Below are positions 1 through 43,025 of a DNA stretch of 43,025 bases, piece by piece. A program made the position numbers and the translations under genes. Every line of letters begins with the position of its first letter. Positions within the stretch are counted from its first letter, which is position 1. Below the pieces are notes generated by a model. The model ran no database searches, was not told the origin of the DNA, and saw only the letters and a list, made by a program, of their open reading frames with translations. Source of the DNA: Candidatus Thalassarchaeum sp. (GTDB lineage Archaea > Thermoplasmatota > Poseidoniia > Poseidoniales > Thalassarchaeaceae); assembly GCA_022449345.1 (NCBI GenBank), contig JAKURL010000015.1, positions 1 to 43,025 on the forward strand. The letters run 5' to 3'.

Positions 1-415
<415 letters not shown>

Positions 416-422
416 TCTACTT

Positions 423-445
423 GCCCACACCATGCTTGTGTGGGC
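423..445 (+). other. Hairpin in the 23S-5S spacer
   Basis: A perfect 8-bp inverted repeat (GCCCACAC and GTGTGGGC) encloses a 7-base loop between the end of 23S and the start of 5S rRNA. It could be a processing stem or part of the mature 23S terminus. It has no T-run after it, so it does not look like a terminator. Confidence 0.5.
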
Positions 446-495
446 CTCTGTCCAATAGGCAGATTCGATTCTATCACCAATCACATTCGAAGGAG

Positions 496-622
496 AGTTG
501 TGCACGGCCACAGCGGAGGGGTAATACCCGGTCTCATATCGAACCCGGAAGTCAAGTCCTCCTGCGTCGTTTACGGTACTGTGGTGCGAGAGCCCACGGG
601 AAATTGCGTCGCTGTGCCACTC
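496..622 (+). rRNA. 5S ribosomal RNA
   Basis: The stretch has the archaeal 5S core: a CGGCCACAGCGG block near the 5' end, the CCCGGTCTCATATCGAACCCG loop region (in two parts), the GAAGTCAAG stretch, and a GTGCGAGAGCC-type helix. The flanks AAGGAGAG (490-497) and CTCTCCTT (620-627) are complementary and extend the terminal helix, so the mature ends are uncertain by a few bases. It lies directly downstream of 23S in the same orientation. It ends about 70 bases before aIF6. Confidence 0.88.
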
Positions 623-695
623 TCCTTCACCTCCCCGCATCAACATTCATCCCCTATGGGCGAAGCCATCCATACAGAACGACACAGGTGAGCCC

Positions 696-1358
696 ATGGG
701 AATATCTACCGGCGACATACTCGGACAACCCCAAGTTGGAGTATATCTGAGCGTCATTGGCGACGTTTTGTTTCACCCTGCTTCGCTTGACAAACCTGCA
801 ATCGAAGAATTAGAATCCGCTTTTGATTTGGAATTGTTTCCTTGTCTAATTGGCGGCTCTGCCCTTCTAGGGTCTTTAGTCCAAGGAAATCAACATGGCC
901 TAGCGGTAGCAGATATCGCTACCGAAGCAGACCTCGATGAATTGACAAGCTTCGGTGATATTGTCGTACTTGAGAGTGGTGTAAACGCCGCTGGGAATCT
1001 AGTGACTTGCAATGACCACGGTGCAATTGTCAGCCCAGTTATCCCAGGACCTGGAGCGGAGATGATCGGCGAGGTCTTGAAGGTCGATACCATTCGCTCT
1101 AAGGTAGCCAGTCAGGAAACCGTTGGTTCGTTGACAGTAGCAAATAACAAAGGGATCCTTTCACATCCAGATATTTCTACAGAAGAAGCTGAGAAGATTG
1201 CTGAAGTAATGCAAGTGCCTGTGATGGTTGGCACAGTTTGCTTCGGCTCCCCCTACGTCGGTGCAGGTTGTGTTGCGAGTAACACCCACGCTCTAGTTGG
1301 AGCTGGCTCTACCGGCCCTGAACTAAACAGAATTGAAGACGCTCTCGGTCTCATTTGA
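696..1358 (+). CDS. eif6: Translation initiation factor aIF6
   Basis: Archaeal IF6 binds the 50S subunit and prevents premature joining with 30S; it acts in ribosome biogenesis and initiation. The 220-residue length is normal for the family. The product shows the repeated pentein-fold pattern, for example the GNQHGLAV segment, the CNDHGAIVSP segment, and NNKGILSHPDIS followed by a VGTVCFGSPYVGAGCVASN stretch near the C terminus. The ATG is preceded by an AGGTGAG ribosome binding site at about 685-691, which supports this start. It sits just downstream of 23S-5S rRNA, a fitting place for a ribosome factor. Its last 8 bases overlap the 3' end of the convergent threonine synthase gene. Confidence 0.93.
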   Translation: MGISTGDILGQPQVGVYLSVIGDVLFHPASLDKPAIEELESAFDLELFPCLIGGSALLGSLVQGNQHGLAVADIATEADLDELTSFGDIVVLESGVNAAGNLVTCNDHGAIVSPVIPGPGAEMIGEVLKVDTIRSKVASQETVGSLTVANNKGILSHPDISTEEAEKIAEVMQVPVMVGTVCFGSPYVGAGCVASNTHALVGAGSTGPELNRIEDALGLI

Positions 1359-2580
1359 AGCGCGATGCGTCAAATGGTAAATTCTGGTCAATCCTTTCAG
1401 TAACTTCTGGAAGTGGGTACTTCAAGCCTGTAGCGGTGTTGAACAATACTATTCTATCGTCCTTAGAAACCAGCCCTTCTGCGAGTGCGTTCTCCCAAGC
1501 TACGTAGGTAGCCGCTCCTTCTGGGCATAGCAACAATCCATCCTCCCGGCCAACTCTATCCCGAGCAGCCATGATTTCCTCGTCGCTTACCGCTATAGCG
1601 AAACCTCCCGACTCTCGAACAGTCCGCAAAATCAGGAAATCACCAATGGCTGCAGGGACTCTAATCCCGCTAGCCTCGGTTTCTGCATCTTGCCAGTATT
1701 CGGCATGTTCCGAACCTTCTTGCCAAGCTTTGACCATGGGTGCACAGCCAGTAGACTGTACCGCTACCATCCTTGGCAATTTACAGTCTATCCAACCCAA
1801 TTCAAGCATCTCATGGAATGCTTTCCACATTCCAATGAGGCCAGTCCCCCCTCCAGTTGGGTAAAAGATAACATCTGGTAAATCCCAGCCCATTTGTTCT
1901 GCCAATTCTAATCCCATGGTTTTCTTTCCTTCAATTCTGTATGGTTCTTTTAGAGTGGAAACAGCGAACCATCCAAGGTCTTGTTTTCCATCTGCAATTA
2001 TTTTGCCACAATCTCCAATCAATCCGTTGACGAGATAGGTATCACCACCTTGTGCTAGAGTTTCTGAGGTGTTGATTGGCGGAGTATTGTCTGGACACAG
2101 TACTGTGGTTTTCATTCCAGCCCTTGCTGCATAAGCTGCTAGGGCGGAACCAGCATTACCGTTGGTTGGTATTGCTAGGTGTTCTAATCCAAACTGTTTG
2201 GCCATGGAGACCGCCAGACAAAGCCCTCTAGCCTTGAATGAGCCAGTCGGCAAACGAGATTCATCCTTCACAATGATGGAACCGGCTTTCAATCCAAGAT
2301 GTTCTACAGATTTGTTTAGTGGAATAAGTGGAGTTACCACCTCTCCGAGTGAGATTCTAAACTTCTCCTCTGTTACAGGTAATAGGGGTGAATAGCGCCA
2401 AAAACCTGGTTCTGAGCAATTTTCAATTTCTTCTCTGCTAATTTCATTGGCTAAGCTTTTGAGATCATATCGAACGAGCAAGGGCATACCTGATGGAGAA
2501 AGTGTGTGTGGCTTACCTTTCTCTAGTATCTCACCGGTATATGCGCATTCAAGATGGGCAACAAAATCGCTTGACATCAA
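1351..2580 (-). CDS. thrC: Threonine synthase
   Basis: Pyridoxal-phosphate enzyme converting O-phosphohomoserine to threonine, the last step of threonine biosynthesis, in the cytoplasm. The 409-residue product has the fold-type II PLP lysine in the motif PTGSFKARG (Lys116), a later asparagine loop (TNGNAGSA), and the glycine-rich phosphate-binding loop GGGTGL. The N terminus has a short Cys-containing lead domain (ECAYTG), as in many archaeal threonine synthases. Two ATG codons are adjacent at the start, so the first residue may be at 2577. Related PLP enzymes (threonine dehydratase, cysteate synthase) share this fold. The length and N-terminal segment favour ThrC. It is tail to tail with aIF6. 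Confidence 0.85.
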   Translation of the reverse strand: MMSSDFVAHLECAYTGEILEKGKPHTLSPSGMPLLVRYDLKSLANEISREEIENCSEPGFWRYSPLLPVTEEKFRISLGEVVTPLIPLNKSVEHLGLKAGSIIVKDESRLPTGSFKARGLCLAVSMAKQFGLEHLAIPTNGNAGSALAAYAARAGMKTTVLCPDNTPPINTSETLAQGGDTYLVNGLIGDCGKIIADGKQDLGWFAVSTLKEPYRIEGKKTMGLELAEQMGWDLPDVIFYPTGGGTGLIGMWKAFHEMLELGWIDCKLPRMVAVQSTGCAPMVKAWQEGSEHAEYWQDAETEASGIRVPAAIGDFLILRTVRESGGFAIAVSDEEIMAARDRVGREDGLLLCPEGAATYVAWENALAEGLVSKDDRIVLFNTATGLKYPLPEVTERIDQNLPFDASRFK

Positions 2581-2625
2581 CTTGGCTCTTCGAGTCAGAC
2601 AAATGAATATGCCGAGCCTGAGGAC

Positions 2626-2856
2626 TCAAATTGCAGTCGGAGCGACGTGGTCGTCTTCCTTATCGTCCTTGGAACGGACACGATTCCAGACATTTGTCAT
2701 CAATTCATCATGATGTTCCTTGCAGTAATGGAATCGGCGATATGCTTCTCTAAACGAATAGGCCTTCTTGCCAGTTGCAACTAGGAAACCATCTGGAGAA
2801 AGTCGGCTAATCTTCTCCCCTTCAACCTCACAATCCGGGTAGTCGCAGGTCGGCAT
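2626..2856 (-). CDS. Small Cys/His protein, possible zinc binder
   Basis: A 76-residue protein that I do not recognise. It has an N-terminal C-x4-C (Cys4, Cys9) and a central HYCKEHH cluster (residues 43-49). Together these could form one zinc site (C-x4-C and C-x2-H). The C-terminal third is highly charged. A GAGGAAG ribosome binding site lies just before the ATG, supporting a real gene. It begins 16 bases after the biotin carrier gene and is probably the last gene of the carboxylase operon. It could be a partner of that operon or an unrelated passenger; the sequence does not decide. Confidence 0.6.
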   Translation of the reverse strand: MPTCDYPDCEVEGEKISRLSPDGFLVATGKKAYSFREAYRRFHYCKEHHDELMTNVWNRVRSKDDKEDDHVAPTAI

Positions 2857-2872
2857 GGGTCTTCCTCAAACA

Positions 2873-3280
2873 TTACTCAGTTTTGTCTTCTTCGGGTTGA
2901 ATGACTACTAATGGCGAATTCGCTTCAACACTATCTCCAGGTTTGCAATTTACTGCAGATACGATACCAGATAGTGGTGCATGAATCTCATTTTGCATTT
3001 TCATCGCTTCTAGAATCATTATTACATCCCCCTCCGAAACAACTCCCCCCTCCTCGACTGAGATGGCGACAATCTTACCCGGAATGGTTGAGGAAATGAC
3101 CCCTGATTTCTTGGCTCTGCCTGATTTTTTTCGTTTACTGCCCGCAGATTCATCGACGGAATCACCTTCAATTTCTATGTTGAAACTCTTCCCTCCGACG
3201 GTGACATTCCATACACCATCCTGCTTTTCGAGTTCAACCTCGTATTCTTCACCGTCGACCTTGACTATGCGTTTCGGCAT
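2873..3280 (-). CDS. Biotin carboxyl carrier protein of acyl-CoA carboxylase
   Basis: Carries the carboxybiotin group between biotin carboxylase and carboxyltransferase. The 135-residue product has a lead region of about 60 residues, a Lys/Ser-rich linker, and a C-terminal biotinyl domain with the attachment motif EAMKMQNE (Lys94). The open frame extends upstream to 3379, but the ATG at 3280 is chosen because AGGTGATC, a near-perfect archaeal ribosome binding site, lies immediately before it. The longer version would also overlap the preceding small gene. The carrier is a separate short protein, not the C terminus of a long alpha subunit, and no biotin carboxylase gene lies in this window. 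The likely biotin ligase is encoded at 17931-19346. Confidence 0.9.
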   Translation of the reverse strand: MPKRIVKVDGEEYEVELEKQDGVWNVTVGGKSFNIEIEGDSVDESAGSKRKKSGRAKKSGVISSTIPGKIVAISVEEGGVVSEGDVIMILEAMKMQNEIHAPLSGIVSAVNCKPGDSVEANSPLVVIQPEEDKTE

Positions 3281-3284
3281 GAGA

Positions 3285-3476
3285 TCACCTAGTCGTGCTC
3301 CTACGCGTGCGCGCGCGAAATAGATTTCGTCGACCGATAAGAGAACGTCGATGGTCATGCGACCAAGCAGCACCTCCATCTCTACCTTCAGTAGCCTGCA
3401 AGGCCTGACCTTTCGCCTCTTCCAGCAATACGGCGAGGATTGCCGCAGCCCTCAAGCGATCCTTCTTGCGCGCCAT
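3285..3476 (-). CDS. Small subunit of acyl-CoA carboxylase (PccX/epsilon-like)
   Basis: A 63-residue basic protein with an N-terminal helix (MARKKDRLRAAAILAVLLEE) and a Trp/Arg-rich tail (AAWSHDHRRSLIGRR). This layout resembles the tiny third subunits of archaeal and actinobacterial acyl-CoA carboxylases, such as haloarchaeal PccX, which stabilise or activate the complex. The assignment rests on position, size and pattern, not on a clear motif. It starts 9 bases after the carboxyltransferase stop and ends 4 bases before the biotin carrier start. Its stop codon overlaps that gene's ribosome binding site, which is tight translational packing. An overlapping upstream extension of the biotin carrier frame covers the same DNA, but this frame is better supported. 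Confidence 0.6.
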   Translation of the reverse strand: MARKKDRLRAAAILAVLLEEAKGQALQATEGRDGGAAWSHDHRRSLIGRRNLFRARTRRSTTR

Positions 3477-3485
3477 ATCTATACC

Positions 3486-5039
3486 TCACAATGGGATATT
3501 TCCGTGTTTTCGGGCAGGCCTAATCTCTTCTTTTTCTAGAAGTGCACCCAAAGCCTTGGTCAATCTAACCCTAGTCTCTCTCGGCTGAATTACATCATCG
3601 AGGTAGCCGAGAGATGCGGCGCGATATGGATTTGCAAATGTGTCCTCATAATCATCGATTAACCGTTTTCGCTCTCCTTCTGGATCACCAGCGACTCCAA
3701 TTCTACGTCGATGAATAATCTGGACTGCACCTTCTGCCCCCATAACTGCAAGTTGTGCCGATGGCCAAGCAATGTTGTAGTCGCCACGGATGTGTTTGCT
3801 ACTCATGACGTCGTAAGCGCCTCCGTATGCTTTTCGAGTGATGACGGTTAATTTTGGAACGGTTGCCTCTGCGTAAGCATAGAGCAACTTTGCACCGTGA
3901 CGGATGATCCCACCCCATTCTTGACTGGCTCCTGGAAGGAATCCGGGGACATCTACGAATGTCAGCAATGGAATGTTGAATGCATCACAAAACCTCACGA
4001 ATCTTGCGGCTTTGACAGAGGCATCGATATCCAAGCAGCCAGCCAACACCTTTGGCTGATTGGCAACTACTCCAATGGTATGACCTCCTAATCGTCCAAA
4101 GCCGACAATAATATTCCCAGCAAATTCTGCTTGTACTTCCAAGAATGCTCCATCATCTAGCGTTGCTTCGATTGCATCAACGATATCATAGGGAGTAGTT
4201 GGATCGTTTGGAACCAAATCATCTAGACTTTCACAATCGCGATCTAGTGGGTCAGATGTGGCCTTTATCGGTGGTTTTTCGAGATTGTTCAATGGTAACA
4301 TTGCAACAAGGTCCCGAACTAGCTCTAGTGCTTCATCATCATTTTCTGCGGTAAAATGAGTCACACCAGATCTGGTTGCATGAGTTGATGCACCACCGAG
4401 GTCTTCGAAGCTGACCTCTTCATTGGTCACGGTTTTGATTACCTCTGGACCAGTGATGAACATGTGAGCGGTTTGGTCTACCATTACGACGAAATCGGTA
4501 ATTGCCGGAGAATATACTGCTCCACCAGCACATGGACCCATGATAACTGAGATTTGAGGAATCACACCACTGGCTCGTACATTTCGGAAGAATATCTCAG
4601 CATAGGAACCTAGGCTTGCAACTCCTTCTTGGATACGTGCTCCTCCACTATCATTCAGCCCAATTACCGGGGCCCCTGTCTTTAGTGCCATGTCGAGTAT
4701 TTTGCAGATTTTGAGGCCATGCATTTCGCCCAATGACCCACCATAAACCGTGAAGTCTTGGGCGAAACAATAGACCGTTCTACCACCGATTGTGCCATGC
4801 CCACAAACGACTCCATCTCCTGGAATGACATTTCTATCCATGTCGAAATCACGGCATCGGTGTTCAACTAAACCGTCAACTTCGACGAAAGAATCTTCGT
4901 CCAATAGTTGTTCAACTCTCTCACGAGCTGTCATCTTTCCACGGGCGTGCTGTGCAGCGATTCGCTTCTGTCCGCCGCCGGCCTCGGCCTGTGCCTTACG
5001 GCGGCGCAAGTCATCGATGCGTTCCTTCACGCCTGACAT
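3486..5039 (-). CDS. pccB: Propionyl-CoA / acyl-CoA carboxylase carboxyltransferase (beta) subunit
   Basis: Transfers the carboxyl group from carboxybiotin to propionyl-CoA, forming methylmalonyl-CoA. The 517-residue product matches the usual length. Visible family features are the N-terminal [15 protein letters not shown] helix followed by [16 protein letters not shown], a [13 protein letters not shown] stretch, the oxyanion-hole region [23 protein letters not shown], and [10 protein letters not shown] in the C-terminal half. The frame is open to 5177, but that would overlap the divergent mutase gene. The ATG at 5039 begins the conserved sequence. It is first in an operon with the small subunit and biotin carrier. 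A methylmalonyl-CoA decarboxylase role cannot be excluded from sequence alone, but the adjacent mutase genes favour propionyl-CoA breakdown or synthesis. Confidence 0.9.
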
Positions 5040-5157
5040 GGATGAAACCACAACGAGCCAAAGCCGCCCATGAGCATTCCTAATCAGAACGCAGTGCGCA
5101 GAATGCCTCAATCGGTTGCTTGAAGGGCATCGGAGTTGTCCGAAGCACGACTGAAGC

Positions 5158-5592
5158 ATGCGGATAGTAGTGGCCAAACCCGGCCTAGACGGGCACGATA
5201 GGGGGGCTAAGGTAATCGCACGAGCCCTGCGTGATGGAGGGCATGAGGTGATTTACACCGGACTTAGACGCACTCCTGAAGAGATTGTTCGAATCGTTAT
5301 TGACGAAGATGCCGCAGCGGTCGGTCTTTCTTCATTATCGGGAGCCCATTCTGTACTCATTCCACGGGTTTGTGATGGACTTAGAGATGCTGAAATAAAT
5401 GATGTAATCGTATTTGCAGGCGGAATAATTCCTGAGCACGACCGTCAGAGTTTGTATGACGTTGGAGTTAGAGCTATCTTCGGACCGGGTACAACTTCAA
5501 CAGAAATTCTTGAATTCTTGTCAACCTTAGATGAGCGCTCAGAATCAGGAGAACCTGTTGGGGTTGGAGAAGAGGCAGGGTGGCACTGGTGA
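5158..5592 (+). CDS. Methylmalonyl-CoA mutase, B12-binding subunit
   Basis: The small cobalamin-binding subunit of the archaeal split mutase, which interconverts methylmalonyl-CoA and succinyl-CoA. The 144-residue product begins with the cobalamin signature D-x-H-x2-G (Asp11, His13, Gly16, in GLDGHDRG); His13 is the expected lower cobalt ligand. It continues with GLSSLSGAH and the FAGGIIP and FGPGT turns of the B12-binding Rossmann fold. The large catalytic subunit is not in this window. It is divergent from the carboxyltransferase gene, with 118 bases between the two starts. Its stop overlaps the start of the MeaB gene in a GTGA arrangement, indicating coupled translation. Confidence 0.92.
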
Positions 5593-6458
5593 GCGATTCT
5601 ATCGACTTACTCCAAGAGGCTAGAGACGGTAATCGTCGTTCTTTATCCAAACTTCTAACATTAGTTGAGGAGGGAAATCCTTCTCCTGTTGAACGTGGTA
5701 CTGGTTTATCTCTGGGAATTACTGGTCCACCTGGAGTGGGGAAATCTTCCTTGATTGGAAAAATGATTGACGTTTGGGTTGACCGTGGTGAATCGGTAGC
5801 AGTCTTAGCGGTTGACCCCTCATCTCCTAGAAGCGGCGGCGCTCTTCTAGGAGATAGGATGAGAATGACAAATGCAGACTCGTCCGATTTAGTATTCATC
5901 ATAACACTTGAGACTAGAAAACACCCTGGCGGATTAATGGATTGTTTGACACCCATGGTAGATATTCTCTCAGAATGTAGTTGGGAGAATATCGTAATCG
6001 AAACTGTTGGTGCAGGCCAATCTGAGATTAGAGTGGTGGCTTTTGCTGACAGGATTCTACTCGTCGATGGTCCGGATAGAGGTGACATTATCCAAGCCGA
6101 GAAAGCCGGAATAATGGAACTTGCAGATTTAATCGTCATCAATAAGTCAGATTTGCCTGAGGCAGAAAGAGCCGCGAAGGCGGTGAAGTCAGGCCTATCT
6201 GTTGGCGAAGATGAAACCACACCAGACGTATTACTGGTATCTGCACATTCAGGAGAAGGCATTGAAGAAATGGTCGATGCACTAGCAAACACAACCACTT
6301 CACCTGACCGAGAACGCTTGAGGGTACGTGAGCGATTAATCTCGGCATGGGATTCAACCCTCTTGACATCAAACGAATTGGAAAATACGTTGCAAGAACT
6401 TGAAAAAGGAAGTATAACTCTGCAGGAAGCAGTTGATTGCATCAGAAAGGAAGGTTGA
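5580..6458 (+). CDS. meaB: MeaB/ArgK-type G3E GTPase, methylmalonyl-CoA mutase chaperone
   Basis: GTPase that loads and protects adenosylcobalamin in methylmalonyl-CoA mutase. The 292-residue product has an N-terminal helical part with GNRRSLSKLLT, Walker A GPPGVGKSS (about 49-57), the DPSSPRSGGALLGDR switch region, ETVGAGQSE, NKSD for guanine recognition, and SAHSGEG as the G5 loop. The first start is GTG at 5580. An internal GTG at 5589 overlaps the upstream stop as GTGA and is an equally good choice. It directly follows the B12 subunit gene, as expected for the chaperone. Confidence 0.93.
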   Translation: MALVSDSIDLLQEARDGNRRSLSKLLTLVEEGNPSPVERGTGLSLGITGPPGVGKSSLIGKMIDVWVDRGESVAVLAVDPSSPRSGGALLGDRMRMTNADSSDLVFIITLETRKHPGGLMDCLTPMVDILSECSWENIVIETVGAGQSEIRVVAFADRILLVDGPDRGDIIQAEKAGIMELADLIVINKSDLPEAERAAKAVKSGLSVGEDETTPDVLLVSAHSGEGIEEMVDALANTTTSPDRERLRVRERLISAWDSTLLTSNELENTLQELEKGSITLQEAVDCIRKEG

Positions 6459-7097
6459 GTGATGAGTGAAATACCAGTCGACATCGACCACGTCAAGCAT
6501 TCAGTCGGTGGAGCCGGGGGCCATTGGTTTCGTAGAGGGACTCATATCTCAATGTGTATAATTCCATTTGCCTTTCATTTATGGGGTGAGGAAATTGCAG
6601 GTATAGTCAATCTCACTCCTCGCGAATTTGTAATCTCCGTTTTAGGCTTCTTTGTTGTTTTGGAAGCCATTCGTGTTAAATTTGGAATCGTAATTGTTGG
6701 ACAAAGAGAATACGAAGCCCAGCAAATTAGTGCTTTGGGCTGGGGCGCTTTCGCAGTTTGTTTAGCCCTTATTATAGCACCTCAGGAGGGTGATGGTTTG
6801 GAGGCCGGTAAATTCACAATTCCTCTGATTTGTGGATTGACTTTTGTAGACCCAATTATGGGGGAAGTAAAACGAGCCAAGAAAGGTATGCAAGCAGCAA
6901 TAATCGCAGGACTTGCAGTTTCTTATACCGTGTGGATGGCATCTGTAGTTCTATTTTCCACACCCTTCCTTGCTGCCGTTATTCTCTCACCCCTGACCGT
7001 AGCGGGAGAGGTTCCTCGGGTTAGTTGGATTGATGATAATGCAACGATGATTTTGTTCCCGTTAATCGCTTTATTATTGATGCAACCAATACTCTGA
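6459..7097 (+). CDS. Polyprenol/dolichol/phytol kinase-like membrane protein
   Basis: A 212-residue protein with about six or seven hydrophobic segments. Two features recall the SEC59/phytol kinase family, which phosphorylates polyprenols with CTP: an early HWFRRGTHIS segment resembling the family's conserved Arg-Lys/His region, and a late GEVPRVSWIDDNATM segment resembling the family's Glu, proline and IDDN motif. The usual substrate is a membrane isoprenoid alcohol; which one is used here is unknown. The start is GTG 6459 or ATG 6462, preceded by AAGGAAGG, one base after the MeaB stop. The link to the mutase operon may be positional only. Confidence 0.6.
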   Translation: MMSEIPVDIDHVKHSVGGAGGHWFRRGTHISMCIIPFAFHLWGEEIAGIVNLTPREFVISVLGFFVVLEAIRVKFGIVIVGQREYEAQQISALGWGAFAVCLALIIAPQEGDGLEAGKFTIPLICGLTFVDPIMGEVKRAKKGMQAAIIAGLAVSYTVWMASVVLFSTPFLAAVILSPLTVAGEVPRVSWIDDNATMILFPLIALLLMQPIL

Positions 7098-7177
7098 AGG
7101 CCTAAGTTGAATCTTCGTTATCAGGTTCAATAACAGTCACATTTACAACCCGATTTCATCTGCGAGATGGTGATAGT

Positions 7178-7300
7178 ATGGCCGAGTCAGAGGAGTCCGA
7201 GGGAATTGTTGAGTCTCCTCTATCACAAAATTTCTACCTATTTGTCTGGGCCTTGGCTTCAGTGGCTTCATTCGCGATATTCATCGCATTCCCAGTTTGA
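7178..7300 (+). CDS. 40-residue single-span membrane protein
   Basis: A short frame in the 267-base gap between the kinase-like gene and asnB. It encodes an acidic N terminus (MAESEESEGIVESPLSQ) and then one hydrophobic helix of about 20 residues ending at the stop. It has a start codon and no competing gene on either strand. The acidic head plus a single C-terminal span would suit a small tail-anchored subunit or regulator. Function is unknown and the call rests only on the composition of the predicted peptide. Confidence 0.45.
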   Translation: MAESEESEGIVESPLSQNFYLFVWALASVASFAIFIAFPV

Positions 7301-7370
7301 CTGTGAATTACTAAGGTTTCTTCTAAATGCCACATCAGTTTCATGATGTGCGCACCCCTGTCGTGTGAAT

Positions 7371-9173
7371 ATGTGTGGTATCGCTGGCTTGCTTGGTAGT
7401 GGCAGTCTTGACGATGCTAATTCAATGGCCAAAGCGATTGGGCATAGAGGTCCAGATGGTTCTGGCGATTACCAAACAGATGTTGAGCAAGGCAAGGGAG
7501 TAGTTGCGTTCTCACATGCTAGACTTTCAATAATCGATTTAGAGGACTCTCCTCAGCCGATTAACAGCGACCATGGCTGTGTATTGATGGTCAATGGGGA
7601 GATATACAATCACCAACAAATCAAATCAAATTTGCAAAATTATTCATTTCGAACTAGAGGTGATTCTGAGACCATTTTGGCTTTGCATAGGAAATTTGCT
7701 TGGAACAAGTCGTCAGAGGATAATCCAGCCGAGAAACATGTTGAATGGGTCTCCAAACTCGATGGGATGTGGGGTTTTTCTCTATGGGATCCATCTGCTG
7801 AAGAACTAATTCTTTGCCGCGACCCATTCGGAATAAAACCTCTAGTTAGAACCCAATTATCAGATGGAACACTGCTCTTTGGTTCAGAGGTCAAAGCCTT
7901 TAGGGGGCACCCAGAATTCGTTGCTGCACCAGATATATCTGCTCTTGCAGTTAGGTTAGCCTATGAATATCCATTAGATCAAACGACCCTTTTCTCAGGA
8001 GTTACCTCGGTAGGAATTGGAACTGTCGAAACTTGGTCAATAATTGAAGGGAAGGCAAAATTGACTGGTGTTGCAAGATATTGGAAACCCCAAGTTAGCT
8101 CAACCGATGATTGGAGTCCTTCAGCGAGCGCTTCGCCTTTGTTGGAGAGTCTGAGTCTATCAGTACAAGATCGCCTCATGTCAGACGTTCCAGTTGGTAT
8201 CGTATTGTCTGGTGGATTAGATTCCAGTTTGATGGCAGCCTTAGCTCACGATGCTGCGGATTCTGCTGGCAAACCCGTTCCAGAATGTTGGACAGTGGCT
8301 GACAGTGAAGATAATGTCGATTTCCAGGCATCGATTATGGTTGCTCAAAACCAAGACTTGGGCCATCATGTGCACCTAATGAATGAGAATACAATGTGGA
8401 GGGAATTGCCCAAGTTCGTTTGGAATGGTGAAGACTTGGACATCACCGTAATGTTCTGGCAATCTGTATTTGAGCAAATGAGGGGCAAAGTCACTGTTGC
8501 TTTGTGCGGTCAAGGTGCTGACGAGTTGCATGCTGGATATTCTCGATATCGTGATTTACCCTCACACTCTGCACTGATTCAGAATAGACTGCAATTAAAC
8601 GATTCAATTTCAATATCATCTGATGATCGAGGTTTAGGTAAGTCTTGGAATTCTGAAAGTATCTTGCCTGAAGATAATCTAAACGACCTCCGAACCGCTC
8701 TTGAGTTTGAACAAAGTAGAGGTCAGATGTCGAATTTCCAACTTCGGCTCGGTGATCGACATTCAATGGCCCAAGCACTAGAAGCCAGAGTTCCATTTCT
8801 AGGTATGAAACATGCCAATCTTGCGAATCGATTGCCGATGTCTTGGCGGCTTTCAGCCGACGATGAGAAGATGGCCCTAAGGGCTGCTGCCGATTTGACA
8901 TCTCTACCTAAAGAGATTGTTAGAAGGCCGAAATTACCGGCAGGCACGGCCACAAGTCCAAATTTAGTTTCTGAAGTAATTGATGAGTTATCAGACCGAG
9001 CAAAGGATTGGGCAAAGGAGTACGGAAGTTTGAGTAAACAATTGCTAGATCAGCCTGATATGGCAATTGGCATGCGTATATTCCACGCCATGCATCTGAC
9101 AGAATCAGGACCTAATCCTCGAAAAGGGGATTTGTTAGATGTCGTTGACGACGTTGGTCCTTGGCCTCAATGA
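7371..9173 (+). CDS. asnB: Asparagine synthetase (glutamine-hydrolysing)
   Basis: Makes asparagine from aspartate, ATP and glutamine. The product is about 600 residues. It starts MCGIAG, with Cys2 the N-terminal nucleophile of the class II glutaminase domain, followed by GHRGPDGSG and the VNGEIYNHQQ turn. The C-terminal half carries the ATP-pyrophosphatase loop LSGGLDSSL, then CGQGADELHAGY and the late EARVPFLG segment. A GTG two codons earlier opens the frame at 7365, but the ATG at 7371 is chosen because the catalytic cysteine must follow the initiator methionine. The gene ends by overlapping the convergent ogt gene by 7 bases. Confidence 0.92.
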   Translation: MCGIAGLLGSGSLDDANSMAKAIGHRGPDGSGDYQTDVEQGKGVVAFSHARLSIIDLEDSPQPINSDHGCVLMVNGEIYNHQQIKSNLQNYSFRTRGDSETILALHRKFAWNKSSEDNPAEKHVEWVSKLDGMWGFSLWDPSAEELILCRDPFGIKPLVRTQLSDGTLLFGSEVKAFRGHPEFVAAPDISALAVRLAYEYPLDQTTLFSGVTSVGIGTVETWSIIEGKAKLTGVARYWKPQVSSTDDWSPSASASPLLESLSLSVQDRLMSDVPVGIVLSGGLDSSLMAALAHDAADSAGKPVPECWTVADSEDNVDFQASIMVAQNQDLGHHVHLMNENTMWRELPKFVWNGEDLDITVMFWQSVFEQMRGKVTVALCGQGADELHAGYSRYRDLPSHSALIQNRLQLNDSISISSDDRGLGKSWNSESILPEDNLNDLRTALEFEQSRGQMSNFQLRLGDRHSMAQALEARVPFLGMKHANLANRLPMSWRLSADDEKMALRAAADLTSLPKEIVRRPKLPAGTATSPNLVSEVIDELSDRAKDWAKEYGSLSKQLLDQPDMAIGMRIFHAMHLTESGPNPRKGDLLDVVDDVGPWPQ

Positions 9174-9652
9174 GCTAACTTTCCGTGTGAGTCGAACTTC
9201 AGCCCTTCGTGCAATAACAGACGAGTTTTCGTCAGAGATCCTCCCTCACCGCTGTAGTTGCCAATTACCCCATCGCTACAGACAACCCTGTGACAAGGGA
9301 CTAGCAGAGGCCATGGATTCATTGCCATTACAGAACCTACAGCCCTACTGGCATTCGAATGACCCACAGCAGTAGCAAGGTCCGAGTAGGTTATGGTCTG
9401 GCCGGTTGTGGTTTTGTCTCGTAAATAACCGAGGACTTTGCTTTGAAACTTAGTCAAGGCAGTTTCGTCCAAAGTGGGGAGTTCTCCGACTTTTCCTCCG
9501 AAGTAATCTGAAAGCCACTTCTTTGTGATCTCAAGCTGGGGATCATCCGAATTAACCCGAGTCACTTCACCCCAGCCGATTCTAACCAAACCGTATTGGT
9601 TGGATTCAAAATTAATTGGCCCGATGGAAGTTGTCATCCAATCTCGGGCCAT
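9167..9652 (-). CDS. ogt: Methylated-DNA-protein cysteine methyltransferase
   Basis: Suicide repair protein that takes alkyl groups from O6-alkylguanine. The 161-residue product has the TYSDLATAVGHSNASRAVGSVMAMNP block in two parts (the DNA-recognition helix with its arginine finger) and the active-site motif PCHRVV (Cys120). A GNYSGEGG loop and a KTRLLLHEG helix follow, as in the family. The length fits Ogt/AGT. It starts 8 bases after a small membrane protein gene on the same strand, so it may be the distal gene of the cytochrome operon. Confidence 0.92.
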   Translation of the reverse strand: MARDWMTTSIGPINFESNQYGLVRIGWGEVTRVNSDDPQLEITKKWLSDYFGGKVGELPTLDETALTKFQSKVLGYLRDKTTTGQTITYSDLATAVGHSNASRAVGSVMAMNPWPLLVPCHRVVCSDGVIGNYSGEGGSLTKTRLLLHEGLKFDSHGKLAH

Positions 9653-9660
9653 ACGATTTC

Positions 9661-9981
9661 CTATTCTATTGAGTCCTTGACATTATCGTTTGGTTCAGAT
9701 TTCTCAGAATTCCCCTCAGTGTCTTGTATTGCTTCCATTCCAACGATTTCGTAATTGGAAGGGAATAGGGCAACTACCACTCCCGCAATGATTGCAGCAA
9801 CACCGAGGTAGAATTGTTGTTGCACCATAATTAATTCAAGTCCTATTGCACACAGAAGTAGGCCTCCTAAATTAGAAATCCAAACTAAATTCTTGAATGT
9901 GGAAAGGGATACTCCTGTTGAATTCTCAGTTCTCTTTGGTCCGAATTCGGCACCAAATCTAATCGGGTCATCTTCAACCAT
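9661..9981 (-). CDS. Two-span membrane protein of unknown function
   Basis: A 106-residue protein with two hydrophobic helices, at about residues 33-51 (NLVWISNLGGLLLCAIGLEL) and 57-75 (YLGVAAIIAGVVVALF), between polar ends. The C terminus is acidic. An AGGTGATTGA ribosome binding site precedes the ATG. It begins 4 bases after the ferredoxin stop, so it is very probably co-transcribed with the cytochrome b/Rieske genes. It could be a small accessory subunit of that complex. I recognise no family. Confidence 0.6.
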   Translation of the reverse strand: MVEDDPIRFGAEFGPKRTENSTGVSLSTFKNLVWISNLGGLLLCAIGLELIMVQQQFYLGVAAIIAGVVVALFPSNYEIVGMEAIQDTEGNSEKSEPNDNVKDSIE

Positions 9982-9985
9982 TCAA

Positions 9986-10318
9986 TCACCTATCGATCAT
10001 GATTATTGCATCAGTAGGACATGCAAGGACGCATAGTTTGCATCCGGTGCAAGGGTCTCTTAAGACCCGTGCCTTACGATTGACGTCTACATCCATTATC
10101 GGGCTTGCTAGTGGTGTATCGTATAGTTCAATAGCATCATCGTCACATACAATTGTACATTGATCACAGCCAATACACAACTCTTCCTTTACCCAAGCGA
10201 CTGCATCTTCTCCGCCCTTCAGTTTGGCTCGTTCTTCAGCCCGCATTGCATTCATCATCATGCGAATGCGTTTCTGCTCACGTGCCCGACGGGCTGCAAG
10301 GTCGGGAATATCAGTCAT
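9986..10318 (-). CDS. Two-cluster ferredoxin of the cytochrome b operon
   Basis: A 110-residue protein with a basic, Met/Arg-rich N-terminal helix (about 1-35) and two cysteine sets of the form C-x2-C-x2-C-x3-C: Cys48, 51, 54, 58 and Cys90, 93, 96, 100. It should bind two [4Fe-4S] clusters; the first set lacks the proline normally following its last cysteine. The frame is open to 10423, but the ATG at 10318 starts the coherent protein, and the longer version would overlap the upstream gene. It lies 58 bases after the cytochrome b-Hdr fusion gene. It is a natural candidate for the cytoplasmic electron partner of that fusion. Confidence 0.85.
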   Translation of the reverse strand: MTDIPDLAARRAREQKRIRMMMNAMRAEERAKLKGGEDAVAWVKEELCIGCDQCTIVCDDDAIELYDTPLASPIMDVDVNRKARVLRDPCTGCKLCVLACPTDAIIMIDR

Positions 10319-10376
10319 TCTAATCGATGCTACCGGCTCTGACTTCTCAAGGCTACGGTTAGACGATTTGATGCAA

Positions 10377-13148
10377 TTATTGCCTCTTTGCCTCAATCTG
10401 TCTTGCGAGGAAAGATACAACATCTAGAATTTCGAAATCGTGTCTTGGATCACCTTCAAACTTGAGACATTCAAAGTGACTGACACACTTCGGGCAACTT
10501 GTGAGCATAATCTCAGCTCCGGTTGCCTTTACTTCATCGAAGCGTTGTAGCCTTAGTGCACGGCTGTTTTCGTTGCAAGACATCATGCTTGAAACACCAC
10601 AACAGAGAGCATCTTCTCCGGTGTGCTCCATCTCTACAAGGTCAACTCCGTCAACTGCCTTTACTAGGTCTCTAGGTTCATCATAGATGTTCATTTGACG
10701 ACCTAGTCGACAAGGATCGTGATATGTCACCGTTACATCTTCAGATGTCGCTAAATCCATTTCGAATCCATTTTCGATTAGGTACTCTGTTGTGTGCATG
10801 ACCTTCATTTCATCGAGTTCGTAATCCATTGCAAAAGTTCGGAAACATTCTGCACAGGAAGTAACCAATGTGTCTATTCCACTCTCACCGAGTTTCTTTT
10901 GGTTGTATGCTTTGAGCTTCTCAAACACCTCAGTCATTCCTTGCCACTTCTGGTCGTGTCCACAGCACTTAAGGAAATCACGACCAAGATAAGTGACATC
11001 CTTACCCATCTCCTCGAAGATTGTGAAAGCAGCAGAAGTAGTCTCTCCAAGGTTCATCTCACCTTCATTGACATGGCTGAAAATCATCTCTTGGTCGATG
11101 TAATCTACACAACCAGGGTAGTATCCGACACTAGAGTCGAGTGGGTATTCCTCAACAGGAATGAATTCGACATCGGCATCCTCTTCCGCTTCCGCTGCTA
11201 GAACTGCTTGAAGGACAGTGTGAGGTATCTCTGCGGCTGGAGGTCCACCGACCACCAAGTTGCGTCGAATGTCAACATATGAGTCGTAGTCGACCAACTG
11301 AGGACAAGCGTTTGTGCACGCAGTGCAGGTCAAACAAGAATATAGAGGAACTCCGTCATCCTCATTGTTCCAAGTGTTGTAAATGATGTTGAGTTTATCA
11401 CCAGCATTGAACAATCTTACCGGACAAGCATCATCGCACAAATCACATCCGTAACACTTGTTCATTTCCCACTCGTATCCTCGAGCCATGCTCCGCATGA
11501 GCATGAACACGATTGCCCCCACTCCCAAACAAGGTACGAATATCGAATAGGTCAATTTAGCATCGAGACTCTTCGGGTTCTTCTCAAAAGTTGGATTTTT
11601 CAAAGTCATTGTTGAAAGTTCAGCGTCGACGGGAAGGTCAGCCCGATTCGAAGCGGCGCCATTTTCGTCAAGTAGAAGTGGTTGGAAAGCCAGCGCAGAA
11701 TAGTCGGTAATCATGGTGACTGTTTCGTTTACTCCGCTGGAAGTGACGTGGTAATCAAGGCGATAAGTACCGGGTGTCAATTTGAGTGTGGTACTATCAC
11801 AAGAACCGTCGGCCGACCAGAGTAACTTACCAGCATCATTTGTCAAGGTCAGGTCTTGCGTGTGGCTTCCAGCATTGCGGACTGTAGTTCGGAAATTGCA
11901 ACCGACATCAACAAAGACCGAGGATAATCCGAGGTCTTCAATCTCGATTACATCGCTCCAAGAATTGCTTATGCTGGAATCATCGGTAGTTCCATTATAC
12001 TCGGTTGCTTCACCAGCAGAGTTCTTGCCATTGTAGGAATGATCATTGAATCCTTCAAAATCAATGACGAGTCGCTGAGTTGGTTGGTATACTCCCCAAT
12101 TAGACCAATGTATTGCCGGAATTACACACCATTTAGCTAGGTCTTCATCATCGTCGAGAGTTTCCCAAACCCCGAGGTCTGAAGATTGCGAGAAAGTCAA
12201 ACATTCATCGCCCCAGTTGCCCCAATCATCTCCCTTTCCATAGTAAACCAGAGTGTCGGAGGGCTGGCCGCGCATAGTTTCCAGTTCCTCTATCTCATCC
12301 ATAGCACCAAGACCTCCATAATCCCAAAATCCTCCTTCGTAAATCGGCCAAGTTACAACGGAAATTAACACGGCAAGAATAAGTGATCCGATTGCTACTT
12401 GCTTACCCATACTGGGGGTCAATCTTGAGCCAATTGAATTGACAAGAAACCATCTGATAGTGAAGAATAACACTACGAAGATGAAAATACCCGTTAGAAT
12501 CCATGGAACTGCGTTGAATACTTCAGCAGTCCAAGGGGCCTGTCTTCCACAATCGAATACATGGTGAGAATTTGCCCAACAGTAGTCCGTCCTATCCTTG
12601 GCGTATAGTTCTAGGAAGATGTTAATCGAGTAGACTGAGATGAACCAAACATGGGCCAAGTAGACAGCTCCAGCAGTGGCAAACCATGGGTCTTCTACGC
12701 CTCTTTTCTCACGTCCACCTAGGAATGGTGGGAGTGTTAGAATACCAACTGGAATTCCTGTCAGAGCCGCTCCCCACCAAGCAGCGTTCCAAGAGATTAC
12801 CGGAGAACCCAAGAATTCTCCAATAGGGCCCGCTGGTATCACGAATTGAGGGAGGTATTCGCCCCATCGCAGGTAACCATAGGAGAACAAAACGTACCAA
12901 TCGGGGAATACGAATCCGGCTTGGGCAAACGGATCAGCAGCGCTGTGTAGTGGAGGAGGAATTAACCAGCAGTAGAAAGACAAAACCATCATCATAGCAG
13001 CAAATATGATTGAATCGCGAAGAACTTCTGTCGGCCATAATGCATGTCCCATATGGACTCGCTTACGTTCTTGTTCTGCTTCGAGAAGACTACTTTTCTC
13101 ACGAACATAGGTGTCTGCTATGCGGCCGAATCTATCGATCATTCCCAT
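10377..13148 (-). CDS. Cytochrome b C-terminal half fused to extracellular domain and HdrD-like iron-sulfur module
   Basis: A 923-residue multidomain protein. Numbered from the ATG at 13148, residues about 40-270 are hydrophobic with around five spans and contain PDWY (82-85), a variant of the PEWY quinol-oxidation motif of subunit IV/cytochrome b C-terminal domains. Residues about 275-530 form a polar, Trp/Asp-rich domain without cofactor motifs, probably outside the cell. A single span (about 532-554) leads to two [4Fe-4S] sets (Cys565, 568, 571, 575 and 605, 608, 611, 615). Two CCG domains follow, as in HdrB/HdrD/GlpC/DsrK: Cys680, 728, 729, 765, 768 and Cys813, 849, 850, 885, 888. The start at 13148 is chosen because GGAGG lies 8 bases upstream; the frame opens at 13163. 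It probably passes electrons between the membrane quinol site and cytoplasmic ferredoxin or thiols. Confidence 0.85.
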   Translation of the reverse strand: MGMIDRFGRIADTYVREKSSLLEAEQERKRVHMGHALWPTEVLRDSIIFAAMMMVLSFYCWLIPPPLHSAADPFAQAGFVFPDWYVLFSYGYLRWGEYLPQFVIPAGPIGEFLGSPVISWNAAWWGAALTGIPVGILTLPPFLGGREKRGVEDPWFATAGAVYLAHVWFISVYSINIFLELYAKDRTDYCWANSHHVFDCGRQAPWTAEVFNAVPWILTGIFIFVVLFFTIRWFLVNSIGSRLTPSMGKQVAIGSLILAVLISVVTWPIYEGGFWDYGGLGAMDEIEELETMRGQPSDTLVYYGKGDDWGNWGDECLTFSQSSDLGVWETLDDDEDLAKWCVIPAIHWSNWGVYQPTQRLVIDFEGFNDHSYNGKNSAGEATEYNGTTDDSSISNSWSDVIEIEDLGLSSVFVDVGCNFRTTVRNAGSHTQDLTLTNDAGKLLWSADGSCDSTTLKLTPGTYRLDYHVTSSGVNETVTMITDYSALAFQPLLLDENGAASNRADLPVDAELSTMTLKNPTFEKNPKSLDAKLTYSIFVPCLGVGAIVFMLMRSMARGYEWEMNKCYGCDLCDDACPVRLFNAGDKLNIIYNTWNNEDDGVPLYSCLTCTACTNACPQLVDYDSYVDIRRNLVVGGPPAAEIPHTVLQAVLAAEAEEDADVEFIPVEEYPLDSSVGYYPGCVDYIDQEMIFSHVNEGEMNLGETTSAAFTIFEEMGKDVTYLGRDFLKCCGHDQKWQGMTEVFEKLKAYNQKKLGESGIDTLVTSCAECFRTFAMDYELDEMKVMHTTEYLIENGFEMDLATSEDVTVTYHDPCRLGRQMNIYDEPRDLVKAVDGVDLVEMEHTGEDALCCGVSSMMSCNENSRALRLQRFDEVKATGAEIMLTSCPKCVSHFECLKFEGDPRHDFEILDVVSFLARQIEAKRQ

Positions 13149-13163
13149 ATAATAAACCTCCAA

Positions 13164-14030
13164 TCAATGTGGCTCCGCAATACCTTGCACCCAGACGATG
13201 AATAAGTGAGCCAGAATCAGTGCAGTCACTACAACAGGTAAAATGAATACGTGTAGGAAATACATTCGTGTAACTGTTTGTCCGGATAGGGAAGTTCCTG
13301 CAAACATTGCAGTTGCAATCCAACTACCGATTAGTGGAGTTGAGTTTGCCATGTTGATTCCAATTGTTGCTGCCCCGAAGGCTAGGCTATCCCAGGGCAG
13401 AAGGTATCCTGAATATCCAAAAAAGATAGTGAAAAACATCAAGGCTACACCGATGAGCCAATTCAATTCACGTGGGTTTCGATAGGCTCCAGTGAAGTAT
13501 ACTCTGCACATGTGCAGGAACACTGCAGCGACCATGAAGTGAGTGGTCCAATGGTGGATTGAGCGCATGATGTAACCGAATGGTAACTGAGTCATGATGA
13601 ATTCCATCGAAGAGTAAGCGGGAGTTGGGTCGCCTTCTCCGCCCGGGACGTAGTATAGTCCTAGAATCGCTCCAGTGATTACTAGAATCACGAAGGCGAG
13701 GAAGGAGATTCCACCAAGGCAGTAAAGCGGATACCAATACCAGATAATTCGAAGTTTGTATTTCTCAGCGTGGGTGAGCGGCATCTGTCTGTGCACGCTG
13801 TAATACGCATCCCTACTCATGCCCCAATAATCTTGAATTCTAAACCTAGTATCTAACCATGAGAATGCCCAGAGAAATGTTTTCTCTGCCAGACCCATAC
13901 TTCCTGCGCTGGTTTCGACAGCCCGCAGTATGTCCTTGCGGGGCAAATCTTCGCGCTCCTTGCGGAGCGTGAATGCAACCAGCACCACAATCAAAGCGAT
14001 GAAAAGCCAAAGAAACCAAAATTGTAACAT
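13164..14030 (-). CDS. Cytochrome b6-like subunit (N-terminal half of cytochrome b)
   Basis: Di-haem membrane subunit of a quinol-oxidising b-type complex. The 288-residue protein has an added N-terminal span (about 3-22) and a charged linker, then the four-helix haem core. Haem ligands are visible as His159 and His173 in one helix and His260 and His275 in another. The second pair is spaced 15 apart as in cytochrome b6, not 14 as in mitochondrial cytochrome b. RSIHHW, VYFTGAYRNPRELNW and GYSGYLLPWD also match the b6 pattern. A GAGGTG site overlaps the Rieske stop just before the ATG. The missing C-terminal helices are supplied by the next gene (10377-13148). Confidence 0.92.
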   Translation of the reverse strand: MLQFWFLWLFIALIVVLVAFTLRKEREDLPRKDILRAVETSAGSMGLAEKTFLWAFSWLDTRFRIQDYWGMSRDAYYSVHRQMPLTHAEKYKLRIIWYWYPLYCLGGISFLAFVILVITGAILGLYYVPGGEGDPTPAYSSMEFIMTQLPFGYIMRSIHHWTTHFMVAAVFLHMCRVYFTGAYRNPRELNWLIGVALMFFTIFFGYSGYLLPWDSLAFGAATIGINMANSTPLIGSWIATAMFAGTSLSGQTVTRMYFLHVFILPVVVTALILAHLFIVWVQGIAEPH

Positions 14031-14039
14031 CTTTTCACC

Positions 14040-14894
14040 TCAGTCGCAATATGTGTACCAATCGATAAACTCGGGCAGAGCCTCGATTATATCTCCAGAT
14101 TTTACCCAAGGGATCAGAGGTAGGCCGATTGGCGCAGGGCCACCGGTTCTTCGGATTCCAATGAAATCGAATTCTGCCCCTGTAGATCTATTTCTGTTGC
14201 GATTTTTCTCAATCGCAGTGGGGTCAAACCTACTGGAGTGACAAATACAGAATAATTTGTTTCCACCTGCGTCTACAGCACCAGGGGTCCATTGATCATT
14301 GGCGAAATCGTTCCGGACCAATTGCCAGCCCGGTATACAGCACAAGTGTGTACATCGGGAGAAAATCAATATCAGATTGTCATGAATCGAAAGTGATGCA
14401 TAATCTGGGTTTTCTTCGAGTTCGTATCCGCTCCCAACATATTTTCCACTTTCGGTATACCCCTCCATAAACTGAAATCGTGGAACATTGGTAGTTGCTG
14501 CTTCAGCTACGTTTTCTTCGTGAGGGACGTAGATTACGTTCACAGGCATACCCGACCAAACTCCTTGAGCACCAGACATACCTGTTGCACTGTTAGCCGC
14601 AGCATCAACGAATGCGGAGTAATTCATCGGCTCTAGATGCCGGTCACCATACCAGGCAGAATCTTCTGCACCCGTTGGCACCCAGAACCTGACAGCGGAA
14701 TCTCCACCGGAGGATTCTGAGGCACCCATAAGTAGGGAAGCGAAGCCTATGCTACCAAGACTCGCCATTGTGATTACTCCGGCTGCGGTGTTGAATGAAT
14801 GGCGCATGAATTCCCTTCTGTCAATAACAGGATTAGAATCTCTAGAATCCTCCTCCTCTCCGGGCAGGGGCCGCAATCGGAATCTTCGCGCCAT
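14040..14894 (-). CDS. Rieske [2Fe-2S] iron-sulfur protein
   Basis: High-potential electron acceptor of the cytochrome b complex. The 284-residue protein has a basic N terminus, a DRREFMRHSF stretch and a hydrophobic anchor at about 36-57 that resembles a Tat-type uncleaved signal. The cluster motifs are CTHLCC (Cys181, His183 as ligands, Cys186) and CICH (Cys216, His219 as ligands, Cys218). Cys186 and Cys218 would form the usual disulfide. A long region (about 60-165) precedes the cluster domain. GAGGTGTGAT lies before the ATG. It is three bases after the preceding 149-residue membrane protein gene, within the cytochrome operon. Confidence 0.93.
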   Translation of the reverse strand: MARRFRLRPLPGEEEDSRDSNPVIDRREFMRHSFNTAAGVITMASLGSIGFASLLMGASESSGGDSAVRFWVPTGAEDSAWYGDRHLEPMNYSAFVDAAANSATGMSGAQGVWSGMPVNVIYVPHEENVAEAATTNVPRFQFMEGYTESGKYVGSGYELEENPDYASLSIHDNLILIFSRCTHLCCIPGWQLVRNDFANDQWTPGAVDAGGNKLFCICHSSRFDPTAIEKNRNRNRSTGAEFDFIGIRRTGGPAPIGLPLIPWVKSGDIIEALPEFIDWYTYCD

Positions 14895-14897
14895 CTA

Positions 14898-15347
14898 TCA
14901 CACCTCGTATTGTTTCCATCCATCAGTGTCGTTGGGCGTGATGTATTTGTTTCGTCGATGTTTGACGACGATGACATCAGGCATTACAAATCTAAGGTAA
15001 ACTATTCCCATGAGTATCACGGTAAGGAGAGTCATTGCTAGATGGAAGGATAACTGCTGTTGATCCCAATGATTGAATAATCCATAGGATAGTGTTCCAG
15101 CCCAATAGAGAGTCCACAGAACCCCCCACATTGCGAAGATGATTACTAGCCAGGAATCTCCGGAAGGTGAGATACTGGCGCGAATAATGGTTCCTGGTTC
15201 AGGGTCATTGAATACCCCGTGATCAACAGCATTCTGGTATGCATCTTCACTCAACTCAACATTGGAAAGAGCTTCACGAGCATCTTCAACACTGACTTTA
15301 CCGGCCTTTACCTCGCGTAGAAGTGTCATAACAACATCATCTTTCAT
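14898..15347 (-). CDS. Two-span membrane subunit of the cytochrome operon, unknown function
   Basis: A 149-residue protein. Residues 1-50 form a charged helical region (LLREVKAGKVSVEDAREALSN) that resembles short oligomerisation or helix-turn-helix modules. Two hydrophobic helices follow at about 66-88 and 98-120, then a basic tail. Its start overlaps the preceding gene's stop by four bases and it ends three bases before the Rieske gene, so it is certainly in this operon. It contains no haem or metal motif and is probably a structural subunit of the complex. I do not recognise the family. Confidence 0.65.
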   Translation of the reverse strand: MKDDVVMTLLREVKAGKVSVEDAREALSNVELSEDAYQNAVDHGVFNDPEPGTIIRASISPSGDSWLVIIFAMWGVLWTLYWAGTLSYGLFNHWDQQQLSFHLAMTLLTVILMGIVYLRFVMPDVIVVKHRRNKYITPNDTDGWKQYEV

Positions 15348-16159
15348 AGTTGATCGCCTCGTCGAAGATGCTTGATTCGCAACTTTAGCAAATTGCTCCT
15401 CCCAACATAGTGGCGGGAGAACCCATATCGAAGGAAGAAGCCACAGAATAGAATCACCAATATTACCGCAGTAAATCCAAGCACACCGAGCCAGTGGGCA
15501 CGAAGCTTAGCACCCATGTGGTGAAGATCCACGTGAGTTTCGACAGGTGCTGGAGGCTCAATCTCTCCATTACCGCTGAAGACGGTTCTAGTATCACCGG
15601 AGTCTTCGCCCTCCTCTACGGAGACGGACAACCTATTCCATCTGTCGAGTTCACTAGGTAAACCATCGCCATCAACGGAATTACCTGCCAACCAGAAGGT
15701 TACTGGTCCGGTGCCCGATTCAGGAGCAGTCCAAACAATCATCCATGCTCTATCAGGTGTTTCTACACCGGAGCCAGCATGGCTTAGGGTTTTTACATCC
15801 TCTTCCCAATTCTGGACTAGATTTTCATATCCCTCAGCGCCCATTAAAGTCCCAGAGGTGACCCTCATTGAAAATCCACCTGTGTTCGAACTACTGTCAA
15901 TATCAGGACCTCCTATTAATTGGATAGTAAGTGTGTAAGAAACCCCTGCTGAATAGTGATAGGGAAGATCATCTAAAATTACAGTGACAGAGTTATCTGG
16001 TAGTTCGTTATGACACGTGCAACCAGCTAGTGCAACATCTCCATCGCCGTTTTCGTCTCCTCCGATACCGGTGGAGTATCCTTGAGTCGAGCCAGCTAAT
16101 AGTAGAGCAAAACAGCCCAGAACTACAAGCCGAGGAAAGGTCGGTTGATGTACTCTCAT
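15344..16159 (-). CDS. Secreted, membrane-anchored Reelin-like domain protein with a C-x-C-H motif
   Basis: A 271-residue protein. It has a signal peptide (about 10-27) and a short Gly/Asp-rich stretch with AGCTCHNE (Cys47, Cys49, His50). A beta-rich domain follows, with YHYSAGVSYTLTIQL, AWMIVWTAPESGTG and VTFWLAGNSVDGDG, and then a C-terminal span (about 215-237) with a basic tail. The domain resembles the Reelin-like/choice-of-anchor V proteins of marine bacteria, whose N termini often carry a haem-like C-x2-C-H; here one spacer residue is missing. The frame opens at 16267, but the ATG at 16159 has GAGGTC before it and starts the signal peptide. As first gene of the cytochrome operon, it may sit next to the Rieske protein outside the membrane. 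Confidence 0.7.
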   Translation of the reverse strand: MRVHQPTFPRLVVLGCFALLLAGSTQGYSTGIGGDENGDGDVALAGCTCHNELPDNSVTVILDDLPYHYSAGVSYTLTIQLIGGPDIDSSSNTGGFSMRVTSGTLMGAEGYENLVQNWEEDVKTLSHAGSGVETPDRAWMIVWTAPESGTGPVTFWLAGNSVDGDGLPSELDRWNRLSVSVEEGEDSGDTRTVFSGNGEIEPPAPVETHVDLHHMGAKLRAHWLGVLGFTAVILVILFCGFFLRYGFSRHYVGRSNLLKLRIKHLRRGDQL

Positions 16160-16218
16160 CTTTTGACCTCTGTTGTCAATCCTTTCCAGCCGTCTGAGGG
16201 CTATCAAGGTTTCAGTTT

Positions 16219-16233
16219 GACCCCTTCGGGGTC
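16219..16233. repeat. Perfect 15-bp palindrome in a divergent promoter region
   Basis: GACCCC and GGGGTC arms flank a three-base centre between the divergent starts of the cytochrome operon (16159) and the TPR gene (16252). The plus strand continues into a T-rich stretch. It could be an operator for either gene or a hairpin in a leader. There is no further evidence for which. Confidence 0.4.
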
Positions 16234-16251
16234 GTCCTATTTTTCTTGTGA

Positions 16252-16614
16252 ATGTACTATGATCCAAACCTGCGAAAACTCAAACCAAGCCACTACTTCG
16301 TTGGTAATATGGCGGGTCCAGTTTGGAAGAACATTTACCGTCTCAGCGACGAGCAAATCGCCTCACTTGACGAGGCTGAGGAGAAGATGGAAATAATGGA
16401 TATCACCGAGGCCGAAGAGATCCTTCTTGGGATGTTGGAAGATGATCCAAAATGCGTTCCCGTATTGAACAATCTAGGCCACATGAATGGAAGATATCTA
16501 TCTGAATTTGAAAAGGCTGTTGAATACTATGATATGGTTCTTGAGATAGAGCCGGACAACGCTTGGGCCAGAGATGAAAGAAGGCGGTATCGCCGTTATC
16601 TTACCTATGATTGA
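16252..16614 (+). CDS. Small TPR-repeat protein
   Basis: A 120-residue protein of mostly helical character. Residues about 50-110 carry two tetratricopeptide-like units, seen in ILLGMLEDDPKCVPVLNNLG and then FEKAVEYYDMVLEIEPDNAWAR, the latter close to the TPR consensus. TPRs mediate protein contacts; the partner is unknown. The start is uncertain: the ATG at 16252 gives MYYDPNLRK, while the ATG at 16309 starts MAGPVWKN; neither has a clear ribosome binding site. It is divergent from the cytochrome operon and followed by the FtsZ-like gene after 30 bases. Confidence 0.7.
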   Translation: MYYDPNLRKLKPSHYFVGNMAGPVWKNIYRLSDEQIASLDEAEEKMEIMDITEAEEILLGMLEDDPKCVPVLNNLGHMNGRYLSEFEKAVEYYDMVLEIEPDNAWARDERRRYRRYLTYD

Positions 16615-16644
16615 CCCGCACTTTCAAGGCGCGTCTGTGCTTCA

Positions 16645-17559
16645 ATGGCAGATATGCACGAGGGTGCGATACTCATCGCTGGAGTCGGCGGTCTAGGTTG
16701 CGCATGGGCTAACGCTGCTCACCAACAATGTGCGGATTTGTCCGACCTCCTGTTGATCGATGCTGACGAGACCTCATTCAGAGGTTCTGGACAAGCACAT
16801 TGTCTGCACCTAGATGCAGTTGGCGATGGAAGTGGCGCAGCCGCTCTTCCAAATCTTGCAGCACATAGATTGAGTGAGGGTTTTAGTGCTCTAGAACCCT
16901 TACTGGAAAAGGCAGAATTAGTATTCATAATGACTGGCCTAGGTGGAGGTACTGGTTCTGGAGCTGCAAATGAATTAGCGCGACTTGCACGGGCAAGAAA
17001 TTGCATTGTATTGTCAATAGCAGGTCTCCCATTTGCAGAGCAGCCACTTAGGTGCGCAATCGCTAACACTGCTCTACCTGCTCTGGAGGAGCAGTCACAT
17101 GTCTGTATACGCGTTAGCATGGAAAGACTGGCTTGGTACGCTAGAGCCAGAAATGCAGAATGGCAGTCAGGCTCTGGTTGGATTCAAGATTTGGTCGAAG
17201 GCTTAGTAACAACATTGGCGAAGGTTGGGAAATTAAATCTCGACTTGATGGATCTTCGAACTGTAGTTGAGCATCAGGGAGGTGCGACTCTTATCGTAGG
17301 AACTGGCACTGTTGTTGACCCCTCTCAGGTTGTCGAGGTTGCTAGACGTTCACCTCTAACTGAAGTCGATGTTTCTGGTGCAAGAGGTTGTCTGATTCAA
17401 GTTGAAGGTGGCCCAGATATGACTTTGGCCCACCTAAACCAATTGAGTGAATCTTTGGTTAGTACATTACATCCTGACTGTCAAGTAATTTTGGGCGCCC
17501 GTGCGAGCGACGAAATGGTTGGGCGCTTGAGATTAGTAGCGGTCGTAAGTGGACTTTGA
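16645..17559 (+). CDS. Divergent FtsZ/tubulin-superfamily GTPase homologue
   Basis: A 304-residue protein with the tubulin/FtsZ plan. Its N-terminal glycine loop is AGVGGLG (12-18), and the tubulin signature G-G-G-T-G-S-G lies at 100-106 (GLGGGTGSGAA). The T7 catalytic loop N-x-D-x2-D (Asn198, Asp200, Asp203) is followed by LRTVVEHQGGATLIVG and a C-terminal GARGCLIQVEGGPDMTL block that matches the FtsZ C-terminal domain. It is shorter than canonical FtsZ, and its first loop lacks the full GGGG-x-N form. It may polymerise or act as a GTP-binding regulator. CetZ or a non-canonical FtsZ are alternatives. No ribosome binding site is obvious. Confidence 0.8.
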   Translation: MADMHEGAILIAGVGGLGCAWANAAHQQCADLSDLLLIDADETSFRGSGQAHCLHLDAVGDGSGAAALPNLAAHRLSEGFSALEPLLEKAELVFIMTGLGGGTGSGAANELARLARARNCIVLSIAGLPFAEQPLRCAIANTALPALEEQSHVCIRVSMERLAWYARARNAEWQSGSGWIQDLVEGLVTTLAKVGKLNLDLMDLRTVVEHQGGATLIVGTGTVVDPSQVVEVARRSPLTEVDVSGARGCLIQVEGGPDMTLAHLNQLSESLVSTLHPDCQVILGARASDEMVGRLRLVAVVSGL

Positions 17560-17593
17560 CAGCCACTTAAACAGGCTAGAACCAAATTAATTC

Positions 17594-17944
17594 ATGCGGG
17601 AACTCGTTAAGCACGGACCTACTCGCGTGTACATGCCTAGGTCGAACAAAGCCGCTCGTGGCAAACATCGGTGGATTGGTTTGAGAATCAACCAAGGTGG
17701 ATTAACTCGAGATTCAGCCGAGGCTTTAATCCATCAAGTCATGAATAACCTTAGTTTCAGTTTGTTCGATTGCAAAGCCGAAAAGACATCAACATCGGTA
17801 ATTATTCGAGTATCTCTTGAAGAATATTCTTCAGCTAGACAAAGGCTGGATGAAACTGATGAATTAGAGAGTTTAATTTCCTCTGGAAAGATTATATTGG
17901 TAAGGCAACGGATGGGACTTCCTAGGCCAATTAGGAAGAAATGA
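17594..17944 (+). CDS. Possible RNase P protein component 2 (Pop5-like)
   Basis: A 116-residue basic protein. After an N-terminal extension, HRWIGLRI, a helix-rich centre, SVIIRVSLEEYSSARQRL and a final GKIILVRQRMGLPRPIRKK are arranged like archaeal Pop5. That family reads R-Y-hydrophobic, then a G-I-I-R-C strand, then a V-R-T-L-G-x-S-G-T-I-R end. The last motif is altered here (PRPIRK instead of SGTIR), so the call is tentative. If correct, it helps tRNA 5'-end maturation. Its end overlaps the convergent fusion gene by 14 bases. Confidence 0.42.
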   Translation: MRELVKHGPTRVYMPRSNKAARGKHRWIGLRINQGGLTRDSAEALIHQVMNNLSFSLFDCKAEKTSTSVIIRVSLEEYSSARQRLDETDELESLISSGKIILVRQRMGLPRPIRKK

Positions 17945-19346
17945 CAAATTCACCAACATCGTGAATTTCGTATATCGAGGACTTGGAAATTGATTTCAAT
18001 TCTCCACTATCTGAAAGGCCAACAATTTTGACATATTCTTTGTTGAATTCTGTCAATGTCCCCCTTGAGAGATTTCTACTCAATGAATCCCAACATTTGC
18101 TCTTCCAGAAATCTACATCTGAGGTAGGAATTGGTGGTGAAGGATCCAAGATTGAAGCGATTGAAGCATCGATAATTTGGAAGATAACTTCACTATCTTT
18201 TTCACCCATATATTCGTTCCATCCCGAGTAGAAAATTCCTTCGTATTCTCTTCTATATTTATTCAATCCAACACCTATTCTGACGCGCCCGTCAGCGGTG
18301 CTTGATTCAAGGAGAATTCCCCCGCATTTTTTACCTTCGAAAATCAAATCATTAGGCCACTTTAATTCAACACCCAATGCTTCGCTGATTGAGGCTCCAA
18401 TCGCTACTTGTAATAGCCCCGGTGTCCATCGATTCAACACTTCAATGCTCACGCTCCAAGAGGCGGTCATGTCGCCTTCGGATGAATGCCATATTGCTCC
18501 CCGCCTACCCCTGCCTGAAATCTGTTCTCCTGCGCGTATTCTTTGCCAACCTTCCAAGGGTAATTTCCGCGCATCATCCATAGTCGATTCAGATGTTTCC
18601 TTGTATGCTGGAATCGAAGAAAATCCTGGCTTCCAGAACGCTACTACTTCTAGAGTATCATCACCTACTCTTTCCGAAGCCAAAGTTCTTCTGGCCCATC
18701 CCCTCATAGCCCAAGTTTTTGGAGAACTCTTAGAATTCGAATCTGTATTCAATAGTAAAATGAATACTCGACCATGATTTTGTTCTTCTTCGGCAAGATT
18801 TAGGAGAGTCTTCAACCAACCTATTTCTGGTTCATCAGATAACGCAGCTTCCTCCATTGGACCTAGAGTGTTTTTTTTGAAATCTGGATTTAGATATGGC
18901 AGATTCCAAACAAGGATGTCTGCTTCGGATGGAATTGACCAATTTTCTTCCCCAACTCCACCTTCTTCTACAGTAATTTTCCCTCCAATTCCTGCTAACT
19001 CAGCATTGCCTCTTGTTGCCGCGACAGCAAGTGGGTTGACGTCAAATGCTGTGACATTCCAACCTGCCAGCGCCATTGCTATTGAGATAGCTCCAGAGCC
19101 ACATCCAATCTCAACCAAACCACCCGATTGAACCTTCAGAGTTTCTAATCCGCTTAGCATCAGTTCAGTATCTCGGCGTGGCGGATAGACGGTTGGAGGA
19201 ACAGTCAATGAGATGGTGGTTTGGTCATTAATTTTGAAATCATGAATCATTGATTGGGACGATGAAGATAACTCAACTTCTCTCAAAATTCCATCCGAAC
19301 CCATAATTTCACCTAATTTTCGCAAACCTTTATTCATGAAAGTCAT
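17931..19346 (-). CDS. Fusion of HemK-like SAM methyltransferase and biotin-protein ligase
   Basis: A 471-residue two-domain protein. The N-terminal part (about 50-230) has the methyltransferase motif I VEIGCGSGAISIA, the acidic FDVN, and NLPYLNP, a variant of the NPPY motif of HemK/PrmC/Mtq2 glutamine methyltransferases that act on release factors. The C-terminal part (about 250-470) is a BirA-type ligase with SESTMDDAR, the biotinoyl-AMP loop GRGRRG, LKWPNDL and GKKCGGILLE. It should attach biotin to the carrier encoded at 2873-3280. No helix-turn-helix repressor domain is seen. The fusion of these two activities is unusual. The gene is divergent from tRNA-Lys and the polymerase operon. Confidence 0.85.
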   Translation of the reverse strand: MTFMNKGLRKLGEIMGSDGILREVELSSSSQSMIHDFKINDQTTISLTVPPTVYPPRRDTELMLSGLETLKVQSGGLVEIGCGSGAISIAMALAGWNVTAFDVNPLAVAATRGNAELAGIGGKITVEEGGVGEENWSIPSEADILVWNLPYLNPDFKKNTLGPMEEAALSDEPEIGWLKTLLNLAEEEQNHGRVFILLLNTDSNSKSSPKTWAMRGWARRTLASERVGDDTLEVVAFWKPGFSSIPAYKETSESTMDDARKLPLEGWQRIRAGEQISGRGRRGAIWHSSEGDMTASWSVSIEVLNRWTPGLLQVAIGASISEALGVELKWPNDLIFEGKKCGGILLESSTADGRVRIGVGLNKYRREYEGIFYSGWNEYMGEKDSEVIFQIIDASIASILDPSPPIPTSDVDFWKSKCWDSLSRNLSRGTLTEFNKEYVKIVGLSDSGELKSISKSSIYEIHDVGEFVISS

Positions 19347-19383
19347 TACTTCTCTCTGCTCTCTCGGGCCCCCTGGAGGGCAA

Positions 19384-19418
19384 ACGGTCTAGCCGTGCCT
19401 ATGCTACGCATAGACCGT
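19384..19418. repeat. Nested inverted repeats upstream of tRNA-Lys
   Basis: ACGGTCTA (19384-19391) pairs with TAGACCGT (19411-19418). Inside, CTATGC (19399-19404) pairs with GCATAG (19408-19413). The two share bases, so the stems are mutually exclusive. They lie in the 121-base region between the divergent fusion gene and tRNA-Lys, so an operator or terminator role is possible. Confidence 0.45.
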
Positions 19419-19421
19419 CAG

Positions 19422-19430
19422 TTTCTTAAA
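19422..19430 (+). promoter_or_regulatory. Possible TATA box (box A) for tRNA-Lys and the polymerase operon
   Basis: TTTCTTAAA is the most TATA-like stretch in the region and lies about 38 bases before the tRNA 5' end. That distance is plausible for an archaeal box A plus a short leader. No BRE is evident and the call is weak. Confidence 0.3.
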
Positions 19431-19467
19431 CACCCCTTCGGTCCGCGGGTAGCCCAGCATTAGCCAT

Positions 19468-19541
19468 GGGCCTGTAGCTTAGTCAGGTAGAGCGCCGGGC
19501 TTTTAACCCGGTGGCCGGGGGTTCGAATCCCTCCAGGCCCG
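19468..19541 (+). tRNA. tRNA-Lys (anticodon TTT)
   Basis: A 74-base cloverleaf. The acceptor GGGCCTG pairs with CAGGCCC and is followed by discriminator G. The D arm is GCTTAGTCAGGTAGAGC. The anticodon stem CCGGG/CCCGG encloses CTTTTAA, so the anticodon is TTT. The T arm contains GGTTCGAATCC. There is no intron, and the 3' CCA is not encoded. It lies 49 bases before rpoH on the same strand. Confidence 0.95.
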
Positions 19542-19590
19542 CCTGACAAAGCCTCAGGCACGCGGTTTTCTGGGTTTGGGGGCGGCGTAA

Positions 19591-20178
19591 ATGGCAGTGA
19601 AGAGTTCAACCAAAAAACGTCTAATCGAGTTGGGCATCGATGCGGAACATGCTCACAAACTCGCTGACGACGCAAACATGGATGCAATCAAACGAATGAC
19701 CGTTGAGGAGGTTTCGGAAAAGACTGGTGTGGCAATGAGCGACGCTACCCTCGAGAATATCATGTCCATCATTAGGGAGCACAACACCTCCCGTCGACGC
19801 AGTCGTTCAGGGCGAATCACTATTTCTCGCAAAGCCTTGGAACTCGACGACATTCCTCAAGGCGATTATCGCTTCAATGTCCTAAATCACCTTCTTGTCC
19901 CCCATCACGAATTGGTTGACCCAGAGGACGAATCAGCCGTTCTATCTCATTGGGGTCTGGAGACTCCTGTCAATGATGGAGGCGTTCGAATCGCCAAGGA
20001 ATTATTGCCAAAGATTTTGATTACAGATCCTGCAGTTCAGGCCCTCAAAGAACAGGTTGAGGCTGAAGCCGATGATCTTCCAGCCGGATGGCTAGCTAAC
20101 AGGGTAGTTCGTGTGGTTCGATATAGCCGAGTTGCTGGTTCCAGTACCGCATTCAGACTAATCGTGGAGAGCGCTTGA
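19591..20178 (+). CDS. rpoH: RNA polymerase subunit H with an added N-terminal domain
   Basis: The archaeal homologue of the Rpb5 C-terminal domain, part of the downstream jaw of RNA polymerase. The 195-residue protein is more than twice the usual length of about 80. Residues about 90-195 are the RpoH core ([47 protein letters not shown]) with a small insertion. Residues 1-65 form an extra helical domain, followed by an Arg/Ser-rich linker. That domain matches the N terminus of RpoA'' (26972) at 22 of the first 40 residues and has a helix-hairpin-helix-like pattern. A GGGGGCGG ribosome binding site precedes the ATG. It is the first protein gene of the polymerase operon. Confidence 0.9.
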
Positions 20179-20190
20179 GGAGTTGAAAGT

Positions 20191-21996
20191 ATGAAGGAAA
20201 TTGTAGAGAGTTATTTTCAACAAAGAAGCCTAGTTAACCACCAACTAGCCTCCTATAACGACTGTATACCATCAACAGATGGCAAACTAAGTCGAATGGA
20301 GAAAATCGTTCGCAACATCCGCATCGGAACCGACGAACCAATCGAGGACGATGATGGTGGAATAATCAAACTCGACGTTCTCGACCATGAGATTGTCATC
20401 AGAATGAAGAATATTCATCTTGGCCGCCCGACAATCCGTGAAGCCAACGGTGCTGAGCACCCTGGAACTCCACTGGAATGCAGGCTTCGTAAGTTGACCT
20501 ACTACTCACCAGTTCACCTAGATTTCCAGATCATCCGGGACGACAAGCCAACCCCAGATGTCGAGGAGAGAGTTCACATCGGAAATCTACCAATCATGGT
20601 TCGCTCAGCCCAGTGTAACCTTCACGCAAACCACATTTCACATCTATGCGGTGACGCAGACAGGAAACTATCACCTCAGACTTCCACAGAGGATGCAGAC
20701 AGACTAACAGAGTTGCTTCGCAGAGCGGGAGAGGACCCACTCGATCCAGGTGGCTACTTCATCATCAACGGTACAGAGCGCGTGCTAATCTCAATGGAAG
20801 ACTTGGCACCTAACCGTGTAACAGTTGAGAAGAACAAGAAGTACGCTCACGAGACCGAAGTCGCTAAGATTTTCTCTCAGAAGGATGGTGTACGAAAGCC
20901 ATTGAACATCGAAAAGCGCCGAGATGGAATGCTGATGGTCAAGATTCCAAGTGCTGGAACAACTCCTATCCCAGTCGTACTGCTAATGCGTTCACTCGGC
21001 ATGGAGAATGACAAGGAGATTTTCACAGCGATTGCTGGCCCTGCTGAAGCGATGAAGTATACCGTCGCTAACCTTAACGATGTCAAAGACAACGAGGAAT
21101 ACAACGTTGAAACATCCGAGGAAGCCCTACAGTGGCTGGAGAAGAAGTTCGCAGCAGGTCAGCAGAAAGAATACCGTGAGGCACGAATTCAGAACTTGCT
21201 CGATAAGGAGTTGTTACCTCACTTGGGTTCAATTCCTGAAAACCGAGAAAAGAAGGCTATCTTCCTCGGTCGAATCGTTCGTCAAGTCCTCGAGATGGCG
21301 ATTACAGACATGGACCCTAACGACAAAGACCACTATGCAAACAAGAGGGTCAGACTAGCCGGAGACTTGGTTGAGGACTTGTTCCGAGTAAGTCTTCAGC
21401 AACTTGCTCGAGACCTGAAGTACCAACTCGAGCGCCACCACAACAGAAAGCGCGAACTTCGCATCAATGCCTGTCTGCGCCCAGATGTTCTGACTCAGAA
21501 GATCATGCACGCTCTTGCAACAGGAAATTGGGTTGGCGGGCGCAGTGGTGTTAGCCAACTGCTTGATCGAACTACATACTTGGCTGCTCTATCCCACATG
21601 CGCCGAGTAACCAGCCCTCTAGTTCGAAGTCAACCACACTTTGAGGCTCGTGACCTACACCCAACTCAGTGGGGTAGGCTTTGTCCAAACGAAACCCCTG
21701 AAGGCCAAAACTGCGGTTTGGTAAAGAATGCGGCACAGATGATTGACGTCTCGGAGGAAGTCAATGAGCACGATGTCAAGGAACTTCTTGGCGAGGCTGG
21801 GGTCGATTCCTCTCCTTCTGGTTGGGCATCGGGGTTCAGAGTGCACGTAAATGGAGATATTTTCGGCTTGCATAAGAATGCGTCAAAGTTAGTCAACCAA
21901 TTCAAACGTCGTCGTAGACAAGGTCGAATTCGATCAGAGGTAAGCATCCGTTTCGACGGTGCAAACAGAGACATTTTCATCAATACCGACAGATGA
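20191..21996 (+). CDS. rpoB: RNA polymerase subunit B, N-terminal part (B''-like), ends at an in-frame TGA
   Basis: Encodes the first 601 residues of the archaeal B subunit (protrusion, lobe, start of the fork). It includes DPGGYFIINGTERVLISMEDLAPN, RRVTSPLVRSQPHFEARDLHPTQWGRLCPNETPEGQNCGL in the fork region (in parts), and ends FINTDR. A GAGGAG site precedes the ATG. The next in-frame codon after Arg601 is TGA. Reading on in the same frame gives RILRPLLVLEDGD, the continuation of the conserved T-D-x-G-R-x2-R-P-L motif of an undivided B subunit. The break therefore falls inside a conserved motif, not at a clean domain border. It may be a true split, a readthrough site or a sequence error; see findings. 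Confidence 0.9.
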   Translation: MKEIVESYFQQRSLVNHQLASYNDCIPSTDGKLSRMEKIVRNIRIGTDEPIEDDDGGIIKLDVLDHEIVIRMKNIHLGRPTIREANGAEHPGTPLECRLRKLTYYSPVHLDFQIIRDDKPTPDVEERVHIGNLPIMVRSAQCNLHANHISHLCGDADRKLSPQTSTEDADRLTELLRRAGEDPLDPGGYFIINGTERVLISMEDLAPNRVTVEKNKKYAHETEVAKIFSQKDGVRKPLNIEKRRDGMLMVKIPSAGTTPIPVVLLMRSLGMENDKEIFTAIAGPAEAMKYTVANLNDVKDNEEYNVETSEEALQWLEKKFAAGQQKEYREARIQNLLDKELLPHLGSIPENREKKAIFLGRIVRQVLEMAITDMDPNDKDHYANKRVRLAGDLVEDLFRVSLQQLARDLKYQLERHHNRKRELRINACLRPDVLTQKIMHALATGNWVGGRSGVSQLLDRTTYLAALSHMRRVTSPLVRSQPHFEARDLHPTQWGRLCPNETPEGQNCGLVKNAAQMIDVSEEVNEHDVKELLGEAGVDSSPSGWASGFRVHVNGDIFGLHKNASKLVNQFKRRRRQGRIRSEVSIRFDGANRDIFINTDR

Positions 21997-22014
21997 CGAA
22001 TTCTACGACCACTA

Positions 22015-23877
22015 TTGGTCCTAGAAGACGGAGATTTGGTACTATCGAAGGACCATCTTGAAGCGATTAAATCCGGCGAATGGACCTTCGCAGACCTAGT
22101 CACGAATGGCGTGGTAGAATGGGTCGATGCAGAAGAGGAGGAAGACCTCCTAATTGCACCACGTCCATTCGACCTTCCAATGGTTTCCCCTAAGCACGGC
22201 CGACCAATCAACCCAGACGCTGTGGAATGGGTTAACCTTGGAGAATCACAGGTCAAGAAGGCCAAGTTGAGAGTTGAAGTCAAGATGCCAAATGGAGATG
22301 TTGAGGTTGAGAATTTCAGTGTCCCTCTGAACTACTACCAAGAGGACCTAGACAGTATTCAACGAAAGCAGAAGAGACAAAACACAGTACTCGCATACAC
22401 TCACGTCGAGATTGACCCACAATTAATCCTCGGCGTTTGTGCTTCTCTTGTTCCATACCCAGAGCATAACTCCACACCGAGAGTTACCGGTGGTACAGCC
22501 ATGGTCAAGCAAAGTCTCGGCCTTCCTAGTGCAAACTATCGCCTAAGACCAGACACACGAATGCACGTAATGCATTACCCACAGCAATCGATTGTAGGAA
22601 CTCGTTCGATGAAGACCACTAACTTTGCACAAAGACCCGGTGGCCAGAACTTCGTAGTGGCGATTCTAAGCCATCACGGATACAATATGCAAGACGCTGT
22701 TGTGATGAACCGTGCGGCTGTAGAGCGGTCACTTGCGCGTTCATCGTTCATCCGCACCTACAATGCTGAGAACAAACAGTTTCCAGGTGGGCAGAAAGAG
22801 CAGATCGAGATCCCAGGAACCGGACTTGATGAAGTAAAGGGTTTGAAGTCGTGGGAGAGTTATACCCACCTTGAAAGAGATGGGTTGCCAACCCCGGAAA
22901 CTCATCTATCAAGTGTTGGTGCTGAGACCGGAGTTCTAGTCGGAAAGACAAGCCCACCTAGATTCCTTGAAGAGTCTCATGGACACTTCCTACAAGCTCA
23001 GGAACGCCGAGAGTCTTCAATGATGGTTCGTAATGGCGAATCAGGATGGGTGGACAATGTCTACGTAACTGAGTCTCTAGATTCAGGTCTACTTTGTCGA
23101 ATCACACTGAGAACCGAAAAGATTCCGGAACTAGGTGACAAGTTCGCAAGTCGACACGGCCAGAAGGGCGTAATCGGTCGACTTGTAGACGAGAAGGATA
23201 TGCCGTTCACAGTTGACGGAATCGTACCTGACTTAATCATCAATCCACACGCGATTCCATCCAGAATGACTGTCGCTCACGTTCTGGAAATGATTGGTGG
23301 AAAGGTTGGATCAATGGAAGGACGTAAAATAGATGGTACTGCATTTAGCGGTGAGAAGGAAGACTCTCTCCGTTCAGGGCTTCTTCGAAATGGATTCGCT
23401 CATACCGGCCGTGAACCGATGATTAGCGGTGAGACCGGAGAAGCATTCCATGCCGATATATTCACTGGAGTTATCTTCTATCAGAGACTACACCACTTAG
23501 TCAGCAGCAAACTACACGCACGTAGTCGTGGTCGTGTGCAGATTTTGACTCGCCAACCAACCGAAGGCCGTGCTAGACAAGGTGTTCTTCGATTTGGAGA
23601 AATGGAGAGAGATTGTCTGATTGCTCACGGTGCTTCTATGGTCATCAAGGATAGACTACTAGACGAGTCTGATGGTTGGCCACTGATGGTTTGTAACAAC
23701 AGTGGCTGCGGACACATCGCATATTACGATTGGAAGAGAAGAACACCGGTTTGTCCAGTCTGTGGAGATCGCGCAGACGTACACTCGGTACAAACCTCAT
23801 ACGCATTCAAGTTGCTTCTAGACGAAATGAAGAGTCTTGGAGTGGCCATGCGCCTTGAACTGGAGGACCGAAGATGA
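22015..23877 (+). CDS. rpoB: RNA polymerase subunit B, C-terminal part (B'-like)
   Basis: Encodes the catalytic half of B (620 residues from the first possible start, TTG at 22015). It includes the hybrid-binding and wall regions, with HHGYNMQDAVVMNRAA, GDKFASRHGQKGVIG, RSRGRVQILTRQPTEGRAR, and a C-terminal zinc site (CNNSGCGH and CPVCGD). It is in the same frame as the preceding piece. Only 18 bases lie between the TGA and the TTG, and no ribosome binding site is visible. Separate initiation is therefore poorly supported. It overlaps rpoA' by four bases (ATGA). Confidence 0.88.
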   Translation: MVLEDGDLVLSKDHLEAIKSGEWTFADLVTNGVVEWVDAEEEEDLLIAPRPFDLPMVSPKHGRPINPDAVEWVNLGESQVKKAKLRVEVKMPNGDVEVENFSVPLNYYQEDLDSIQRKQKRQNTVLAYTHVEIDPQLILGVCASLVPYPEHNSTPRVTGGTAMVKQSLGLPSANYRLRPDTRMHVMHYPQQSIVGTRSMKTTNFAQRPGGQNFVVAILSHHGYNMQDAVVMNRAAVERSLARSSFIRTYNAENKQFPGGQKEQIEIPGTGLDEVKGLKSWESYTHLERDGLPTPETHLSSVGAETGVLVGKTSPPRFLEESHGHFLQAQERRESSMMVRNGESGWVDNVYVTESLDSGLLCRITLRTEKIPELGDKFASRHGQKGVIGRLVDEKDMPFTVDGIVPDLIINPHAIPSRMTVAHVLEMIGGKVGSMEGRKIDGTAFSGEKEDSLRSGLLRNGFAHTGREPMISGETGEAFHADIFTGVIFYQRLHHLVSSKLHARSRGRVQILTRQPTEGRARQGVLRFGEMERDCLIAHGASMVIKDRLLDESDGWPLMVCNNSGCGHIAYYDWKRRTPVCPVCGDRADVHSVQTSYAFKLLLDEMKSLGVAMRLELEDRR

Positions 23878-26800
23878 GTGCCCGTGGAGTAGCAAAAATC
23901 CCTAAGAGGATTGATTCGATTAAGTTCAGTCTAATGGATCCAAATGAGATCCGAAAAATGTCGGCTGTGGAAGTTAAGACTGCTGATACCTACAAGGATG
24001 ATGGACATGCCTACAAGCAGGGACTTATGGACCCTAAAATGGGTGTTATCGACCCTGGGATTCGTTGTGAAACCTGTGGAAACAAACACGATGAGTGCCC
24101 AAGCCATTTCGGTCACATTGCACTTGAACTTCCAGTAATGCACATCGGATTTACTGCCTTGATTAAGACCTCTCTAAAGTCGACTTGTAACGACTGCAGC
24201 CACATCCTACTGCACAGTGCAACCGACACCCACCCTCTAGATCCTGAGAAGTCGGAGCAGGATTATTACCGAGACCGTGTAAACGATGTAATGCGAAAGC
24301 ACGGAGTGGGTTCAACCGAATTCAAGAAGATTATCAAGGAAATCGAGAAGGAGTGTTCCAGCGCTAAGCGTGCAATCTGTATGCACTGCGGTTCAGAACA
24401 AGGAAAGATTTTGCTTGATAAACCAACCACATTCAAGGAGAAGAAAGCCGACAAGGGTGAGCATAAGATCAACGCTCGAGATATCCGAGAATGGCTGGAA
24501 AAGATACCTGATCAACATCTACTTTTCCTCGGTATGGACAGCGTTTCAAGCCGACCTGAATGGTCAATCATGAAGGTTCTTCCAGTACCTCCCATTACCG
24601 TTCGCCCGTCAATTACTCTAGATAGCGGTGACCGTTCAGAAGATGACTTAACTCACAAGCTTGTTGACGTTCTTAGAATTAACCAGCGGCTGCGAGAAAA
24701 TCGTGACGCTGGAGCCCCGCAACTGATTGTCGAAGACCTTTGGGAGTTGTTGCAATACCACGTAACGACATATTTCGATAACCAAACTAGTGGCATTCCA
24801 CCTGCAAGACATCGCTCTGGAAGGCCTTTGAAGACTCTATCACAGCGTCTGAAGGGCAAGGAAGGAAGATTCCGAAGCAACCTATCCGGAAAGCGAGTTA
24901 ACTTCTGTGCTCGAACTGTAATCAGCCCAGATCCAAATCTAGGAATCAATGAGGTTGGCGTACCTGTTCAAACAGCTAAAGAATTGACAGTACCAATCCG
25001 TTCTACTAGCAGGAACAGAGAACAGTTGCGCAGAATGATTCTGCGTGGACCGGATGTTCACCCTGGCGTAAATTACATCATTCGTGGTGATAGCTTCCGT
25101 GTACGAATTACTGATCGAACCAAGTACATCTGGGCTGGATTCCGCTGCCTAAATGTCGATTGTCACTCAGGTGGCGATGATGAGCCTTACGCAGGTTACC
25201 GTCCTGATCTCAACACAGTACTTCCTGCACCTAACTTCCTACCTGGCCTTGAGTTGAAGAAGCAGATGCGTAGAAGTGAGTTTGGAGACCTAGAAGATGT
25301 TTGGTCTGTTGACCTTGAGACCACCATATCCAACCTAAGAGGTGAAGACGAAAATGGTCGACCACTCACTCAGGATGACCCTCGCGCCATTATCCATAAT
25401 CGATGGGTATGGGAACAGAACAACCCTGACGAATACCTGCCTGAACATCTGGAAGTTAACTGCCCACATTGTGGCAGTCCTTCTGTAGAAGACGAATATG
25501 GTGAGATTTACCGAACTGAGGTCGAGGACCGTCTATCGGTCTATGATAGAGATGGCAACCCTCGCCCCGGCGTTATTGTAGAGAGACATCTAATTGATGG
25601 AGATGTTGCTATCTTCAACCGACAACCTTCACTTCACAGAATGTCAATGCTAGTGCACGAAGTTCGTGTAATGCCTGGTAAGACCTTCCGCTTCAACTTA
25701 GCAGATTGTACACCCTACAACGCTGACTTCGACGGTGATGAGATGAATCTTCACGTCATTCAATCAGAGGAAGCAAGGGCAGAAGCGAAGATTTTGATGA
25801 GAGTTCAGGAACATATCATTACACCGAGATACGGGGGTGCCGTAATCGGTGGAATTCACGACCACATTTCTGGTGCCTACCTCCTAACTCATGGAGAGAG
25901 AGTTATACCAAAGGAATTGGCCATGGAAGTTCTAGGGTCTGTAGGTTGGGATGGCGATATGCCCGAGGAAATAAACACCAAGGATGGGGTTGTAGGATAC
26001 AGAGGTTCAGATCTTCTCAGTCTAATCGTTCCTGCAGGATTCAAACTTAACTACACAAGTAGAAGTGGGGATGAAGTCAATGTTACTTCAAATGGACTTG
26101 TTAGTGGTACGATTGACAAACGTGGAATCGGTGCTGAGGACGGCAGATTACTAGATGCGGTAGTTCAGACCCATGGCACAGATCGTGGTGCAGAGTTCCT
26201 CAATCGCATGACAAAGATGACAATTGCAATTTGTACATCACTGGGTTTCACTACCGGAATCGATGACGAAGACCTACCTCTCTCTGCGATAAAAGAAATC
26301 TCTGAAATCAATGCTCGTGCTAGTGATGAGGTAGATGCTGAACTGGCCAAGTTCGGCAAAAATGGACGAGGCTACGAGACGCGGCCAGGAAGAACACCAC
26401 TGGAGACTCTTGAGGAGAATATCCTACAGATTCTAGACTCAGCAAAAGCAGAATCGGGTAATGTAGCAAAGTCCTACCTAGGAGAGGATAACTCGGCCGT
26501 TATTATGGCAACCTCTGGAGCTCGTGGTTCTATGGACAACCTAGCCATGATGGCAGGTTCAATAGGTCAACCAAAGGTGCGTGGAAAGCGTCTAGAGCGT
26601 GGATACCAAGACCGAGTACTTTCTCACTTCCCTCGTGGAGTAAAGGGTGCCGAAGAAAAGGGATTCGTTTCTTCATCATTCAAGCAGGGACTTGAGCCGA
26701 CTGAGTTCTTCATGCTGTCAGTCTCGGGTCGAGAGTCTCTGGTTGATACAGCGGTTCGTACCTCTAAGTCCGGATACATGCAACGACGTCTAATTAACGC

Positions 26801-26972
26801 TATGGACGACCTCAAGGTATCAGAAGATGAAAACGGTTCAGTCCGTAATACTGCTAATAGGATAATCCAATTTGAGTATGGTGAGGATGGAATCGATCCT
26901 GCAAGAAGCCGCAAAGGTCTACCATTTGATATTACCAAGGTTCTCGACGATGCTCTTGGAGGTGATGAGTAA
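23874..26972 (+). CDS. RNA polymerase subunit A' (with an unusual insertion)
   Basis: Large catalytic subunit carrying the active-site Mg2+ loop [10 protein letters not shown] at about residues 616-625 (Asp618, 620, 622). N-terminal zinc ligands are seen in [17 protein letters not shown] and in the clamp CNDCSH and CMHCGSE pairs. The product is 1032 residues, longer than the roughly 880-910 typical of archaeal A'. Much of the excess is a segment at about residues 417-545, between the [10 protein letters not shown] region and [24 protein letters not shown], where other A' subunits are short. This segment contains C-x4-C (CLNVDC) and C-x2-C (CPHC), suggesting a zinc ribbon. It overlaps rpoB by four bases and rpoA'' by one. 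Confidence 0.93.
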
Positions 26973-28549
26973 TGGTAGTCAAGAGTGCAACCAAGAAGAA
27001 GCTCATGGATCTTGGAATCGCTGAGGAATTCGCTCACCGACTTGCGGACGATCGTAAGTGGGATGATGTGAAGGTACTCACTGCTGGAGAGATTGCCCAA
27101 ATTTGTGCAACAGATTCAGGACAGGCGCAAAAAATATCTGAGGTCATACAGGGTTCTACTAAAGCCGCACAGAAACAGAAAGCCGCCGAAAAGACACTGA
27201 TTCGCCGCCGAGTAGCTACTAGACGCAGGAAGAAGAGCGTTCTTCCATTGCAAGAGTACGATTCGGAAGACAAGATGCGTCAAATTCATCGTGACATGGA
27301 CATTGAGAACCCAATGTTCTCTAGCCTTTCGGATGCAGCAGCAAAGGAGAATATGCGAATTACACCTAAGACAATCAACGACCTAGTTAATGGATTGCTT
27401 TCTAGAGGAAAGAAGAAATTGACAGCCGCAGAGGCGCGTAAGGTAGTGACCTGCGCCACTGCAGATATGGCAATGGCTCGTGTAGATCCACACGAGGCAG
27501 TAGGAATCACCACCGCACAATCGATAGGAGAACCAGGTACTCAGATGACTATGAGAACTTTCCACTATGCGGGTGTAGCTACCGTTAACGTAACACAAGG
27601 TCTCCCTCGTGTAATCGAAATCGTAGATGCTAGAAAGGTTCCAAAAACTCCTACAATGAAGATTTACCTAGATGAGAATGACGCAAAAGGGAAGCCATTA
27701 CGAACCAATGAGAAGAAGGTTCAGGCAATCGCTGCGGCTATTGAAACAACTACGACTCGAGATATTGCTTCTATCGATGTTGACGTTGCACAAAGACACC
27801 TCAATCTGGATCTTAAAGCCTCAAACTTGCGTTTGAAGAAGATGACAGGAGCAGAGGTCCGAGATAAACTGCAAAGAGCCCTTCGTCTGTATATTCAGGC
27901 AGATGATGACAACCGACCCAAGGTCCTCAAAGTAATCCCAGGCGTTACTAAGGAGGTTGATTTGGCACAATTGGCTAACGATCCACCTACATACACCGCA
28001 TTGCTGCAACTTGAGGACAAGGTCAAGAAACTAAGGTTGAAGGGACTGCCTGATATAGTTAGAGCAAACGTTCAGGGTCCAAACAAGGAAACCGGCGAAT
28101 ATTACATTGCAACTATCGGTTCAAATCTCTCTAAGGTCAGTATGTTCGATGGAATTGACCGTGGTCGAACCTACACAAATAACATCAATGAAATCTACCA
28201 ATACCTTGGTGTTGAAGCGGCTAGACAAGCAATTATCAATGAGATGAAGGATACTCTGGAAGGTGCAGGATTGGATGTAGACACCAGACACCTGCTAACA
28301 GTCGCAGATGTAATGACTAGCGAAGGTGAAGTTCGAGCTATTGGACGACATGGAGTCAGCGGAACCAAGCACAGTATTTTGGCGAGGTCCGCTTTCGAAG
28401 TATCTGTAAATCATCTATTGAGAGCAGGTATTATCGGAGAAAGAGATCACTTGCGAGGTGTTACTGAAAATATTATCGTCGGACAGCCTGTTGCTCTAGG
28501 AACAGGTAGTGTCGAATTGTTCTACATCCCAGAAGAGACCGGTGCTTGA
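26972..28549 (+). CDS. RNA polymerase subunit A'' with an added N-terminal domain
   Basis: C-terminal part of the largest subunit, with the trigger-loop region [39 protein letters not shown], and the final [25 protein letters not shown] and [13 protein letters not shown] blocks. At 525 residues it is well over 100 longer than typical A''. Residues 1-60 are homologous to the N terminus of RpoH in this operon (22 of 40 identical), and a Lys/Arg-rich linker (about 60-95) leads to the normal subunit. ATG overlaps the A' stop as TAATG, so translation is coupled and the start is secure. Confidence 0.93.
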
Positions 28550-28562
28550 GGGGAGATTTCAA

Positions 28563-28859
28563 ATGGATATAGCAAGACAATTGAAACAAGGAATTAGCAC
28601 TGGAACCGTACTTTTCGGCCAGCGCCAGACAATCAGCGCCTGCAATAAGGGAGATGCTAGGCTGGTTTTGGTGGCAGCAAATTGCCCAGAAGATTACATC
28701 TCAAATCTTACCACCAGCCATCCAGATATCCCGGTTCATCGAGTCATTATGGTCAACAGACAATTGGGTGCGGCATGTGCAAAGCCATTTCCAGTGAGTG
28801 CACTATGTGTTGTTGACCCTGGTCAATCCGACCTCTTGACATTAAGCACTAACCTCTGA
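28563..28859 (+). CDS. rpl30e: Ribosomal protein L30e
   Basis: An L7Ae-family large-subunit protein of 98 residues. It has QLKQGISTGTVLFGQRQTISACNKGDARLVLVAANCPE in parts, the conserved VHRV turn and LGAACAKPFPVSALCVVDPG. The frame opens at 28509 inside rpoA'', but the ATG at 28563 follows a GAGGGGAG ribosome binding site and starts the family's N-terminal helix. Its place right after rpoA'' is the usual archaeal order. The usual next genes (NusA-like, S12, S7, elongation factors) are absent here. Confidence 0.9.
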   Translation: MDIARQLKQGISTGTVLFGQRQTISACNKGDARLVLVAANCPEDYISNLTTSHPDIPVHRVIMVNRQLGAACAKPFPVSALCVVDPGQSDLLTLSTNL

Positions 28860-28927
28860 TGGCGAATTCAATTCTCCCTCAGTTTAGGTATTGATATGGT
28901 ACATTGAAGGGATTCCTTTCAAGGTAT

Positions 28928-29899
28928 ATGCGACTACCAGAAGCCATGGATGATACCGTCGGGGATTTACTCAATCTTCGCGGCGTTAGGCTAACACAGG
29001 CTACAAAGATTGTCGAAACCGTAGGGTTTCGTTGTCTTGGAATCGCTGAAAAAATTCCAGGAATAGAAGAAGAAAGTGGCTCATCAGTCCATGTTTGGCA
29101 TATCCCTAAAGCAATACTTTCAGTTAGTGTTGCAGAGGCCGAAAGGTGGCTTGTTGATGCACCGAGTGGGGCTCATTGGATATTGAGTGAAAGGGAATTC
29201 GAGGACCAAGCTAGCAACCTCCTATCGTCCGAATTGAAAATCGAATTGTGGAGTCCTGAAACCTTGAGTCGCTGGATTGGTGAAGCGGTTTTACGTGGAG
29301 ATCTTCATGCTCATATTCCTGAAACTACTGTGTCAGAAAATCCAATTGAAGAAGCAAATACAGTTGAAGAGCCGGATCAATTGGTCATTTTACCTGCTAT
29401 AGTTGATCTTGATGAGTGGTGTATTCAGAGAGGTCTAGAATTTGTCGATTCCAATCCAATACTATTGCAGGCTCGGATTTGGAATATTTCGGGAGTCTTG
29501 GTGAGTCCAGAAGGAGATAGGGAGGAAGGAAATTGGAAGGTCTTGGAGGATCCTTGGGCAGACCGTTTGGAGTCTTATGACACGGGTGAGATTCTCAAAA
29601 ATTCACCAAATCTTCGAATAATTAAGGCGGTAGAAAACAAATGGTTGAGCGATTCTGACTTGAGAGTGATGTTGGTTGGGATTCTGGAGACTAGAAGACA
29701 AAAACAGGAGGAGACGGTAGATGGAAGTTCAGTTAGGAGCACAATGCTTGAGCGTTGGGCATTCGACTCAAATGGTGCAATTCTCGAAGAAATCCCATCT
29801 GCTATACCGGGTTGGTTACTTGACCACGGGGGTGGAATCGAATTACTCCATTCAAGGAATGGACGGACCTACGAAATCAATTCCTTTGGAGGGCCATGA
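28928..29899 (+). CDS. Conserved-looking protein of unknown function
   Basis: About 323 residues from the ATG at 28928; a TTG at 28904 would add eight. I do not recognise a family. Residues about 80-135 (WILSEREFEDQASNLLSSEL then KIELWSPETLSRWIGEAVLRG) recall the core of restriction-endonuclease-like (Mrr/PD-D/ExK) folds, in which a V-x-L-W/V-D strand leads to a helix. No complete catalytic set is clear. The rest is mixed alpha/beta with several Trp and no membrane segment or signal. It is downstream of rpl30e, 68 bases away, and its end overlaps the convergent coiled-coil gene by 23 bases. Confidence 0.65.
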   Translation: MRLPEAMDDTVGDLLNLRGVRLTQATKIVETVGFRCLGIAEKIPGIEEESGSSVHVWHIPKAILSVSVAEAERWLVDAPSGAHWILSEREFEDQASNLLSSELKIELWSPETLSRWIGEAVLRGDLHAHIPETTVSENPIEEANTVEEPDQLVILPAIVDLDEWCIQRGLEFVDSNPILLQARIWNISGVLVSPEGDREEGNWKVLEDPWADRLESYDTGEILKNSPNLRIIKAVENKWLSDSDLRVMLVGILETRRQKQEETVDGSSVRSTMLERWAFDSNGAILEEIPSAIPGWLLDHGGGIELLHSRNGRTYEINSFGGP

Positions 29900-30758
29900 T
29901 TTCGTCAGTAGACAATGTATCTCCAGACATCAGCCTTGTCATTAGATCTGCAACTTCAACCTGCTCTTCTTCTTCAGTAGAGCCAACTTCTCTTGCTTTC
30001 AATGCCTTTAGCAAATCCTGCATGGAATGTATACATCTTAGAGATACAATGTATCTACCATGCAGTGAATCTGCTTCCCTTTTCGCTCGGGTAACTCCAG
30101 ACTGAGCCGAGTTTGCCTTTTCCCTTAGCCGATCCACCTCTTCGGACAACTCGGCCATCAAATCATGCGCCTCTTGGGCGCCAATAACAGCGCGCTTTAC
30201 CTTCTTGTGGGCATCTTCCTGTTTCTTTTCGGCATCTCTAAGTTGAATCTTTAAGTCCTTGATGCCACCATCTAATTTCTTTTCCTTCGCATCCCTTAGT
30301 TCTTGATGCAATTTCTTCATTTTCGTGACAAATTCTCGTTCTTTCTTTCCGAGGAATTGGCCTTCATTGTATTTCTTTTCTAACCTATCTATTTCGGCTT
30401 GAATCCTACCTGGGGATCGCGTTTTGTTGTGTTTTTCTTCCTTTGCTTCTTCAGCCCCCTTTTCTGCAATTTTCTCTCGGAAGTTAGTTCTAATTTCTCT
30501 CATTATTTCAGTCCTTTCGACTCTTACACCTTTCAATTCTCGGACTATTTGATTTGCATCATCCCTGAGGGCTTTTTGATTCTGAACCTCTGTAATCAAT
30601 TCCTTGACCTGTCTATTCAACTCATTCCGTTCATCTAGTAACTTACGGACTTTGGAATTCCATAGGTCTCGTTCGTCGCGGTTGTAGGAAATTTGCTCTT
30701 GAATATCATCACAAAGAGGCCGAAGAATGCCGTGAATTTCCTTGCTTTCCATTTTCAT
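29877..30758 (-). CDS. Coiled-coil protein, COG1340-like
   Basis: A 293-residue protein that is almost entirely coiled coil, rich in Glu, Lys and Arg. It has the pattern of the archaeal COG1340 family: repeated R-D-E-R/N-E-L-N-x-x-V-K-E-L segments near the N terminus, a central RIQAEIDRLEKKYNEGQFLG block, and a C-terminal short motif GDTLSTDEIMAL. It contains no catalytic motif; the family has no agreed function. It is the last gene of a three-gene coiled-coil operon. Two nearby ATGs at the start differ by two codons. Confidence 0.8.
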   Translation of the reverse strand: MKMESKEIHGILRPLCDDIQEQISYNRDERDLWNSKVRKLLDERNELNRQVKELITEVQNQKALRDDANQIVRELKGVRVERTEIMREIRTNFREKIAEKGAEEAKEEKHNKTRSPGRIQAEIDRLEKKYNEGQFLGKKEREFVTKMKKLHQELRDAKEKKLDGGIKDLKIQLRDAEKKQEDAHKKVKRAVIGAQEAHDLMAELSEEVDRLREKANSAQSGVTRAKREADSLHGRYIVSLRCIHSMQDLLKALKAREVGSTEEEEQVEVADLMTRLMSGDTLSTDEIMALQRN

Positions 30759-30824
30759 TCAATCCTGCCCCCGTAAATTTTCGTCGAGAGTTTTCCATAT
30801 AAGGCCATTTGAACTGAAATTTTC

Positions 30825-31790
30825 TCATTCTCTACGAGTTGCAGAGTTACCCCTTCTTGGTCCGCCTCGAGTTACTCCTAGCCTACGCATCCCCTTCTTT
30901 CCAGTTCTATTGCGTTTCGCGGACTCAGATTTTGTTTCTTCAGGCTTGCTTGAGTCGGTAGCGATTCCAGTTAAACCTCCGGAATCGAGTAGCGCTGACA
31001 ACTCATTAGCGTTCAGTGAACCTCCAGTACTAGCCCTTTCCTTAACATCCGTCAGTCTGATTTTACTTCCTCTACCGGAGGTTATTTTGAGATAGGAACG
31101 CACCCTATCCACTTCTCTTCGCAATTCCTTTCGTTGGGACTTAATTACGTCCAGCCTCTTATCGATCCCACTAATTCTCTTACTCATTTTTCGAATTTCA
31201 GTGCGAGTTAATTTATCTGAATCAACGTCTGTATCCTTGGTTGCATCCTTAGCAGTATCTTCCCGAGCCTTCTTTGTTGCATCTAATTTCGAGGTCACCT
31301 TACGTAACTCGTCGATTTGTCCTACATAACGAGCATGAGATTCTTCGGCTTCCCTCTTGCGGACTATCGCTGCTTGCAATTCGAAGAATCTTCGAAATGA
31401 TTCCAACTCACGATTTAGTGTGGGAACAGCAGTTAGATCGTTATCGATGGTGGTTAGTTTCGAGTGTGTGTCGGTCATCCATTCTTCGAGTACGGAGGTA
31501 GGAGGGGGAATCGACTTGTTGACTTTGTCTCTCAGTTTCCTTTCCTTGTCGGCCTTTTTCTTTATCTCATGGAAATTGCGTAATAGACTTCGGCGCTCGC
31601 TGTTCGCCTCTTCGATTCCGCCCACAGCTTCTCTCAATGATTTGACAAGGTCTACTTGGGAACGGCGATCTTGTCTTAGTGATTTGAATTCATCATCCAA
31701 AGAGCGTAATTCCCTATCTAGGTCTTTGGCCTTATCTTCAATCTCCTCGTGAGAAAGTTCCTCAAGGTCATCGAATAGGCTATCGCTCAT
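30825..31790 (-). CDS. Coiled-coil protein, second of the cluster
   Basis: A 321-residue, highly charged coiled coil (SHEEIEDKAKDLDRELRSLDDEFKS at the N terminus, RKELRREVDRVRSYLK later). Near the C terminus the motif GGSLNANELSALLDSGGL matches the end motif of the 29877-30758 protein (G-x2-L-x3-E-x2-A-L). The basic tail RRLGVTRGGPRRG resembles the tail of the 36952-37938 protein (RKFGTTRGK). It has no signal or membrane segment. Its start overlaps the stop of the 31787-32683 gene by four bases, and it precedes the third coiled-coil gene by 66 bases. Function is unknown. Confidence 0.78.
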   Translation of the reverse strand: MSDSLFDDLEELSHEEIEDKAKDLDRELRSLDDEFKSLRQDRRSQVDLVKSLREAVGGIEEANSERRSLLRNFHEIKKKADKERKLRDKVNKSIPPPTSVLEEWMTDTHSKLTTIDNDLTAVPTLNRELESFRRFFELQAAIVRKREAEESHARYVGQIDELRKVTSKLDATKKAREDTAKDATKDTDVDSDKLTRTEIRKMSKRISGIDKRLDVIKSQRKELRREVDRVRSYLKITSGRGSKIRLTDVKERASTGGSLNANELSALLDSGGLTGIATDSSKPEETKSESAKRNRTGKKGMRRLGVTRGGPRRGNSATRRE

Positions 31791-32683
31791 TCTTCCTCAC
31801 TTCCTAAATCAGTAGATTTTGGTTGACTTTTCATTCTCTTATTACTTTGATTCCGTTTGGTTGCCTTGTTCTTTCGAGCAAAGCTAGAATCGCCACCTTC
31901 TCGGATTCGATTCATGTCTCTAAGCAAGTCTGGGAACCCCATTCCTAATTCAGCAAATCCATCATTCAAACGACGCTGCCAATGTTCGATAGCGTGGTCA
32001 GATTGAGCGAGTAATTCCTTGGCTCGGTCAAGTTGCCTCCGCACCTCGCGAATCTCAGCTTGTAATGCAACCTTCTTATCATGCAAAGGCTGTGCCTTTT
32101 CTACAGCCTTGATCATGTTTCGATGACCTTTGTTGGCGATAGAAAATTGATGTGACATCTCTCGTCGAGAATCAATGTATTCAGCCATTTCAGGGTTTGA
32201 ATCCCTTCTGTCCTTGAGCCACCTTTCGTTTTGATCAATCAACTTCTTTCTGCGTTCAATCATCTTCTTCTCAGCTTTGTGGTCCAAAGCAGAAGTTTGG
32301 ATATTTTCTTCGATTTCATCCAATTCTTCCAACAATTTCTCTTTCTTCCAATCTGGGTCTAGATTAACCATGCCTCCAGAATCCACCAAAACATCTCGGT
32401 GTTCCTTGACCTTTGGAATGAGCTCTCTTGCCCCGACTTGAGCAGCGTCCCGTTCTCCCTTCAATTTCGCAACAATCTCATTTGCTTGTTTGTGATTATC
32501 TACAGCACGGGAGACCTTTGGAGCAAGATTCTGCTCTTCTGCCTCAAGAGTCCTAATTACTTTTGGCAATTGGTCTTTCAATAGGGTTCTTCGGTCCAAC
32601 AACGCCTGCGCCAGTTGTTCTGGCGAGACCGCGAGGAGACCGTCTGACTCCATATGTAGGCGGCCGAAATTGGAATCAACCAT
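31787..32683 (-). CDS. Coiled-coil protein, first gene of the minus-strand cluster
   Basis: A 298-residue coiled coil with a compact N-terminal part (MVDSNFGRLHMESDGLLAVSP), long Glu/Lys/Arg helices, DSGGMVNLDPDWKKEKLLEELDEIEENI in the middle (in parts), and a basic Ser/Lys/Asn-rich tail. The frame opens at 32821, inside the divergent gene. I chose the ATG at 32683, while 32653 is also possible. A 19-bp palindrome lies immediately upstream (32685-32703). It is probably related to its coiled-coil neighbours, but similarity beyond composition is weak. Function is unknown. Confidence 0.7.
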   Translation of the reverse strand: MVDSNFGRLHMESDGLLAVSPEQLAQALLDRRTLLKDQLPKVIRTLEAEEQNLAPKVSRAVDNHKQANEIVAKLKGERDAAQVGARELIPKVKEHRDVLVDSGGMVNLDPDWKKEKLLEELDEIEENIQTSALDHKAEKKMIERRKKLIDQNERWLKDRRDSNPEMAEYIDSRREMSHQFSIANKGHRNMIKAVEKAQPLHDKKVALQAEIREVRRQLDRAKELLAQSDHAIEHWQRRLNDGFAELGMGFPDLLRDMNRIREGGDSSFARKNKATKRNQSNKRMKSQPKSTDLGSEEE

Positions 32684-32684
32684 A

Positions 32685-32703
32685 AAGGTCACTACGTGAC
32701 CTT
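32685..32703. promoter_or_regulatory. 19-bp perfect palindrome, candidate operator
   Basis: AAGGTCAC and GTGACCTT arms around TAC form a perfect inverted repeat. It lies between the starts of the divergent coiled-coil operon and the secreted-protein operon (32749). The latter encodes a DtxR-like regulator two genes in, so autoregulation of both operons is a reasonable guess. Confidence 0.5.
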
Positions 32704-32748
32704 GAATTGGGGTTTCCTTGATACGTTGACCTGCTCCGAGCCTAAACA

Positions 32749-34641
32749 ATGATTGCAGGCCTTTGCCGACACAACTTGCTTGTGATAACTGCCTCAGTCC
32801 TTCTCGTAACACTAATTTCACTGAATGTAAGCGCTCAAGATAGATTCACCATAGAAAATTCTGCAGATTGGGATACAACCTTAATCGATGGTGCAACTTC
32901 CGAGCCTTCGGAAAACTCATCTGCGTTTACTGGAGATCGAATCGAACTTTCCATCGAGGTCTCGAATAGTGACACAAGTGCAGGTCATGATGAGTGGTGG
33001 TTCGTAATGGAATTAGATGGACAAATCACCCCAGAACTTACCGGTTTTCTTGAAGGCTCAGAGGGGACGGTAACTGTAAACATTTCATTCGGTCCATTAC
33101 CCGAAGGAGTACTGAATTTGATTTTCGGCATCGACTCTTCAAGTCAGAGTGAGAGCCTAATTTTACAGGTAGAACCGAATCCTTTGAACCTCACAGCAGC
33201 AGGTTCTTCCGAGATTGCATTAATTGGTGAACCAGCCCATGTTGGAGATTCTCTGACAGCCTCAATATTGGTTCACAACCAAGGTCAAAATCCTCAATAT
33301 GTTAGTCTAGAAATAACACCTGAAGATTCTGCAACTATTCAAGGTCAACCAATACTGATTAACCCTGGTTCTAGTAGGGAGGTATCTGCCTCTTTCTCAC
33401 CTTCATCATCGGGCCCAATAAATCTTGATTGGAGGGTTCACTCAAGTACCGGGGGAGTAGCGCGAGAACTCAATGGAAGCACCACTGTCGAAGTACTAGA
33501 ACCACAGTCAATAAATCTAGTAATTGACTCGTCAGATTGGAATTTAGTCGATGGCTTAAATTCACAAATTTCACTTTACCTTAGCGAGGGCCGTTCAAGA
33601 GAGATAGAAATAGAAGTTGCAATAATCGATCAAACGATAGAAAGTATTTTGCAAAATTTCCAACTTACCATGAACCCTGGTCGTCGACAAATGACTTTAG
33701 CCCTCGGTAATCCTTCTGCAGATTCGTTAATTATTCGAGTAAATTCTGTTTCTTGGACTGCGTCTGAAGAACTTGAGGTTCAAACGGCTTTGACTCCTCC
33801 AGTATTAGAACTAGAAGTGTCTTCCAATGGCATAAGTAGTGCTCCGAAGGCTGGGGATGTTGTCACTCTCCCCTTTTCACTAAGCAATAATGGAAACACA
33901 CCTACACTTCTAGGCGAAGTAAGGGTGGTGCGAACCTCAGATTGGATGATTCTTGATACTAAACCCACCAATCCTGTTGAATCCGGAGGCTCGTTGAATG
34001 GAGAATTTACTATTGACTCTTGGCCTGATTCCAAAGTAGTAGAAGTAGAAATTATTTGGATGACCAGCGGATTAACAGAAAGTAGCCTTTTGGAAATAGA
34101 AACATTTTCTGATGCTGATGCCGATGCAGAATTGCCATTCGATCTAACTGCAGCAATCTATGGAACGGTCACCGGATTAGTTCTAGTCATGTTCATTCTA
34201 GTCCTCTACCGGACCGTATCTACAAGTGTAGAAAACACTGGGGCATCGAGATTCAATCGATTAAGAGTAGCACGTGGTGAGAAGAAAAAGGCAGCAGCGG
34301 CTGAAAAACGTGAAATCCCCTGTCCTGAATGTGACCAACGTTTGAGCATACCAACTACTCATGCTGGAGCGGTTAAATGTCCCGCTTGTACCGCGAGGTT
34401 TACCATTGAGGCAATCACCCCTAACCCCCAGTCGTCTGATTCTCAAGAAGCGGTTCCAAAGCCTAAATCAGACTCACAAGAACCAGCAACTTCGACAGAT
34501 CTAATCGCTCGTTCAATGGTTGACTTGTTATCCTGTCCAAGTTGTGACCAGTCGCTCAAAGTTCCGATTGAAAGACGCCCAGTCATGGCTAGATGCCCCG
34601 CCTGCCGCTCGGAATTCTTGGCTGAATTAGGCGAGTCGTGA
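32749..34641 (+). CDS. Secreted/anchored beta-domain protein with two cytoplasmic zinc ribbons
   Basis: A 630-residue protein. A signal peptide (about 8-29, ending NVSAQ) is followed by about 430 residues of Ser/Thr/Asn-rich beta sequence. This region has repeated CARDB-like stretches (SILVHNQGQNPQYVSLEI, LPFSLSNNGNTPTLLGEVRV). A span lies at about 470-490, then a basic segment, and then two C-terminal zinc ribbons: CPECDQRL...CPACTARF and CPSCDQSL...CPACRSEF. The layout puts the beta domains outside and the zinc ribbons inside, as in a sensor or an envelope-linked adaptor. First gene of the plus-strand operon with the DtxR-like gene; 23 bases separate them. Confidence 0.78.
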   Translation: MIAGLCRHNLLVITASVLLVTLISLNVSAQDRFTIENSADWDTTLIDGATSEPSENSSAFTGDRIELSIEVSNSDTSAGHDEWWFVMELDGQITPELTGFLEGSEGTVTVNISFGPLPEGVLNLIFGIDSSSQSESLILQVEPNPLNLTAAGSSEIALIGEPAHVGDSLTASILVHNQGQNPQYVSLEITPEDSATIQGQPILINPGSSREVSASFSPSSSGPINLDWRVHSSTGGVARELNGSTTVEVLEPQSINLVIDSSDWNLVDGLNSQISLYLSEGRSREIEIEVAIIDQTIESILQNFQLTMNPGRRQMTLALGNPSADSLIIRVNSVSWTASEELEVQTALTPPVLELEVSSNGISSAPKAGDVVTLPFSLSNNGNTPTLLGEVRVVRTSDWMILDTKPTNPVESGGSLNGEFTIDSWPDSKVVEVEIIWMTSGLTESSLLEIETFSDADADAELPFDLTAAIYGTVTGLVLVMFILVLYRTVSTSVENTGASRFNRLRVARGEKKKAAAAEKREIPCPECDQRLSIPTTHAGAVKCPACTARFTIEAITPNPQSSDSQEAVPKPKSDSQEPATSTDLIARSMVDLLSCPSCDQSLKVPIERRPVMARCPACRSEFLAELGES

Positions 34642-34664
34642 TTATCCCAAAATGAGGTGAATTA

Positions 34665-35315
34665 TTGAGTGAATTAAGCGAGTTTGAGGAGATGTACCTC
34701 AAACGAATGTTTGAGATTCTTTCTCAACAACCCGATGCAATTGTCAAGACCTCGATGTTGGCCGAATCGATGGGTGTAAGTGATGCTTCAACAACAGAAA
34801 TGATCCAAAAATTAGCAGGACGAGATTTGGTAACTTACATTCCTTACAAAGGCTCGAGATTAACAGCTCAAGGGTTTGCAATCGCTGGACAAATCAAACG
34901 TCGTCAACTACTAATCGAAATGCTCCTAACTGATGTAATCGGATTTGAAGGGGACGTAAATTCAGTCGCATGTGAAATGGAACACGCAATCACAGATGAA
35001 TTGGAGGCATCGATTGATCGCCTCTTAGGTTACCCTGAAAATACTCACCTAGGTGAGAGAGTGCCTCAGATTTCACGGCAATTTGAGGCTAATGTCCACT
35101 CACTATTACTTCCGATTTCCTATATGCCTGAAGGTAGCAAGGGGGTTATCGAATTCATTGCTTTATCAGGCCAAGACGTCAAAACATTGGAAACTCTTCA
35201 AGTTACTATTGGAAATGCAATTTCAAAATCTCAATCTTCTATTGTTGTAGAAGGAAATCCTGTTTTAATTTCAGATACTTTGGCAAATAAGGTATTAGTT
35301 AGATTGGAGGAATAG
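34665..35315 (+). CDS. DtxR/MntR-family metal-dependent transcription regulator
   Basis: A 216-residue protein. Residues about 5-65 form the winged helix-turn-helix (FEEMYLKRMFEIL, KTSMLAESMGVSDASTTEMIQKLAGRDLVTYIPYKGSRLTAQG). The dimerisation and metal-binding domain follows (LLIEMLLTDVIGF, CEMEHAITDELEASIDRLLGYP). The Cys-x-Met-Glu-His and nearby residues fit the metal sites of DtxR/IdeR/MntR. A C-terminal domain of about 75 residues is less conserved. The start is TTG, supported by GAGGTGA at correct spacing. Iron or manganese sensing is expected from the family; the metal here is unknown. Candidate operator: the palindrome at 32685-32703. Confidence 0.85.
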   Translation: MSELSEFEEMYLKRMFEILSQQPDAIVKTSMLAESMGVSDASTTEMIQKLAGRDLVTYIPYKGSRLTAQGFAIAGQIKRRQLLIEMLLTDVIGFEGDVNSVACEMEHAITDELEASIDRLLGYPENTHLGERVPQISRQFEANVHSLLLPISYMPEGSKGVIEFIALSGQDVKTLETLQVTIGNAISKSQSSIVVEGNPVLISDTLANKVLVRLEE

Positions 35316-35317
35316 AA

Positions 35318-36907
35318 TTGGAAAATGAAGACATTCCCAACCTTGAAGATGCCCTAAGTTCTTTGGCCGAAGAAGTTCTAGAAGACGAATCAAATCTAAA
35401 TCAAATCCAATCAGGAACTCCTCAAAAAACAAAAGGAACGGTCGAATCTGCAAAGAAAGCAACCTCAAAAATTGATAGTTTGAGAAGCCAAGAACGAACC
35501 TTCCTTCGAATAGATAGGCTACTAATCAGCGGTGGTATTCGATTCGTACTATTTCTGCCATTGATTGTAGTAGTTAATTTCGGTCTCGCTCACTCCTACA
35601 GAAATACTACGCCACAATGGTGGTTGGATCATATGCAAGAGGTTGCGCCTGTTGAAATGCACCTCGGAATACATTTCCTTTCCTTATTCATTTTAGTTGC
35701 AAACATAACTTTGCTGTTACTTCTATTCCGTTTGCTAAGCATCACTAGGATGATTTTCCAACACGAGGCAGAATCCCTCACAACCGCGGGCTTGACCTTC
35801 AAAAGTTCACATGGTTATGCAGAAATGCGTGCCACCATAAATGGTTCAAGACGACAGTTGGGTGCTACGATTACATTCCTGTTTCTAGCCATTGTATTTC
35901 TTGGAATTGCTCTATGGCTTGCTCCAGATGGAAACCTATCCTCTAGGCTAGTTGCCCTTTCAACCGGAACTCTACTTGCCGGTCATGGAACATTCTTGGT
36001 TTCCAATAATTCACGATTTAATGCAAATGAGCCTTGGGGAATGCTAAACGCCTTCTCGCCTCCAATTCACCCAGCATTACTTCGTCGCCCATTTTCTGAT
36101 GTGATAAAGGCGCATATTGATCCATTGTTAGCGGTAAGAATCTCAGAATACTTACGGGCTGTTGAAACCGAAATGAAACCAGGTCATTCAATGACTCAAA
36201 TGCAAGAAACTCTTCTACATCTGTTGCACCTGAGGAGGAGGTCATTAATCGATGAAAATGAGTTTAGAGCCGCACTTGCATCGATGATAGATTCAGGTTC
36301 AATCGACCGACTGTTTGATCACCCTGAGTTAGGTCAAGAGACTTGGGATAGACTTCTATCAAGAGCGATGGTAGATTGTACTCCATTTTTCCGCCTTCAC
36401 GATCGTTTGCATATGCGACAGCAAACTGGTAAATCTGGTGATGTGTGGTTTGACGTGGATATGGAGAATCTGGTTGTCGGTCCAGCCAATCTATTCGCAT
36501 TCATTCTCAATCAAACGGATGAATCACAGGACCTAATATTGAGGGTACAAACCCCCGATTTTAGACCAAATGATTGTGAATACCGACTTAGGATTCAACC
36601 GCACAAAGTGGCATCATTTGATGGTATAATTTCTGTAAATTTAATTGATACTTTACCAAACCTGCTTAATTCTACTCGAATCATTTGGCAGAGTTTACTG
36701 CCATCTGGTACAGGTGAATCCACTGTTACAATCCGCCTTGAAGACCCAGATGGCAACCTAATTTCAGGCCGAGTGCTCACCGTACAAATTCGTAATGATT
36801 TGTTTACTCGCCTACGAATGACAACCGGTGCTCTATTTATTCTGGGGGCAATCATTGCAATTCTATCCCCCGTTCTGCCATTCATTGGTTCTGTTCTGGG
36901 TCTCTGA
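35318..36907 (+). CDS. Multi-span membrane protein of unknown function
   Basis: A 529-residue protein starting at TTG three bases after the regulator's stop. The acidic N-terminal 65 residues are probably cytoplasmic. Hydrophobic helices follow at about 70-90, 115-140, 183-202 and 207-225. A long soluble central region (about 230-500) includes helical and beta parts (LVVGPANLFAFILNQTDESQDLILRV). One last span ends the protein (about 505-527). I recognise no family and see no catalytic motif. It is co-transcribed with the DtxR-like gene and followed by a coiled-coil gene, so it may anchor those proteins to the membrane. Confidence 0.7.
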   Translation: MENEDIPNLEDALSSLAEEVLEDESNLNQIQSGTPQKTKGTVESAKKATSKIDSLRSQERTFLRIDRLLISGGIRFVLFLPLIVVVNFGLAHSYRNTTPQWWLDHMQEVAPVEMHLGIHFLSLFILVANITLLLLLFRLLSITRMIFQHEAESLTTAGLTFKSSHGYAEMRATINGSRRQLGATITFLFLAIVFLGIALWLAPDGNLSSRLVALSTGTLLAGHGTFLVSNNSRFNANEPWGMLNAFSPPIHPALLRRPFSDVIKAHIDPLLAVRISEYLRAVETEMKPGHSMTQMQETLLHLLHLRRRSLIDENEFRAALASMIDSGSIDRLFDHPELGQETWDRLLSRAMVDCTPFFRLHDRLHMRQQTGKSGDVWFDVDMENLVVGPANLFAFILNQTDESQDLILRVQTPDFRPNDCEYRLRIQPHKVASFDGIISVNLIDTLPNLLNSTRIIWQSLLPSGTGESTVTIRLEDPDGNLISGRVLTVQIRNDLFTRLRMTTGALFILGAIIAILSPVLPFIGSVLGL

Positions 36908-36951
36908 CATACAGCAGGTCCATTCAAGAGGCAAACGCGCGGGGGCCGGCC

Positions 36952-37938
36952 GTGTCCGATGAGACTAGCAACCCAGACGATGACTTGCGCAGTCGTCTGC
37001 ACGCCATGGAGACGAAACTACGTCGTATGCGTGACAATCGAAATGGTCACAATGAGAACGCACGCAGGGCTGCTGATTCGAGAAATGCAGTTCAGGAACA
37101 AGCCAAAGGGATACGCGAATCCATTGACGATATGAAATCCAAACAGAAAGAAATTCGAGATCAGGCTCGCATACACAAAGCTAGACGAGATGAGATACAA
37201 GGGCACATACGGGAATTAATTTCTAAGAAACGCGGACGCAGAGACGAGGAAAGGGGCTCCAAATCCGTAGTCATTGAATTGTCAGAAACCGAAAGCCAAA
37301 TCGAGAAGATTGAGAGGCGTTTGGAAACTGATGGTAGATTGAAATTAGAAGATGAAAATAAACTCTTAAAGGAACTCAAGAAACTCATTGGAAAACGAAA
37401 TGATTTGCTTCCTGCGGTAAAGGACCACGAAGCGATAACTATCGATTTAGGCGATATGGATGAATCGATTAGTAGACTAAAGGCAGAGGCTGATGCAGAG
37501 CATCAAGCAATGGTCGATTGTCATAATCAAGCCGACGAAATTTGGGAAGAAATCAAACCACTGTTTGAGGAGAGAGATTTCCTTCGTGCTGAAGGTGACA
37601 GGCTACATAATGCATTTATTGAAGCACGTCAAGCCGCCGACGAAGTTCACTCAGAGATGAAAGTACTTCTTGACCAAGTCAACGAAATTCGAGATTCAAT
37701 CAAGGCCGCCCGTGAAGAACGTGAGAAGGCAATTCGAGACCATAACAAATCCGTACGTGATGCAATCAGATCTCCGTCTGAAAGTGAGGAATTAGCTGGT
37801 TCACTGGAAGAAATGTTCCTAGAAAGTGGCTCACTAACTCTTGGTGGTACCGGCGTTGATGAAGAAACTGAGACACCAAGGACAAAGCAACGAAAATCAA
37901 AGAAGCGAAAATTTGGCACGACTCGAGGCAAAGTTTGA
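36952..37938 (+). CDS. Coiled-coil protein, COG1340-like, plus-strand member
   Basis: A 328-residue coiled coil starting at GTG after a G-rich stretch. It has repeated R-D-x-R/N-x-x-x-x-E helices, a central IEKIERRLETDGRLKLEDENKLLKELKKLIGKRNDL block (in parts) that fits the COG1340 pattern, and a late DQVNEIRDSIKAAREEREKA region. The end has a Gly/Ser motif (LESGSLTLGGTG) and a basic tail, KKRKFGTTRGKV, that resembles the tail of the 30825-31790 protein. It is the fourth coiled-coil gene in 8 kb and the last of the operon with the DtxR-like regulator. Its function is unknown. Confidence 0.8.
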   Translation: MSDETSNPDDDLRSRLHAMETKLRRMRDNRNGHNENARRAADSRNAVQEQAKGIRESIDDMKSKQKEIRDQARIHKARRDEIQGHIRELISKKRGRRDEERGSKSVVIELSETESQIEKIERRLETDGRLKLEDENKLLKELKKLIGKRNDLLPAVKDHEAITIDLGDMDESISRLKAEADAEHQAMVDCHNQADEIWEEIKPLFEERDFLRAEGDRLHNAFIEARQAADEVHSEMKVLLDQVNEIRDSIKAAREEREKAIRDHNKSVRDAIRSPSESEELAGSLEEMFLESGSLTLGGTGVDEETETPRTKQRKSKKRKFGTTRGKV

Positions 37939-37940
37939 GT

Positions 37941-38936
37941 TTACCAGCCTCGGTCTTCAAGGCGAACATCTAGAGTTTCTATTTCTAACCCTGGCATTGG
38001 TTCCCCAATCATCGCACTGGCTTCAGCGACGACCGAAGAGTCCTCAAAGTGATGAGTGGCCAATACAATTGCCTCAGCAGTCTGAACTGGATCTGAACTC
38101 TTGAAAATTCCAGAGCCAACGAATATTCCATCCATTCCATGTTTCATCATCAATGTCGCATCTGCAGGAGTAGAAATCCCACCTGCGGAGAAAGTCACCA
38201 CAGGAATACGTCCGAGACGGGTAACATCTTCGAGTACTGACGTGACTTCGTTCCTGACTTCCTCCATTGTTCCAAATGGAGTGGTATCCGGCTCTAATTT
38301 GAAGGAAGATACCTTGTTTATACGATGATATCCTTGCATAATCACATCTACCATTTCCTCTCTCCCTTCAGCACCGCTTGATTGAGCATGTGCAATCTCC
38401 GTTGCAACTAACCTAGCATGTTGTACAGCGCTAACCACGTTTCCCGTCCCTGCTTCGCCTTTCGTTCTCATCATTGCTGCACCTTCAGCGACTCTTCTTA
38501 CCGCCTCACCGAGGTTTGTACATCCGCATACAAAAGGTACAGTAAAGTTGTTTTTTGCGATGTGGAAGAAAGGATCAGCAGGAGTTAGAACCTCTGACTC
38601 ATCTATCATGTCAGCACCAAGTGTTTCTAGAACTCTTGCTTCCTCATCGTGCCCTATTCTTGCTTTAGCCATCACAGGAATAGAAGTGGTTTCGATAATT
38701 TCCTTAATTAAATCCGGATGGCTCATTCTAGCTACCCCACCGCTAGAACGTATGTCTGCGGGGACTCTTTCTAAGGCCATGACCGAGGTGGCACCAGCAT
38801 CTTCGGCGATGTGTGCTTCTTCAGCGGTTACGACGTCCATGATGACTCCGCCTTCCTGCATTTTGGCGAAGCCTCTCTTCAGCAACTCTGTACCATGTCG
38901 CATCTGGTTGAGGTCAACTCGCTGAGCCATAGTCAA
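37941..38936 (-). CDS. pdxS: Pyridoxal 5'-phosphate synthase subunit PdxS
   Basis: Synthase subunit that builds PLP from ribose 5-phosphate, glyceraldehyde 3-phosphate and ammonia; a glutaminase partner, PdxT, normally supplies the ammonia. The 331-residue TIM-barrel protein has [28 protein letters not shown] (catalytic Lys91 counted from the first ATG), [36 protein letters not shown] and a late GIFKSSDP loop. It starts at 38936 or two codons later at 38930. pdxT is not in this window. PLP is needed by ThrC in this window. Confidence 0.95.
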
Positions 38937-38987
38937 GCCTCTCGGCCTCTCCTCATCAATCTATGTCTAGGTCCACTAGAGGGTGAA

Positions 38988-39266
38988 TCATCCATCAGCA
39001 AGCACGGGAGAATCCCCAGTTGCTAACTCAAGATCAAGACACTCGGCCTCATTTCTCTCGATCCATTCCATTTCTTCGTCTGGGACATCAGTATCAGCGT
39101 AAATCGCTCCGACAGGGCATTCCGCTACACAGGCAGCACAATCAATGCACTCATCGGGGTCGATTACCAAGTATGTATCAGCCTCTTTGAAAGCCTCAAC
39201 GGGACAAACCGCTACACAATCCTGGTACTTGTGGTCTACACACGCACTGGTAACTACGTGGGTCAT
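38988..39266 (-). CDS. Seven-iron [3Fe-4S][4Fe-4S] ferredoxin
   Basis: A 92-residue, very acidic electron carrier. Cys9, Cys17 and Cys21 (C-x7-C-x3-CP) and Cys40, 43, 46 and 50 (C-x2-C-x2-C-x3-CP) match FdxA-type ferredoxins, in which the first set helps bind a [3Fe-4S] cluster. The C-terminal tail (about 60-92) is acidic, as in FdxA. It is monocistronic, 51 bases upstream of pdxS on the same strand; co-transcription is possible but not certain. It is distinct from the ferredoxin in the cytochrome operon. Confidence 0.88.
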   Translation of the reverse strand: MTHVVTSACVDHKYQDCVAVCPVEAFKEADTYLVIDPDECIDCAACVAECPVGAIYADTDVPDEEMEWIERNEAECLDLELATGDSPVLADG

Positions 39267-39354
39267 GCTATCACTTACCCTTCCGTCATTGCTGGTGCAT
39301 AAGAATCCTTGTCCAATTCTTTAGCATGTGTATAGAACATAATCTAGTTAGAAA

Positions 39355-39786
39355 TTATTCGATTTTAGACAATAATCCAAGCAAAATCTCACTTGGTTCT
39401 TCTCCTGGGTATGATTCGACCTTGAATCGTCCTTTTGCCGCAGATTTTCTTTCAGAACCCTCGGCTAGACGCATTTCGCCAGCAACTAAGGCAGATAATG
39501 AGAGGCGGACATGTAATACCTTGTCATCATCGATATGTGAATTGAGACCATTCTCAACTAGTTGATTCAACACTTCATCTCCGAGTAGCAGAAAACTATG
39601 CGTTGCAGCTTTTTTGTTATTGATTCGCATTTCAAGAATAGTTTGAGGTGCCCCATGGTACGACTTGGATTTCTCACGTATCAACTCTGTTTTTACCGCC
39701 GAGAGTTGCTTCATTGCCTGCTCGATAGTTTCTAGATCATCGACAGCGCTACAGTGTATCCTCCAAGATACGCTATGTAGGCTCAT
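39355..39786 (-). CDS. COG1325-like RNA-binding protein (predicted exosome-associated)
   Basis: A 143-residue protein. The order HSVSWRIHCSAVDDLETIEQA, a KSKSYHGAPQTILEMRI strand-turn, LLLGDEVLNQLV, then DDDKVLHVRLSLSALVAGEMRLAEG fits the small archaeal COG1325 family. That family is often found near exosome, RNase P or ribosomal genes and is thought to bind RNA. The call comes from pattern memory, not alignment. It is divergent from the ribosomal S3Ae gene, with about 140 bases between the starts. Confidence 0.65.
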   Translation of the reverse strand: MSLHSVSWRIHCSAVDDLETIEQAMKQLSAVKTELIREKSKSYHGAPQTILEMRINNKKAATHSFLLLGDEVLNQLVENGLNSHIDDDKVLHVRLSLSALVAGEMRLAEGSERKSAAKGRFKVESYPGEEPSEILLGLLSKIE

Positions 39787-39896
39787 TGACTTTGGCAGGA
39801 GTAATCAGCCCTTGAAGACCACGCTGCGCCTCTGTCGTAAGTTATCACTTCAAGGCTTTCATTCATATACTGGAGGTAGGTGGCACGGCTCGCATA

Positions 39897-39910
39897 CGGG
39901 GTAGCCCCCG
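39897..39910 (+). other. Small hairpin just before the S3Ae ribosome binding site
   Basis: CGGGG and CCCCG with a short central loop lie within 5 bases of the GAGGTG ribosome binding site. A leader hairpin of this kind could influence translation of the ribosomal protein. A leader role is only a possibility. Confidence 0.3.
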
Positions 39911-39926
39911 ATACGAGGTGTTTCTC

Positions 39927-40874
39927 ATGGCTAAGGGCGCAAAAGCAAGGGCGGCGGCACGCAAGCAGAGAGACAAGTGGAAGGCAAAGCGCTGGTACAC
40001 AATTCGAGCACCTCGTAATCCATGGTCGTTCCGAGTCATCGGCGAGACCCTTGCTGAAGAGCCTGAGCAGTTAATCGGACGAACTTATGACATCATGCAA
40101 AACGAACTTGATGGCGACTTTTCGAAGATGCATGTTCAGGTTGTTTTCCGAATCACAGAATCAGTTGGAGGAGATGCACTAACTGAATTCGTCGGACATA
40201 ATGTCCTGAAAGACCACATCCGCCGCCAGATTCGCCGACATCGAGGCAAGATTGACGATACAATCGATGTCGTTACAGAGGATGGATACTATGTCAGATT
40301 CAAGCCATTACTAATTTCTCGATCACGAGTAAAGTCGAGCCAGAAGTCAGCAATGAGAGCCAAGGCTCGAGACACCATCCTTTCTATTGGGGCTACCTCG
40401 ACGTGGATCCTATTGCAAAGGGCAATTCTGGATGGAACTATGGAGGCTGCGATTAAAGAGGCAGTATCCAAGGTTAGCCCAGTTAGAACAGCGATAATTC
40501 GACGTAGTCAATTGCTCCAAAGTGGAGTTGTTGTCGAGGATGGTCCAACTTTGGATGAAATCCATGCTGAGGAGAAGGCAGTGGCAGCATCAGAAGTTGA
40601 GGAGGTCGACGTTTTAGCAGCAGCCGAGGCATCTGCGGACCTGTCAGAGGTAGGCGAGACCGACCTCGATGAAGAGGAAACCGATGCTTCTGAGCAAGAA
40701 ACCGAAGAATCAGAAGATGTTGAAGAGGTTGAATACGAGACACCTGAGTCCGATGACACCTCTGAAGTGGATTACGAATCAATGACCGTTGCAGAATTGA
40801 AAGAACTACTCCGAGAAGCAGGAAAACCGGTCTCTGGAAAAAAGGCAGAATTGATTTCACGCCTGCAAGAGTGA
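39927..40874 (+). CDS. rps3ae: Ribosomal protein S3Ae with acidic linker and C-terminal SAP domain
   Basis: Small-subunit ribosomal protein eS1. The 315-residue product has a basic N terminus (AKGAKARAAARKQRDKWKAKRWY), then the S3Ae core (FRVIGETLAEEP, HVQVVFRITES, HNVLKDHIRRQIRRHRGKIDD, RFKPLLISRSRVKSSQKSAMR) to about residue 215. After it comes a Glu/Asp-rich linker (about 225-280). The end MTVAELKELLREAGKPVSGKKAELISRLQE (in parts) is a clear SAP motif. Normal archaeal S3Ae is about 200-220 residues. The ATG at 39927 is chosen because GAGGTG lies 6 bases before it; the frame opens at 39918. Confidence 0.92.
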   Translation: MAKGAKARAAARKQRDKWKAKRWYTIRAPRNPWSFRVIGETLAEEPEQLIGRTYDIMQNELDGDFSKMHVQVVFRITESVGGDALTEFVGHNVLKDHIRRQIRRHRGKIDDTIDVVTEDGYYVRFKPLLISRSRVKSSQKSAMRAKARDTILSIGATSTWILLQRAILDGTMEAAIKEAVSKVSPVRTAIIRRSQLLQSGVVVEDGPTLDEIHAEEKAVAASEVEEVDVLAAAEASADLSEVGETDLDEEETDASEQETEESEDVEEVEYETPESDDTSEVDYESMTVAELKELLREAGKPVSGKKAELISRLQE

Positions 40875-40926
40875 GGTTCCATTGGGGGGCCACTAAGCCC
40901 ATTTACGGAAACCCGAGGTGAGCAGT

Positions 40927-41682
40927 ATGGCTAGGGTAGCAGTCCTCAGCGGAACTGGAATGGCGGACCTAGTTGATGAATTATCAAGTAGCAGTTCAAC
41001 TTCAAGTGAAATCCGTGTTGATTCACGATGGGGTCAAGTCCCGTCTATAGTAGTTGAAACAAGAAATGGTGAGGTTCTGTTAATTGACAGACACCATCGT
41101 GAAGGAGAATCAAGAACTCCCCCACACGAAATTGAGCATAGAGCAAATGTCCACGCAGCGAAGTCATTTGCCCCAGATTTGATACTCAGCATAAATTCGG
41201 TTGGTACGATGATTGAAGAGTTCCCTCCTGGAATCATAGGGGTGGCTGGAGATGTCCTTGATTTGGCAATTCGTCCTTGGACTTTCCACGATGATGATAC
41301 AATTCATGCTGATAGAACGTCAATGTTTGACGAAAAAGCAAGTCGGATTTGTTTGCAAGCCTTGTCATCAACTCAAGAATACACACCAACCGGTTTAGTA
41401 GTTGCCCAATGCGTTGGCCCTCAATTTGAGTCTCCTTCAGAGATCGATGCATTGGTTCGCTTAGGAGCGGATGTTGTGGGTATGACGTTGGGTTCTGAAT
41501 CTCGCTTGGTTGCGGAGACAGGAATACCTCACGTTGCAATTTCGTGCTCTTCTAATTGGGCTGCGGGTAGAACCCCAGGAGACCCTTCGGCAGAAATTGA
41601 CCACCATGCAGTAGACACAATGGCTGCGACATTACGCGCCCGAGTTCGTGATTGCATTGAGGCTCTAATAACTAATTTTTGA
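40927..41682 (+). CDS. Purine nucleoside / methylthioadenosine phosphorylase family protein
   Basis: Phosphorolysis of a purine nucleoside or 5'-methylthioadenosine for salvage. The 251-residue product has VLSGTGMADLV (phosphate loop), DRHHREGESRTPPHEIEHRAN (resembling the R-H-G ... P-H-x-I-x-Y-R-A-N motif), CVGPQFESPSEID, GADVVGMTLGSES and VAISCSSNWAAG. It matches the PNP/MTAP superfamily, but the substrate cannot be fixed. The ATG at 40927 follows CGAGGTGAGC, preferred over the upstream GTG at 40918. It is 52 bases after S3Ae on the same strand. Confidence 0.78.
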   Translation: MARVAVLSGTGMADLVDELSSSSSTSSEIRVDSRWGQVPSIVVETRNGEVLLIDRHHREGESRTPPHEIEHRANVHAAKSFAPDLILSINSVGTMIEEFPPGIIGVAGDVLDLAIRPWTFHDDDTIHADRTSMFDEKASRICLQALSSTQEYTPTGLVVAQCVGPQFESPSEIDALVRLGADVVGMTLGSESRLVAETGIPHVAISCSSNWAAGRTPGDPSAEIDHHAVDTMAATLRARVRDCIEALITNF

Positions 41683-41691
41683 GGGATTGAG

Positions 41692-41994
41692 TTGCAAAGT
41701 CAGCGCTTAGGTTTAGTTCTATTAATAGTCTCAATAGTTCTCTTCGTTGAATCGATGGATAGAATGGATTGGTGGGATAAAGCGGACAAGGAATATGAGC
41801 GAGAATGTCTTCCAAATTATAACCCACAACCCGATGCTGAATTGTGTGCTGAATTGGAAAATGAAGCGAATTCTCGAATGAGAGTATTTTCAGTAGTATT
41901 ATTTTCATCCATTGTTTTGTCCCTAATCGGTCTTGCCTATCTGCTCCCAGCAGGTACAGATTACCCAAGACCTCCCCCTGGCGGTCGTTTCTAG
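41692..41994 (+). CDS. Small two-span membrane protein
   Basis: A 100-residue protein starting at TTG, with GAGGGATTGAG just upstream. Hydrophobic helices are at about 5-20 and 63-85. The loop between them is acidic and contains two Cys (CLPNYNPQPDAELC), possibly a disulfide if exported. The C-terminal tail is proline-rich. I recognise no family. It lies 9 bases after the phosphorylase gene, suggesting co-transcription. Confidence 0.6.
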   Translation: MQSQRLGLVLLIVSIVLFVESMDRMDWWDKADKEYERECLPNYNPQPDAELCAELENEANSRMRVFSVVLFSSIVLSLIGLAYLLPAGTDYPRPPPGGRF

Positions 41995-42038
41995 CTACCA
42001 TCAGGCAGTTTGATGGTTCTCCGATTATTGGCCTATAC

Positions 42039-42428
42039 ATGGACCGCCTATTGAGCGTTGATGATTGGAAAGTTGTGGATTGGAATTCGAAGCCTGATGG
42101 TTCATGGAATACGATGATGGCTCGGGTTGCTGCTTTCCATAGTAAGCATGATTTTGCTAATCCAGAAAATAACGGACATGATATGGGTTATCGTGTAGCA
42201 CTTACGATTGAGGAATTAGGTGAATTTGCTGCAGCAATTACCAAAGGAAAACCAAAACAAGAAGCTTCAGAAGAACTGGCAGATCTATTGATTTTGATAC
42301 TTGGTCATTCCCTTGCGATGCAAGTCGATTTAGAATCCGAATTCCATTCAAAAATGGACAAAATAATGCAAAGAAAAGCAAGAAGAGGCAATCTGGGTAT
42401 CCGAGTCACAGAATACGAAGGAGAATGA
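42039..42428 (+). CDS. MazG-like nucleotide pyrophosphohydrolase
   Basis: A 129-residue all-alpha protein with the MazG-type metal-binding pattern: IEELGEFAAAI (E-E-x2-E) followed by EASEELADLLILIL (E-x2-D). Enzymes of this fold hydrolyse nucleoside triphosphates to monophosphates, often as house-cleaning. The N-terminal 45 residues are extra compared with the minimal domain. No ribosome binding site is obvious before the ATG. It follows the two-span protein by 44 bases and converges on LemA. Confidence 0.8.
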   Translation: MDRLLSVDDWKVVDWNSKPDGSWNTMMARVAAFHSKHDFANPENNGHDMGYRVALTIEELGEFAAAITKGKPKQEASEELADLLILILGHSLAMQVDLESEFHSKMDKIMQRKARRGNLGIRVTEYEGE

Positions 42429-42447
42429 TTCGCTGGTTGTATTGGTT

Positions 42448-43002
42448 TCAGAATTCGATACTTACTGAACCGCGAGCTTTTTGATCTGCTTCGTAGAGGA
42501 TTCTTTCTTTGCACCCCTTAATTGAGGCAACAATGCTGTCTGGAATAATTTCAATTGCCGTGTTGAAATTAGTCGCTGAACTATTGTACAGTTGGCGCTG
42601 ATCGGTAACTGAATCCTCGATTTCCTTGTAATCGTCTTGTAGAGCAGCGAAATTAACATTCGCCTTGAGGTCAGGATAATCCTCAGACAATGCCAGCAAT
42701 TTGGGCATGGCTAGAGATGCCATTGCCTCTGCCGCCATTACTCCACTTACATCGCCAGACTTCGAGGCAGCAGAGAAAGTCTTCCTCGCTTCGTTCAGCT
42801 CCCCGAAAATTCCCTTTTCGTGATCTGCGTACTGCTTGACTATCGTTACCATATTAGGGATCATATCAAATCTTTGTTGAAGAAGCGTATCGATATTTGA
42901 CCAAGCTCTGTCAACATCCTTCTCTAGCCGGACCAATCTTTTCCATACACCAACGAACCATCCGACAAGGATTAGTGCGAAAATTCCGAGACGACTATAC
43001 AT
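42448..43002 (-). CDS. lemA: LemA family protein
   Basis: A 184-residue membrane-anchored protein with one N-terminal span (about 5-20). A helical LemA domain follows: RLEKDVDRAWSNIDTLLQQRFDMIPNMV, the FAALQDDYKEIEDSVTDQRQLYN motif, and NTAIEIIPDSIVA. The family is widespread; its role is not settled, though links to envelope functions are common. A GAAGGAAC ribosome binding site precedes the ATG near the right edge. Only 23 bases follow in the window. Confidence 0.93.
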   Translation of the reverse strand: MYSRLGIFALILVGWFVGVWKRLVRLEKDVDRAWSNIDTLLQQRFDMIPNMVTIVKQYADHEKGIFGELNEARKTFSAASKSGDVSGVMAAEAMASLAMPKLLALSEDYPDLKANVNFAALQDDYKEIEDSVTDQRQLYNSSATNFNTAIEIIPDSIVASIKGCKERILYEADQKARGSVSIEF

Positions 43003-43025
43003 TGCTATCGTAGTTCCTTCCCTGG

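Follow-up and report, generated by a model that had tools for sequence, protein, structure and literature searches.

The Poseidoniales are among the most abundant archaea of the surface ocean, and they have been described without a canonical complex III and with an unexplained lone RnfB (PMC6336850). In an operon of Candidatus Thalassarchaeum sp. (the window, i.e., the whole stretch of DNA analysed here, spans 43,025 nucleotides) one half of a cytochrome b continues into an iron-sulfur module resembling that of heterodisulfide reductases, which raises the question of what complex this operon encodes and which electrons would pass through the module. An earlier note on this DNA had read the cytochrome b half and the Hdr-like module as a single polypeptide, and the reading frame, Pfam and a PetD profile all bear this out. 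The anatomy of the complex is well supported; its function is what we infer from it.

A PetD-like subunit carrying an iron-sulfur module

The fused subunit occupies a single unbroken frame on the minus strand, from an ATG at 13148 to a stop at 10377. The frame is open over 10377-13163 if a TTG start is used, but judging by the sequence the ATG at 13148 is the more likely start over the TTG at 13163, as GGAGG, a good ribosome-binding sequence, lies directly upstream of it. From N to C terminus, the parts of the subunit are as follows.

10377..13148, minus strand: whole fused subunit, i.e., PetD, extra spans and outer domain, two [4Fe-4S] motifs and two CCG domains (923 aa; translation, Pfam)
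12429..13148, minus strand: PetD-like C-terminal half of cytochrome b (residues 1-240, four spans; profile match and hydropathy)
11574..12428, minus strand: Poseidoniales-specific insert, i.e., fifth span and outer beta-sandwich (residues 241-525; predicted model, and missing in the L091, L092 and Marine Group III homologues)
11487..11573, minus strand: sixth span, returning the chain to the cytoplasm (residues 526-554; hydropathy)
11301..11456, minus strand: two [4Fe-4S] motifs (residues 565-616; Pfam Fer4_9/Fer4_8; cysteines invariant in 40 homologues)
10758..11135, minus strand: first CCG domain (residues ~672-797; Pfam CCG; fold match to EtfD, LutA and HdrB)
10458..10751, minus strand: second CCG domain with a complete five-cysteine motif (residues ~800-897; Pfam CCG at 807-892)

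A Pfam search alone gave no name to the PetD part. A profile built from five diverse PetD parts matched the C-terminal half of cytochrome b (E 1.5e-10) and subunit IV of b6f (E 4e-6) in the PDB, and the quinol-site motif PDWY (residues 82-85, nt 12894-12905) is invariant across 40 homologues. A structure predicted for the PetD-[4Fe-4S] part of a shorter relative, too weak to yield distances (mean pLDDT 59), confirmed the cytochrome b fold in Foldseek, with significant E-values to cytochrome b subunits only. The model of the fused subunit falls under pLDDT 50 at residues 555-645, the [4Fe-4S] region. Its middle, outer domain (~370-490) is predicted to be a beta-sandwich confined to the Poseidoniales form, and a fold search with it returned common beta-sandwich matches alone (best Z 8.9).

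The cluster motifs read C565x2Cx2Cx3CP and C605x2Cx2Cx3CP, and from here on we infer the cluster identities. Pfam CCG matches two stretches (E 2.1e-23), with C680, C728-C729 and C765-x2-C768 in the first domain and C813-x35-C849-C850-x34-C885-x2-C888 in the second; the window protein has all 10 CCG cysteines, and the C-x35-CC-x34-C-x2-C spacing of the second domain, noted earlier, is found again in the translation. Hydropathy places six spans ahead of the first cluster motif, and lysines and arginines number 20 on the N-terminal side of the membrane versus 7 on the opposite side. By span count and the positive-inside rule, the N terminus, the cluster motifs and the CCG domains are thus predicted to be cytoplasmic and the middle domain outside, in agreement with the topology proposed in the earlier note. 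The module is predicted to lie on the n side in relatives as well, despite differing numbers of spans (six in the window, eight in L160, seven in L154).

Two known systems resemble the module closely. With HdrD/HdrBC it shares the order of two [4Fe-4S] motifs and two CCG domains, the C-x-E-C motif and the HdrB fold (Z ~20), but here it is joined to PetD, no coenzyme M/B metabolism is known, and the first CCG domain is degenerate in relatives: the HdrD combination of two [4Fe-4S] motifs and two five-cysteine CCG domains is found in the window and is incomplete in several relatives. The curated NCBIfam families closest to the fused subunit (TfrB, LdhH, DsrK and GlpC) all match far below their cut-offs. 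The closest solved structure is EtfD (9ojn; Z 23.2 over 254 residues, 28% identity), likewise a single chain of spans followed by two [4Fe-4S] clusters and two CCG domains that forms a wire to quinone (PMC13083937); EtfD differs in its non-PetD membrane part, the C-P-H-C of its first CCG domain, its ETF donor and the lack of a Rieske/b6 partner. We considered the invariant Glu767, which aligns to His583 of EtfD, as a sign that the second cluster is a non-catalytic wire and dropped the idea, given that possibly catalytic HdrD-like homologues share this Glu.

The operon and its partner subunits

The operon runs on the minus strand in the order choice-of-anchor V protein, DUF7318-like protein, Rieske, b6, fused subunit, ferredoxin and small membrane protein, and it is the sole Rieske/cytochrome b operon of the genome. 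The Rieske protein, cytochrome b6 and two-cluster ferredoxin that had been placed beside the fusion were recognised in this gene run by Pfam and NCBIfam.

15344..16267, minus strand: choice-of-anchor V domain protein with C-terminal membrane anchor and GCxCH motif (NCBIfam E 9.6e-24)
14898..15347, minus strand: DUF7318-like membrane subunit (Pfam E 3.1e-5, slightly under cut-off; present in operons of distant lineages)
14040..14894, minus strand: Rieske protein, CTHLCC...CICHSS (NCBIfam Rieske_proteo E 2.9e-10; conserved motif)
13164..14030, minus strand: cytochrome b6 with four haem histidines and the haem-ci cysteine (b6f cytochrome b6 6rqf, E 1e-41)
9986..10318, minus strand: two-cluster, RnfB-like ferredoxin, 110 aa (Pfam Fer4_21 E 7.6e-12; start set by comparison)
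9661..9981, minus strand: small two-span membrane protein, final gene of the run (co-occurs in most loci)

The features of a Rieske/cytochrome b complex are all there, i.e., four haem histidines, PDWY and the Rieske [2Fe-2S] motif. Like cytochrome b6f, the complex has a split cytochrome b of b6/PetD type, a Rieske protein, the four haem histidines and the haem-ci cysteine; unlike b6f, its PetD bears [4Fe-4S] and CCG domains, and neither Pfam nor NCBIfam shows a gene for cytochrome f or c1 in the operon, the choice-of-anchor V protein standing in that place. This protein is probably the acceptor-side subunit. Its GCxCH motif recurs in 40 of 43 homologues (L032-L051, L093-L096, L124, L134-L151), and its position is taken elsewhere by a monohaem cytochrome c (L153) or by a protein that reads as a cupredoxin (L125, L131). 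Since other lineages have such proteins in the same place, the anchor-V protein may be the electron acceptor of the Rieske protein, with an atypical haem or metal site. An additional Rieske cysteine (CTHLCC rather than CTHLGC) is seen in essentially all operons of the group. The small membrane protein is weakly DUF7322-like by Pfam, comes directly after the ferredoxin gene in the majority of Poseidoniales and could be one more subunit of the complex. Elsewhere in the window, at 2873-6458, lies an apparent propionyl-CoA/methylmalonyl-CoA set, read from the sequence as biotin carrier, carboxyltransferase, B12-binding mutase subunit and MeaB-like GTPase.

The genome encodes a single b6. The four haem-ligand histidines are found in 93 of 93 aligned b6 sequences, and Cys104 (nt 13719-13721) is the counterpart in the alignment of Cys35, the haem-ci ligand of 6rqf. 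A table of this cysteine against the iron-sulfur module suggested that the two track each other, but it reflects about two changes on the b6 tree and is not significant. One Marine Group III subclade has Ser at the haem-ci position with the module present, and L132 has Cys with the module absent, so the cysteine and the module are separable.

The ferredoxin probably starts at 10318 instead of 10423, since its relatives are 110 aa long, and its best NCBIfam match is rnfB (E 4.2e-12, under the cut-off of that family). Its gene accompanies the complex into distant lineages. For Marine Group II (MGII), Tully reported a lone RnfB, cytochrome b and Rieske proteins without a canonical bc1, and RnfACDEG as missing (PMC6336850). 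The operon ferredoxin is very probably this lone RnfB; neither RnfC nor other Rnf subunits accompany it, and no RnfC scores above its cut-off anywhere in the genome.

Distribution and descent of the fusion

Full-length, single-frame fusions without internal stops occur in ~127 of 193 sampled Poseidoniales genomes, counted as the listed rows with one match over essentially the whole query. Most of the remaining genomes hold pieces at contig ends or one long frame split into two alignments, the latter because the variable outer domain breaks the match, and a split in adjacent frames is limited to two isolated genomes (G009, G059). A fusion by sequencing error is ruled out by the single frame found across the order. 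Among 40 aligned proteins the [4Fe-4S]/CCG cysteine part is the best conserved portion, far above the outer domain, which, together with the order-wide conservation of the protein, excludes chance.

Simpler and split forms exist in other lineages. A groundwater Thermoplasmata genome (L091/L154) encodes a 789-aa fusion without the outer domain, and a form of 606 aa occurs in L092/L155 and L097/L156. In L092 this shorter fusion is followed by a gene (5435-6379) that reads as an HdrA-like flavoprotein truncated by the contig end, with one 4Fe-4S site only by Pfam. In L160, a PetD-[4Fe-4S] protein of 453 aa is followed by CCG-CCG and then ferredoxin, and Marine Group III has PetD-[4Fe-4S] (~342-378 aa), CCG-CCG (~295-365 aa) and ferredoxin as separate genes. 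The check proposed in the earlier note, whether other genomes have the halves as separate genes, came out mixed: Marine Group III is split between [4Fe-4S] and CCG, but the subunit is fused throughout the Poseidoniales. As this split falls at another point and the fusion is order-wide, the fused gene is no sequence error. A contig labelled Chloroflexi bacterium EAC10 (L147) bears the Marine Group III operon, most likely through mis-binning. One genome scan with two short peptide patterns found no fusion outside Thermoplasmatota.

Haloarchaea and other Thermoplasmatota have Rieske/cytochrome b operons with the same gene order (anchor protein, DUF7318, Rieske, b6, PetD), but there PetD stands alone, in other Thermoplasmatota families as in one haloarchaeon. 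The lone PetD ends in YExxLNxxYYxxR, which aligns with the YExxLNxCYxC from which the fused form goes on, and this alignment suggests common descent of the PetD/Fe-S junction. All 15 PetD-linked CCG modules, fused or split, fall in one clade with support 100/100, L094 among them; an AU test for one such clade was negative only because L094, itself PetD-linked, had been grouped as 'other'. From the simpler forms in other lineages and the single CCG clade it follows that the Poseidoniales outer domain and its flanking spans were inserted later, into a PetD-[4Fe-4S]-CCG2 subunit of simpler build.

The claim of the earlier note that no complex of this architecture had been described was too strong, given that for Ca. 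Angelarchaeales Diamond et al. (2022) reported hdrD-like and rnfB-like genes adjoining complex III and suggested that electrons enter there from ferredoxin (PMC9038741). That locus is alike in having both genes next to a Thermoplasmatota cytochrome b complex, but the text describes no PetD fusion, topology, haem ci or Marine Group III ferredoxin fusions (PMC9038741). In the open-licence literature we found no account of a fusion to PetD as such. What this analysis adds is that PetD and the module are covalently joined, that the fusion is conserved across the order and has split counterparts, that the module is predicted to lie on the n side, that b6 keeps the haem-ci cysteine, that the ferredoxin partner is fused to low-potential carriers in Marine Group III, and that ETF can be set aside as the obvious donor.

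Electron donor, direction and meaning

The strongest hint at the donor comes from Marine Group III, where the ferredoxin subunit is N-terminally fused to a Sulfolobus-type zinc ferredoxin (E 7e-28; L093:8559-9407) or, in a different subclade, to a flavodoxin (E 7.5e-27; L096:6004-6993). (Zinc) ferredoxin and flavodoxin are the two classic low-potential one-electron carriers, and here each has been fused independently to the same partner. The genome encodes 2-oxoacid:ferredoxin oxidoreductase (POR/KOR) and a complex I core, and NuoF was not found in it; with POR/KOR present and neither NuoF nor RnfC, ferredoxin needs an oxidant at the membrane. We therefore consider it somewhat better than an even bet that this is a Rieske/cytochrome b complex with a port on the n side, where ferredoxin would pass electrons to quinone over an iron-sulfur wire and haem bH/ci. 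Reduced ferredoxin, produced by 2-oxoacid:ferredoxin oxidoreductase, would dock onto the RnfB-like ferredoxin subunit and/or the CCG domains, and its electrons would run from the CCG clusters over the [4Fe-4S] pair to the n-side haems ci/bH. There, joined by the low-potential electron that the normal Q cycle supplies, they would reduce quinone at Qi; the resulting quinol would be re-oxidised at the Qo (PDWY) site, and the high-potential electron would leave through the Rieske protein to an outside acceptor.

Path, donor and direction are proposed on the strength of comparison. Haem ci is located at the n-side quinone site, and energetics favour flow from ferredoxin to quinone and oppose quinol-driven ferredoxin reduction. 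The b6f complex has been suggested to serve as a ferredoxin-plastoquinone reductase at haem ci (PMC13287000), and in EtfD the CCG clusters and two [4Fe-4S] clusters lead to haem b and menaquinone in steps of 7-9 A (PMC13083937). Given the haem-ci site and the EtfD wire, the path from ferredoxin over CCG/[4Fe-4S] and haem ci/bH to quinone is the most economical one. Against it stand L153, in which PetD-[4Fe-4S] has no adjoining CCG, several f2 genomes with the ferredoxin gene apart (L032, L040, L044), and complex I, which without NuoF is a competing ferredoxin oxidant and could take all of the ferredoxin.

The same wire in the same n-side position, with a ferredoxin in the operon, would also suit quinol bifurcation, in which the low-potential electron from Qo passes over haem bH and the iron-sulfur module to cytoplasmic ferredoxin. 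Ferredoxin lies near -420 mV, ~300 mV below the b haems by standard potentials, so this electron would go uphill and, moving to the negative side, against the membrane potential. The organism is moreover an aerobic heterotroph (PMC6336850) with its own ferredoxin source (POR/KOR), and we regard bifurcation as highly improbable. Of the two options in the earlier note, a new bifurcating or a ferredoxin-quinone coupling complex, the second is the best reading, and the first is uphill. That the CCG module accepts electrons from ETF, like mycobacterial EtfD, is suggested by EtfD being the closest solved structure and by an ETF pair in a genome where no ubiquinone-type ETF-QO was found. However, a true EtfD is encoded separately in the genome (L106:5294-7297, contig C10; E 6e-108 against the mycobacterial structure), which removes the obvious case for ETF as donor; the ETF genes lie on a different contig (C26), and the EtfD-type motif (C..CxG..CPHC) of the genome's own EtfD is absent from the window module, whose first CCG motif is of HdrD type (C-x-E-C; CCG..CAEC). 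An ETF donor thus appears improbable.

That very motif, and the ten CCG cysteines kept in most Poseidoniales, would fit an enzyme performing HdrD-like chemistry on a small disulfide or using an organic substrate while exchanging electrons with the quinone pool; CCG families often use small metabolites, as the weak NCBIfam matches to TfrB and LdhH recall. But the first CCG domain lacks one Hdr cysteine in one Poseidoniales genus (L051, with CSG), in L160 and in a large part of Marine Group III (CSG or CAEG), which argues that catalysis is no conserved function, and the operon has no thiol-metabolism gene. We hold such an enzyme to be unlikely, and the disulfide acceptor named as possible in the earlier note is not retained. 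The HdrA-like gene after the fusion in L092/L155 could point to a flavin-coupled Hdr-like complex fed by NADH or another two-electron donor in some lineages, but it is known from one lineage, is cut by the contig end and has no counterpart in Poseidoniales or Marine Group III operons, so we give this only a slight chance.

Returning to the ferredoxin port, a more specific version is tentative and in our estimate falls short of even: a hard-wired ferredoxin:quinone reductase within a b6f-like complex, driving the Q cycle in the aerobic respiration of Poseidoniales and Marine Group III. If true, it would be a hard-wired version of the b6f cyclic-electron-flow reaction, long suspected and unproven in photosynthesis. 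The molecular identity of ferredoxin entry into the plant b6f is still disputed (PMC10931702, PMC13287000), and if electrons enter at haem ci/bH, the complex would offer a genetically simple, covalently defined model of ferredoxin entry into a b6f-type complex. For the Poseidoniales themselves, the operon accounts for both puzzles: their complex III is of b6/PetD type, its PetD being modified, and the supposedly solitary 'RnfB' very probably belongs to it as the ferredoxin subunit.

Follow-up and report, generated by a model that had tools for sequence, protein, structure and literature searches.

Why do two subunits of one archaeal RNA polymerase begin with what appears to be the same extra domain, where did that domain come from and what might it do? 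The stretch of DNA analysed here (the window, 43,025 nucleotides from Candidatus Thalassarchaeum sp.) encodes an RNA polymerase operon with rpoH, rpoB, rpoA' and rpoA'' on the same (+) strand (Table 1). A sequence-only reading had claimed that the first 40 residues of RpoH and RpoA'' share 22 identities, that both subunits are longer than usual, and that they carry a domain, duplicated within the operon, that resembles DNA-binding helix-hairpin-helix (HhH) modules.

The similarity and the unusual lengths are borne out. The first 40 residues align with 22 identities and without gaps, and blastp aligns the two proteins over 78 columns with E=8e-11. The local alignment scores 115, which is 18 standard deviations above 20,000 shuffles, the maximum of which is 56. 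Strong similarity covers residues 1-46, and the copies are offset by a two-residue gap near residue 51. Solved archaeal A'' chains (391-397 aa) align to residues 122-518 only of the A'' protein, and solved Rpo5 chains align to RpoH only from about residue 91. Full-length relatives of this RpoH are present in Poseidoniales. Chance similarity is ruled out by the shuffles, by conservation in relatives and by the purifying selection described below. The alignments indicate that the N-terminal domains of RpoH and A'', about 60 residues each, are homologous.

Table 1. Features of the RNA polymerase operon and its two N-terminal domains in the window.
Feature	Position	Strand	Remarks
tRNA-Lys	19468-19543		ahead of rpoH
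rpoH (Rpo5)	19591-20178	+	195 aa with extra N-terminal domain; Pfam Rpb5_C at residues 95-191, E=6e-13
RpoH copy, (HhH)2-like domain	19591-19785	+	residues 1-65; predicted helices 6-13, 18-25, 30-34, 38-45, 52-68
RpoH linker	19786-19869	+	predicted to be disordered; basic (SRRRSRSGR) in its first part
RpoH assembly domain (Rpb5 C-terminal domain)	19870-20175	+	from Foldseek against archaeal Rpo5 and alignments
rpoB region between both copies	20191-23877	+	two ORFs, 20191-21996 and 22015-23877
rpoA' (Rpo1N)	23874-26972	+	directly upstream of rpoA''; Pfam Rpb1_1 to Rpb1_5
rpoA'' (Rpo1C)	26972-28549	+	525 aa; NCBIfam RNA_pol_rpoA2 at residues 134-517, 1.2e-124
A'' copy, (HhH)2-like domain	26972-27160	+	residues 1-63; predicted helices 5-14, 18-24, 30-34, 38-45, 49-65
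A'' linker	27161-27256	+	strongly basic

The AlphaFold prediction for the A'' copy, made with 50 homologues (pLDDT 85), places five helices in the order of a tandem (HhH)2 domain. In the model of the full RpoH its own copy has the same helix order, followed by a disordered basic linker (pLDDT is below 50 in most of residues 68-99) and then the usual assembly domain. When the domain was compared with known structures using Foldseek, FANCM-FAAP24 supplied three of the top four chains, in structures with and without DNA (probability 0.98-1.00, TM-score 0.71-0.73, rmsd 1.5-2.4 Å, identity 15-18%). NusA and RadA are among the best matches, and SAM domains are also among the fold matches. The E-values for FANCM-FAAP24 are 0.09 to 0.7 and none of the domain's matches reaches 0.001, values that, for so small a domain, carry no significance by themselves. 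An independent sequence profile, of the domain and its A'' relatives, matches the HhH region of Topoisomerase V (8e-5) and RadA (0.03), and this agreement supports the Foldseek assignment. Pfam HhH families gave no match to the Poseidoniales domain; a third copy in the genome, described below, matches HHH_5 at 0.0015, under the cut-off. A match between a narrow alignment of the domain and a PDB profile of the CAP repeat was discarded as it rests on a repeated 17-residue stretch. The models support an HhH-like fold with the tandem (HhH)2 order of helices.

Helix order and fold are thus those of FANCM-FAAP24, of the XPF family, and of the RadA/Rad51 N-termini, and FANCM-FAAP24 also consists of paired paralogous (HhH)2 domains (PMC3905867). 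The Poseidoniales domain differs from both in that the G-h-G hairpins are not kept and in being part of an RNA polymerase. In canonical HhH modules the glycines of these hairpins contact DNA. Here hairpin 1 reads L-G-[IV]-x and hairpin 2 lacks G-h-G in both copies; with its hairpins so degenerate the domain is not counted among the canonical DNA-binding HhH modules. Its own net charge is slightly negative (about -1 to -2), whereas the linkers are strongly basic: the A'' linker carries a net charge of +10 in the window and +6 to +11 in 20 relatives, and residues 63-82 of RpoH carry +4 to +8 among the 12 relatives listed. The earlier proposal of a DNA-binding HhH module therefore stands as regards the fold but not as regards the hairpin glycines or the charge of the domain.

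Two known additions to RNA polymerase invite comparison. The N-terminal jaw of Rpb5 is likewise an extra N-terminal domain on the same subunit, on the downstream-DNA side, but at about 140 residues it is larger than the 65-residue RpoH copy and has no sequence or fold similarity to it. Rpb5 is absent from the 50 best Foldseek matches of the domain. Close superpositions of the RpoH model on Rpb5 (rmsd about 3 Å) comprise some 96 columns, which fits the Rpb5 C-terminal domain, and the RpoH assembly domain matches archaeal Rpo5 chains with TM-scores, by target, of 0.73-0.78. Identity with the jaw fold was rejected since the model is close to Rpb5 only over the assembly domain. The second is Rpo13 of the Sulfolobales, a lineage-specific small helical element located at Rpo5 near downstream DNA (PMC2675907). 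Rpo13 is a separate subunit with a helix-turn-helix, whereas the Poseidoniales domain is fused to RpoH and A''. Given this fusion, and with no Rpo13 found among the sequence matches or the listed fold matches of the domain, that identification was also rejected.

Where on the enzyme would the two copies lie? The segment of Rpb1 that precedes the QSIGEP motif is the foot (residues about 871-1058), the eukaryotic Rpb5 N-terminus is the lower jaw, and foot and jaw are both part of the shelf. The A'' copy would take the place of the foot and the RpoH copy that of the jaw, so that both would belong to the shelf beneath downstream DNA. RpoH is proximal to this DNA and matters for open-complex formation (PMC6690254), and its copy probably adjoins the incoming duplex. 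A further guide is the helical domain (an HMG box, dock II) that human Pol I carries as an insertion in the foot of its largest subunit and that sits on the downstream face of Rpb5 (PMC9438803). Its fold is unrelated to that of the Poseidoniales domain and it has no copy on Rpb5, but its position on Rpb5 indicates that modules at the foot and at the Rpb5 N-terminus can touch.

The most likely role, to which we assign a probability of roughly 0.5, is that of a lineage-specific auxiliary clamp at the lower jaw and foot that holds downstream DNA or a partner beside the position of the Rpb5 jaw. The domains, on their basic and flexible linkers, would grip this DNA, and may also hold each other, while the open complex forms and during elongation. 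Such a clamp would have arisen independently of the Rpb5 jaw and of Sulfolobales Rpo13, as their counterpart. We infer each part of this scheme, the location (from homologous structures), the contact with DNA and the pairing of the copies. The basic linkers, the (HhH)2-like fold, and the homology and conservation of both copies support a clamp. Counting against it are the lost G-h-G hairpins, the acidic domain, the absence of a Pfam HhH match and the Foldseek E-values above 0.001, together with the nearest structural parallel at the foot, the HMG box of human Pol I, which no longer binds DNA. In FANCM-FAAP24 the two (HhH)2 domains associate as a pseudo-symmetric heterodimer (PMC3905867). That the two copies might pair across the shelf in similar fashion, to give a lower jaw that closes on DNA and arose independently of the Rpb5 jaw, is a doubtful extension of the clamp.

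The same observations leave room for a possible, though less probable, function in which the domains themselves do not bind DNA. Both may offer the same surface, of which the almost invariant start VKS[AS]TKK[KR]L is part, to a single partner protein; candidates for this partner are a transcription factor, a chromatin protein and the leading ribosome. We rate such a docking platform next after the clamp on account of the degenerate hairpins and the human foot insertion, whose DNA binding is lost and which is believed to serve as a dock for proteins (PMC9438803). The slight acidity of the domain fits docking, as does the presence among the fold matches of SAM domains, which usually bind proteins, and the extreme N-terminus, part of the proposed surface, is the best-conserved part of both copies. 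Set against this, the strongly basic linkers follow directly behind both domains and the nearest fold matches are (HhH)2 domains of DNA repair. Nor was a partner found. The sole other genomic copy stands at the head of a 363-aa zinc-ribbon protein.

That third copy came from a search of the genome for further occurrences, for which Spt5, TFS and TopoVI had been suggested as places to look. None of these three carries the domain; the one match, a weak one, begins the zinc-ribbon protein, which adjoins ksgA (L084:1474-2565). It retains the older A'' form (MAKKDTYLALLRRGIDENTAQLLAD) and matches the A'' N-termini of other families with E-values of about 1e-5 to 1e-3. The zinc-ribbon protein occurs in nearly all sampled Poseidoniales and, as a whole protein, in no other family. 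It is possibly linked to the polymerase.

An unlikely third role is that of an aid to assembly, in which the domains bind each other and lock RpoH onto A'', offsetting a diverged RpoH core, with any DNA contact incidental. The host subunits do contact each other in known polymerases, the FANCM/FAAP24 heterodimer is an example of (HhH)2 domains that associate in this way (PMC3905867), and the Poseidoniales RpoH core is indeed diverged, bearing two insertions and matching Rpb5_C weakly. However, other archaea retain RpoH without such domains, and the conserved surfaces of the two copies are similar and not visibly complementary.

How well is the domain conserved? Among the sampled Poseidoniales (marine Group II) at least one copy is present in 62 genomes and both copies in 57 of these; in the five genomes with a single copy, one gene or its start is missing. 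Three genomes that might have counted as lacking the domain were set aside, as both the RpoH core and the A'' N-terminus are missing from them. Within the GTDB species set, 524 stretches encode a relative, and the 80 listed with informative names are all Candidatus Thalassarchaeaceae, Thalassarchaeum or Marine Group II. A common start, M[AV]VKS[AS]TKK[KR]L(x)2[LM]G[IV], is found with few exceptions in both proteins and in both Poseidoniales families.

Comparison of the RpoH domain of the window with its relatives gives pS of 0.47-0.93 and pN of 0-0.16, with dN/dS no greater than 0.07 where it is computable and not saturated. Both copies evolve under strong purifying selection. Within one genome the two copies often use different codons at shared residues: among the first 32 positions the codon is the same at 10 of the 19 shared residues, and 64 of 96 bases are identical. 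These differences rule out recent gene conversion between rpoH and rpoA'', identify the copies as old paralogues and indicate that their likeness is kept by selection on the protein.

These data also bear on two further explanations. It is very improbable that the copies lack a common function, with the A'' domain as an old feature of the phylum and the RpoH copy as a neutral fusion that has persisted by chance. The A'' N-termini of the phylum do vary widely in domain content, which suggests that gain and loss are easy, but every sampled Poseidoniales genome with the relevant RpoH sequence has a copy, and nonsynonymous change is near zero against saturated synonymous change. Mis-called starts, with the true RpoH and A'' beginning further in and the similarity untranslated, are most improbable, for although some relatives have TTG or GTG at the same position, the start residue is the same in both Poseidoniales families, dN is near zero with dS saturated, and the start codon of rpoA'' overlaps the stop codon of rpoA'.

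Of the two subunits said not to carry such a domain as a rule, the claim is right for RpoH, but for A'' it fails within this phylum. The RpoH core was found in 118 of 126 Thermoplasmatota genomes and the domain only in those of Poseidoniales; in this set no RpoH of another lineage has it. The longer RpoH frames of one other family proved to contain unrelated low-complexity sequence. Occurrence of the RpoH domain throughout Archaea is thereby ruled out within the phylum. The A'' core is present in 121 of the 126 genomes, often in frames of 480-900 codons, and a profile built from ten A'' N-termini of other families finds a match at the beginning of A'' (E below 1e-7) in at least 35 of the 99 Thermoplasmatota genomes outside Poseidoniales. 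Several families share a recurrent N-terminal module, MA+xDT(h)xAL(x)+RG[IL](x)ETA(x)+LA. To this, canonical HhH pairs (IKGIGPSKAEAL), two or three in number, are added in five families and a separate beta domain in seven, while others have little or nothing.

The canonical pairs, with GIG hairpins, were seen before the A'' core at six loci, and would likely form a DNA-binding array on the RNA polymerase of these other Thermoplasmatota. The beta-rich domain (GVIWSLP...GVAFPIN...PFSGYVYLK) lies between the N-terminal module and the A'' core at nine loci, at one of which (L106) there are two copies.

Is the Poseidoniales domain kin to these A'' N-termini? It occupies the same position on A'' and shares the pattern [KS]xxTxxxLxxxGI....A..LA with them, but it is strongly diverged, with its VKSATKKKL start and degenerate hairpins, and is found on RpoH as well. 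The profile comparison with the ten A'' N-termini scores 34.0, where 200 column shuffles give 9.9 +/- 2.3 and reach at most 22.4. Taken by themselves, the RpoH rows score 38.1 and the A'' rows 24.2, the latter just above their own shuffle maximum of 23.4. At genome scale the best match of the domain outside the order is also an A'' N-terminus, with E=0.015, a value that leaves the kinship to rest on position and the profile comparison. Both place the domain with the Thermoplasmatota A'' N-terminal domains, and we take the position, at the N-terminus of A'', as independent support.

The tree unites the Poseidoniales H and A'' copies in a single clade (100/99) with a long stem, and the A'' copies are themselves a clade (100/100). 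The AU test (p 0.34) does not separate H from A'' as the older copy. The proposed duplication within one operon agrees with the tree, which dates it before the split of the two Poseidoniales families. On the simplest history, in which the direction of copying is inferred, the A'' copy would descend from the N-terminal HhH-type domain common to many Thermoplasmatota A'', and this domain of the phylum would have been duplicated onto the start of rpoH, at the opposite end of the operon, in the Poseidoniales ancestor, before Thalassarchaeaceae and the second family separated.

According to textbook accounts, archaeal RpoH corresponds to the Rpb5 C-terminal domain alone and lacks any extension at its N-terminus (PMC3906176, PMC6690254); Poseidoniales go unmentioned in a 2026 survey of the small subunits of archaeal polymerases (PMC13257274). 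Searches of the open full-text literature turned up no description of an N-terminal domain in archaeal RpoH or of HhH modules in archaeal A'', and no annotation of the Thermoplasmatota A'' N-terminal HhH-type domains was found. What appears new is the RpoH copy, a Poseidoniales-specific addition within the phylum, the A'' copy being an older feature of it. The accretion of a lineage-specific helical module on RNA polymerase is a known pattern; duplication between two subunits is unusual.

An order of very abundant ocean archaea thus has an RpoH N-terminal domain of its own, in common with the largest subunit, at a predicted location that matches the eukaryotic Rpb5 jaw and Sulfolobales Rpo13. 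Three separate lineages would then have added a module at the same downstream-DNA site, which makes a pressure for such a module testable. Across the phylum, the HhH and other modules that A'' carries at the place of the eukaryotic Rpb1 foot vary from family to family; this variety seems to be undescribed and is relevant to the way RNA polymerases acquire lineage-specific parts.

Other features of this polymerase deserve mention. In this assembly an in-frame TGA at 21994-21996 interrupts rpoB, which reads as ORFs of 601 and 620 aa; the interruption could be confused with the known B''/B' split. In ten relatives rpoB is one uninterrupted frame of 1206-1248 codons; the TGA reflects either an error in the consensus or a genuine difference in the strain. 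The RpoH core has two conserved insertions, near residues 121-136 (about 19951-19998) and 154-168 (about 20050-20094), the second with an invariant L-x-AGW motif, and these explain the weak Rpb5_C match in Poseidoniales. At about residues 419-555 of RpoA' (25128-25539) there is an insertion of some 135 residues with paired cysteines (C-x4-C, CPHC), which has no Pfam match above the cut-off. It is present in both Poseidoniales families and absent from the protein of another family with which it was compared (f29), and would be a second lineage-specific part of this polymerase.
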